DNA from: Leisingera aquaemixtae
GTDB lineage: Bacteria; Pseudomonadota; Alphaproteobacteria; Rhodobacterales; Rhodobacteraceae
Direction of reading: 5' to 3'
Assembly: GCF_019801145.1 (NCBI RefSeq)
Contig: NZ_JAHVJQ010000016.1
Coordinates: forward strand, 1-42,983
DNA length: 42,983 nucleotides
The translations under genes and the position numbers were made by a program. Positions 1 to 42,983 of this stretch are shown here, piece after piece. The notes beneath the pieces were generated by a model. It did no database searches, had not been told where the DNA came from, and saw only the letters and a program-made list of their open reading frames with translations. How positions within the stretch are numbered: the stretch's first letter is position 1; every line of letters starts with the position of its first letter.

Positions 1-152
1 TCATAAGCCGCATCGGAAAACCCCGCCGCAGCCCCCGCCCCGGTCTCGATCGCGCAAGTGTACCCCAGCTTCTGCAGCTGCGCCGCAGACTCCGGCGTCA
101 TCGCTACACGGTTTTCACCTGGCGCCAGCTCTTTTGGCGTTCCAATCAGCAC
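1..152 (-). CDS. pntA: NAD(P) transhydrogenase subunit alpha, N-terminal part (partial)
   Basis: The reverse strand encodes an N-terminus reading (V/M)LIGTPKELAPGENRVAMTP and continuing through an ESAAQL...GAGAAAGFSDAAY stretch. This is the conserved beginning of the alanine dehydrogenase/PntA NAD-binding domain of the proton-translocating transhydrogenase, which exchanges hydride between NADH and NADP+ at the inner membrane. The gene runs off the left edge after about 50 codons. I chose a GTG start at 152 because a GGGAGGAG Shine-Dalgarno sequence lies about 8 nt upstream. It is transcribed away from the F420 operon. Alanine dehydrogenase shares this N-terminal fold, so PntA is favoured but not certain from 50 residues. 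Confidence 0.75.
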   Translation of the reverse strand, partial: MLIGTPKELAPGENRVAMTPESAAQLQKLGYTCAIETGAGAAAGFSDAAY

Positions 153-352
153 GGCCGTTCTCCTCCCATTGCGCCGGACCCGTCTCACGGGTGAGTCGGA
201 TGGCGTCATTCATCATGTTTCTTGTTTTTTACCAGCTAGTCAAATTTTTAGCACACAGTCAATAAAAATATACCTCTGCACTACGCAATGCGCATTGTTT
301 CTTTTAATTTCATATTGTTAACAAGCATTCTGGTAATATTTTTTATCTAGTA

Positions 353-370
353 GTCAAAAATTTTGTTGAC
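353..370. promoter_or_regulatory. Palindrome overlapping a TTGACA box, possible operator of the F420 operon
   Basis: GTCAAAAATTTTGTTGAC is an imperfect 18-bp palindrome with perfect 5-bp arms (GTCAA/TTGAC). It ends inside a TTGACA hexamer at 366-371 that could be a -35 box, about 40 nt before the cofG start. A related half site (GTCAAATTTTT) lies at 239-249 in the same AT-rich gap between pntA and cofG. The -10 box is not obvious. A link to the TetR regulator at 7111 is a guess. Confidence 0.3.
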
Positions 371-411
371 AGAATCCGGGACTCCCACAAACCTAGATGC
401 AGGAGGAGCCC

Positions 412-1554
412 ATGAACATTCAACTGACCAAACCGAGTGAATCCTGGGCGGTGACCGGGGACCTGCACGCCTTGATGGCCCACGCCCGCCAGATCCGCGA
501 TGCCCATTGGGGGCGCACCGTCACCTATTCCCGCAAGGCCTTTGTGCCGCTGACCAACATGTGCCGTGACACCTGCGGCTACTGCACCTTCGTCAAGCAT
601 CCCGACTCGCCCGAGGCGAACATCATGACGCCGGAGCAGGTGCTGGCCACCGCCCGCCGCGGCGAACGGGAAGGCTGCAAGGAGCTGCTGTTCAGCCTCG
701 GCGAGAAACCGGAACTGCGCTACGAGAAGGCACGCAAAGCGCTGGAGAGGCTCGGCTATTCCAGCCTGACCGCCTATCTGGCCGAGATGTGCGCGCTGGT
801 GCTGCGGGAAACCTCGCTGTTGCCGCATGTGAATGCCGGCACGCTGACCAGCGAAGAGATCGACCTCTTGCGGCCGGTGTCAGCCTCGATGGGCATGATG
901 CTGGAAACCGTCAGCCGCCGCCTGACCCGCAAGGGCCAGCCGCATTATGCCTGCCCTGACAAGGTTCCGGTGCAGCGGCTGCGCACTCTGGAGCGAGCAG
1001 GCGAGAAAAGGGTGCCGTTCACCACCGGCCTTCTGATCGGAATCGGAGAAACCTTCGAAGAGCGGATCGAGGCGCTGCACGCGATCAATGACGCCCACGC
1101 CCGCCACGGCCACATCCAGGAAGTGATCATCCAGAACTTCCAGCGCAAGCCGGATATCGCCATGGCGAACCACCCGGAGCCGCCGCTGGAAGACATGCTG
1201 CGCACCATCGCGGCAGCCCGCATCATCCTGTCGCCGGACATCAGCCTGCAGGCGCCGCCGAATCTCAGCGCCCGCCACCTGGCCTACCTGGACGCAGGCA
1301 TCAACGACTGGGGCGGGATCTCGCCGGTCACCATCGACTTCATCAACCCGCAGCATGAATGGCCGGAAATCCGCCAGCTTGCCGCCTCCTGCACCCAGGC
1401 CCGGTTCCAGCTGCGCGAGCGGCTGACGGTCTACCCCAGCTACCTGGCCGCCGGAAGCGGCTTCATCGACCCGGAAATTCTGGCCCGCGCCTCCGGCATG
1501 GCGCAGGCCAACGGCCTGGCACGCGACCAGCAGCACATGGGAGAAACAGCATGA
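412..1554 (+). CDS. cofG: 7,8-didemethyl-8-hydroxy-5-deazariboflavin (Fo) synthase, CofG subunit
   Basis: A 380-residue radical-SAM enzyme. The cluster Cys motif CRDTCGYC (CX3CX2C, Cys51, Cys55, Cys58) follows the typical CofG lead-in YSRKAFVPLTN. Later motifs NAGTLTSEE, GMMLET and GGISPVTIDFINP fit CofG. With CofH it makes the deazaflavin Fo from 5-amino-6-ribitylaminouracil and tyrosine. I chose the ATG at 412, not 397, because an AGGAGGAG ribosome site sits just before it. The stop overlaps the cofH start (ATGA). In actinobacteria CofG and CofH are fused as FbiC; here they are separate genes with cofG first. Confidence is high. Confidence 0.95.
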   Translation: MNIQLTKPSESWAVTGDLHALMAHARQIRDAHWGRTVTYSRKAFVPLTNMCRDTCGYCTFVKHPDSPEANIMTPEQVLATARRGEREGCKELLFSLGEKPELRYEKARKALERLGYSSLTAYLAEMCALVLRETSLLPHVNAGTLTSEEIDLLRPVSASMGMMLETVSRRLTRKGQPHYACPDKVPVQRLRTLERAGEKRVPFTTGLLIGIGETFEERIEALHAINDAHARHGHIQEVIIQNFQRKPDIAMANHPEPPLEDMLRTIAAARIILSPDISLQAPPNLSARHLAYLDAGINDWGGISPVTIDFINPQHEWPEIRQLAASCTQARFQLRERLTVYPSYLAAGSGFIDPEILARASGMAQANGLARDQQHMGETA

Positions 1555-2822
1555 CCATCCAGCCCCCCGCAGAGAAGTTTGCCGCAGTCCCGGCTGCCGT
1601 CAGCGCCGCCTCTGCCCCGGTCCGCGCCATTCTGGAGATGGCTCTGGAAGGCGGAGAGGTTTCCGAAGCCGAGGGCACAGAGCTGTTCCGCGCCACGGGC
1701 GACGATGCAGAAGCGGTCTATGCCACTGCCGACGAATTGCGCCGCCGCGCCAACGGCGACCGGGTGTCATTCGTGGTCAACCGCAACATCAACTTCACCA
1801 ACATCTGTTACATGGGCTGCCGCTTCTGCGGCTTTGCCAAGCGCAGCGAGGACAAGGACGCCGAATGGCTGGAGCCCGCGCAGATCGTGGCGCGCGCGCA
1901 GCAGGCCTGGGACCGCGGCGCCACCGAGGTCTGCATCCAGGGCGGCCTGCACCCAAAGATGGAAGGCACCTATTACCGCGACGTCGTCCGTGCCATCAAA
2001 GCGGCGCTGCCGGACATGCACATCCACGCCTTCTCGCCGTTTGAGATCTGGTACGGTGCCTCCAAGACCAAGATGTCCTATCATGACTTCCTGGCCGATC
2101 TGAAGGAGGCGGGCCTCGGCTCGATGCCCGGAACCGCGGCGGAAATCCTCGATACCGAAGTGCGGATGCAGCTGACCAAGAACAAGCTGAGCGCCGAGAA
2201 ATGGGTCGAGATCATCCGCGCCGCGCATGAGGTTGGCATCCCGACCACCGCCACCATCATGTACGGCCATATCGACGGGCCCCAGCACTGGGCCGCGCAC
2301 ATCCGCCTGCTGCGCGACATCCAGAAGGACACCGGCGGCTTTACCGAGCTGGTGCCGCTCTCCTTCGTGCACACGGAATCGCCCCTCTGGGCGCAGAACC
2401 CGGACAAGGTGCGCCCCGGCCCCACCGCGCTGGAGGTGGACCTGATGCACGCGGTCTCGCGCATCATGCTGCACGGCTGGATCGACAACATCCAGGTTAG
2501 CTGGACCAAGCTGGGCGCGGCGCGGGCGCAAGAGATGCTGTCGCGCGGGGTCAATGACCTCGGCGGCACGCTGATGAACGAAAGCATCTCCCGCGCGGCC
2601 GGATCGGACCACGGCCAGGAAATCACCGCCCGCGAATTGGTGCAGATCATTCGCGCCGCGGGCCGGGTGCCGGTGCGCCGCGGCACGACCTACGGCGTCC
2701 GCGAGGTTTATGAACACCACGACCCCGAGGTGATCGCGCCGCTGGTGGATCGCCAGGGCCGCGACCCGCTGGCCTTTCTCGAGATGTTCCCGGAGCGCCC
2801 CGCGCTGGAGGCCGCGGAATGA
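1551..2822 (+). CDS. cofH: 5-amino-6-(D-ribitylamino)uracil-L-tyrosine 4-hydroxyphenyl transferase, CofH
   Basis: A 423-residue radical-SAM protein with cluster motif CYMGCRFC (Cys86, Cys90, Cys93) after NRNINFTNI, then GGLHP, HAFSPFEI and GTAAEILD. This is the CofH half of Fo synthase, which couples a tyrosine-derived fragment to the ribityl-diaminouracil. The reading frame is open upstream inside cofG, but the start at 1551 overlaps the cofG stop (ATGA) and gives the family-like N-terminus MTIQPP. It overlaps cofD by ATGA at its 3' end. An N-terminal helical stretch of about 70 residues precedes the radical-SAM core, as in other CofH proteins. Confidence 0.95.
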   Translation: MTIQPPAEKFAAVPAAVSAASAPVRAILEMALEGGEVSEAEGTELFRATGDDAEAVYATADELRRRANGDRVSFVVNRNINFTNICYMGCRFCGFAKRSEDKDAEWLEPAQIVARAQQAWDRGATEVCIQGGLHPKMEGTYYRDVVRAIKAALPDMHIHAFSPFEIWYGASKTKMSYHDFLADLKEAGLGSMPGTAAEILDTEVRMQLTKNKLSAEKWVEIIRAAHEVGIPTTATIMYGHIDGPQHWAAHIRLLRDIQKDTGGFTELVPLSFVHTESPLWAQNPDKVRPGPTALEVDLMHAVSRIMLHGWIDNIQVSWTKLGAARAQEMLSRGVNDLGGTLMNESISRAAGSDHGQEITARELVQIIRAAGRVPVRRGTTYGVREVYEHHDPEVIAPLVDRQGRDPLAFLEMFPERPALEAAE

Positions 2823-3787
2823 GCAGCGCAGGCAAACATAAGGTGACGCTGCTGGCCGGCGGCGTCGGCGGTGCCAAGATGGCCGAGGGCCTGGCAGCTC
2901 TGCCGGACGTGGCACTGTCGGTGATCGGCAACGTCGCGGATGACGATAACTTTCACGGTCTCTGGGTGTCGCCCGATATCGACACCCTGACCTACAGCCT
3001 GGGCAATGTGATCGACCGCAACCAGGGCTGGGGCGTCGCGGATGAGGGCCACCGGGCGCTGGAGACGCTGAACAAGCTGGGCGCAGACACCTGGATGTCG
3101 CTGGGCGACCGCGACTTCGGCCTGCATATTTACCGCACCATGCGGCGGCGGCGCGGCGACCGGCCCAGCGATATTGCCCGCGACGTTGCCCGCGCTTTTG
3201 GCGTCGCGGCAGAGATCGTGCTGCCCACCGATGATACCGTGCAGACCCGGGTGCGCACCGATGCAGGCTGGCTGAGTTTTCAGGAGTATTTCGTGCGCGA
3301 ACGCTGCGCGCCGGAGGTCCGGGAACTGGCTTTCGAGGGCCTCGGCCAGGCCCGCCCAACGCCGGGGGCGCTGGAAGCGGTCCGCGCGGCAGACCTGATC
3401 GTGATTGCGCCATCTAATCCGCTGGTCAGCATAGCCCCGATCCTGGGCGTGCCGGGCATAGCGGACGCGGTGCAGGCCTCCGCCGCCCCCAAGATCGCGG
3501 TCAGCCCCTTCATCGCCGGCAAAGTCGTGAAAGGCCCCGCCGACCGGATGATGCAGGCACTGGGGGAGCGGGCAGATGCAATTGGCGTCGCCCGCCGCTA
3601 CCGCGGTCTCGCCGCGTCATTGTTCATCGACCACGCCGACGCTGCGCTTGGGGGTGCCATCCGCGCCGAGGGGCTGGAGCCGGTCTGCAGCCGCATCCTG
3701 ATGCAGACCCAAGAGGACAAGGCCCGGCTGGCCCGCGAAATCGTCGACCTGGCCTTTGCCCCGGCCCATCTGGAGGCAAACGCATGA
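2819..3787 (+). CDS. cofD: 2-phospho-L-lactate (or 2-phosphoenolpyruvate) transferase, CofD/FbiA
   Basis: A 322-residue protein with the CofD N-terminus LLAGGVGGAKMAEGLA, the NVADDDNFHGLWVSPDIDTL segment, SLGDRDFGLHIYRT and, late, the phosphate-handling PSNPLVSIAPIL motif. It transfers the phospho-acyl moiety from the GDP-activated donor made by CofC to Fo, giving F420-0 or dehydro-F420-0. In bacteria the donor can derive from 2-phospholactate, phosphoenolpyruvate or 3-phosphoglycerate, and the sequence alone does not say which applies here. It overlaps both neighbours by ATGA, so translation is probably coupled. Length is normal. Confidence 0.95.
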   Translation: MSSAGKHKVTLLAGGVGGAKMAEGLAALPDVALSVIGNVADDDNFHGLWVSPDIDTLTYSLGNVIDRNQGWGVADEGHRALETLNKLGADTWMSLGDRDFGLHIYRTMRRRRGDRPSDIARDVARAFGVAAEIVLPTDDTVQTRVRTDAGWLSFQEYFVRERCAPEVRELAFEGLGQARPTPGALEAVRAADLIVIAPSNPLVSIAPILGVPGIADAVQASAAPKIAVSPFIAGKVVKGPADRMMQALGERADAIGVARRYRGLAASLFIDHADAALGGAIRAEGLEPVCSRILMQTQEDKARLAREIVDLAFAPAHLEANA

Positions 3788-4443
3788 CCCGCGGAGCGAA
3801 CAGCGGCAAGCGGCTGGCCGTGATCCCGATGAAAGACCCGTCAAAGGCCAAGACCCGGCTTGCGGTTGCCTTGACGCCGCAGGAGCGAAAGGTGCTGGCA
3901 GAGGGCCTTTTCCAGGCCACCGTCGCGAAACTGCAAGAGGCCCTTGCCCGGCTCCCCGGCGATGCGGTTGACATCGCCGTGGTCAGCAACAGCCCGGTGA
4001 TTTCCCGGATTGCCCGCCAGGTCGGCCTCTTCTGCATCGACGACCAGGACCCCGGCTCGCTGTCGCTGGCGGTGGAAGCCGCCGCCGGCTGGGCGGCGCA
4101 GCAGGGGTACGCAGCGCTCTGCGTTCTGCCCGGCGACCTCGCCGCCCCCGCGGTGGAGGACTTCACCCGGCTGCTGGCGCACCCGCTGGATGAGGCCAGC
4201 GCGGTGTTTTGCCCGGCCAAGGATCTGGGCACAAATGCGCTGCTGGCGCCCCTGCCCTGCCCCTTCCCGTTCCGCTACGGGCCGAAATCGCTGATCGCGC
4301 ATCTGCAGGCGGCTGAGGCTGCCGGGCTCTGTGCCAAGGTTCTGCCGCTCACCAGCCTGCGGATCGACGTCGACACCGCCGAGGATCTTGATCACCTGCT
4401 GGCCCATAACCCGCAGGCGCTGGTGCGGGAGGGCGCGCAATGA
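3784..4443 (+). CDS. cofC: Phospholactate/phosphoenolpyruvate guanylyltransferase, CofC/FbiD
   Basis: A 219-residue nucleotidyltransferase. The N-terminal LAVIPMKDPSKAKTRLA is the GTP-binding signature of CofC/FbiD, followed by VVSNSP, VLPGDLA and, near the end, LRIDVDTAEDL. It activates a three-carbon phospho-acid with GTP to make the unstable donor used by CofD, which is encoded directly upstream. The start at 3784 overlaps the cofD stop, and the stop overlaps the cofE start. CofC decides which acid enters F420, so it determines whether the cofactor is standard F420 or a variant such as 3PG-F420; I cannot tell which from the sequence. Confidence 0.93.
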   Translation: MTRGANSGKRLAVIPMKDPSKAKTRLAVALTPQERKVLAEGLFQATVAKLQEALARLPGDAVDIAVVSNSPVISRIARQVGLFCIDDQDPGSLSLAVEAAAGWAAQQGYAALCVLPGDLAAPAVEDFTRLLAHPLDEASAVFCPAKDLGTNALLAPLPCPFPFRYGPKSLIAHLQAAEAAGLCAKVLPLTSLRIDVDTAEDLDHLLAHNPQALVREGAQ

Positions 4444-5213
4444 GCCTCTCCGTCTCTCTCACCGCAATTCCCGGCGTTCCGGATATCCGGAACGGCGACG
4501 ATCTGGCCGCGGTTCTGGGCGATTGCCTGGTTCGGGCCGGCCTGCCGCTGAAACGCGGCGACATCCTGTGTGTCGCGCAGAAGGTATTTTCCAAAGCGGA
4601 GGGCTGCATCATCCCGCTGACCTCGGTGACGCCCTCGGCGGAAGCGCTGAAATACGCCGAAGAGCTGAACAAGGACCCCCGCAAGGTCGAGATCGTGCTG
4701 CGCGAAAGCACCCGCGTGGTGCGCGCTTTCCGCCGCCCGGACCAGAACGAGGGCACGATGATCTGTGAGCACCGGCTCGGCTTCATCTCCGCCAATGCGG
4801 CGGTGGATGAATCGAACTTCGGCGAGGAGGACGCGGCGATGGTGCTGCCGCCCGATCCGGATGCCAGCTGCGCCCGGCTGCAGCAGGATCTGTCGCACCG
4901 CTTTGACGCCGAAATCGGCGTGGTGATGACCGACACCTTCGGCCGTCCTTGGCGGTTGGGCCAGGTCAATGTGGCCATCGGCCTGGCCAAGGTGCCCGCA
5001 ACCATCCGCGAACAGGGCAATACCGACGCCTGGGGCAGGCCGCTGCAGGTGACCGAACCCGCACTGGCGGATGAAATCGCCGCCGCCTCGGGGCTGGTGG
5101 TGCGCAAGAACGGAAAGACACCGGCGGTGCTTCTGCGCGGGCTCGACTGGCAGCCCGCCGACAGCCGCGGCGCCGACATACTTAGGAAAAAACAGGAGGA
5201 TATGTTCCGATGA
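4440..5213 (+). CDS. cofE: Coenzyme F420-0:L-glutamate ligase, CofE
   Basis: A 257-residue CofE-type gamma-glutamyl ligase. Motifs include [56 protein letters not shown] and a C-terminal [11 protein letters not shown]. It adds glutamates to F420-0 to form the polyglutamyl tail. Mycobacterial FbiB carries an extra C-terminal nitroreductase/FMN domain of about 200 residues; this protein lacks it and matches the stand-alone archaeal length. If CofD makes dehydro-F420-0 here, the reductase for it must be another protein. Coupled by ATGA overlaps to cofC and npdG. Confidence 0.94.
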
Positions 5214-5878
5214 GGATCGCAATCATTGGCGGCACCGGACCGCAGGGACAGGGGCTTGCGTTGCGCTTTGCCCGCGCAGGGATCAAAGTGGCGCTCGGCT
5301 CGCGCGATGGCGAACGCAGCGCCGGCATCGCGGCAGAGCTGATGGCGAAGCTGCCCGCGGGCGCCGCCGAAATCACCGGTCTCGACAACGAAACCGCCAC
5401 CGCGGCGGCGGATGAGATGGTGATCCTAGCGGTGCCGTTTTCGGCCCATAACGCCACGCTGGAGGCGCTGAAGCCGGGCCTCGCGGGCAAGATCCTGGTC
5501 GACATCGTGGTGCCGCTGAAAGAAGGCGACCCCAAAAAGGTGGAGATGCCCCCCGAAGGCTCCGCCACCGAGGCCGCGCAGGCGCTTCTGGGCGACGATA
5601 TCCCGGTGATCGGCGCGCTGCACAACGTCTCTGCCACCACGCTCAACAATCTGGACTGGCCGATCAACTGCGACATCCTGGTCTGCGGCAACAGCCTGCC
5701 TGCCCGCAAGAAGGTGATCGAACTGGTCGGCACGCTGGATGTCCAGGCCTACAACGCCGGCGACGCCGAGGCCGCCCGCTGCATCGAGGCGATCACCCCG
5801 ATCCTGATCCGCCAGAACATTTCCAAGGCGGTGCCCTTCACCCATGCGGGCATCCGCATCTGGGCCCCCGATCACTGA
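5210..5878 (+). CDS. npdG: NADPH-dependent F420 reductase (F420:NADP oxidoreductase)
   Basis: A 222-residue Rossmann protein beginning [20 protein letters not shown], the Fno/NpdG NADP-binding signature, then [28 protein letters not shown] and IRIWAPDH. It passes hydride between NADPH and F420, so it supplies F420H2 to dependent enzymes. The stop is 24 bp before the next gene, which has its own GAGGAGG ribosome site. Its place at the end of the biosynthetic genes means the operon makes the cofactor and also reduces it. F420 reducing enzymes of the Fgd (glucose-6-phosphate) type are not seen. Confidence 0.9.
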
Positions 5879-5902
5879 GATTCCAACGAGGAGGAAACAC
5901 AC

Positions 5903-6943
5903 ATGGAATTCGGTATTTGCTTCAAGGGCTTCGTTGAGCCCGAACGCGCACGCGCTCTGGTCCGCCAGGCCGAGAACGCAGGCTTCACCTACTGCTGGTT
6001 CTACGACAGCCACATCCTGTGGCGCGAAAGCTTTGTCGCGATGGCGATGTGCATGGAGCACACAACCAACATGCGCTTCGGCCCGCTGGTGACCAACCCG
6101 AACTCGCGCGAATGGTCGGTTGCGGCCTCGCTGTTCGGCTCGCTGGCGAAACAGTCCGGCGGCCGTTTCGACATCGGCCTGGGCCGCGGCGACAGCGCCG
6201 TGCGGGTGATGGGCAAGAAGCCCTCGACCATCAAGCGGATGGAAGAATTCACCCATGTGGTCAAATCGCTGATCCGCGGCGAGGAAGTGCAGTACGGCGA
6301 ATGCCCCGAACCGGTGAAATTCCCTTGGGCCAACGGCTATGAGCTGCCGGTCTGGATCGGCGCCTACGGCCCCAAGGCGTTGGCCTCGGCCGGCAAGGTC
6401 GGCGACGGCGTGGTGCTGCAGATTGCCGAGCCCAAGATCATCAAATGGCTGGCGGATCAGGCCAAGGCCGGCGGTGAGGCCGAAGGCCGCGACATGTCGA
6501 ACTACCGCGTGATGGCGGCAGCGCCCGCCCATACCGGTTCGATTGAGGAAGGCATCGAAAAGACCAAGTGGTTCCCTGCCATGGTCGGCAACCATGTCGC
6601 TGACATCGTTGAGAAATACGGCACCGGCGGCGATCACGTACCGACCAGCCTGACCGACTACATCAAGAACCGCAAGGGCTACGACTACTCCAAGCACGGC
6701 CAGAGCGATAACCCGTATCTGGACTTCATCACAGAAGACATCGTCAAGAGCTTCTGCGTGCTGGGCACCCCGGATGAGCATATCGCCAAGATCCGCGATC
6801 TCGAAGCGGCTGGCACCACCCAGTTCAACATCTACCTGGACAGCGGCGACGAGGAGAAGATCATCGCCGACTACGGTGATCACATCATCCCGGCCTTCCG
6901 CGAGGACAGCACCTTGTCGTCCCCGATGCTGGCTGCGTCGTAA
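5903..6943 (+). CDS. LLM-class F420-dependent oxidoreductase, CPS_4043-like family (function unknown)
   Basis: A 346-residue luciferase-like TIM-barrel protein starting MEFGICFKGFVEPERARALV, with FYDSHILWRE, MEHTTNMRFGPLVTNP, GRFDIGLGRGDSAVRVMGKKP and WIGAYGPKALASAGKVGDGVVLQ. These resemble methylene-tetrahydromethanopterin reductase (Mer) and, to my recollection, the family modelled as TIGR03842 (CPS_4043), whose proteobacterial members are often the only apparent F420-dependent LLM protein in the genome and whose reaction is unknown. It has a GAGGAGG site 24 bp after npdG and is followed by a strong hairpin, so it is probably the last gene of the F420 operon and the main user of the cofactor. 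FMN use instead of F420 cannot be excluded. Confidence 0.85.
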   Translation: MEFGICFKGFVEPERARALVRQAENAGFTYCWFYDSHILWRESFVAMAMCMEHTTNMRFGPLVTNPNSREWSVAASLFGSLAKQSGGRFDIGLGRGDSAVRVMGKKPSTIKRMEEFTHVVKSLIRGEEVQYGECPEPVKFPWANGYELPVWIGAYGPKALASAGKVGDGVVLQIAEPKIIKWLADQAKAGGEAEGRDMSNYRVMAAAPAHTGSIEEGIEKTKWFPAMVGNHVADIVEKYGTGGDHVPTSLTDYIKNRKGYDYSKHGQSDNPYLDFITEDIVKSFCVLGTPDEHIAKIRDLEAAGTTQFNIYLDSGDEEKIIADYGDHIIPAFREDSTLSSPMLAAS

Positions 6944-6968
6944 CCATCTCCCCTGACGGCACAGCCTT

Positions 6969-7004
6969 CCGGCGGGCAGCCTCCCCTGCCCGCCGGTTCT
7001 GACT
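6969..7004 (+). terminator. Rho-independent-type terminator after the F420 operon
   Basis: A perfect 11-bp stem, CCGGCGGGCAG (6969-6979) and CTGCCCGCCGG (6986-6996), with a 6-nt loop. It lies 25 bp after the LLM gene and is followed by a weak T tract (TTCTGACT). It separates the F420 operon from the TetR gene, which is likely to have its own promoter. Confidence 0.7.
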
Positions 7005-7110
7005 CCGGCGCCCTTCTTCGGACCGCCCAACCGCCCGGCCCGCTGGCCTTCGCTCTCGAGTTGTGCCAAGACAGCGCCGATTCAGATTGATATGAAATGG
7101 CGGATTCCGC

Positions 7111-7734
7111 ATGGCGCGCATGGCATCAGAGAAACCGAAGACCAAGATTCAGCGTCAGAAAACGGAACAGATCATGGCCGCCGCGCTTGAGGTCTTTGCC
7201 CGGCACGGCTCCTCCGGCGCATCGATCAACATGATCGCCAAGACCGCCGGGCTGACCACTCCCAACCTGCTCTACTACTTCGAAAGCAAGGACGCGATCC
7301 GGCAGGAGCTTCTGGGCCGCACGCTGCAGCTGTGGATGGCCCCCCTCAGCATGCTCAGCCCGCGCGGCGAACCGATCGACGAGATCTGCGAATACATCCG
7401 CCGCAAGCTGGAGGTGTCGCGGAACTTCCCCCGGGAAAGCAAGTTCTTCGCCAATGAGCTGCTGAGCGGCCAGCCGCAAAACCGCAGCGAGATATTCGGC
7501 CCGCTGAAGGACCTCTACAATGCCAAGATCCTGATGCTGGAAGACTGGATGCAGGAGGGCAAGATCGCAACCGTCGACCCGCATCATCTGCTGTTCTCGA
7601 TCTGGGCCACCACACAGCACTATGCCGACTTCGATGTCCAGATTGAGGAAATTGCCCCTGCCAAGGCGGAAGACCGCTATGTTGAAGCGGAGGTATTTCT
7701 TCTGGAGATGTACAAGAAGCTGCTCACGGTCTGA
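7111..7734 (+). CDS. TetR-family transcriptional regulator, RutR-like
   Basis: A 207-residue TetR protein. The HTH spans roughly residues 17-65 (IMAAALEVFARHGSSGASIN...LTTPNLLYYFESKDAI). The C-terminal ligand domain has features of the RutR subgroup, such as FPRESKFFANELLSGQP, DLYNAKILMLEDWMQEGKI and FSIWATTQHYADFDVQI. RutR of E. coli senses uracil and controls pyrimidine use. The gene follows the F420/LLM operon in the same direction after a terminator, so it may control that operon, but this is inference from proximity. Two close ATG codons (7111, 7120) are possible starts; neither has a good ribosome site. Confidence 0.85.
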   Translation: MARMASEKPKTKIQRQKTEQIMAAALEVFARHGSSGASINMIAKTAGLTTPNLLYYFESKDAIRQELLGRTLQLWMAPLSMLSPRGEPIDEICEYIRRKLEVSRNFPRESKFFANELLSGQPQNRSEIFGPLKDLYNAKILMLEDWMQEGKIATVDPHHLLFSIWATTQHYADFDVQIEEIAPAKAEDRYVEAEVFLLEMYKKLLTV

Positions 7735-8497
7735 GGCACAGGCGCTGTCCCGCCTTCCCCTTGCAGGACGCATTCCCAGAGCGAGGAGCTCCCTTTCCCT
7801 GCCGCTACAACAGCAAGAGCACGGGTCATAATGCCTGCCTAACGCTGGCTGGCAGCGCTGTGTGACGCGGAGTTGAGCTGCTTCCCAAAGCTGGGGCAGT
7901 ATGATGCGTAACTCAGATTTTTCACTGCTCCTGCTGATCGGGTTTGGTTTCCCTCTCCCAGCCGGAGGACTGCAGTTGGCGGCCCGCCGACATGGCTTAG
8001 TGAGGGCACCTTCGATTGCAGAACTCAATCCAGTGCAGACACCTGCGTTGGCTTCCGAACCATTCTCCCAAGCGTGCAGGTGGATCCGTACGCACCTCAG
8101 AGGGCACCACAGTCGTTTGGCAATGATATTCCCCGCGGCCCGGCAGGCGTCTGCGAAGAAATCTGCTGAGAACCAGCAAACCGCTGCTAAACGGCTTCGT
8201 GTACAGCTGAAATGGCTGCCCTTGGTATGAGACTTGGTATGAGTAGGTGTGAATGAACACCTGTTTGCGACCCTGCGCCTTGCCTGGCAACTGATCCAGT
8301 CTGGCGCGGTGAGAAATATCACCACTACCCGCATCATCGTGAGCGGAGGCCTCGGAGAGGCCGGCACAGCGCGGACGAAGTGGAAACCCGCTGCATGCGT
8401 GAGCGCAACCCTTACGAGCTAGAAACGGTCGCTCACAGTGCAAGGGTAAATTTCCCAATGCTTCAGGACGTACTAAAAAAAGCAGTGGGCGGTTTCC
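7735..8497. other. 763-bp stretch without a supportable gene
   Basis: No reading frame here has family-like features on either strand. I see a short tandem repeat, CTTGGTATGAGA followed by CTTGGTATGAGT, at 8221-8244, and a small hairpin (AGGTGT/ACACCT) at 8245-8262. The longest minus-strand frame simply runs on as the antisense shadow of the TetR gene. The stretch may be decayed mobile DNA between the F420 and sulfonate clusters, but I cannot name a family. Confidence 0.4.
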
Positions 8498-9526
8498 CTA
8501 TGTCTGAATAGGAGGCTCGGCCAATGAATTGCGGGACACAACCCTTGTGTTGATGCAGATTGACCGGCCTTCTGACTTACCTTCCACCATTGCTGTCAGT
8601 TCGCAGGCTGCCTTGCGTCCCATTTCACGGTGGGGAACATGAACAGTGGTCAGGGCGGGGCTGACGATCTCTGCCAGTTCGATGTCATCGAACCCCGTCA
8701 CCGAAACTTGCTCAGGCACCTGGACCCCCAGTTTGCGCGCCTCGCGCAGAGCGCCGGCGGCCAGCACATCGTTGCCGCACATGACTGCCGTCGGGCGTGG
8801 CGTCAGGGCCATCAACCGCCCGAAGGCCTCGGCGCCCTTGTCAATCTCGTAGGCTGTTTCGATCAGTGTCAAGGCACTGGGGTCCAGCCCGCATTCCGCC
8901 ATCGCCTGCCTGACGCCCTGCACCCGGCCCTGCGCCCGGTCGTTGCCCTGTGTCATTCCCGAGATCATGGCAATCCGCTGGTGGCCGGCTGAAATCACGC
9001 TCCGTGCCAGTTCGCACATGGCGCCTGTGTTTCTGAATCCGACAGAGGGCCGCTGCGCCTCGGGATCGTAGGACCAGGCGACCAGTGACGGGACCTGGTG
9101 GCGCTCCAGATACTCGTAGATTTCTGCGTCGCGCGCGTGCCCGATCAGCAGCAGCCCGTCGGCGCCGCGGGCCACCAGGGTGCGGATCTGCTCGCGTTCC
9201 GCCTCAGGGTCGTAAGCCGAACTGGACACCAGGAGCGTATAGCCGTTCTCGTGCAGCTGATCCTGGAAAGCTTGCAGCCCGCGGGCAAAAATGGCGTTGT
9301 CCATGGTTGGAATGATGGCGCCGATTGTGAAGCTGCGCTTGGCTGCCATCACGCGGGCCGCGAAATTCGGCGTATAGCCCAGTGATTCGACCGCCTGCAT
9401 CACCCTCTGGCGGGTTGCCTCGATCACCCGGTCCGGAGAATTCAGGCAGCGCGACACCGTGGCGGTGGAAACGCCCGCGGCCTTTGCAACATCGTTAAGT
9501 GTCGGAGCTGAGCGGGTTTTTCCCAT
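8498..9526 (-). CDS. LacI-family transcriptional regulator of the DHPS operon
   Basis: A LacI/GalR regulator of about 342 residues. The N-terminal HTH reads TLNDVAKAAGVSTATVSRCL, followed by the hinge NFAARVMAAKRSFTIGAIIP and a periplasmic-binding-like core (GNDVLAAGALREARKLG, VSVTGFDDIELAEIVSPALT). I chose the ATG at 9526 because it places the HTH near the N-terminus; an upstream ATG at 9559 would add 11 residues. It is transcribed divergently from the sulfonate operon, and two palindromic LacI-type sites lie in the gap, so it is the likely repressor of that operon, with a sulfonate or an intermediate as the inducer (inferred). Confidence 0.9.
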   Translation of the reverse strand: MGKTRSAPTLNDVAKAAGVSTATVSRCLNSPDRVIEATRQRVMQAVESLGYTPNFAARVMAAKRSFTIGAIIPTMDNAIFARGLQAFQDQLHENGYTLLVSSSAYDPEAEREQIRTLVARGADGLLLIGHARDAEIYEYLERHQVPSLVAWSYDPEAQRPSVGFRNTGAMCELARSVISAGHQRIAMISGMTQGNDRAQGRVQGVRQAMAECGLDPSALTLIETAYEIDKGAEAFGRLMALTPRPTAVMCGNDVLAAGALREARKLGVQVPEQVSVTGFDDIELAEIVSPALTTVHVPHREMGRKAACELTAMVEGKSEGRSICINTRVVSRNSLAEPPIQT

Positions 9527-9590
9527 GTGACGTCTGCCAATTCCTTTGCCCCTCGTCATACCACAAAATGCAGCGCTTGCCAGCCGTCGA

Positions 9591-9625
9591 TGTAAGCGCT
9601 TGCATTATTGATGTAAGCGCTTACA
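9591..9625. promoter_or_regulatory. Paired LacI-family operators
   Basis: TGTAAGCGCTTGCA (9591-9604) and the perfect palindrome TGTAAGCGCTTACA (9612-9625) have centres 21 bp apart, two helical turns, in the gap between the lacI gene and the sulfonate operon. Both fit the LacI/GalR consensus with a central CG (similar to the CcpA cre site). The spacing on one DNA face suggests cooperative binding, and the position suits control of both divergent genes. Confidence 0.8.
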
Positions 9626-9658
9626 AATAGGGTTGGGATAACAAACCGGGAACTTGCG

Positions 9659-9844
9659 ATGTTTCTCTGGGCTGCCGCTGCCGTCTTTGCCGTGTTCTTT
9701 GCCAATGTCGCCATGGGCGCCTTTGGCGGCGGCGGCTTCCTGGGCGATGTCGGAGAGATGCTGGTTCTGTTCGCTGCCTCGATCCTGTTCGTGGCGGCCA
9801 TTCTCAAGCGCGAGGCTGACCACAAGAACAAGAACGGCAGCTGA
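9659..9844 (+). CDS. Small membrane protein preceding the DHPS TRAP transporter (unknown)
   Basis: A 61-residue ORF, starting MFLWAAAAVFAVFFANVAMG, with two hydrophobic segments (about residues 2-22 and 33-49), a Gly-rich turn between them and a charged tail (KREADHKNKNGS). It is the first gene after the LacI operators and ends 22 bp before the TRAP binding-protein gene, so it is probably the leading gene of the operon. I do not recognise a family with certainty. It could be an accessory membrane subunit of the transporter. It is easy to miss because of its length. Confidence 0.6.
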   Translation: MFLWAAAAVFAVFFANVAMGAFGGGGFLGDVGEMLVLFAASILFVAAILKREADHKNKNGS

Positions 9845-9866
9845 CGGATCTTTAGGGAGGAAGACA

Positions 9867-11012
9867 ATGACGAATGGCAAGGATGGCCTCAAATCTGCTG
9901 AGCGCCGCAACTTTCTGAAACTGGCCTCGGCCGGCTCTTTCACCGCGGCGCTGGTGGCCGGCGCCGGCGGGGTGCTTTGGTCGTCCGAAGCCGCCGCGCA
10001 AACCGCCAAGGAAGAGAAAGAGCGGGAGCGCGCGGCCGAGCATATCATGACCGTTGCCACGGCCTATGTGCTGGGCGCGTCGCGCAGCTATCCGATCATG
10101 CAGCTGGATCTCAAGGAGAACATCCAGAACGCCACCAACGGCAAGATCTATGTCAAATTGGCCCCTGGCGGACAGCTGGGTGCGGGCGGTGCGCTGGTGC
10201 AGAAGGTGCAGGGCGGCACCATTCAGGCGGCGCAGCATTCGCTGTCGAATTTTGCGCCCTTCGCCTCCACCGTTGACCTGATCAACATGCCCTATCTCTG
10301 CGGCTCCAACCAGCGGTTCACCAATCTGGTGAACTCCGACTTCTGGAAGGCGGAAGTGCACCCCAAGGTGGAGGCCGCCGGCTTCAAGGCGCTGTTCTAT
10401 GTCAATATCGACCCCCGCGTGGTGGCGGTGCGCAAGGGCGGCAACGCGGTGATGTCGCCGGGCGACATGGCCGGTGTGAAATTCCGGGTGCCGGGATCCA
10501 AGATGCTGCAGCAGTATTACCGCATGGTCGGTGCCAACCCGACGCCGGTGGCCTGGGGCGAGACGCCCTCAGCCATCAAGCAGGGGGTGGCGGATGCGCT
10601 CGATCCGTCGGTCGGGGCACTCTATGTCTTTGGCTTCAAGGACATCCTGAGCCATGTGACCTTCACCCAGGCGGTGCCGGACAGTCAGGTCTATTCCTGC
10701 AATCTGGAATGGTTCAACTCATTGCCTGCCGACGTGCAGGACGGCGTGATGTGGGGGTCGGAAATGACCGCGCATCAGAACCTGTCCAAAGTGCCCTCCG
10801 CCCGCGCCTATGCGATGGCGGAACTGACCAAGGCCGGTGTCGAATTCCATACTCTCAGCGACGATCAGCTGGGCGAGTGGCAAGAGGCCGGCGGCTATCA
10901 GCGCAGCGAGTGGGACTCCTTCAAGACCGAGCTGGCAGGCTCGATGGAGAGCTTCGCCAAGCTGGAAGAGGCCGCAGGCACCCAGGGCAAATACTACGTC
11001 CACGACGCCTGA
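9867..11012 (+). CDS. TRAP transporter substrate-binding protein (DctP type), probable DHPS receptor
   Basis: A 381-residue DctP-family receptor with a twin-arginine signal (SAERRNFLKLASAGSF) and cleavage likely near EAAAQT. Later family motifs: GGQLGAGGALVQKVQGGTIQ, INMPYLCG, VKFRVPGSKMLQQYY and a late ALYVFGFKDI. The start at 9867 has a GGGAGG site. It would capture 2,3-dihydroxypropane-1-sulfonate in the periplasm; the substrate is inferred from the hpsNOP genes downstream in the same operon. A hairpin separates it from dctQ, which commonly lets a receptor be made in excess over the membrane parts. Confidence 0.88.
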   Translation: MTNGKDGLKSAERRNFLKLASAGSFTAALVAGAGGVLWSSEAAAQTAKEEKERERAAEHIMTVATAYVLGASRSYPIMQLDLKENIQNATNGKIYVKLAPGGQLGAGGALVQKVQGGTIQAAQHSLSNFAPFASTVDLINMPYLCGSNQRFTNLVNSDFWKAEVHPKVEAAGFKALFYVNIDPRVVAVRKGGNAVMSPGDMAGVKFRVPGSKMLQQYYRMVGANPTPVAWGETPSAIKQGVADALDPSVGALYVFGFKDILSHVTFTQAVPDSQVYSCNLEWFNSLPADVQDGVMWGSEMTAHQNLSKVPSARAYAMAELTKAGVEFHTLSDDQLGEWQEAGGYQRSEWDSFKTELAGSMESFAKLEEAAGTQGKYYVHDA

Positions 11013-11022
11013 GCCTAGTAGG

Positions 11023-11055
11023 GCGGGGGCGCCTTCGTCCGGCCCCCGCATTTTT
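11023..11055 (+). terminator. Intra-operon hairpin between TRAP receptor and membrane genes
   Basis: Stem GCGGGGGC (11023-11030) pairs with GCCCCCGC (11042-11049), followed by ATTTTTC. This is a classical terminator shape placed 10 bp after the receptor gene and about 60 bp before dctQ. Partial termination here would raise receptor levels over the permease; it need not end the operon. Confidence 0.6.
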
Positions 11056-11116
11056 CAACAGCCGCCTTTGCAACAGCCCGCTGGGCTGGCTGCGGGGGTG
11101 TGCCTGAACCCCGGGA

Positions 11117-11635
11117 ATGGAAATGCACATCCTGCGAAACATCGACAAGAACGCAGAACGCTGGCTGCTCCTGGTGTTCTATGTGATGCTGGTCATCACC
11201 ATGGCGATCGAGGTGATCCGGCGCGAGCTGTTTGCCTTTTCCTCGATCTGGGGCGAGGAGATCGTCCGCTATTCCTTTATCTACCTGGCCTGGATCGGCG
11301 CCGCGGCGGCGGTCAAGGAGCGCGCCCATATCCGTATCGACGTGATCCTGCATTACCTGGGGCCCCGGCCCAAGGCGCTGATCTATATCTTCGGCGACCT
11401 GGTGATGTTCATCGTGGCCTTGGTGGCGCTTTACTGGTCGTTCGAGACGGTGCTGGTCTCGGCCAAGTTCGGATCGGTCAGCCACGGGCTGCGGGTTTCG
11501 ATGGTCTGGTTCCTGATGGCGGTGCCCGCGGGCTTTGCCCTGATGATCTGGCGCCTGCTGCAATCCTTCCTGCGCGATTACCGCAGCCTTCGTGACGGCA
11601 CGCCCGTCTTTGAAGGCGACAAGCTGTTTGATTGA
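11117..11635 (+). CDS. TRAP transporter small permease subunit (DctQ type)
   Basis: A 172-residue membrane protein with about four hydrophobic helices (LLLVFYVMLVITMAIEVI; YSFIYLAWIGAAAAV; ALIYIFGDLVMFIVALVAL; VSMVWFLMAVPAGFALMIW) and the DctQ signature WGEEIVRYSFIYLAWIG followed by KERAHIRID. It partners the large permease encoded next. The start at 11117 is six nucleotides upstream of a second ATG at 11123; either is possible. Confidence 0.88.
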   Translation: MEMHILRNIDKNAERWLLLVFYVMLVITMAIEVIRRELFAFSSIWGEEIVRYSFIYLAWIGAAAAVKERAHIRIDVILHYLGPRPKALIYIFGDLVMFIVALVALYWSFETVLVSAKFGSVSHGLRVSMVWFLMAVPAGFALMIWRLLQSFLRDYRSLRDGTPVFEGDKLFD

Positions 11636-11647
11636 GGGGCCTGAGCG

Positions 11648-12976
11648 ATGCTGTGGAATTCACTCAATCAAACGGTCGAACTGGGCTGGGACTTCTACCT
11701 GCCGGTGATCATGTTCGTGGCGCTGATTGCGCTGGCGGTGCCGGTCTGGGCTGCCATCGGCGCAGCGGCGATCACCATGCTTGTGATGTCCGGCGACCTG
11801 CCGCTGAGCGCCATCGGCGAAAGCCTGTTCACCGGCATCGACGCCTTTGCGCTGACCGCGGTGCCCTTGTTCATCCTGACCGGCGACGTGCTGGTCCGGA
11901 CCGGCCTCAGCAAGAAGTTCCTGGATGTGGCCGAGGCGCTGACCTGCTGGACACGGGGCGGCTTCGGCTCTGCCACGGTGCTGGTCTGCGGCATGTTCGC
12001 GGCGATCTCCGGCTCTGACGCAGCCGGCGCCGCGGCGGTCGGGCGGATGACCATCGCGCGGCTGGTCGAAAGCGGCTACCCGCGGCCCTATGCCTGCGCG
12101 CTGGTGGCGGCGGGCGCCTGCACCGGCATCCTGATCCCGCCCTCCATCGCCTATATCATCATCGGCCTGGTGCTGGGCATTTCCGCCTCCACCCTGTTCC
12201 TGGCGGCGCTGATCCCGGGTCTGGCGATCCTAGTGTCGATCCTGGTCACCAACATCATCATGAACCGGCTCTATACCTATGAGACCGGCGGCAACATGGG
12301 GCTGGGCGAGTGGCTGGGCAACCTGGGCCATGCGCTGAAATCCGGCTGGTATGCCTTCATCGTGCCGGGCATCATCTTCTACGGCATCTTCTCCGGCCGC
12401 TTGACCCCGACCGAGGCCGGCGCCACCGCGGTGGTCGTCACCATCCTGATGGGCTTCCTGCTCGGCACCCTGAAGCTGTCGGACTTCCCGGCGATGCTGG
12501 TCAGCTCTGCCAAGGTGAACGGGGTGATCCTGCCGATCATCGCCTTCTCCGCCCCGCTGGCCGAGGCGCTGGCGATCATGGGCGTGCCGCAGGGTTTCGT
12601 GACCGCGGTGACCGGGCTGACTGATGATCCCTCGCTGCTGATCCTCCTGATGATCTGCATCCTGATCGCCGCCGGCTGCGTAATGGAGACAACCCCCAAC
12701 ATCGTGATCCTGGCGCCGATCCTGAAGCCCTTGGTGGACAACATCGGCATGAACGAAATCCAGTTCTGCATCATGATGATCACTGCTTTGGGTGTGGGCT
12801 TCATCACCCCGCCGCTGGGGCTGAACCTGTTCGTCGTCTCCGGCATCACCGGCGAATCCATCCTCAAGATCGCCGCCCGCGCCGTGCCCTTCGTGCTGAC
12901 CATGCTGATCGTGGTGCTGCTGATCGCCTACATCCCGCCGATCTCCACCACGCTGCTTCCTGATATCTACAAGTAG
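11648..12976 (+). CDS. TRAP transporter large permease subunit (DctM type)
   Basis: A 442-residue, strongly hydrophobic protein with the DctM hallmarks AVPLFILTGDVLVRTGLSK, FAAISGSDAAGAAAVGRM, ILIPPSIAYIIIGLV, TPTEAGATAVVV and GFITPPLGLNLFVVSGI. It forms the sodium-driven translocation channel with DctQ. It lies 12 bp after dctQ and 12 bp before hpsN, so transport and the first catabolic step are in one transcript. Together with the receptor it corresponds to the TRAP transporter called HpsKLM in DHPS-degrading bacteria; I do not assign single letters. Confidence 0.9.
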   Translation: MLWNSLNQTVELGWDFYLPVIMFVALIALAVPVWAAIGAAAITMLVMSGDLPLSAIGESLFTGIDAFALTAVPLFILTGDVLVRTGLSKKFLDVAEALTCWTRGGFGSATVLVCGMFAAISGSDAAGAAAVGRMTIARLVESGYPRPYACALVAAGACTGILIPPSIAYIIIGLVLGISASTLFLAALIPGLAILVSILVTNIIMNRLYTYETGGNMGLGEWLGNLGHALKSGWYAFIVPGIIFYGIFSGRLTPTEAGATAVVVTILMGFLLGTLKLSDFPAMLVSSAKVNGVILPIIAFSAPLAEALAIMGVPQGFVTAVTGLTDDPSLLILLMICILIAAGCVMETTPNIVILAPILKPLVDNIGMNEIQFCIMMITALGVGFITPPLGLNLFVVSGITGESILKIAARAVPFVLTMLIVVLLIAYIPPISTTLLPDIYK

Positions 12977-12988
12977 GACCCCCTGGAA

Positions 12989-14296
12989 ATGACCCGTGAA
13001 TACCTGAAAAAAGCTGCCTTGACCCCCAAGTCGGATGCCTCTGAGACCCATAAGATCGTGCAAGGCATCCTGGATGATATTGAGGCCGGCGGCGATGCCA
13101 AGGCGCTGGAATATGCTGCCAAGTTCGACCGTTACGAAGGCAATGTGCTGCTGACGGCGGAGGAGATCGAAGCCGCCTGCGCCCTGGTGCCGGAAAAGCT
13201 GAAGGCTGACATTCAGTTTTCCCACGACAATGTGCGCCGCTTTGCCGAGCTGCAGAAAAGCACGATGCAGAATGTGGAGACCGAAATCTCCCCCGGGTTT
13301 GTCACCGGGCAGAAGGTGATCCCGGTGGATGCGGCGGGCTGCTATGTGCCGGGCGGCCGCTACAGCCATATTGCCAGCGCCATCATGACCGTGACCACCG
13401 CCAAGGTGGCCGGCTGCAAGCACATCACTGCCTGCTCGCCGCCGCGCCCCGGCGTCGGCGTGGCACCGGCCATTGTTTATGCCGCCCACATCTGCGGCGC
13501 CGACAAGATCATGGCGATGGGCGGCGTGCAGGGGGTTGCTGCGATGACCTTCGGCCTCTTTGGCCTGCCCAAGGCCAACATCCTGGTCGGCCCCGGCAAC
13601 CAGTTCGTGGCAGAGGCCAAGCGGATCCTGTTCGGCCGGGTCGGCATCGACATGATTGCAGGCCCGACCGACAGCCTGATCCTGGCCGACGGCATGGCGG
13701 ATGCGCATATCGTCGCCACCGATCTGGTGAGCCAGGCAGAGCATGGCTACAATTCTCCGGTCTGGCTGGTGACGGACGACCGCGCCCTGGCGGAAGAAGT
13801 GATGCGGCTGGTGCCTGGCTACATCGACGATCTGCCAGATGTGAACCGCGAGAACGCCACCGCGGCCTGGCGCGACTATGCCGAGGTGATCCTTTGCGCG
13901 GACCGCGAGGATATGGCCGCCTGTTCCGACGAATACGCGCCCGAGCACCTGACCGTGCAGGCAGAGGACCTGGACTGGTGGCTGGAGCAACTGACCTGCT
14001 ACGGTTCGCTGTTCCTGGGCGAGGAGACCACGGTCTCTTACGGCGACAAGGCGGCGGGCACCAACCACGTGCTGCCGACCTCGCGCGCGGCCAGCTATAC
14101 CGGTGGTCTCAGTGTCCACAAATACATGAAGATCGTCACCTGGCAGCGCGCCACCCGCGAGGGCTCCAAGCCGGTGGCGGAGGCCACGGCCCGGATTGCC
14201 CGGCTGGAGGGGATGGAGGGCCACGCCCGCGCGGCCGACGTGCGGCTGGCCAAGTATTTCCCGGATGAAACCTTTGACCTGACCGCCAATGGCTGA
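12989..14296 (+). CDS. hpsN: Sulfopropanediol 3-dehydrogenase, HpsN (HisD family)
   Basis: A 435-residue histidinol-dehydrogenase-fold enzyme. It retains zinc and catalytic motifs (SQAEHGYN, YAPEHLTV, GTNHVLPTS, MEGHARAADVRL) and the NAD region GGVQGVAAM, GPGNQFVAEAK. No histidine-biosynthesis gene is near; instead it sits between a TRAP transporter and two further dehydrogenases, the arrangement known for HpsN, which oxidises (R)-DHPS with two NAD+ through sulfolactaldehyde to (R)-sulfolactate. An automatic label of histidinol dehydrogenase would be misleading. It overlaps the next gene by 8 bp. Function is from family and context, not from residues specific to sulfonates. Confidence 0.87.
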   Translation: MTREYLKKAALTPKSDASETHKIVQGILDDIEAGGDAKALEYAAKFDRYEGNVLLTAEEIEAACALVPEKLKADIQFSHDNVRRFAELQKSTMQNVETEISPGFVTGQKVIPVDAAGCYVPGGRYSHIASAIMTVTTAKVAGCKHITACSPPRPGVGVAPAIVYAAHICGADKIMAMGGVQGVAAMTFGLFGLPKANILVGPGNQFVAEAKRILFGRVGIDMIAGPTDSLILADGMADAHIVATDLVSQAEHGYNSPVWLVTDDRALAEEVMRLVPGYIDDLPDVNRENATAAWRDYAEVILCADREDMAACSDEYAPEHLTVQAEDLDWWLEQLTCYGSLFLGEETTVSYGDKAAGTNHVLPTSRAASYTGGLSVHKYMKIVTWQRATREGSKPVAEATARIARLEGMEGHARAADVRLAKYFPDETFDLTANG

Positions 14297-15050
14297 CCCG
14301 CGAACCCTGTTCGATCTGGCAGGCCGGACCGCCTGCATCACCGGCGCCAGCTCTGGTCTGGGCCGGCGGGCAGCGATCGCGCTGGCCGCAGCCGGGGCGC
14401 AGGTGGTGGTGGTGGCGCGGCGGGCGGAGGCTTTGGAAAGCCTCTGCACGGAGATCGGGCCGGCGGCCGCATATGCAGCCGCGGATGTGGCGGACCGCAG
14501 CGGGCTGGAAGCGCTGCGGCAGGCGGTCTCCGCCCCCTTCGGGGCGCCGGATATCCTGGTGAATGCGGCGGGCGTCAACACGCGGCAGACTGCGGATGAG
14601 GTGACAGCGGAGGGCTGGGATCAGACCCTGGCGCTGAACCTCTCGGCGCCCTTCTTCCTGAGCCAGGCGCTGGTGCCGGCGATGAAGGAGCGGGGCTGGG
14701 GGCGGATCGTCAATTTCGCCTCGCTCCAGACAACCCGCGCCTTTCCCGGCGGCATTGCCTATGGCGCCAGTAAGGGCGGGATCGGCCAGCTGACCCGCGC
14801 CATGGCGGAAGCCTGGTCGTCTCATGGCATCACCGCCAACGCGATCGGGCCGGGGTTCTTCCCGACCGAGCTGACCCAGGCGGTATTCGAGGATGACGCC
14901 CGCGCCGCCCGCAATGCGGCGCAGACCTGCATCGGCCGCAACGGGCGGCTGGAGGATATCGACGGGCCGCTGCTGTTCATGTGCTCGGAGGCGTCGGCCT
15001 ATGTCACCGGACAAATCCTGATGGTTGACGGGGGGTTCACGGCGAAATGA
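14289..15050 (+). CDS. hpsO: SDR-family DHPS 2-dehydrogenase, HpsO-like
   Basis: A 253-residue short-chain dehydrogenase: cofactor motif TGASSGLGRRAAIALA, NAAGVN, the active-site serine region NFASLQTTRAFPGG, catalytic YGASK, and a C-terminal VTGQILMVDGGF. In DHPS degraders HpsO and HpsP are described as 2-dehydrogenases with opposite enantiomer preference that together interconvert (S)- and (R)-DHPS through the ketone, feeding HpsN. The gene order hpsN-hpsO-hpsP and the overlaps (8 bp upstream, ATGA downstream) support that role. Which of the two acts on which enantiomer cannot be read here. Confidence 0.78.
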   Translation: MADPRTLFDLAGRTACITGASSGLGRRAAIALAAAGAQVVVVARRAEALESLCTEIGPAAAYAAADVADRSGLEALRQAVSAPFGAPDILVNAAGVNTRQTADEVTAEGWDQTLALNLSAPFFLSQALVPAMKERGWGRIVNFASLQTTRAFPGGIAYGASKGGIGQLTRAMAEAWSSHGITANAIGPGFFPTELTQAVFEDDARAARNAAQTCIGRNGRLEDIDGPLLFMCSEASAYVTGQILMVDGGFTAK

Positions 15051-16027
15051 AAGCCTTAGTTTATGAAGGGGTTGAGACGCTTGCGCTGCGCGATGTGCCA
15101 ATGGCAGCGGGCCGGGACGGCGAACATCTGATCCGCATCCGCGCCGCCGGCATCTGCGGCTCGGACATGCACGCCTACCTGGGCCACGACAACCGCAGGC
15201 CTGCGCCGCTGATCCTGGGGCATGAAGCCGCCGGCGTGATCGAGGACGGCCCCCAGGCGGGCCGCCGGGTGACGATCAATCCGCTGGTGACCTGCGGCAG
15301 CTGCGCTGCCTGCGCGTCGGGGCGCGAAAACCTCTGCGCCAGCCGCCAGATCATCTCCATGCCCCCGCGCGAGGGCGCCTTTGCCCAGTTCGTGGCGATG
15401 CCGGAGCGCAACCTTGTGACCGTGCCGGAGGCGGTGCCTCTGGAAAAGGCCGCTCTGGCAGAACCGCTGGCTGTCAGCTGGCACGCCGCCCGGCTGGCGC
15501 TGGAGGCGCTGCATCCAAGCACAGAGCGCCGCGCGCTGGTAATCGGCGGCGGCGCCATCGGCCTGGCTGCGGCATTGGCGCTCAGGGCGATGGGGGTGGC
15601 GGAGGTGACCATCCAGGAGCCGAACGAAGCGCGCCGGGCCTTCCTGACGGACCGCTGCGGGCAAAAGGCGGTGGCAGAGTTCCAGGGTATGGTGCCGCTG
15701 GTGGTGGACGCCGTGGGCTATGCCGCCACCCGCGCCGCGGCCTCAGCAACTGCCGCGCCCGGCGGGGTGATTGCCCATGTCGGACTGGGCGAAGATACGG
15801 GAGGCTTGGATATCCGCCGCATGACGCTGCAGGAAATCACCTTCATCGGCACCTACACCTATACCGCGCAGGATTTCCGCGACACCGCGCAGGCAATTTT
15901 CGACGGCCGTCTCGGCCCGCTGGACTGGCCCGAGCAGCGGCCGCTGTCGGACGGCGCCGCTGCCTTTCGCGACCTGCGGTCCGGCGCGGTGGCGGCACCC
16001 AAGATCATCCTCGACCCCTGGGCATGA
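15047..16027 (+). CDS. hpsP: Zinc-dependent alcohol dehydrogenase, HpsP-like DHPS 2-dehydrogenase
   Basis: A 326-residue medium-chain dehydrogenase. Catalytic zinc motif CGSDMHAYLGHD and GHEAAGVIEDG, structural zinc cysteines in CGSCAACASGRENLC, nucleotide motif VIGGGAIGLAAALAL. It is slightly short for the family (about 340-350) but has no visible break. Placed directly after the SDR gene with an ATGA overlap, it most likely forms the second half of the DHPS racemisation pair. A general sorbitol/threonine-type dehydrogenase is the alternative reading. Confidence 0.78.
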   Translation: MKALVYEGVETLALRDVPMAAGRDGEHLIRIRAAGICGSDMHAYLGHDNRRPAPLILGHEAAGVIEDGPQAGRRVTINPLVTCGSCAACASGRENLCASRQIISMPPREGAFAQFVAMPERNLVTVPEAVPLEKAALAEPLAVSWHAARLALEALHPSTERRALVIGGGAIGLAAALALRAMGVAEVTIQEPNEARRAFLTDRCGQKAVAEFQGMVPLVVDAVGYAATRAAASATAAPGGVIAHVGLGEDTGGLDIRRMTLQEITFIGTYTYTAQDFRDTAQAIFDGRLGPLDWPEQRPLSDGAAAFRDLRSGAVAAPKIILDPWA

Positions 16028-16057
16028 GCCCGCGCACGGAGCAAACGGAGAGCAACC

Positions 16058-16468
16058 ATGTATGACAGAATCCTGGTTCCCATGGCCCTGGATCACGGGG
16101 TCTCTGAGACCACGCTGAAGGCCGCCGCCACCCTGTGCAATCCGGGAGGGCAGATCACCGCGCTGCATGTCTATGAGGCGGTGCACAGTTCGGTCACCGC
16201 CTACCTGGACGAAGACACCGTGCGCGAAGGCTTCGACAAGGCCCGCCAGCTGCTCGCGGCCAAGACCGCAGGCCTGGACAATGTGACGGCGGAAATCGTC
16301 AAGGGCCGCTCTTACCGCGCCATCATCGATTACGCGGAGCAGCACGGCGTGGACTGCATCGTCGTCGGCTCCCATAAACCGGGGCTCAGCGACTTTTTCC
16401 TCGGCTCGACAGCGGCCCGCGTTGTCCGCCACGCCCCTTGCGCGGTCCACGTTTGCCGGACCGCCTGA
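16058..16468 (+). CDS. Universal stress protein, UspA-like
   Basis: A 136-residue Usp-domain protein: MYDRILVPMALDHG at the start, ITALHVYEAV, VDCIVVGSHKPG, FFLGSTAARVVRHAPCAVHV at the end. The ATP-binding G-x2-G-x9-GS pattern of the nucleotide-binding subgroup is not intact (GSHK where GxxG is expected, and GS one residue closer), so it may not bind ATP. It lies 30 bp after hpsP and 37 bp before comD in the same direction, inside the sulfonate operon. Its role there is unknown. Confidence 0.85.
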   Translation: MYDRILVPMALDHGVSETTLKAAATLCNPGGQITALHVYEAVHSSVTAYLDEDTVREGFDKARQLLAAKTAGLDNVTAEIVKGRSYRAIIDYAEQHGVDCIVVGSHKPGLSDFFLGSTAARVVRHAPCAVHVCRTA

Positions 16469-16505
16469 CCCCGAAACACGACACCCGAAGCAAAGGCTAC
16501 CGACC

Positions 16506-17012
16506 ATGAACATAGACAAGAGGATCGCTGACGATCTGGCCGCCAACGGCGTCTCCTTCGTCACGACCGTGCCCTGCAAGCAGCTGGCCGGCGTGATCGA
16601 GGAGATCGACCAGCGCGACGACATCTTCCACATCCCCTCCAACAAGGAGGATGAGGGCATGGGGCTCTGCGCCGGCGCCTGGATGGGCGGCAAGCGCCCG
16701 GCGATCATCATGCAGAACACCGCTATCGGGGTCACCATCAACACGCTGGCGACGCTGATCCAATATTACCGGATGCCGCTGCCGATGCTGATTTCCTACC
16801 GCGGCGAGCTGCGCGAGCCGGTGGCCTGCCAGGTTGAAATGGCGGTGCATACCAAGGCGCTGCTGGCCCAGCTCAACATCCCGACCTACCACTTCCACTG
16901 GCAGAAAGACGTCGAGGAGCTGGACAACATCCTGAAATACACCTTCATGTGCAACAAGCCCGTTGCCATCCTGACCGACGCCAATTTCTGGGGAGGCTAC
17001 GGCGACCAATGA
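16506..17012 (+). CDS. comD: Sulfopyruvate decarboxylase subunit alpha, ComD
   Basis: A 168-residue protein with the N-terminal (PYR-type) ThDP domain: GVSFVTTVPCKQLAGVIEEI, HIPSNKEDEGMGLCAGAWMG with the likely catalytic glutamate in EDEG, and MQNTAIGVTINTLATL. It pairs with the beta subunit encoded next to decarboxylate 3-sulfopyruvate to sulfoacetaldehyde. The start at 16506 follows an AAAGG site. Phosphonopyruvate decarboxylases are close relatives (usually one longer chain), but the split genes and the sulfonate context favour ComDE. Confidence 0.88.
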   Translation: MNIDKRIADDLAANGVSFVTTVPCKQLAGVIEEIDQRDDIFHIPSNKEDEGMGLCAGAWMGGKRPAIIMQNTAIGVTINTLATLIQYYRMPLPMLISYRGELREPVACQVEMAVHTKALLAQLNIPTYHFHWQKDVEELDNILKYTFMCNKPVAILTDANFWGGYGDQ

Positions 17013-17563
17013 TCCGTTCCGAAATCCTGAAAGAGATCGCACCCATCCTGCGCAACCAGCTGGTGGTCTGCAATATCGGCATCCCCAGCCAGGAGCTGCA
17101 CGCGATCGACGACCAGCCCACCAATTTCTACATGCTGGGCACCATGGGTCTGGCCTCCTCCATCGGCCTGGGGCTGGCGCTGGCGCAGCCGAAACCGGTG
17201 ATCGTGATCGACGGCGACGGCTCGATCCTCACCAACCTCGGCACCCTGCCCACGATCGGCAACAACGCGCCCGGGAACTACATCCTCATGATCATCGACA
17301 ACGGATCCTATGGCTCCACCGGTGATCAGCCGACCTATACCAGCCAGCGCACCGATCTGGCGGGCATGGCCCGCGCCGCCGGCTGCGCCCGGGTGGTGGA
17401 GGTGCAGGACAAGGACACCGGCCCGGCGCTGGAGGAAGCCCTATCCAGCGGCGAGGCAACGGTGCTGGTGGTCAAATGCGACAGCGGCAACGCCAAGATG
17501 CCGGTGATCACCATGGACCCGGTGGTGATCCGCGACCGCTTCATGAAGGCCGTGGCCGGCTGA
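17009..17563 (+). CDS. comE: Sulfopyruvate decarboxylase subunit beta, ComE
   Basis: A 184-residue protein with the C-terminal (PP-type) ThDP domain: TMGLASSIGLGLALAQP and the thiamine-diphosphate motif beginning IDGDGSILTNLG and ending MIIDNGSYGSTGDQ. It overlaps comD by ATGA, as expected for subunits of one enzyme, and its stop overlaps the start of the FMN dehydrogenase (TGATG). The product, sulfoacetaldehyde, would go to Xsc, which is not encoded in this window. Confidence 0.9.
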   Translation: MIRSEILKEIAPILRNQLVVCNIGIPSQELHAIDDQPTNFYMLGTMGLASSIGLGLALAQPKPVIVIDGDGSILTNLGTLPTIGNNAPGNYILMIIDNGSYGSTGDQPTYTSQRTDLAGMARAAGCARVVEVQDKDTGPALEEALSSGEATVLVVKCDSGNAKMPVITMDPVVIRDRFMKAVAG

Positions 17564-18690
17564 TGGCCGCAGGCGCCATCCATTCCGCCGAGGATGCCCG
17601 CCGCCTGGCCCGGCGGCGGCTGCCCTGGATGGTGTTTGACTATATCGACGGCGCCGCCGGGCAGGAAACCGGGGCAGCGCGCAACCGCGCTGCCCTGGAC
17701 GCCATCACCCTGCGGCCCCGTATCCTGCGCGATGTCAGCCGGCGCTCGCTTGCCACCCGGGTTTTCGGCGCCGAGGCAGACCGCCCCTTCGGGATTGCCC
17801 CGATGGGCATGTGCAACCTGGCAGCCCCCGGCGCCGACCTGATGCTGGCCCGGCTGGCGGCGCGCTACCGGGTGCCGCATGGGGTTTCCACAGTCGCCTC
17901 GACACCGTTGGAAACCATCCTGGAGGCGGCAGAGGGCTATGCCTGGTTCCAGCTCTATTTCAGCGGCGACGGCACCGGCACCTTCAAGCTGGCCGAGCGC
18001 GCCCGCGCGGCCGGCTATCAGACGCTGGTGCTGACGGTCGACGTGCCCGAGGTCGGCCGCCGCCCGCGCGAATTGCGCCACGGCTTCAAAATGCCGTTCC
18101 GCATCGGCCCGCGGCAGTTCCTCGACTTTGCCCTGCACCCGTGCTGGTCGCTGACGGCGCTGCTGAAGGGCAAGCCGGTGATGGCGAATTTCGAGATGGA
18201 GGGCTATGACTTCGACCGCACCGAAAGCCGGGCCCGTGCCACCTGGGACACGCTGGCCCGGCTGCGCGATCTCTGGCCCGGCAAGCTGGTGGTGAAAGGC
18301 GTGCTGGACGCCGAAGACGCCCGCGCGCTGGTGTCCGCGGGCGTTGATGCCATTCAGGTCTCCAGTCACGGCGCGCGGCAACTGGAGGCTGCACCCGCCC
18401 CGATAGAAAGGCTTGCAGAAATCCGTTCCGATCTTGGGCCGGAGTTTCCGGTTTTCTACGACAGCGGCATCCGGTCCGGCGAAGATGTTCTCAAGGCTCT
18501 GTCGCTTGGAGCGGACTTCGTGTTTGCCGGGCGAATTCTGCAATATGCAATCGCCGCCGCTGGAGAGCCGGGGCTGGAACAGCTGTGGGATGCTCTAAGT
18601 GAAGAGCTGAGCATCGCCATGGCGCAGACCGGGCTGACGTCGTTGACCGGCAGCAGTCTGGAGGGCGCGGCAGCAGCCCAGTTAAAGTGA
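17563..18690 (+). CDS. slcD: FMN-dependent alpha-hydroxyacid dehydrogenase, probable sulfolactate dehydrogenase (SlcD-like)
   Basis: A 375-residue member of the lactate oxidase/mandelate dehydrogenase family. Motifs in order: DYIDGAAGQETG, GIAPMG, GVSTVASTPLE, WFQLYF, LVLTVDVPEVGRR, KLVVKGVLDAEDA, the active-site VSSHGARQLEAAP (His and Arg) and YDSGIRSGEDVLKAL. Such enzymes oxidise L-2-hydroxyacids and pass electrons to quinone or oxygen. Between HpsN (making sulfolactate) and ComDE (using sulfopyruvate) this is the missing step, and Roseovarius nubinhibens uses a membrane-bound sulfolactate dehydrogenase called SlcD. I infer the same role; orthology to SlcD itself needs a comparison. Plain lactate dehydrogenase is the alternative. 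Confidence 0.72.
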   Translation: MAAGAIHSAEDARRLARRRLPWMVFDYIDGAAGQETGAARNRAALDAITLRPRILRDVSRRSLATRVFGAEADRPFGIAPMGMCNLAAPGADLMLARLAARYRVPHGVSTVASTPLETILEAAEGYAWFQLYFSGDGTGTFKLAERARAAGYQTLVLTVDVPEVGRRPRELRHGFKMPFRIGPRQFLDFALHPCWSLTALLKGKPVMANFEMEGYDFDRTESRARATWDTLARLRDLWPGKLVVKGVLDAEDARALVSAGVDAIQVSSHGARQLEAAPAPIERLAEIRSDLGPEFPVFYDSGIRSGEDVLKALSLGADFVFAGRILQYAIAAAGEPGLEQLWDALSEELSIAMAQTGLTSLTGSSLEGAAAAQLK

Positions 18691-18902
18691 ACTTTCCCTG
18701 CGACCGCGGCGGCTGCAGAGAAACCGCGGAAGGCAGTTCAGCCCTCGCTGCGATGCGTGAGGCTTTCGACATGCCGAAACGCGGTCTGTCCCTTTGGAGC
18801 TTGCTGCACTTTTGAAATACCATAAGTCGTCGAGAGGATAGCAGGAGCAGCACCCTCCCTTATTGATCATTCCACCGAACTTGCGCCGCCAAGTGCTGTA
18901 GC

Positions 18903-19118
18903 TCAAGCCGCTGAACCGCGCAGGTTGCCGGTCTTGCGGTAGATTCGCGCAACCTTAGTTTTGCGCATTGAGTGGGCACCATAGGAATCCGGATCGAGGC
19001 CAATAGATCTACCCCTTTCACGAACCACTCTTGTGTACTGGCGGATGGAAATGTGCAGTCGTTCATGGAAGCGTCCTGGCAAAGGGCACTGTGAACCGAT
19101 CGCGAGCGGTTCCTCCAT
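18903..19118 (-). pseudogene. Tyrosine recombinase/integrase, C-terminal fragment
   Basis: The reverse strand reads LPGRFHERLHISIRQYTRVV and then DPDSYGAHSMRKTKVARIYRKTGNLR. This matches the C-terminal catalytic part of phage-type tyrosine recombinases (the HSMR box with its H-x-x-R residues, then the KTGNLRAVQ segment). The frame then breaks: after NLRG the reading is lost and the distal part with the catalytic tyrosine is absent. The N-terminal domain is also missing. It is a relic on a different strand from the neighbouring IS3 fragment. Confidence 0.65.
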
Positions 19119-19124
19119 CCATCG

Positions 19125-19357
19125 CAGGATCAGCTTGCGCGTTTCTTAATCTGCCCGGCTCCGCGAAGAACTGCTCAACGGAGAAAACTTCTACAGCCTG
19201 CGCGAGGCTCAAGTCCTGATCGAGCAATGGAGAAAACACGGCAACATCAAACGGCCTCACAGTGCTCTGGGGTATCAACCGCCTGCGCTGGAAACCATCG
19301 TTCCGGTGGATCGCAGGCCGGTCATGCACTAACAGTCAGACTGGACCACTCAAGTGA
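19125..19357 (+). pseudogene. IS3-family transposase (OrfB) C-terminal fragment with right end of the IS
   Basis: From about 19153 the plus strand reads ARLREELLNGENFYSLREAQ and continues with VLIEQWRKHGNIKRPHSALG, then YQPPALETIVPV and a TAA stop at 19330-19332. This is the distal rve/integrase-core end of an IS3 OrfB. The frame is broken by about two extra bases near 19150 and everything upstream is missing. The stop is followed by TGGACCACTCAAGTGAGGC, which resembles an IS3-group terminal inverted repeat. Confidence 0.75.
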
Positions 19358-19424
19358 GGCTGATCAGTGATGCCAATTACCTCCAGGAGCTCCGCATTCC
19401 TCAGCTATTCAGAATCTGTACTGC

Positions 19425-21029
19425 CTAATTAGTCTGGCGGGTAATCAGTTCGCTGGCTTTTTCTCCGATCATGATTGCAGGCGCATTGGTGTTGCCCGAG
19501 ACGATCTCCGGCATGATTGAGCAATCTGCCACCCGCAGTCCGCGAATTCCATGCACACGGAGCTCGGCGTCGACCACCGCATCCTCGCCCTGGCCCATCT
19601 TGCAGGTGCCGGTGGGGTGGTAGATCGAGGCGGTGTTGCTGCGCGCCCAGTCCAGCGTGGCTTCGTAATCATCCATTGGCAGGTCTGCACTGGGGCGGAA
19701 TTCTTCCGAGATCTTCGAATTCAGCGGCGCATGGCGGGCGATCTTGCGGGCGATGTTCACCCCGGCCACCAATGTGCAGCAATCGGTTTCAGTCGAGAGG
19801 TAATTCGGAAAAATCTTTGGATAGGTGTTCGGGTCCGAGGACACGATCCGGATCTCTCCCTTGCTTTCCGGCCTCAGCTGGCACACCGACATAGTAAAGG
19901 CTGAGAAGGGATCCGCCCCCTTGCCAGGGTTCTCGGCCGACAGCGGCTGCACATGAAACTGGATGTCCGGGGTTTCCAGATCGTCGCGGGTCTTCATGAA
20001 GCCGGTAGCAAGGCTTGCAGCCATTGTCATCGGGCCGGCCCGGAACAGAGCATACTTCAGGCCAATCTTGGCCTGGCCGAACAGAGTGCGGACCTCGTCG
20101 TTCAGCGTCGGCTCGTTGCATTTGTAGACCAGACGTGCCTGCAGGTGGTCCTGCATGTTCTTGCCAACGCCATAGAGGTTCTTTTTCACCTCAATGCCGT
20201 GTTCGGCAAGCTGTGCGGCCTCGCCAATGCCAGACATCATCAGGACCTGGGGCGAGTTGATGGCACCGCCTGACAGCACGATCTCGCGCCGCGCTGTTAT
20301 GCGCTGGATCTGTCCTGCCCGGTTCTTGTACAGAACCGCCACGGCGCGGCCCTCCTGGATGTCGACCTTCTGCACCATCGCGCGGGTAATGATCTGCAGG
20401 TTCTCGCGGTTTTTCACCGGATTCAGAAAGGCCACCGCAGAGCTGCAGCGGCGGCCGTTCTTGGCAGTGAGCTGGAAGAAACCGACGCCTTCCTGGCTGG
20501 CGCCGTTGTAATCCGGGTTGAACGAGTAGCCTGCCGCCTGCGCCGCAGCGACCCAGGCATCGGTAATGGGCCGCTGGATGCGCATGTTGGAAACCGACAG
20601 CGGACCACCGGTGCCATGAAATTCATCCGCGCCGCGCTCGTTGTTCTCGGAACGTTTGAACAGCGGCAGGACATCCTCCCAGCCCCAGCCAGCATTGCCC
20701 ATCTGGCGCCAGCGGTCATAATCCTGCGGCTGGCCGCGCACATACAACAGGCCATTCAGCGAGGACGAGCCGCCCAGGACCTTGCCGCGGGGCCATTCGA
20801 TTGAGCGGCCGTTCAGACCCGGATCCGGCTCGGTCTTGTAGCACCAATCGACTGACGGATTGTGGATCGTTTTGAAGTAACCGACCGGGATGTGGATCCA
20901 GGGATTAATATCCCGCCCGCCAGCCTCCAGCAGCACCACTTTATTCCTTGGATCCGCACTCAGCCGGTTGGCAACAACACAGCCGGATGACCCTGCGCCG
21001 ATGACAATGAAATCCGCGTCCAAAACCAT
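19425..21029 (-). CDS. GMC-family FAD oxidoreductase (choline dehydrogenase-like)
   Basis: A 534-residue flavoprotein: ADP-binding [19 protein letters not shown] signature 1 around [20 protein letters not shown], signature 2 [17 protein letters not shown], catalytic-site HPTGTCKMG and the closing [14 protein letters not shown]. These enzymes oxidise alcohols with FAD. The label choline dehydrogenase would rest only on family resemblance: betB, betI and choline transport are absent, and the divergent partner is a TRAP transporter. The ATG at 21029 abuts its GGGAGG site too closely; a TTG two codons in (21023) has better spacing and may be the real start. Confidence 0.88.
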
Positions 21030-21090
21030 CCCTCCCGAACTCTCGATAAAAAAACTTCTATACAGAATGTGTAAATTGGTCTAGCGTTTT

Positions 21091-21109
21091 TTGATACGAA
21101 ACGTCTCAA
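21091..21109. promoter_or_regulatory. Imperfect palindrome in the divergent GMC/TRAP promoter region
   Basis: TTGATACGAAACGTCTCAA has arms TTGAtACG and CGTcTCAA around a central AAA, matching 7 of 8 positions on each arm. It sits between the GMC oxidoreductase and TRAP receptor genes and is a fair candidate for the IclR regulator encoded at the end of the TRAP operon. Inferred only from symmetry and position. Confidence 0.4.
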
Positions 21110-21133
21110 TAATTGATCTTAGGGAGGAAAATT

Positions 21134-22366
21134 ATGGGGCTGACCAAAAAACTGAGCCGTATTTCGCGGCGGGATCTGTTCCGCGTGGCAGGGACTTACG
21201 GGATGAGTTCGACCCTGCTGGCGGCAGGCGGATTCGGCGGCGCGATGAGCCTGGCGAATCTCGCCTCGGCTGCGGAATCAACCTATGAGAAGCGCTACGC
21301 CAAGCCCGCCAAGCACACTCTGAAGTTCGGCGCTTCCGGCTTCAACGCGCGCAATCTTCTGATCGAGCGGGCAGGCGCGCTGGAGTTCGCCCGAGACCTC
21401 GAGGCCCGCACTGACGGTGAAATCCGTATAGAGTTCATCGGTGACAACCAGATTTGCGGCCAGCTGTCCTGCGTTGAGAAAACCCAGCAGGGCATCGTCG
21501 ACATCTACGCCGCTTCAACCCAGAACTCGGCCGGCGGTGCACCTTACCTGAACGTTCTGGACTATGCCTTCATGTTCCCCGGCCGCGCGTCCCAGTACCA
21601 CTTCCTCTATCACCCCAAGAGCCAGGAAATCCTGCGCGACCCGCTGGAGAAGCGCCACGGGCTGAAGTTCCTGTTCAGCCATTGCGAACTGCGCGGCATC
21701 CAGCTGGGCCTCAAATACAAGGACCAGCCGACCATCACCAAGCTGGAGCAGCTGTTCGGGACCAAGAACCGCGTTACCGGCACCCAGTTGGGCCGGATTG
21801 CGATGAATGCCCTGAACCTGAACCCTGTGCCTGTGGCCTGGGAAGAGACCCTCGACGGGCTGAAGCAGGGCCTGATCGACGGCGCCGAAACCTGGGCCTC
21901 CGCAGTGGCCTATGCCAACATGGCGCCAGTGGTCTCGCAGTCCGTCGATCTCAAGTTCTTCTGCGGCACTGAGCACACCTCGATGTCGGCCAAGGTCTTT
22001 GACGGCCTCGAAGGCTATCTGCAGGACGCAGTGATGGAGAGCGCCTATTGGGCGCAGGCCCATGTGCAGGCGGCAAACGAGGCGGCGCTGGTCAAGACCG
22101 TCGGCTTCTCCGACCCGCAGCTTCCAGGCACGGTGTTTGCGGAACACGGCGTGCGCCCGGCCTTCCTGCCGGACAGCGAAATCCGCATGGCCGAGGAAAT
22201 GTGCTCACCCGAGTTCCAGCCGCAGCTGTGGGAACAGTGGCGCGACCGCCTGAACAAATGGGCCGGCGGCATCGACACCTATCAGGAAATCTACAACATC
22301 GCGCGCGAAGTCGACAAAGACATGAAGCCCGAAAACGTGGAGCCGCGCCGCTGGTGGAAGGGCTGA
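21134..22366 (+). CDS. TRAP transporter substrate-binding protein (DctP type), second system
   Basis: A 410-residue receptor with a twin-arginine signal (ISRRDLFRVAG) and cleavage probably near ASAAES. DctP-like stretches include GEIRIEFIGDNQICGQLSC and DYAFMFPGRASQYHFLY. I chose the ATG at 21134 after an AGGGAGG site. It is longer than typical DctP (about 330), with a distinct C-terminal region. Divergent from the GMC oxidoreductase and followed by dctQ, dctM and iclR. The substrate is unknown; an alcohol or polyol oxidised by the GMC enzyme would fit the context. Confidence 0.85.
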   Translation: MGLTKKLSRISRRDLFRVAGTYGMSSTLLAAGGFGGAMSLANLASAAESTYEKRYAKPAKHTLKFGASGFNARNLLIERAGALEFARDLEARTDGEIRIEFIGDNQICGQLSCVEKTQQGIVDIYAASTQNSAGGAPYLNVLDYAFMFPGRASQYHFLYHPKSQEILRDPLEKRHGLKFLFSHCELRGIQLGLKYKDQPTITKLEQLFGTKNRVTGTQLGRIAMNALNLNPVPVAWEETLDGLKQGLIDGAETWASAVAYANMAPVVSQSVDLKFFCGTEHTSMSAKVFDGLEGYLQDAVMESAYWAQAHVQAANEAALVKTVGFSDPQLPGTVFAEHGVRPAFLPDSEIRMAEEMCSPEFQPQLWEQWRDRLNKWAGGIDTYQEIYNIAREVDKDMKPENVEPRRWWKG

Positions 22367-22389
22367 AACAGGCCCGAATTGCAAGCAAT

Positions 22390-22420
22390 AGGCCGGCGCC
22401 CGTCTGCGTCGGCCTTGTTT
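22390..22420 (+). terminator. Hairpin between TRAP receptor and membrane genes, second system
   Basis: Stem GGCCGGCGC (22391-22399) pairs with GCGTCGGCC (22406-22414, one mismatch) and is followed by TTGTTT. As in the first TRAP operon, it lies directly after the receptor gene and could reduce transcription into dctQM. Confidence 0.5.
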
Positions 22421-22467
22421 GCCCGGCATGATCCAGCAGGATCACAGGGCAATGAGGGGAGGATAAC

Positions 22468-23136
22468 ATGCAGCTTTGGCCGGACATCGGCGCCATTTTC
22501 AGCGCCTTCGCATCCCAGGACAGCTGGGAAATCCGCAATGCCTTGGAAAGCAACGCGGCCTGGGTGCTGGGAACAGTTGCCGCCGCGGTCGGCGGGTTGC
22601 TGGTGATGCTGACCTACCGGCTGGTGCCGCTATTGGACCGGCACCTGGAGCGCACCATCATGGTGTGGAGCTACCTGGCGATTGCTTTCATCATCTTCTG
22701 GGGGGTGATTGACCGCTTCGTCTTCAAGAACCAGCAACCCTGGTCCACGACAATTCCGCCGCTGCTGTTCATGATCATGGCTTGGTTCGGGGCAGCCTTC
22801 AACGTTCGGCTGCGGACACATCTGAGCTTCTCGGAATTTCGCACCATTATGCCCCGCTGGGCGCAGATGGGCTGCCTTACCCTGGATGCGGTGCTGTGGT
22901 TCGGCTTTGCAGTGATCGTCTTTGTCACCACAACCAGACTGACCGCGCTGTCGGCCTCTAACTTCCAGATTGTTCTGGGCACCGACAGCGTGCTGCAATG
23001 GTGGTTTCTGATCACCGCGCCCCTGTCTTTCGTCCTGATGATCGCGCGGGTGTTTGAAAACCTGGCTGACGACATCCGCAACTACCGCAGCGGCGCGCCG
23101 CTGATCAAACAGGCCGTGATCGGAGGGGACGTGTGA
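22468..23136 (+). CDS. TRAP transporter small permease subunit (DctQ type), second system
   Basis: A 222-residue membrane protein with four hydrophobic segments (near residues 31-52, 68-85, 97-115 and 172-190) and an N-terminal extension of about 30 residues. It lacks the classical WGEE motif of smaller DctQ proteins but sits correctly between receptor and large permease genes, has a GGGGAGG ribosome site, and overlaps dctM (TGATG). The assignment is mostly from position and topology. Confidence 0.75.
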   Translation: MQLWPDIGAIFSAFASQDSWEIRNALESNAAWVLGTVAAAVGGLLVMLTYRLVPLLDRHLERTIMVWSYLAIAFIIFWGVIDRFVFKNQQPWSTTIPPLLFMIMAWFGAAFNVRLRTHLSFSEFRTIMPRWAQMGCLTLDAVLWFGFAVIVFVTTTRLTALSASNFQIVLGTDSVLQWWFLITAPLSFVLMIARVFENLADDIRNYRSGAPLIKQAVIGGDV

Positions 23137-24494
23137 TGGATACTGGAACCTGGGTCACGCTGATCTCGCTCGGGGTCACCTTCCTGTTCATGCTGGGCGT
23201 GCCGGTGCTGCTGGTCATTGGCTATTGGGTGATCGGCTGCTCCTTCGTGCTGGGGCTGACACTCGACAACATGGGCGCGGAGCTCTTGAATGTGTTCAAC
23301 AAGGGCTTTGCGCTGCTGGCGATGCCGCTGTTCATCCTGACCGGCGACCTGATCAACCAGTCCGGCATTGCCCGGCGCCTTTCGGATTTCGCCTATGCCT
23401 GCCTTGGCTGGATGCGCGGCGGACTGGCGATGGCCTCGCTTGGTGCCTGCGGGCTGTTTGCCGCCATTTCCGGCTCCAACTCGGCAACAACCGCCACCAT
23501 CGGCTCGATGCTGCACCCGGAAATGGTCAAGGGCGGCTATGACGAGCGCTTCTCCGCCGCCACTGCCGCGGCAGGCGGCACCGTCGGCATCATCATTCCG
23601 CCGTCGATCATCTTCATCGTCTACGGCTTCCTGATGAACCTGCCGATCTCGGATCTGTTCGTCGCGGGCATCCTTCCCGGTGCAATGATGGTCATCGGCA
23701 TGCAGCTCGCCTGCTGGATCATCTGCCGACGCAACGGCTGGGGCTTCCTGATCCCCCTGCAGCTGAACCGGGTCCTGAAAACCGCCTTCGGCGCCTGGCT
23801 CGGCTTCTTTGCCATCGGGCTGGTGCTGTGGGGCATCTACACCGGCAAATTTTCCCCCACAGAGGCGGCGGGCGTGACCGTTGGCTTTTGCGTCATCGCA
23901 GGCGTGCTGTCCTGGGTGGTGACAAAAATCACCGGTGCCCACAGCGACAAGACATGGGAAGAAAAATCCTATGCCGAAATGCTGGTGGTCGAAGGCTTCA
24001 CCATCCCGCAGATCCCCGGCATCGTGGTGCGCTCGGCCCAGATCACCGGCATCCTGGCGCCGCTGATCGCGATTTCCGTGGTGATGCAGCAGATCCTGTC
24101 GCTCCTCGGCGCGCAGCAGGCGATCGGCGGGTTTGTCACCTCGATGGGCGGCTACCACGCGGTTCTGTTCACCTCGATGGTGATCGTATTCTTCTCCGGC
24201 ATGGTGCTGGAAAGCCTGCCGGTTACCATCATCCTCGCCCCGATACTGGCACCAATTGCGGCCTCGGTCGGTGTGGACCCGATCCACTTCTCTGTAATCT
24301 TCCTGGTCGGTGCCTCCATCGGCTTCATCACTCCGCCCTATGGGCTGAACCTCTATGTCGCATCGGGTGTGACCGGTGTTCCGTATTTCCGCCTGCTTCG
24401 CTATACGGTTCCCTACCTTGCAGCCCTGATTGGTGTGTGGGTTCTGGTCTCGCTGGTTCCTGACTTCGCCTTGGCGCTGCTGCCCAACAAGTAG
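23136..24494 (+). CDS. TRAP transporter large permease subunit (DctM type), second system
   Basis: A 452-residue hydrophobic protein with DctM signatures LLAMPLFILTGDLINQSGIA, FAAISGSNSATTATIGSM, GIIIPPSIIFIVYGF, FSPTEAAGVTVGF and IGFITPPYGLNLYVASGVTG. I start it at the ATG 23136, overlapping the dctQ stop; a GTG one codon upstream is possible but less well spaced from the GGAGGGG site. It is followed 13 bp later by the iclR gene. Confidence 0.9.
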   Translation: MDTGTWVTLISLGVTFLFMLGVPVLLVIGYWVIGCSFVLGLTLDNMGAELLNVFNKGFALLAMPLFILTGDLINQSGIARRLSDFAYACLGWMRGGLAMASLGACGLFAAISGSNSATTATIGSMLHPEMVKGGYDERFSAATAAAGGTVGIIIPPSIIFIVYGFLMNLPISDLFVAGILPGAMMVIGMQLACWIICRRNGWGFLIPLQLNRVLKTAFGAWLGFFAIGLVLWGIYTGKFSPTEAAGVTVGFCVIAGVLSWVVTKITGAHSDKTWEEKSYAEMLVVEGFTIPQIPGIVVRSAQITGILAPLIAISVVMQQILSLLGAQQAIGGFVTSMGGYHAVLFTSMVIVFFSGMVLESLPVTIILAPILAPIAASVGVDPIHFSVIFLVGASIGFITPPYGLNLYVASGVTGVPYFRLLRYTVPYLAALIGVWVLVSLVPDFALALLPNK

Positions 24495-24507
24495 GGATGT
24501 GACGGTG

Positions 24508-25281
24508 ATGGCAGAGGACACGTCGGAGAAGAAAGAAGGGCAGATACCCACCAACCTGCGCCTGTTGGTGCTGCTGGAGGAAGTGGCCCGCCGCGGAGAG
24601 GCGGTGAAACCGGCGGAAATGATTGAAGCCATGGGCCTGCCCAAGCCGACTGTCCACCGTCTGATGCAAACTGCTGAGGCTGAAGGTTTTCTGCAACGCG
24701 ACCTCGACGGCCGGGCCTACGGGCCCGGTCCGCGGCTGCGAAAGCTGGCCTTCAACACCATGTCCTCCGAGCATCTCCGCACCGCGCGCCTCACCATCCT
24801 TAAAAGCGTCGCCGAGGAGCTGGGCGAGACCTGCAACCTTGCCACCCCTGACCGCGAGGGAATGATCTATCTTGACCGGGTGGAAACCAAATGGCCGCTG
24901 CGCATCCAGCTGCCGATCGGCACCCAGGTGCCGTTTCACTGTACCGCCAGCGGTAAGATGTACCTATCGACCCTGAAACCCAGCACGCTGGCAGCCGTGC
25001 TGCGCGCCCGAACGCTGGAGGCGGTGACAAGCAAAACCTGCACTGACGCGGACGCGCTGAGCGCCGAATTGGAAGCCATTGCCAAGCGCGGTTATTCCAC
25101 CGACGACGAGGAGTTCATTGCCGGCATGGTCGCCGTTGCCGTCCCAGTGCGGGACTCCCGCGACAGGCTGCTTGCAACGCTCTCCGTCCACGCCCCAGTC
25201 CAGCGTCACAGCCTGCAAGAGCTGACAGAGTTCCTCCCATCTCTGCAGAAGGGAGCAGGGGAGCTGGCGCGCCTGACTTGA
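24508..25281 (+). CDS. IclR-family transcriptional regulator
   Basis: A 257-residue IclR protein: winged HTH at about residues 12-66 (NLRLLVLLEEVARRGEAVKP, GLPKPTVHRLMQTAEAEGFL) and an effector domain with ATPDREGMIYLDRVE, PFHCTASGKMYLS, RGYSTDDEEFIAGMVAVAVP and a final VHAPVQRHS. It is the last gene of the second TRAP operon and probably controls it and the divergent GMC gene. The ligand is likely the transported compound (inferred). Confidence 0.9.
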   Translation: MAEDTSEKKEGQIPTNLRLLVLLEEVARRGEAVKPAEMIEAMGLPKPTVHRLMQTAEAEGFLQRDLDGRAYGPGPRLRKLAFNTMSSEHLRTARLTILKSVAEELGETCNLATPDREGMIYLDRVETKWPLRIQLPIGTQVPFHCTASGKMYLSTLKPSTLAAVLRARTLEAVTSKTCTDADALSAELEAIAKRGYSTDDEEFIAGMVAVAVPVRDSRDRLLATLSVHAPVQRHSLQELTEFLPSLQKGAGELARLT

Positions 25282-25624
25282 GGCGCTGCGACGGAAAATT
25301 CACCCCCCCCTGAAGTGTTCCCTGCATAGTCCGTGCTAATTCCTTCACCCTGTTCAAGCGGTATGTTTGCCCAAGGCGCTGTCGGCCGTTGCCAGAATTT
25401 GCCGTTCCATCAGGCGCATGGGCTGGTGTCGTGCTTTGGTTTCATCAAGTTTGCCAAGGCCTTGGTCCTATCAGCTCCGCGGGGGCGTTCCTCATTGTGG
25501 TCTCAACGCCAGGCCTTCTATTCTCTGCAGCATCTTCAAGCCTCATGAACCAATGGCGGTTCGTCACCTGATCCTCCCCCACTGAAGTGCTCCGCCGTTA
25601 TGTTTAAGAAAACGGAAGATCAGA
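25282..25624. other. Gap with duplicated IS-end-like sequence
   Basis: No supportable gene. CTGAAGTGTTCC at 25310-25321 is almost repeated as CTGAAGTGCTCC at 25583-25594, the latter immediately before the IS3 OrfA and probably the left end of that IS. The first copy suggests an older insertion end or a tandem insertion. The sequence between them (about 260 bp) I cannot name. Confidence 0.45.
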
Positions 25625-25903
25625 ATGGGAACGAAGCGACACAAGCCCAAAGAGATTGTCACTAGGTTTCGGCAGGTTGAGGTGCTTGTCGGTCACGGGA
25701 TGCAGCGCGTGGATGCGATCCGCGAAGTGCGCATCACCGAGCAGACCTACTACTGCTGGCGCAAGCAATATGGCGGGATGGGAACCGACCAGCTCATGGA
25801 ATTCAAACGGCTGCAGAAAGAAAACAAGCGGCTGCGTCGCGCCGTTTCGGATCTAACCCTGGACAAGCTCACCCTGTCGGAGGCTCCAAAGGGAAACTTC
25901 TGA
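25625..25903 (+). CDS. IS3-family transposase OrfA
   Basis: A 92-residue HTH protein, MGTKRHKPKEIVTRFRQVEV, with RITEQTYYCWRKQYGGMG and a leucine-zipper-like tail (EFKRLQKENKRLRRAVSDLT). It is the DNA-binding OrfA that IS3 elements fuse with OrfB by programmed frameshifting. The length is normal and the gene looks intact, but its OrfB partner is broken. Confidence 0.85.
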   Translation: MGTKRHKPKEIVTRFRQVEVLVGHGMQRVDAIREVRITEQTYYCWRKQYGGMGTDQLMEFKRLQKENKRLRRAVSDLTLDKLTLSEAPKGNF

Positions 25904-25929
25904 GCTGCGCTCGCCGCCGAGCCTGCATT

Positions 25930-26312
25930 GTGCATGTGCGCAGTCAGTTCAGGGTGTCGGAACGAAAGGCCTGCCGTGTCCTGGGGCAGCATCGTTCCAC
26001 GGAGAGAAAGTTGCCAAGAGGCCGGGCCGGCGAGGCGCGCCCGGTCGCGGACATAATTGAGCTGGCGCGCCAATACGGCCTCTACGGTTACCGGCGGATC
26101 GCGGCCCTGCTGAGGGATGTCGGCTGGCAAGTGAACGACAAGCGTGTCGAACACCTGTGGCGGCGTGAGGGGCTGAAAGTGCCTGCGAAACAACCGAAGA
26201 AGGGACAAACGACGGATCATGTGTCCGGTTGTGGCCTGAGTATCGCAACCGCGCCTGCAGCTACCACTTCGTGAATTGCCGGACCGATGATGGAAAGGCC
26301 TTCAACGTCGCC
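25930..26312 (+). pseudogene. IS3-family transposase OrfB, frameshifted and truncated
   Basis: Reads VRSQFRVSERKACRVLGQHR and YGLYGYRRIAALLRDVGWQV, then VEHLWRREGLKVPAKQPKKG in one frame. Near 26200 the homology jumps to another frame (NDGSCVRLWPEYRNRACSYH, then FVNCRTDDGKAFNV), indicating a small deletion. The reading stops resembling IS3 at about 26310, just after the first catalytic Asp region (CRTDDGKAF), where recombinase sequence starts. Non-functional. Confidence 0.85.
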
Positions 26313-26888
26313 GCAGCGGGCGACTGCCATGACCGGCGGAAGGCCGCACACTCCCTCAAGAAGGTGGAGAGCCGGATACAAAACATCCTGACGGCAATCG
26401 AGGACGGCATGTACACCGCATCGATGGAGGACAAGGTGGCTGAGCTGGAAGGTGAGAAGGCCCGCCTAGAGGCGGTCATCGCTGCCAACCCGGAGCCCCC
26501 TGCCCTGCAGCTGCATCCGAGCCTCTCAGCCCGGTACCGGGAGCTGTTCGAGGATCTTGCTGGCTCTCTGAATGCGCAGGAAGTGAGGCGGGAGGCCACT
26601 TCGTCGTTGCGGGCGCTGATTTCGGAAGTTCGGATGGTTCCGGACACTGATGCGCCCAGCGGCCATCAGCTTGAACTTGTTGGGGAACTGGCGGGGATCA
26701 TGGCATTGGGGATGCCGGAATCGAAAAAGCCGCCCGCTGTTTGCATAGGCTTGGTCGGACACGGTGGCTGCGGGAGCAGGATTTGGACACTGTTTCATTC
26801 AAGCCCGATAACTTACCGCTGCGTCACCAGCCGCCATCCGTTGCAAGCGCTACTTAGGTATCTTCTTACGTCCACTGTGCGCAGATAG
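26313..26888 (+). pseudogene. Large serine recombinase, C-terminal fragment
   Basis: After the IS3 junction the reading KKVESRIQNILTAIEDGMYT then EDKVAELEGEKARLEAVIAA matches the coiled-coil C-terminal region of large serine recombinases and has the same layout as the tail of the recombinase at 41216-42888 (both end in a GCGSRI stretch). The catalytic, recombinase and zinc domains are absent. In the second copy the reading stops right after GCGSRI at a TGA; here that base triplet is TGG, so the frame runs on as non-homologous sequence to 26888. It marks the right end of an older element. Confidence 0.8.
26769..26785. repeat. 17-bp direct repeat, left copy (putative att core)
   Basis: TGCGGGAGCAGGATTTG, identical to 42871-42887, where it lies at the 3' end of the initiator tRNA gene. 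Here no tRNA follows; the sequence diverges two bases later. The left flank is a recombinase C-terminus at both places. The two copies bound a segment of about 16.1 kb. Confidence 0.8.
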
Positions 26889-27046
26889 CTGCCGCTGCAA
26901 AGTTGCGAACTGTGGCCGCCGTTCGGAACCTGACCGGGATATTACTGACATTCGCCGTAAGTGCAGTATGGGCGAAAGTCAGCAAGACGCAGAATGTGAC
27001 AACAGCAGCATGTATCGCCGGGCTCGTCCCAGAAACACCCTGAATA

Positions 27047-27349
27047 CTATGAAAGCCTCTTGGTTTCGCAAGCAATAGACTCACTCAGAATTTCCAAAGA
27101 GCCGTCAGCAACCAATTCAGCAACAAGATCTGCGACTCGTGCTTGCGCCTTACCCACGGAATCCGCGGCTTCGTCGAGTTCGTCCGCGTATTGGTCAGGA
27201 TTACCTGGGTTCTGGCGGCGCGACCGTGCCAGGCCCTTAGAGGCAACTGCAAATGCTTCGCGGGCCTCGGCATAGTCTTTGGCGGCGGCGATCACGGCTT
27301 GTATCCGCTCGAACTGCGTTTTTTTGTAGCTAACGGTATTGGCACTCAT
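27047..27349 (-). CDS. Hypothetical protein
   Basis: A 100-residue, soluble, mostly helical-looking protein, MSANTVSYKKTQFERIQAVI at the start, rich in Ala, Glu and Asp in its second half (ADELDEAADSVGKAQARVAD). An AGGAG site lies about 10 nt before the ATG. I recognise no family. It is the first gene inside the repeat-bounded segment and is transcribed outward, towards the left repeat, divergent from the XRE gene. Confidence 0.5.
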   Translation of the reverse strand: MSANTVSYKKTQFERIQAVIAAAKDYAEAREAFAVASKGLARSRRQNPGNPDQYADELDEAADSVGKAQARVADLVAELVADGSLEILSESIACETKRLS

Positions 27350-27495
27350 TCAAGAACACTCCTGGCAATTTCTGGGCAGGCCGGGCCTGTCGCGGTGATC
27401 CCCCTTCTGAACCGGCACTGCTCCAGTGAAACGGCACGATAGGCGTAAAATTCTACTGGCTCCACACGTTAGATCTGCCCCCCAGATATATACTT

Positions 27496-27557
27496 CTACC
27501 CCACTCAAGATCATGCTGCTAAAAACCGAAGTATAATTCTAATTGCTGACGGGGTAG
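27496..27557. promoter_or_regulatory. Possible autoregulated promoter of the XRE gene
   Basis: A TATAAT hexamer at 27532-27537 lies 25 bp before the XRE start. It is flanked by an inverted pair, CTACCCC (27496-27502) and GGGGTAG (27551-27557), that could be half sites of an autorepressor. No clear -35 box is visible, so support is weak. Confidence 0.3.
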
Positions 27558-27561
27558 TTCT

Positions 27562-27921
27562 ATGTATGATGCTGGCATGACTGGACAAGATGTAAGCTCG
27601 CACCCCGCGAATGATGTAAAGGCTGAGCGTTGGAGGCAGCGCCTGCGCCAGGCGCTGGACATCCGCGGCCTCGACTATGGCGAGATCTCTGAAGCCGCAG
27701 GCAACAACGCCGAATACGTCAGCAAAGTGTTGAACGGGCGCTTCAATCCCACTGTGGTACGTATCATGCGGATTTGTGAAGCGGCGAATATCGACATGGC
27801 CTATCTCTTTTCTGAAGAAACGGATTCAGTTGATCGCAGTGTTCTAAGCAAGGCGGCGGAACTTACCGAGGACGACGCCAAGCTAGTCAGCCGGCTTATC
27901 AACAGCGCCCGCTCGCGCTAG
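27562..27921 (+). CDS. XRE-family HTH transcriptional regulator
   Basis: A 119-residue protein with one helix-turn-helix of the Cro/C1 type at about residues 24-78 (RWRQRLRQALDIRGLDYGEI, EAAGNNAEYVSKVLNGRFNP, then RIMRICEAANIDMAYLFSEE). A short acidic C-terminal tail follows. Two starts are possible (27562 or 27577). It lies between the hypothetical gene and luxR. Such single-domain regulators are common on integrated elements, where they control excision or neighbouring cargo; its target here is not evident. Confidence 0.8.
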   Translation: MYDAGMTGQDVSSHPANDVKAERWRQRLRQALDIRGLDYGEISEAAGNNAEYVSKVLNGRFNPTVVRIMRICEAANIDMAYLFSEETDSVDRSVLSKAAELTEDDAKLVSRLINSARSR

Positions 27922-28067
27922 CTCTATCCTTTCAATGATTTTAATAAACAAATGGGTTCCCTGACTTGGCCATTCCCGATTGGCGGCAGCAACTGAGTGC
28001 AAGAGCGTTTCAAGAGTGGATGCGGTAATTTTGTCTCTTTGCACTTCCCCCTCCGGCCTGATGAAAA

Positions 28068-28085
28068 ATTATCATTTGTGATAAT
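28068..28085. promoter_or_regulatory. Lux-box-like palindrome upstream of luxR
   Basis: ATTATCATTTGTGATAAT, arms ATTATCA/TGATAAT around TTTG, about 36 bp before the luxR start. Its core ATCATTTGTGAT matches the reverse complement of the palindrome before luxI (ATCACTTGTGAT) at 11 of 12 positions. Two near-identical palindromes before both partners of a LuxR/LuxI pair are likely binding sites for this LuxR. Confidence 0.65.
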
Positions 28086-28121
28086 CGCCTAAAACGATAT
28101 GTTTGAACTAAGTTGCATACT

Positions 28122-28757
28122 ATGCGTGTGGTTCACAATATGAGAAGTGATATTCGGGGCGTTCTTTTAAGGTCATTGGATCAATTATCGGAATGCGGCT
28201 ATTCCATCGGAGTCGGCTTTGACGGCGTAGAGCCGGTCTTTGTTCACAGCACCTACAACCAGCGCTGGATAGACAGATATGTCGATCAGGGTTACCTGCT
28301 GATAGATCCGACTATTCAATTCGGGCTGAGCAGCACCGGCCAGGCAACCTGGAAGGAGCTTGAACGCCTTTTCCCGTCATCCAGAGCATTTTTTGAAGAT
28401 GCCGCGAACTATGGGCTGCACCACGGGAATACCCTGGCGATCAGCGCTGACGGGCGTGTCTCGGTTCTGAGCTGCTCCGGCCCTGAGTGGGGCAAAGAGG
28501 ACCTGCGGATCGCGCGCACAGCTCTGCACGCGCTTCACGCACTGGAGTACGAGCCGTCAAACCCGGTTACGCTGACGGAGCCGGTGAAGGATGTCCTCCG
28601 CCTGATGTGCGGCGGCTGCAAGGATCAGGAAATCGCGGACCGTTTGGGCGTGAAGCTGGAAACCGTCCGGGCAAGACGTAGAACCGCCCTGCAGGCGCTT
28701 GAAGCGAAAACAAGCGCGCAGCTCATATCACAAGTGATAAAATTCAAACTAATCTGA
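28122..28757 (+). CDS. LuxR-family quorum-sensing transcriptional regulator
   Basis: A protein of about 211 residues. The N-terminal autoinducer-binding domain keeps the Trp/Tyr/Asp pattern (YNQRWIDRYVDQGYLLIDPT and a following W in QATWKELERLF). The C-terminal GerE-type HTH reads LTEPVKDVLRLMCGGCKDQE and IADRLGVKLETVRARRRTA. The usual LTxREREVL lead has LTEPVKDVL, so the normally invariant Glu is replaced. Starts at 28122 or 28140 are both possible and no good ribosome site is seen. It is encoded 61 bp before luxI in the same direction and most likely senses the product of that synthase. Confidence 0.88.
   Translation: MRVVHNMRSDIRGVLLRSLDQLSECGYSIGVGFDGVEPVFVHSTYNQRWIDRYVDQGYLLIDPTIQFGLSSTGQATWKELERLFPSSRAFFEDAANYGLHHGNTLAISADGRVSVLSCSGPEWGKEDLRIARTALHALHALEYEPSNPVTLTEPVKDVLRLMCGGCKDQEIADRLGVKLETVRARRRTALQALEAKTSAQLISQVIKFKLI
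28726..28739. promoter_or_regulatory. Lux-box-like palindrome at the luxR 3' end, before luxI
   Basis: TATCACAAGTGATA has perfect 6-bp arms (TATCAC/GTGATA). It lies inside the last codons of luxR, 79 bp before the luxI start, a suitable place for activating luxI. It is the partner of the palindrome at 28068-28085. Confidence 0.6.
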
Positions 28758-28818
28758 AGGTTGAATATTTCAAACGGCTAAGGCCGTTTCAACATGGCGC
28801 TGCAATTAGGAGAGCGCC

Positions 28819-29484
28819 ATGCAATTACACATCTTTCCATTCGAACAGCGGTCCGCCTTCAAAGCGGAGTACCAAGGCTTCCTCGCGCTGCGCAAACAAA
28901 AGCTGGTAGACGAACTAGGCTGGGGATTGCATCACGACGGAACCTTCGAGCTGGATCAGTACGACCGGCCGGGAGCTATCTATTCCCTCGTGACGAGGGG
29001 CAGCCGGATCATTGCCGGAGCCCGCGCCGCCTCATGCGGCGATAGTGACGGATACTGGAGCTACATGCTCAAGGACGCTAGGGACGGCAAGATCCAGGGC
29101 ATCCCCGGAGGGCTGCTCAGCGAGTACCCGGAGACAAACCGGACCTGGGAATGCACGCGGTTCGTCATGGACGAAACCCGCGCGGACACGGCACAGCCTT
29201 CCATCGAAACCAAGCTCGTCGTCGCCGGACTGTGCATGGCGGCGTTCAGCTTCGGGGCATCCGAAATGATGTCCCTGTCGCCCCGCGGCCTGGGGCTGCT
29301 GCTGAAACGGTTCGGCTACAAAGTCCGGAAAGAGGCCGCCCGCTACATCTGCGGCGACGACGGGCGCGAGTACCGGCCGTTTCTGATGGCCTGCAATCCC
29401 GCGGTCAACCAGGATCTGGCCGCTCACTACATTTCGCCTGGCTCCCTGCCCGTCGCACCGCTGCAACTACAAGGAGCCGCCTAA
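28819..29484 (+). CDS. Acyl-homoserine-lactone synthase (LuxI family)
   Basis: A 221-residue autoinducer synthase. The conserved N-terminal residues are present: Arg in LALRKQKLVDELGW, Trp in the same stretch, the acidic FELDQYDRPGAIY, Arg in IAGARAAS, and the WECTRFVMDE motif (Glu and Arg). It would join S-adenosylmethionine and an acyl-ACP to make an N-acyl-homoserine lactone. A strong AGGAG site precedes the ATG at 28819. Side-chain length and oxidation of the signal cannot be predicted. The C-terminus (about residues 190-221) is variable, as usual. Confidence 0.92.
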   Translation: MQLHIFPFEQRSAFKAEYQGFLALRKQKLVDELGWGLHHDGTFELDQYDRPGAIYSLVTRGSRIIAGARAASCGDSDGYWSYMLKDARDGKIQGIPGGLLSEYPETNRTWECTRFVMDETRADTAQPSIETKLVVAGLCMAAFSFGASEMMSLSPRGLGLLLKRFGYKVRKEAARYICGDDGREYRPFLMACNPAVNQDLAAHYISPGSLPVAPLQLQGAA

Positions 29485-30285
29485 CAAAAAATACTGGTTC
29501 AATGTCCATGCTTAGCTTTTGACTGTTCGGCTTTAGGTGGCCGGGTTAGATCACTACGGGTAGCCGGATGCTCCCGGACTCGAAAGCCGGATCACCCCGG
29601 AATACCCACCCCGCTCTGCAGCCAATCTAAGCCCCAAATTGAATGGTCGGTCAGTGCTGTTTGCCCCACGCTTCACGCGCTAAGGCTTGAGCACTGGCTG
29701 ATGACCAGTATGGGCTACAGCTGATTTCAGCAACGATGCAGCATCCGCCATTTGGAATATCCCACCCGAGTGAAGGACGGCTCTTTGCAGACATTGGTCA
29801 AGAGTTCGATTTGCTGCGGTGCAGCCTGTCATCAAAGGTTTTCGCCACGTCCGTGAAATCGTGTTTGGCTCGTACCCGCGCCGCCGGAACCAAGCCTGCT
29901 CGTCCAAAAGTTCAAGAAGGCGGGCTGGCCCGTTTTGGCTGCCTAGTGCTTTACGGTCATCCGATAAAAGCGATTGCAATGTCCAGCGGCGCGGCTTTAG
30001 AACTCAGTCCTTCGGCAGTCCGAGGCTTTGCAGGGAATACAGCATTGGATGTCTCATCCCCTGCTTGGTTCCAGGCAGGGAATGGGGCTTCGGGCGAGAT
30101 CAGACATCATGGCTGGAACGGTCGCCCAATGTCACGTTCAGGATCACTCCCTTGCCCTTGCTCAAGACCACGGGAAATTCCCGCTAGGTGACAGGACAGT
30201 CCCGGTCATAGCCTGGCTTGCAGAACTAATGCTGATCATAGGGGGCAATTCAGGCAGGCTGCGGAAAGCGGTTTCTATCGGAAAC
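29485..30285. other. 801-bp stretch without a supportable gene
   Basis: Both strands hold only short overlapping frames. A minus-strand frame (29680-29979, ending near LLDEQAWFRRRGYEPNTISR when read from its start) vaguely resembles a decayed transposase, but I cannot assign a family. No promoter, hairpin or RNA gene stands out. It separates the quorum-sensing genes from the convergent 5-oxoprolinase operon. Confidence 0.4.
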
Positions 30286-31059
30286 TTAAAGTGCCGCGCC
30301 ATTGGTTTTGGCAAGGCTTATGCCACTGTCCTGCAGCGCACTGCGCACGGCAACTGCAATTGCAAGGGCTGCCGGGGTGTCACCATGAAGGCAGATGGTG
30401 TCGATCCGGGTTCCGATCCGTTTTCCGCTGGCTGTTATTATGGCTCCCTCGCGCACCATCTCTACCATCCGCCGCCCAGCCTCTGCCGGGTCATGTATCA
30501 CAGCGCCCGGCAGGCTGCGGTCCACCAGCGTCGCATCGTCGTTATAGGCGCGGTCGGCAAAGATCTCGCACGCAGTGTTGCACCCCACTTCCTGTGCTGC
30601 CTGCTGCTGGGCGGTGCCCGCCAGCACCATCACGATGATCGCCGGATCGACTGACAAGGCCGCCTGATAGCAGGCCCGCGCCATCCCAATGTCTTCCGAG
30701 GCCATATTGGCCAGCGCCCCGTGCAGCTTCAGATGCCGCACTGCACCTCCGGCTGCGCGCGCCATTGCCTGCGCTGCACCCAGCTGGTAGCGCACCATGT
30801 TGCCCAGCGTCCCATAGGACACTGACATCCGGCGGCGGCCAAAGCCCTGCAGGTCGGGAAAGCCCGGATGCGCGCCAATCCCAACATCCTTGACCACCGC
30901 ATTCTTCATAGTCGCGGCCATCACATCCGGATCGCCCGCGTGAAAGCCGCAGGCGATATTGGCCGAGGTCACGATATCAAGCAGCCCGGTATCATCTCCT
31001 AAGGACCAGCTGCCAAAGCTTTCGCCCATGTCGGCATTCAGATCGACAGTCCTGGTCAT
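30286..31059 (-). CDS. pxpA: 5-oxoprolinase subunit A (LamB/YcsF family)
   Basis: A 257-residue LamB/YcsF protein: VDLNADMGESFGSWSLGDD, NIACGFHAGDPDVMAATM, GAHPGFPDLQGFGRR and HGDTPAALAIAVAVR near the C-terminus. With PxpB and PxpC it forms the ATP-dependent prokaryotic 5-oxoprolinase that opens pyroglutamate to glutamate. It is the last gene of the minus-strand operon, 9 bp after pxpC. The length is normal. Confidence 0.92.
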   Translation of the reverse strand: MTRTVDLNADMGESFGSWSLGDDTGLLDIVTSANIACGFHAGDPDVMAATMKNAVVKDVGIGAHPGFPDLQGFGRRRMSVSYGTLGNMVRYQLGAAQAMARAAGGAVRHLKLHGALANMASEDIGMARACYQAALSVDPAIIVMVLAGTAQQQAAQEVGCNTACEIFADRAYNDDATLVDRSLPGAVIHDPAEAGRRMVEMVREGAIITASGKRIGTRIDTICLHGDTPAALAIAVAVRSALQDSGISLAKTNGAAL

Positions 31060-31068
31060 GTCATCTCC

Positions 31069-32085
31069 TCACACGACATCATCTTCACCGGCAATCGCGC
31101 CGCTGATCAGCTGATAGGACAGCAGGTTGGACATGGTGCGCGGGTCCCGGATCAGCGGAAAGCACAGGCTGCCCAGACCCTTACGCCGCTCCGCCTCGGC
31201 CCGCTCCAGCGCCACCGCTTCCTCCAGCGCAATGAAACGGAACTTCAGCGCCACTCCCGCCGCCGCCTGCGCCAGCACGGGCAGATCGCAAGGAAGAACC
31301 GTGCCGATCCGCGGATAGCCGCCCGTGGTCTGGCATTCCGACAGCAGAACATAAGGCGTGCCATCGCCGGTCACCTGGATATCGCCAGGCACGATCACCT
31401 CCGACACCACCGTGCGCGCGCCTTCAGGGCGGAAGCCCACGCCACTGCCCTCCAGCGGCACACCCATGCGGTTGCCTCTGGCGCCGCGGCGGAAGGTTGA
31501 CTGCTCGAACCGCGAAAGCTCAGCTTGCGGGAACAGCGCCGTCTGCAGACTGGGCACAACCCGCACCGTGCCGCCCTCGAACCGGTTCTCGGGCGCCAGC
31601 CCAAGCCCGGTGGTGCGGCCGCTGTCAGGACCGGTTTCCAGCACTTCCCCTTCTGCCAGCGGCGTGCCAATGCCCCCTGCCAGATGCGCCGAACGCGCGC
31701 CCAGAAGCTCCGGTGTCTCAATGCCGCCGCCCACGTGCAGATAGCCAAAGCTGCCGCTGCGTGCCATGCCGATGGCCAGCCGCGCGCCCGCGGGCAACAA
31801 GTAGCTGGCGTTCCAGGCCACAGCGGCACCGTCGATGCTCGCCCGCATCGGCGCGCCGGTCAGGGCAATGCGCAGATCGTTGTTCGCCTGAAACTCGCCG
31901 CCCATACCGGCCATCTCGACCGCCGCTAGATCCGCGCCCTGCCCCAGCAGCGCCGCGCCCTCGGCCAGCGCCAGCCGGTCGGCAGCGCCGCCGCGCGAGA
32001 CCCCGTATTCCAGCCAGCCCGGGCGGCCGCTGTCCTGAACCGTCACCCGTGGTCCGGCGCGTAAGACGGTCAATGTACCGCTCAT
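31069..32085 (-). CDS. pxpC: 5-oxoprolinase subunit C (biotin-dependent carboxyltransferase-like)
   Basis: A 338-residue protein of the KipA/PxpC family: VLRAGPRVTVQDSGRPGWLE, YGVSRGGAADRLALAEGAAL, GYLHVGGGIETPELLGARSA and, near the end, LLSECQTTGGYPRIGTVLPC and DLPVLAQAAAG. It overlaps pxpB by ATGA. The similarity to urea-amidolyase domains gives misleading automatic names such as allophanate hydrolase subunit 2. The order pxpB-pxpC-pxpA is a common one. Confidence 0.9.
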   Translation of the reverse strand: MSGTLTVLRAGPRVTVQDSGRPGWLEYGVSRGGAADRLALAEGAALLGQGADLAAVEMAGMGGEFQANNDLRIALTGAPMRASIDGAAVAWNASYLLPAGARLAIGMARSGSFGYLHVGGGIETPELLGARSAHLAGGIGTPLAEGEVLETGPDSGRTTGLGLAPENRFEGGTVRVVPSLQTALFPQAELSRFEQSTFRRGARGNRMGVPLEGSGVGFRPEGARTVVSEVIVPGDIQVTGDGTPYVLLSECQTTGGYPRIGTVLPCDLPVLAQAAAGVALKFRFIALEEAVALERAEAERRKGLGSLCFPLIRDPRTMSNLLSYQLISGAIAGEDDVV

Positions 32086-32828
32086 GTCAGCGCCTCCCCC
32101 TTGGCGCCGCCCAGCGGATCGCGACGCAATCCCTGCAGCTCTTCCGGCGTCACCGGTGTGAATTGCACCTCATCGCCGGGGCGCAGCAGGAACGGCTCCT
32201 CCGCATCCGGGTGGAACAGCCGCACCGCGGTCTGGCCCGCGTGCATCCAGCCGGTGGGCGTGGCCACCGAGAACAGCACCAGCTGCCGGATCGCCACCGC
32301 CAGCGCACCTTCGGGAATGCGGGTGGTCAGCTGGGTCTGGCGCGGGATGTCCCAGGCCTCCGGCAGCTCGCCCAGATAGGGCTGGCCGGGGGCAAAGCCG
32401 ATGGTCTGCACCCGCACCCGTGCCGCCGATAGCGAGGCCACCGCCTCTGCCTCTGTCATGCCCGCGGCCTCTGCCGCCTGCGGCAGTTGCGGCGCCAGCT
32501 CTGTGCCGAACACCGCCGGAATCCGCCAAAGGCGGCGCTGGCGGGGCAGCGCGGCCGCATACCAGTCGCGCTGCGCCAGCAGCGCCCCCAGCCGCGCCCG
32601 CAAGCCCGCATGGTCCAGGTACCGCAGGTCGAACCGCACATAAGCTGACACCAGCGAGGTTGAGACTTCCTCGACCCCGTCCCAGCTTTCCTCCGCCAGC
32701 GCGGCGCGAAACGCCAGGGCGGCGCGGTTGGCAGGCTCGCTCAGGCGGCTGCCAAAGCTCACCAGCATCCCGTCCACACCCACCGTGCGGACTTCGGTGA
32801 GAGGCGGTGCTGTGCTCACCTCAGTCAT
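32082..32828 (-). CDS. pxpB: 5-oxoprolinase subunit B (KipI/PxpB family)
   Basis: A 248-residue protein: DGMLVSFGSRLSEPANRAAL, TSLVSAYVRFDL, IPAVFGTELAPQLPQAAEAA, TIGFAPGQPYLGELPE and TPTGWMHAGQTAVRLFHPDA. These match PxpB/KipI; Gly-x-Pro-rich C-terminal motifs are conserved. The reading frame is open much further upstream inside dctM, but the start at 32828 overlaps the dctM stop by ATGA and gives a normal length. It links the TRAP transporter and the enzyme genes translationally. Confidence 0.9.
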   Translation of the reverse strand: MTEVSTAPPLTEVRTVGVDGMLVSFGSRLSEPANRAALAFRAALAEESWDGVEEVSTSLVSAYVRFDLRYLDHAGLRARLGALLAQRDWYAAALPRQRRLWRIPAVFGTELAPQLPQAAEAAGMTEAEAVASLSAARVRVQTIGFAPGQPYLGELPEAWDIPRQTQLTTRIPEGALAVAIRQLVLFSVATPTGWMHAGQTAVRLFHPDAEEPFLLRPGDEVQFTPVTPEELQGLRRDPLGGAKGEALT

Positions 32829-34123
32829 CACATCTGCTCCGGCAGGTAGGTCACGATTGTCGGGAACAGCACGATCAGCACCAGCGCCACGATCATCAGG
32901 AAGAAGAACGGCAGCGCCGCCTTGGCCACGGTCAGTATGTCCCGCCCGGTCAGCGACTGCAGAACAAACAGGTTGAAGCCGACCGGCGGGGTGATCTGCG
33001 ACATCTCCACCACGATCACCAGGAAGATGCCGAACCACAGCGGATCGATGCCCGCTTCCAGCACCATCGGCATGATCACCGACGCCGTCAGCACCACCAC
33101 GGAGATTCCGTCGAGGAAGCAGCCCATGATCACAAAGAAGATGGTCAGCGCCGCCAGCAAAGTGAAGGTCGACAGGTTCAGCGAGCCAATCCACTCCGCC
33201 AGAATGCGTGGAATCCCGGTGAAGCCCATCGCCACGGTCAGGAACGAGGCGCCTGCCAGGATAAAGGCGATCATGCAGGAGGTGACGGTCGCCCCCATCA
33301 GCCCCTCGGTGAAGCTCTGCCGGGTCAGCGAGCCGCTCTGCCACGACAACAGCAGCGCCAGCACTACGCCAACAGCGGCGGCATCGGTGGGCGAAGCGAT
33401 GCCTGCATAGATGGAGCCGATCACCCCGCCGATCAGCAGCACCACCGGCAGCAGCCTGCGAGCGCGCTTCAGCTTCTCGCGGAAGTTGGCGGCGATGTCC
33501 TCTGTCGGCAGCTTGTTGCGGTTGAGCAGCGCCCAGACCACCACATAGCCCACGAACAACCCGACCAGCAGCACGCCGGGCAGCACGCCCGCGACAAACA
33601 GCCGGGCGATGGATTGCTCGGTCGCCACGCCATAGACGATCAGGATGATCGACGGCGGGATCAGCAGCCCCAGCGTTGCAGAACCGGCAAGCGTGCCGAT
33701 CACCAGCTTCTCAGGGTAGCCGCGGCGGGCCAGCTCCGGGATCGACAGCTTGCCGATGGTGGCGGCGGTTGCAGCGGACGACCCCGACACCGCGGCAAAG
33801 ATCCCGCAGGCAAAGACGTTCACATGCAGCAGCTGCCCCGGCAGCCGGTTCATCCAGGGCGAAAGCCCGGTGAACATGTCCTCCGACAGGCGCGAGCGGA
33901 ACAGGATCTCGCCCATCCAGATGAAAAGCGGCAGCGCCGCCAAAGCCCAGGAGTTGCTGTGGCCCCACATGGTGGTGGCCATCACCAGCCCCAGCGGCGC
34001 CTCGGTGAACAGCGCCATGGCGGCAATGCCTACGCCCAAGAGGGCAAAGGCCACCCACAGGCCTGCACCCAGGAACAGGAAAAGAAGGACCAGAAGAATG
34101 ATGGAAAGCGCGGCAACCGACAT
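32828..34123 (-). CDS. TRAP transporter large permease subunit (DctM type), pxp-linked
   Basis: A 431-residue hydrophobic protein with DctM motifs WALAALPLFIWMGEILFRS, FAAVSGSSAATAATIGKL, LGLLIPPSIILIVYGV, ASPTDAAAVGVV and QITPPVGFNLFVLQSLTG. It overlaps pxpB by ATGA, so transport and 5-oxoprolinase are coupled. The substrate is probably pyroglutamate; Bordetella TRAP receptors DctP6 and DctP7 are known to bind it. Confidence 0.9.
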   Translation of the reverse strand: MSVAALSIILLVLLFLFLGAGLWVAFALLGVGIAAMALFTEAPLGLVMATTMWGHSNSWALAALPLFIWMGEILFRSRLSEDMFTGLSPWMNRLPGQLLHVNVFACGIFAAVSGSSAATAATIGKLSIPELARRGYPEKLVIGTLAGSATLGLLIPPSIILIVYGVATEQSIARLFVAGVLPGVLLVGLFVGYVVVWALLNRNKLPTEDIAANFREKLKRARRLLPVVLLIGGVIGSIYAGIASPTDAAAVGVVLALLLSWQSGSLTRQSFTEGLMGATVTSCMIAFILAGASFLTVAMGFTGIPRILAEWIGSLNLSTFTLLAALTIFFVIMGCFLDGISVVVLTASVIMPMVLEAGIDPLWFGIFLVIVVEMSQITPPVGFNLFVLQSLTGRDILTVAKAALPFFFLMIVALVLIVLFPTIVTYLPEQM

Positions 34124-34132
34124 GATGATCCC

Positions 34133-34681
34133 CTATTCGCTCAGAAGGTTTTCGCCCTTGCCCTCCCAGGAGGGCAGCGCGCCGCGCAGCATGCAGACCA
34201 GCTCGTCCGCCAGCGCCAGGGTGAGGATGCCAAGGCCCAGGGTAACCGGTGCCTGCGGAAGCCACAGCGGCACCGACACCATGCCCGCGCTTCGGTCGCC
34301 GAACTCCAGCGACTCCAGCAGCAGCAGACCCATGTACCAGGTGGCATATCCGCTCATCGCCAGCGCCAGAAAGGTCACGGCGGTCTCCACAGCCCCGCGG
34401 GCGCGCGTTGGCAGGCGGTTGGTCAGCAGCGTCACCCGGATATGGCCGCCTGCACGCAGCGCATAGGCCAGTGCCAGAAAGGTCGAGGCTGCCAGGAAAA
34501 AGCCGGTGAAGTCGGCATAGGACGGGATCGTCAGCCCTATACCGCTGCCAAGCAGTGCCACCGCGACCTTGTCGGCCAAGTTCAGGCACACCTGTGCAAA
34601 TACCAGTGCCACGATAGAGACGATGAAAAGTGCTGCCAGCCCCCCGGCCGCACGGTAGATGAAATCGAGCACAGTCCGCAT
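34133..34681 (-). CDS. TRAP transporter small permease subunit (DctQ type), pxp-linked
   Basis: A 182-residue membrane protein with four hydrophobic helices (AAGGLAALFIVSIVALVF; DFTGFFLAASTFLALAYAL; ALAMSGYATWYMGLLLL; VTLGLGILTLALADELV) and an ALRAGGHIRVTLL motif typical of DctQ. It ends 9 bp before dctM and follows the receptor gene by 58 bp. Confidence 0.85.
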   Translation of the reverse strand: MRTVLDFIYRAAGGLAALFIVSIVALVFAQVCLNLADKVAVALLGSGIGLTIPSYADFTGFFLAASTFLALAYALRAGGHIRVTLLTNRLPTRARGAVETAVTFLALAMSGYATWYMGLLLLESLEFGDRSAGMVSVPLWLPQAPVTLGLGILTLALADELVCMLRGALPSWEGKGENLLSE

Positions 34682-34739
34682 GGCTGCTCCTCCTCCCCAG
34701 GAGACCGGACGCCGCAGCCGGCGTCCGGCCGTTTTGCGG

Positions 34740-35711
34740 TTACTGCTGGTAAGTGTTCAGCAGGGTGGCTCCGGCCTCGCCGGCCTCGCCTTTCCAATTC
34801 TCCAGCATCTGGGCGCCAATGGCGCGCAGGCCTTCCATCAGCTCTGCCGAGGGTTCAGACACGGTGATGCCGTTTTCCTTCAGCACCTCGATCTGGCCGG
34901 TGGTTTCGGCCCGGCTCATCTCCCAGCCGCGCGCCTCGGCCTCAGCCGCGGCTTCCAGGACCGCGGCCTGAGTGGCCTCATCCAAACGGCGGAAAGCGCG
35001 CTTGTTGACCACTACGATGTTCTTAGGGATCCAGGCCTGGATGTCGGTGTAGTGGGTCAGGAAGTCCCAGGCCTTGGAATTCACACCAGTGGAGGGCGAG
35101 GTGATCATCGCCTCGACCCGGCCGGTGCTGAAGGCCTGCGGGATGTCCGGAACTTCAACTTGGGTTGGCGCGGCGCCCGCCAAGTTGGCGAACTGCTCGA
35201 GCGTCGCGTTGTAGGTGCGGAACTTCAGTCCCGCCAGATCGTCAACTCTGTTGATCTCTTTGGTGGTGTACAGCCCCTGCGGCGGCCACGGCACCGCGTA
35301 GAGCGCCATCAGTCCCTGCTCGTCCAGCAACCCGTCGATTACGCCCCTTTGCGCCGCCCAAAGGCGCTCGGCCTCTTCATAGCTGGTGGCCAGGAACGGC
35401 AGCGAGTCGGCGCCGAACGCCGGGTTGTCATTGGCGAGCAGTGACAGAAAGAACTCACCCGCAGGCACCTGGCCGCTGCGCACCGCCTTGCTGATTTCAG
35501 GGTGTTTGAACAGGGAGCCGGCCGAATGGACCTTGATCTCCAGCCCGCCAGCAGTGGCCTCGGCGACGTCACCGGCAAACTCAGCAATGTTCTTGGTGTG
35601 GAACGTGGCGTCCGGGTAAGGGGTCGGCATGTCCCAGGTTGCCGCCTGCGCCGAAACCGACAGCCCGGCAATCAGGACAGCAGCGCTGCCCAGCATACGC
35701 GTGATCTGCAT
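34740..35711 (-). CDS. TRAP transporter substrate-binding protein (DctP type), pxp-linked
   Basis: A 323-residue DctP receptor with a Sec signal (MQITRMLGSAAVLIAGLSVS, cleavage near AQAATW). Family motifs: GGLEIKVHSAGSLFKHPE, SLPFLATSYEEAERLW, GLKFRTYNATLEQFANL and AMITSPSTGVNSKAWDF. I moved the start to 35711 because a GGGAGGAG site lies immediately upstream; the ATG at 35738 would put residues before the signal. It is transcribed with dctQ, dctM and pxpBCA, and divergently from the MarR-like gene. Predicted to bind pyroglutamate, by context only. Confidence 0.87.
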   Translation of the reverse strand: MQITRMLGSAAVLIAGLSVSAQAATWDMPTPYPDATFHTKNIAEFAGDVAEATAGGLEIKVHSAGSLFKHPEISKAVRSGQVPAGEFFLSLLANDNPAFGADSLPFLATSYEEAERLWAAQRGVIDGLLDEQGLMALYAVPWPPQGLYTTKEINRVDDLAGLKFRTYNATLEQFANLAGAAPTQVEVPDIPQAFSTGRVEAMITSPSTGVNSKAWDFLTHYTDIQAWIPKNIVVVNKRAFRRLDEATQAAVLEAAAEAEARGWEMSRAETTGQIEVLKENGITVSEPSAELMEGLRAIGAQMLENWKGEAGEAGATLLNTYQQ

Positions 35712-35748
35712 TTTCTCCTCCCAATGCGATATACTCATATTTCGTACT

Positions 35749-35777
35749 CATAACGCTTACATTTTGTCAACGTTATG
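35749..35777. promoter_or_regulatory. Inverted repeat in the divergent pxp-TRAP/regulator gap
   Basis: CATAACG (35749-35755) and CGTTATG (35771-35777) form a perfect 7-bp inverted repeat with a 15-bp spacer. On the minus strand a TTGACA hexamer (35765-35770) lies inside it, a possible -35 box of the TRAP/pxp operon. A candidate operator for the regulator encoded at 35881. Confidence 0.4.
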
Positions 35778-35880
35778 CAAGCATATCCCAAATACCTGCT
35801 TGATCCCCTTGAAATCTTGCCCTTTTATATTCAGACATAGGCAAAACACCGGGGTTTTACTGACAAAGAAAGGGCATTCA

Positions 35881-36402
35881 GTGAGTAAAAAATTGCCAAA
35901 ATCCCGCCGAATCGTCTCCTCGCGCCATCTGGCCGAAGGTGAAGGCTGGGAGCTGTCGGAACTGGAATACGGCCTGATCGTGGCTTATAACGCCTTTTCG
36001 CGTTGGATGACCCGCTGCATGACAGCTGCCGGGCAACCCAACCTCAGCGCGCTGGAAATCCTGATCCTTCACAACGTCAACCACCGCGGCAAGGACAAGC
36101 GCCTGTCCGACATCTGCTTCCTGCTCAACATTGAAGACAGTCACACAGTGAACTACGGGCTGCGCAAACTGCTGAAGGCCGGGCTGCTGGACTCGGAGAA
36201 ACGCGGCAAGGAGGTTTTCTACCGCACCTCGGCAGAGGGCGCGGACCTCTGCGCCGCCTACCGTGACATCCGCCGCCATTGCCTGCTGGATGGACTGGAC
36301 TCGGCTGAACTGCCGGGTAAGGACCTGCGCGAGCTGGCCCGCAGCCTGCGTGCACTGTCTGGCCACTACGACCAGGCCAGCCGCGCAGCAGCGTCACTAT
36401 AG
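35881..36402 (+). CDS. Winged-helix MarR-like transcriptional regulator
   Basis: A 173-residue protein starting at a GTG with a well-placed AAAGGG site. Core: ELEYGLIVAYNAFSRWMTRC, LSALEILILHNVNHRGKDKR, LSDICFLLNIEDSHTVNYGL (recognition helix) and RKLLKAGLLDSEKRGKEVFY (wing). This is the predicted MarR-type group known as COG5631. It is divergent from the TRAP/pxpBCA operon and is its likely regulator. The upstream frame is open to 35629 but without start support. Confidence 0.85.
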   Translation: MSKKLPKSRRIVSSRHLAEGEGWELSELEYGLIVAYNAFSRWMTRCMTAAGQPNLSALEILILHNVNHRGKDKRLSDICFLLNIEDSHTVNYGLRKLLKAGLLDSEKRGKEVFYRTSAEGADLCAAYRDIRRHCLLDGLDSAELPGKDLRELARSLRALSGHYDQASRAAASL

Positions 36403-36572
36403 CTCCGGACCCATTGATTTCACGTGTTCGGCATTGTTCAACGGCAAAAAAGCGAGTGGTGATTGGCTCAACCTTCTCTGGCTGACCGATGTGCTGGTAC
36501 CGCACGATGCCGCCACGGCTTTCCAATGGGGAAGACATGGGTTTACGCCAAAGCCTCTCAGATCCGGATTGG

Positions 36573-37505
36573 TCACCTGAGCGTCAGGTTGGCCGTATGT
36601 GCTGCAATCCACTCGAACACCAGGTTCGGGCCGCGCAGGCGGCTTGAGTAATCGCGTGACATCACGTACCCGGCATCGCTGGCCACGACATCCCCGGTCA
36701 CCTGCACCAGCCTGCCGTCTGCCAGCAGGTTGTCGATCAGTCCCAGCCACCCCAGCGCGATGCCATCGCCGGAGACCGCCGACTGCACCACCATGTCGTA
36801 GTTGTTGAAGCTGATATAATTCTTGGACCGCTCCCCCGCGATGCCAAGACTGTCGAACCAGCCCTGCCAGGTCTGCCATTCCGCCGAGGCCGGTTTCGAC
36901 AGGCTGAGAAGGTGGCAGTCCAGCAGCTTGGCTGACGCCGTGATTGGGCCGTGGGCATCAAGATAGGAAGGGCTGCAAACAGCCGCGACCCTTTCCTGCA
37001 GCAGCATGACATCGCCGTCCGCCATGCTGCCGCGCGGGGCGACGTGAATCTTGATGTCGCAATCTTCTCCGTAATCGGTCGGGGGCACCTGCGAGGCCAG
37101 GATCTGGATTTCAATCTCATCCCCCAGTTCAGACCGCAGATGCGACAGCCGGGGCAGCAGCCAGAAACTGGAGAAGGCGAAATCGGCCGAGATCCGCACC
37201 CTTGGCTTCGACTTCCGCTCCAGCAGCGAGGCCACGGAATTTCCCATCTGCGTCATTGCCGGGCGGACAACATTGAGCAGCCGGACGCCCTCGTTCGTCA
37301 GCGACACGCCACGGTGCTCGCGCTTGAACAAGGCTATGCCCAGTTCCGTTTCCAGCCCCTTGATTTTCTGGGATACTGCAGACTGCGTCAGCCCCAGCGC
37401 TTCGGCGGCACCGGTGAAGTTGCCATACCGGGCGACTAGGTCGAAGGTGTGCAGCGCAACCAGGCTGTAGCTCAGCCTCCTATTAATTCCGCTAATGTCG
37501 TTCAT
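36573..37505 (-). CDS. LysR-family transcriptional regulator (GcvA-like)
   Basis: A 310-residue LTTR: HTH at about residues 16-72 (LVALHTFDLVARYGNFTGAA, GLTQSAVSQKIKGLETELGI, FKREHRGVSLTNEG) and a substrate-binding domain resembling the GcvA group (DIKIHVAPRGSMADGD, VAAVCSPSYLDAHGPI, GDGIALGWLGLIDNLLADGR). It is divergent from the BCCT transporter gene, with about 120 bp between them, and probably controls it. The ligand is unknown. Confidence 0.9.
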   Translation of the reverse strand: MNDISGINRRLSYSLVALHTFDLVARYGNFTGAAEALGLTQSAVSQKIKGLETELGIALFKREHRGVSLTNEGVRLLNVVRPAMTQMGNSVASLLERKSKPRVRISADFAFSSFWLLPRLSHLRSELGDEIEIQILASQVPPTDYGEDCDIKIHVAPRGSMADGDVMLLQERVAAVCSPSYLDAHGPITASAKLLDCHLLSLSKPASAEWQTWQGWFDSLGIAGERSKNYISFNNYDMVVQSAVSGDGIALGWLGLIDNLLADGRLVQVTGDVVASDAGYVMSRDYSSRLRGPNLVFEWIAAHTANLTLR

Positions 37506-37624
37506 AAATTATTGCCTACTGCAAAAGGGCGAATTTTTATAACAGAAAATGCCCTGCGTAAGTTCTGCTAAGGCCGCAGCCCCGGCGGCATCTCCTGGCA
37601 GATCAGAAAAGACAGGGAAACTGC

Positions 37625-39283
37625 ATGTCAATAAAACCTCCTTTAACGGATCTGCCGATCGGCACGTCCGACAGCGGATTTTACCGGGGCTTCAGCCAGA
37701 TCGTCACCATTTCATCGAAGCTGATGATCGGCGGGCTGGTGGTCTGGGCGATTGCCTTCCCGGAACAATCGGGTGCGGTCTTGAACTCGATCAACGGCTT
37801 CATCCTCGCTTCCTTCGGCGCTTGGTACATCTGGACCGTGGCGCTGTTCGTGCTGTGCTGCATCGCGCTGGCGATCTGGCCCACCGCCGGGCGGCTCAAG
37901 CTGGGCCAGCAAAGCGACGCGCCGGAATTCTCCAACTTCTCCTGGTTCTCGATGATGTTCGGGGCCGGCATCGGGGTCGGCATGCTGACCTGGGCGGTGG
38001 CCGAGCCGATCTACCACTGGAACAACAACCCGGAAGTGATCCAGGGGCTGACCAACGGCGGCACCGCCGACAATATCCGTATGGCGTATAAGTGGTCGTT
38101 CCTGCACTGGGGCCTGGGCGCCTGGGCCTGCTATGCCATTGCCGGGCTGGCGCTGGGGTTCTTCAGCTACCGCCGCGGCCTGCCGCTAACCATGCGCTCC
38201 TCGCTGACGCCGCTGTTCGGCGCCCGCCTGTCCGGATCGATCGGTCATCTGGTGGACATCGTCGCCGTTGTCGCCACCATTCTCGGCGTTGCGCAAACCC
38301 TCGGCTTCGGGGTGGAGCAGTTTGTCTCCGGCCTTACCCGGATCGGTATTACAGGTCTGACCAATGAGGCAGGCACCGCCAACACCACCGGTGTGCTGGT
38401 TGCCATTGTGGTGATCATGGCTGCTTCCACCGCCTCGGCGCTGTCCGGGGTCGGCAAGGGCATCAAGTGGCTGTCCAACCTGAACATGGTGCTCAGCATT
38501 GCGCTCCTGAGCTTCTTCCTGCTGTTCGGCTCCACCTTCTTTGGCCTGCAGGCGCTGGTTGTCGGCCTGTGGGATTATCTGGCGGCGCTGCCGGATATGA
38601 GCTTCCGCGTCTGGACCGGCGACGGCAACCCGGACAGTGTGGCATCGAAACTGGAAGGCTGGCAGGGCGGCTGGTCGGTGTTCTACTGGGCTTGGTGGAT
38701 TGCCTTTGCGCCTTTTGTCGGGTTGTTCCTGGCCCGAATCTCCAAGGGCCGCACCATCCGCGAGTTCGTGCTGGGTGCCATGATCGTGCCCTCGCTGATG
38801 TGCTTCGTCTGGTTCACCTGGGCCGGCGGTACCGCTATCGACCTGGAATTGTACGGCGGCGCAGGCGGCCAGATCTCCAGCGCGCCGGATGGCGACAAGA
38901 TCTTTGCTATGGTACAATACATGCTGTCGCCCTGGCTGGGCTGGGCGATGTCGGTGATGATCGTGGTTCTGCTGATGACCTATCTGGTGACCACTGCAGA
39001 CAGCGCCGTGCTGATCGTCAACACCATCAACGCCGCCGGTGATGAAGGCCCCAAGGCCCGCCCGCATATCCTGTTCTGGGGTGTGGCGCTGGGTGCGGTG
39101 GTCACAGCGCTGCTGCTGGTCGGTGGCCTGAAGGCAATCCAGACCGCGATGGTGATCGGCGCACTGCCCTTTTCGCTGGTAATGGTGCTGCAATGCGCCG
39201 CCCTGATCAAGGCGATCTACAACGACGGCCGCCGCGCACAGGCAGGCGTGGCCGCCACTATCACCCAAGAGCCCGCCGAATAA
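37625..39283 (+). CDS. BCCT-family transporter (betaine/carnitine/choline type)
   Basis: A 552-residue protein with about 12 membrane helices. Family signatures: MMFGAGIGVGMLTWAVAEPI (Gly-rich unwound helix), YKWSFLHWGLGAWACYAI, ASALSGVGKGIKWLSN, YWAWWIAFAPFVGLFLARIS (tryptophan-rich segment) and GRTIREFVLGAMIVPSLMCF. The start at 37625 follows AGGGAA. BCCT carriers import quaternary ammonium compounds or DMSP; the sequence does not show which. The C-terminus lacks a long regulatory tail, so osmotic sensing like BetP is not indicated. Confidence 0.92.
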   Translation: MSIKPPLTDLPIGTSDSGFYRGFSQIVTISSKLMIGGLVVWAIAFPEQSGAVLNSINGFILASFGAWYIWTVALFVLCCIALAIWPTAGRLKLGQQSDAPEFSNFSWFSMMFGAGIGVGMLTWAVAEPIYHWNNNPEVIQGLTNGGTADNIRMAYKWSFLHWGLGAWACYAIAGLALGFFSYRRGLPLTMRSSLTPLFGARLSGSIGHLVDIVAVVATILGVAQTLGFGVEQFVSGLTRIGITGLTNEAGTANTTGVLVAIVVIMAASTASALSGVGKGIKWLSNLNMVLSIALLSFFLLFGSTFFGLQALVVGLWDYLAALPDMSFRVWTGDGNPDSVASKLEGWQGGWSVFYWAWWIAFAPFVGLFLARISKGRTIREFVLGAMIVPSLMCFVWFTWAGGTAIDLELYGGAGGQISSAPDGDKIFAMVQYMLSPWLGWAMSVMIVVLLMTYLVTTADSAVLIVNTINAAGDEGPKARPHILFWGVALGAVVTALLLVGGLKAIQTAMVIGALPFSLVMVLQCAALIKAIYNDGRRAQAGVAATITQEPAE

Positions 39284-39387
39284 GGTTCTCCCCGGGGATG
39301 GCGGCCAGCGGGCAGGGCTGCCGTTCCAACCACCGTACCTCTGCCCGCACCCTTTCTGGCGCTGAGCACAGCAACAAAGGAAGCAAA

Positions 39388-41040
39388 ATGACACAATACT
39401 ACAACAGGGAAACTCTCCACCCCGCCGTCCGGATGCACGCTGAGGAAGCGGCTGAAGGCAAGCTGGACCGCCGCGAATTTCTGAGCCGGGCCACCGCGCT
39501 GGGGGTTACCGCCTCTGCCGCCTACGGCATGATCGGCCTCAGCCAGCCGGTGCAGGCGGCAGCCAATGTGCAGGAAGGCGGCACCATCCGCATCCAGCAG
39601 GTGGTGCGCGCGCTGCTGGATCCGCCGCTGTTCAACTGGCCGCAACTGGGCAATCTTGTGCGCGGCTACCTGGAATACCTGGTGCAATACAACGCCGACG
39701 GCACCTTTGAACCCCGCCTGCTGGAAAGCTGGGAGGTCAACGAGGATGCCACCGAATACCTGCTGCACATTCGCCCGGGCGTGAACTGGAACGACGGCCG
39801 CGGCACCCTGACCGCCAAGGACGTCGCCTATAACTTTGCCCGCTGGTGCGATGGCAAATGGGAAGGCAACTCGATGGCTGCCCGCATGGGCTCGCTGCAG
39901 AACGAGGAGGGTGACGGCCCGGCCGAGGGCGCGCTGGAGATCATCGACGACCTGACGCTGAAACTGAAACTGACCCGCCCGGACATCACCATCATCCCGG
40001 CGGTGACCGAATACCCCGCCGCCATCGTGCCGGACGGCTGGTCGGGCGATCCGGGCGCCGATCCGGTCGGCACCGGGCCTTACAAGCTGGTCGAATACGA
40101 AGTCGGCGTGAAAGTTGTGCTGGAGAAGAACACCGATCACGAATGGTGGGGCGAAGGCGCCCATTTGGACCGGATCGAATTTATCGACTTCGGCACCGAC
40201 GGTGCCACCCACCTGTCCGCCGCCGAGGCCGAAGAGATCGACATGGTCTATGAGACCGTGGGCGAATATGTCGACATCTTCACCGGCATCGGCTGGAACG
40301 TGAGCGAGTCCGTCTCAGCCAATACATTGGTGCTGCGCACCAACCGCGACGCCATTGTGGAAGGGACCAGTCCCTATGCCGACGCCCGGGTGCGGCGCGC
40401 GCTGGCGCTGGCCTGCGACAACCAGGTTCTGTTGGAGCTGGGGTACGATGGCCGCGGCACCCTGGCCGAGAACCACCATGTCTGCCCGATCCACCCGGAA
40501 TACGCCGACATCGGCGCCCCGGTGCGCGACGCCGAGGCCGCGCGCAAGCTGATGGAAGAGGCCGGGATGCTCGATTTCGAACACGAGCTGATCTCGATCG
40601 ACGATGACTGGCGGCGTAATACCACCGATGCGCTGGCGGCGCAGATGCGCGATGCAGGCCTCAAGGTCAAACGCACCGTGCTGCCCGGCAACACCTTCTG
40701 GAACGACTGGGACAAGTACCCGTTCAGCTCCACCGACTGGGGCCACCGCCCGCTGGGGGTGCAGGTGCTGACGCTAGCCTACAAGACCGGGGTGGCCTGG
40801 AACGAAACCGGCCTCGCCAGCGCAGAGTTCGACAGCATGCTGGAAGCCGCCTCGGCCATTGCCGATGCCGACACCCGCCGCGGCCATATGGAAAAGATCG
40901 AGCAGTTCATGCGTGAGGACGGGACCATCATCCAGCCTTACTGGCGCTCGCTCTACCGCCATGCGCGCCCCGGCGTCATCGGCGCCGAGAGCCACCCGAT
41001 CAATGAAATCCACGTCCACAAGTTGGCTCTTGAGGCCTGA
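39388..41040 (+). CDS. ABC transporter substrate-binding protein (peptide/opine type, SBP_bac_5)
   Basis: A 550-residue receptor with a twin-arginine signal (KLDRREFLSRATALGVTASA, cleavage near VQAAAN). Family features: LVQYNADGTFEPRLLESWEV, TEYLLHIRPGVNWNDGRGTL, TAKDVAYNFARWCDGKW, GTGPYKLVEYEVGVKVVLEK, ALALACDNQVLLELGY. I started at 39388 after an AAGGAAG site. No permease or ATPase genes follow; instead a hairpin and a recombinase come next. The rest of the operon may have been lost at the island edge, or the receptor may serve a transporter elsewhere. Confidence 0.87.
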   Translation: MTQYYNRETLHPAVRMHAEEAAEGKLDRREFLSRATALGVTASAAYGMIGLSQPVQAAANVQEGGTIRIQQVVRALLDPPLFNWPQLGNLVRGYLEYLVQYNADGTFEPRLLESWEVNEDATEYLLHIRPGVNWNDGRGTLTAKDVAYNFARWCDGKWEGNSMAARMGSLQNEEGDGPAEGALEIIDDLTLKLKLTRPDITIIPAVTEYPAAIVPDGWSGDPGADPVGTGPYKLVEYEVGVKVVLEKNTDHEWWGEGAHLDRIEFIDFGTDGATHLSAAEAEEIDMVYETVGEYVDIFTGIGWNVSESVSANTLVLRTNRDAIVEGTSPYADARVRRALALACDNQVLLELGYDGRGTLAENHHVCPIHPEYADIGAPVRDAEAARKLMEEAGMLDFEHELISIDDDWRRNTTDALAAQMRDAGLKVKRTVLPGNTFWNDWDKYPFSSTDWGHRPLGVQVLTLAYKTGVAWNETGLASAEFDSMLEAASAIADADTRRGHMEKIEQFMREDGTIIQPYWRSLYRHARPGVIGAESHPINEIHVHKLALEA

Positions 41041-41072
41041 CCACTGCCTCTGACCATTTTCCTGAAAGCAAC

Positions 41073-41102
41073 AAAGCGTGCGCCGGTAATGGCGCGCGCT
41101 TT
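41073..41102 (+). terminator. Hairpin after the ABC receptor gene
   Basis: A 12-bp stem, AAAGCGTGCGCC (41073-41084) and GGCGCGCGCTTT (41091-41102), with one G-T wobble and loop GGTAAT, 32 bp after the stop. The run of A and T at the stem base makes it usable as a terminator in both directions. Confidence 0.6.
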
Positions 41103-41215
41103 CTGCGTGAGAACGGCGGTGAGAAAGTCGACCACGGGGCGGAGCAAAAGTCTGCCAGTCCGGGCGTGACCGGCGCCTTGGTCCGGAAGGACCAAATCCG
41201 GGGCTGGGACGCCCG

Positions 41216-42866
41216 CACCGCGTTGCCCTCTACGCACGCTACTCCACCGACATGCAGAACCCGATGTCGGTCGAGGATCAGTTCCAGCTGAGCGAGCGCT
41301 ACGCCAGAGAGCGCGGCTGGGAGGTTACAGACCCTTACGCTGACAGCGCCATCAGCGGGACCGTGAGCCGCGCACGATCAGACTTCCAGCGTCTATCGGC
41401 AGACCTCGCCAGGGGCAGTTTTGATGTGGTTCTGGCCGAATCCATCGACCGCATTTCCCGAGACCCGGAGCATATCGCCGCCTTCTACAAAAGCGCCCGC
41501 TTCCGCGGCGTTGAGATCCACTCTTCCAACCGGGGAAAGGTCGACGCGCTGACGCTGGGCCTCTCCGCCATGTTCTCGGCGATGCACGTGGAAGAGCTGT
41601 CTCAAAAGACCCATCGAGGGCTGGAAGGCCGCGTCGAACAAGGCTTTAGCGCCGGCGGGAAGGTCTATGGCTACCAGCAGGGCACTGACGAGCGCGGCGC
41701 GCCGGTCAAAGGCAAACGCGCGATCGACGAGATCGAAGCCGCCGTGGTGCGCAGCATCTTCCGAGACTATGCCGCAGGGCTCTCGCCGATCGCCATCGCC
41801 AATCGCTTGAATGAAGAGGGGATCCCCTCCCCCTCTGCGCGCACCAATCGCCGGTCGTCAGGACGCTGGAAACAGAACACAATCAACGGAAACCGGGAGC
41901 GGGGCAACGGCATCATCAACAATGAACTCTACATCGGCTGGCTGGTGTGGAACCGGCAGACCTTTGTGAAGAACCCTCAGACAGAGAAGCGCGTTGCTCA
42001 ACCGAACCCGAAGAGCGAATGGCGTACCGCCGAGGTACCTGAACTGCGCATCATCGACCAGGACCTCTGGGATGAAGTGAAAGCCCGGCAAGCCGCCCTG
42101 TCGAAGCGCAGCGCAAAGATCAAAGCCAGCGACCGCAACAAGCTCTCGGCCGGGCAGACCCTTCGCCGGAGGAAGTACCTCCTGTCCGGCCTCCTGCACT
42201 GCGGCCTCTGCGGCGGCAAGATTACCGTCGCCGGGAGCGGCAAATACAAGACCTACTACTGCGCCAACGCCAAGGAGATGGGTCCCAGCGTCTGCACCGG
42301 GTTTCGGGGCCTTCGGGAGAGCGTAGCCCAGCCTCTCGTACTGTCAGGCCTGCGGGGCGAGCTGATGAAGCCCGAGGCCTACGAGCACTTCCGGAAACGG
42401 TTCCATAAGCGTCTCGTCGAGAGCCAGGGCGCCGCCGAGGAAAGGCTGCGCATCCACGACGCCCGCCTGCACGAACTGGAGACGAAGGAACGCAACCTCC
42501 TGCAAGCCATTGAAGACGGGGCCTTCTCACCGGTGATCAATGAGCGCCTGAACGCCGTGCATGAGGAACTGACAGCAATGAGGGACAAACGCGCTGAGTA
42601 TGTTCGCCGCAGGTGGAGCTGCCCGAGGAACTGCCGGAACTCAACCGGGCGATGGTGGCGGACCTGGCAGCATCGCTGTCGGACGAGGCTGTTGCCGGCC
42701 GGGCCGCCGATGAACTGCATGAGTTCGTCGAGCGTGTGGTGGTGCATTGGGACGAAGATGCGCAGGGCCACTGGCTCTCGATCGAGGGCAACCTGTTGGA
42801 GATGCTACGCAAATCGGCGCCGAGAGAACTCGACGCCGTGCGTGGTGATGCGATTTTCGCGAACGT

Positions 42867-42888
<22 letters not shown>
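41216..42888 (+). pseudogene. Large serine recombinase at the right island end, probably inactive
   Basis: Full domain set: resolvase N-domain with the nucleophile serine in VALYARYSTD, then MSVEDQ and the arginine motif ESIDRISRDPEH; recombinase domain (KVYGYQQ, NRLNEEGIPSPSAR); zinc ribbon (LHCGLCGGKI, YYCANAKEMGPSVC); coiled-coil tail. Two defects are visible. The frame carrying the catalytic serine has no ATG, GTG or TTG between its upstream stop (41120) and that serine, and the first ATG (41252) lies after it. At about 42598-42613 a one-base loss moves the tail (VELPEELPELNRAMVADLAA and onward) into another frame ending at 42888. Its 3' end includes the att core and overlaps the tRNA 3' end. 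Confidence 0.85.
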
Positions 42889-42943
<55 letters not shown>

Positions 42944-42983
42944 TCAGGTGTTTTTGTATCGTTTAGAGAGATGTTTGGATTTT

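Follow-up and report, generated by a model that had tools for sequence, protein, structure and literature searches.

The window, a stretch of 42,983 nucleotides from Leisingera aquaemixtae, contains seven forward-strand genes between positions 412 and 6943. The first five are cofG (FO synthase subunit 1; 412–1554; TIGR03550, 458 bits, cut-off 213), cofH (FO synthase subunit 2, with a CofH_C domain; 1551–2822; TIGR03551, 504 bits, cut-off 374), cofD (2-phospho-L-lactate transferase; 2819–3787; TIGR01819, 273 bits, cut-off 257), cofC (guanylyltransferase; 3784–4443; TIGR03552, 140 bits, cut-off 105) and cofE (F420-0:L-glutamate ligase; 4440–5213; TIGR01916, 225 bits, cut-off 181). All five exceed the curated NCBIfam cut-offs and the CofGHDCE set for F420 biosynthesis is complete. 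These are followed by npdG/fno (NADPH:F420 oxidoreductase; 5210–5878; TIGR01915, 191 bits, cut-off 149.8) and a gene for an LLM-class F420-dependent oxidoreductase (5903–6943; TIGR03842, 505 bits, cut-off 295.45). Five successive 4 bp overlaps join cofG through npdG/fno, with a gap of 24 bp before the LLM gene. The verified coordinates and the profile scores bear out the original prediction of six overlapping genes, from FO synthesis to NADPH reduction, ahead of an LLM gene, and the profile matches support production, charging and use of F420 within one operon. CofE was also correctly described as lacking the FMN domain of FbiB, F420_ligase being its single Pfam domain. Neither an FbiB-type C-terminal nitroreductase-like domain nor a separate reductase, as in the dehydro-F420/PEP route of mycobacteria, was found in CofE or the operon.

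The span of 412 to 6943 was correct for these genes, but it ends before a TetR regulator gene and omits the start of pntA and putative operators at about 1–357. The regulator (7111–7734, forward strand) has a PF08362 YcdC-like domain and scores 198 bits with the RutR equivalog TIGR03613, under the cut-off of 368, and can be called RutR-like only; the gene is in the same place in Leisingera plasmids. The 5' end of pntA (NAD(P) transhydrogenase alpha; reverse strand, 1 to approximately 173; translation VLIGTPKELAPGENRVAMTPESAAQLQKLGY) is cut by the contig start, and pntA is annotated at the corresponding place in Leisingera plasmids. The best putative RutR-type operator, at 228–243, matches 12 of the 14 specified bases of TTGACCANNTGGTCAA, which we take to be the RutR operator consensus. 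Weaker putative copies at 247–262 and 342–357 each depart at two positions from a degenerate pattern picked once the sequence had been viewed.

Ser162 of the Mycetohabitans CofC is described as marking 3PG use, and Ser or Thr at this position is the criterion for a 3PG-F420 producer (PMC8764529). The CofC of the window and the other 11 aligned CofC sequences have Gly there (12 of 12), and 3PG-F420 was set aside as the product on this basis. For the Paracoccus denitrificans CofC, 2-phospholactate is given as the best substrate, with the caution from the same source that CofC assays of this kind cannot settle PEP versus phospholactate (PMC8764529). The Gly residue and the preference of the P. 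denitrificans enzyme together argue for ordinary F420, rather than the 3PG form, as the predicted operon product. The donor acid had been left open by the original prediction; the alternatives are now narrowed to PEP and phospholactate, with 3PG disfavoured.

In two complete Leisingera plasmids and in Paracoccus denitrificans, Pseudovibrio and Marinomonas, the operon adjoins a reductive pyrimidine-degradation (Pyd) cluster of dihydropyrimidinase, a ureidopropionase-type hydrolase and a nucleobase transporter, in some cases with beta-alanine aminotransferase and pntAB. The arrangement in the Leisingera plasmids is NCS1-hydA-Zn hydrolase-aminotransferase-pntB-pntA, divergent from cofG-H-D-C-E-npdG-LLM-TetR. 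The window itself starts inside pntA, and the matching pyd genes are at the end of another contig (C4) of the same genome, which starts with aminotransferase-pydC-pydB-NCS1. In Leisingera sp. ANG1 the two contigs map to opposite sides of a 2.7 kb stretch holding pntAB. The C4 dihydropyrimidinase scores 610 bits with TIGR02033. The PydC candidate scores 401 bits with TIGR01879 (cut-off 204) and 691 bits with NF006769, for which the specific NCBIfam name is allantoate amidohydrolase; a beta-ureidopropionase specificity is suggested by its context. The NCS1 proteins fall slightly under their cut-off (329 and 351 against 353 bits).

Neighbours were counted in 81 loci, made up of the window and 80 named loci, the best 80 of 271 relatives, many of which are mutually related. 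Either pydB or pydC lies near the LLM gene in 39 of these 81, a RutR-like TetR gene in 45, and any of pydB, pydC, TetR and NCS1 in 55. For the 48 of these 81 loci with full flanks, the neighbour counts were 30 and 34, the latter being for any pyrimidine-type gene. The charging enzyme is Fno in 73 of the 81 loci and Fgd in seven, with none having both and one having neither. Distances in the LLM tree correlate with those of every neighbour's tree at 0.75 to 0.94, with no partner singled out.

The distribution of these genes is narrow. Of 248 genomes from the same GTDB family, 12 give a CofD match (E≤0.001), which in 10 cases exceeds the curated cut-off; a sample of 398 genomes from the phylum gives five, in agreement with the earlier view that full F420 sets are uncommon. 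TIGR03842 above its cut-off occurs in the identical 12 family genomes. Eleven of these also have a TIGR02033 dihydropyrimidinase above cut-off, the exception (G033) being 74% complete. Two of the CofD-bearing genomes in the phylum sample have the LLM, both with pyd genes; at the three CofD loci without it, no pyd, TetR or NCS1 match was found in the neighbourhood.

PreA, the classical first enzyme, has a contrasting distribution. It is above cut-off in 206 of the 248 family genomes, but in only 3 of the 12 with the LLM, the other nine having no match over 66 bits. Among dihydropyrimidinase genomes of the family sample, PreA above cut-off is lacking in 8 of the 11 that have the LLM and in 14 of the 209 that do not (Fisher p 3.7e-7, kinship between genomes ignored). 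These 14 count against the LLM reading, although five have a sub-cut-off PreA match. Similarly, 47 of the 49 genomes holding the named LLM loci (best 80 of 271 relatives) have a dihydropyrimidinase, the two without it also counting against this reading, and 37 have this second enzyme with no PreA match above cut-off; the 49 and the family sample share at least four genomes. In P. denitrificans DSM 413, where the operon directly adjoins dihydropyrimidinase, PydC and a nucleobase transporter with a RutR-like gene alongside, the profile search found no PreA above cut-off.

The LLM is probably an F420H2-dependent pyrimidine reductase that replaces or parallels PreTA, with the operon forming the reductive half of the Pyd system. 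The original prediction rightly placed a user enzyme in the operon; it gave this enzyme no role and missed the link to pyrimidine catabolism now suggested by the neighbourhoods, the distribution of the genes and the operators. From the genes, their linkage, shared distribution and complementarity with PreA, and the operators, which can be read in the sequence, we infer the substrate, direction and regulation of the LLM system. CofG, CofH, CofD, CofC and CofE would make ordinary F420, which Fno would reduce with NADPH supplied by PntAB, encoded adjacently in Leisingera; in the second architecture Fgd would recharge it. The TIGR03842 LLM, proposed from its distribution, neighbourhood and fold to be a uracil/thymine reductase, would transfer the F420H2 hydride to the 5,6 double bond of uracil or thymine, giving the dihydropyrimidine. 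Dihydropyrimidinase (PydB), the Zn-dependent ureidopropionase-type amidohydrolase (PydC) and beta-alanine aminotransferase would complete the pathway, with MmsA, a malonate-semialdehyde dehydrogenase, in some loci. Control would be by the RutR-like TetR protein, which is presumably uracil-sensing. The LLM would thus be an isofunctional stand-in for PreTA/PydA from an unrelated family.

Regulation by this protein would be consistent with the putative RutR-type operators that flank the cof, LLM and pyd genes. A stretch of 1.45 Mb gave 16 sites matching the presumed consensus in 13 or 14 of its 14 bases, against none in ten shuffles. Fifteen of these closely precede cof, LLM/cofD, pydC/TetR or mmsA genes and the sixteenth is 40 bp before cofG. 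An unbiased scan at 12 or more bases found 51 sites where 3.0 would be expected, and 35 of the 51 are upstream of the named genes. In the seven Fgd-type loci, the best site in the 700 bp preceding the LLM gene matches 9 to 12 bases. When the best RutR box upstream of cofG was compared with dinucleotide shuffles, p≤0.05 was obtained in 38 of 62 loci and not in the other 24. This test covered 62 of the 81 loci, with 19 excluded, the window among them (no cofG match or no 250 bp upstream); the cofG start is probably misplaced for L084 and L085.

The operators bear on the possibility that this is a general F420 system, linked to pyrimidines through shared regulation or neighbourhood, for instance with uracil-type sensing controlling F420 since FO derives from a ribityl-aminouracil precursor, and with the LLM a detoxifying reductase. 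No pyd-type neighbour was found in 26 of the 81 loci (best 80 of 271), 14 of these being among the 48 with full flanks, nor were pyd genes found within 13 kb of the operon on a Paracoccus alcaliphilus plasmid; the window genome also has a complete classical route. Even so, RutR-type operators precede cofG at the pyd-less loci L110, L120, L122, L127, L128 and L135, and a general system leaves the pattern of PreA loss unexplained. The coincidence of CofD and one LLM in 12 of 12 genomes is also unlike that of a general cofactor with many users, and this explanation is considered quite improbable. Within the PF00296 family, just three places were found in the window genome: the operon, a 1559-codon open frame on contig C13, and one on C12 for which NCBIfam gave no match at E≤1e-40. 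The idea that the LLM is just one F420 user among many was set aside on this PF00296 count.

The LLM has Bac_luciferase as its only domain. The DHOD-type FMN barrel and ferredoxin domain of PydA/PreA (NF006183) are not present in it; its action may resemble that of PydA even though it is no PydA itself. Methylene-tetrahydromethanopterin reductase (Mer; 8QPL, 1Z69) is first among the folds listed for the LLM and also uses F420; a bacterial Mer or related C1 enzyme is one alternative identity. The catalytic residue of Mer is reported to be Glu6 (PMC11094777), a position occupied in all 81 LLM sequences (window and best 80 of 271 relatives) by Cys (53) or Thr (28), and a Mer function was set aside with the loss of this residue. 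With the Mer model the LLM scores 130 bits (cut-off 349), and it differs in gene context; no C1-pathway gene was recognised among the named recurring neighbour families. This identity is extremely improbable.

It is unlikely, although less so, that uracil is reduced by another enzyme and the LLM acts on a different substrate of nucleobase breakdown, such as a modified pyrimidine of the 5-hydroxymethyl or 5-methyl type, a ring derived from purines or a toxic carbonyl intermediate like malonic semialdehyde. PreA is kept in 10 of the 49 genomes with named LLM loci (best 80 of 271) and in G238 and G107 of the family sample, which suggests a division of labour. The window genome is one of the ten; it retains a PreA-type cluster, so the LLM fills no gap there, and this counts against the preferred reading. 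Against a different substrate, the LLM is the sole linked first-step candidate in the genomes without PreA above cut-off, 37 of the 47 with dihydropyrimidinase among the 49 LLM genomes (best 80 of 271). PydB and PydC also appear interchangeable between PreA and F420 clusters: the PydB of the window genome's PreA cluster is 85.6% identical to that of the G056 F420 cluster and 72.7% identical to its own F420-side paralogue, which suggests that one kind of second enzyme works with either first step. Furthermore, the 134 positions invariant across the 81 alpha- and gammaproteobacterial LLM sequences (window and best 80 of 271 relatives) favour a single function.

PreTA/PydA dihydropyrimidine dehydrogenase uses NADH or NADPH with FMN, FAD and Fe-S centres. 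The proposed LLM system has the same proposed reaction and partners (PydB, PydC, a RutR-like TetR protein and transporters), but the LLM belongs to another protein family, being a single luciferase-like barrel using F420H2, without Fe-S domains. RutA pyrimidine monooxygenase (5WAN, 6SGL) is an FMN oxygenase that opens the ring, whereas the LLM has reductive-route hydrolases as neighbours. PydAc of Clostridium chromiireducens, described as ferredoxin-dependent, likewise belongs to a Pyd cluster in which the electron donor has been exchanged; it remains a PydA homologue, whereas here the enzyme family itself would be replaced (PMC7332683). A putative F420-dependent 'yanthine' reductase has been proposed, from gene neighbourhood alone, in Chloroflexota uric-acid clusters. 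This is also a luciferase-family F420 enzyme proposed for reduction of a uracil-type ring, but in a purine pathway, and the available text does not connect it with pyrimidine catabolism, RutR or a cof operon (PMC12507026). Among the papers listed in a literature search that reached few subscription papers, none reported on TIGR03842 or on an F420-linked dihydropyrimidine dehydrogenase or dihydrouracil enzyme of this kind.

TIGR03842 is probably the first F420H2-dependent dihydropyrimidine dehydrogenase, single-domain, luciferase-like and without Fe-S centres, which would have taken the place of PreTA in many marine alpha- and gammaproteobacteria, where the whole F420 pathway would form part of a uracil-controlled catabolic regulon, in Leisingera on a plasmid with its own transhydrogenase. 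If so, TIGR03842 gains a function, the target reaction of fluoropyrimidine metabolism gains an extra, unrelated enzyme family, and F420 gains a further physiological role beyond actinobacteria and archaea. A 2021 review of F420 lists its purpose in Proteobacteria as an unanswered question (PMC8498797), and the cluster suggests why some of these bacteria make it. The same review notes just traces of F420 in P. denitrificans; if cells produce the cofactor only as pyrimidine use requires it, such low levels on ordinary media would be expected.

The seven genes from cofG to LLM (TIGR03842) are present at 412..6943, each exceeding its curated NCBIfam cut-off, and successive genes from cofG through npdG/fno overlap by 4 bp, as the original prediction stated. 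The F420 operon is real, and is more interesting than first described. The evidence points to a candidate F420H2-dependent pyrimidine reductase within a uracil-controlled catabolic cluster, and we infer that the substrate of LLM is a pyrimidine. No report of such a reductase in a cluster of this kind was found in the literature searched, which was mostly that available without subscription. The LLM gene starts 24 bp past fno and is followed by a RutR-like TetR gene (7111–7734). Judged by its LLM protein, the genome resembles Leisingera: identity is 97% to Leisingera daeponensis (96% query coverage) and 99% to Leisingera sp. ANG1.

CofE lacks the FMN domain, as claimed, the domain search finding a lone ligase domain. 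The donor acid of F420 had been called open, and this has been narrowed in part. Gly is found in the window and the other 11 aligned CofC rows at the position of Mycetohabitans CofC Ser162, a mark of 3PG-using CofC according to PMC8764529, which argues against 3PG. The same paper reports 2-phospholactate as the preferred substrate of the P. denitrificans CofC. The predicted product of the operon is ordinary F420; the donor may instead be PEP, with a separate reductase.

LLM and the F420 genes share their distribution. A profile search found CofD in 12 of 248 sampled genomes of the GTDB family, and TIGR03842 is over its cut-off in the identical 12, where LLM and cofD are a few kilobases apart. 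At E≤0.001 TIGR03842 matches 195/248 genomes, 183 of them having sub-cut-off relatives, and there are three PF00296 places in the whole window genome. In the phylum sample, LLM is present in 2/398 genomes and CofD in 5/398, both LLM genomes being within the five. G450, the LLM genome from a family other than that of the window, carries in a single stretch pydB (dihydropyrimidinase), an NCS1 transporter, pydC (ureidopropionase-type hydrolase), TetR, the complete cof operon, fno, LLM and mmsA. As controls, three CofD loci in the phylum sample lack LLM, and none of them gives a pyd, TetR or NCS1 match within 10–20 kb. One of these control loci, L179 (G491:C156, from another alphaproteobacterium), is a 10.5 kb contig with broken frames. 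Its cof genes match in broken pieces only, and are decayed or badly sequenced.

The neighbourhood set comprises 81 loci, being the closest 80 of 271 named genome loci plus the window. Either pydB or pydC is found in 39 and a RutR-like TetR in 45, with any of pydB, pydC, TetR or the NCS1 transporter in 55; among the 48 loci with full flanks, pydB/C are found in 30 and any of the four in 34. Other recurring neighbours are AptA-type omega-aminotransferase (9), MMSDH (5) and ABC transporters. A pyd-type neighbour is absent from 26/81 loci, 14 of them full-flanked, which counts against the pyrimidine reading. One locus labelled Nocardioides marinus (L089, NZ record JAHVJD010000013.1) is probably from a mislabelled Roseobacteraceae genome.

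Plasmid evidence comes from 3 of 11 listed records. On two complete plasmids from Leisingera, of 175.6 and 250.4 kb, NCS1, dihydropyrimidinase, Zn hydrolase, aminotransferase, pntB and pntA share one orientation, opposite to that of cofG-H-D-C-E, npdG, LLM and TetR. A Paracoccus alcaliphilus plasmid has the operon, with no pyd genes within 13 kb. The cluster-bearing plasmids L180, L181 and L182, from L. aquaemixtae, L. caerulea and P. alcaliphilus, are typed non-mobilizable.

The window genome is a 4.88 Mb assembly of 50 contigs. Base 1 of the window is base 1 of contig C16, whose edge cuts pntA, divergent from the operon. Contig C4 starts with an aminotransferase (196–1512), followed by pydC (1581–2807), pydB (2837–4291) and an NCS1 transporter (4403–5731). 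In Leisingera sp. ANG1 (G248, locus L084) these genes sit across from cofG. The window very probably continues across the assembly gap into pntAB and the pyd genes, because C4 2–6255 and window 1–7715 align at ~90–91% to the two sides of a 2.7 kb ANG1 stretch, which contains pntA together with the gene preceding it. On C1, the window genome carries a second cluster, of the classical type, containing PreA (dihydropyrimidine dehydrogenase), pydB, pydC, TetR and an ABC transporter.

In the family sample, PreA (NF006183) is over cut-off in 206/248 genomes and dihydropyrimidinase in 220/248. The 12 LLM genomes include 11 with dihydropyrimidinase and three with PreA (the window genome, G238 and G107). 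In a cross-tabulation made by hand from the genome lists, PreA is missing from 8/11 genomes with dihydropyrimidinase and LLM versus 14/209 with dihydropyrimidinase and no LLM (Fisher p = 3.7e-7, a guide value only because relatedness is uncorrected). Those 14 genomes (e.g. G008, G068, G150, G176 and G226) may encode yet a different first-step enzyme, or their hydrolase may serve another purpose; nine have no PreA match at E≤1e-80 and five have a sub-cut-off match. The 49 genomes holding named LLM loci, which overlap the family sample by at least four, include 47 with dihydropyrimidinase and 10 with PreA. Dihydropyrimidinase over cut-off is absent from G289 (L156, Roseisalinus antarcticus) and G294 (L134, a Rhodospirillaceae MAG). 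One hydrolase type would work downstream of either reductase gene, since the PydB of the window genome's PreA cluster has 85.6% identity to the F420-cluster PydB of G056 versus 72.7% to its F420-side paralogue in the same genome.

Regulation by uracil is suggested by putative RutR-type operators. Scanning the 81 loci (1.45 Mb) with TTGACCANNTGGTCAA, which we take to be the E. coli RutR consensus, identified 16 putative sites with ≥13/14 bases, five of them perfect; these are not independent, locus L117 contributing four. Ten shuffles of the 81 loci gave zero sites at this threshold. Fifteen are directly upstream of cofG, cofD/LLM, pydC/TetR or mmsA and the 16th is 40 bp before cofG. Putative sites also precede cofG in several loci without pyd neighbours (L110, L120, L122, L127, L128 and L135). 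The best candidate in the window, at 228–243, has 12/14 bases (p = 0.0025, mononucleotide shuffle of 412 bp), and weaker candidates are at 247–262 and 342–357, where the pattern was picked after reading the sequence. The RutR site is confirmed as a palindrome of 16 bp by PMC10891134.

Recharging of F420 differs between loci, with fno in 73/81, an Fgd gene in 7/81, both in none and neither in one (L162). The Fgd loci (L121, L126, L130, L137, L148, L156 and L049) have a second architecture, in which an Fgd-type gene replaces fno and cofE, Fgd, an FbiC-type fusion, cofC and cofD are divergent from LLM. The one Fgd gene tested (L130) scores 475 bits versus a cut-off of 420 for TIGR03554. LLM is the constant part across both architectures. 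The pntAB genes next to the pyd genes in Leisingera would be the source of NADPH.

Elsewhere in the window, an autoinducer-binding (LuxR-type) domain protein (28113–28757) is followed by a 221-codon ORF with no Pfam match at E≤1e-5; together (28113–29484) they are a possible quorum-sensing pair. On the minus strand at 30286–32085, a LamB/YcsF protein and a carboxyltransferase-domain protein resemble a 5-oxoprolinase set. A transposase HTH fragment (25625–25903) and a large serine recombinase (41252–42910) point to mobile DNA downstream of the operon.
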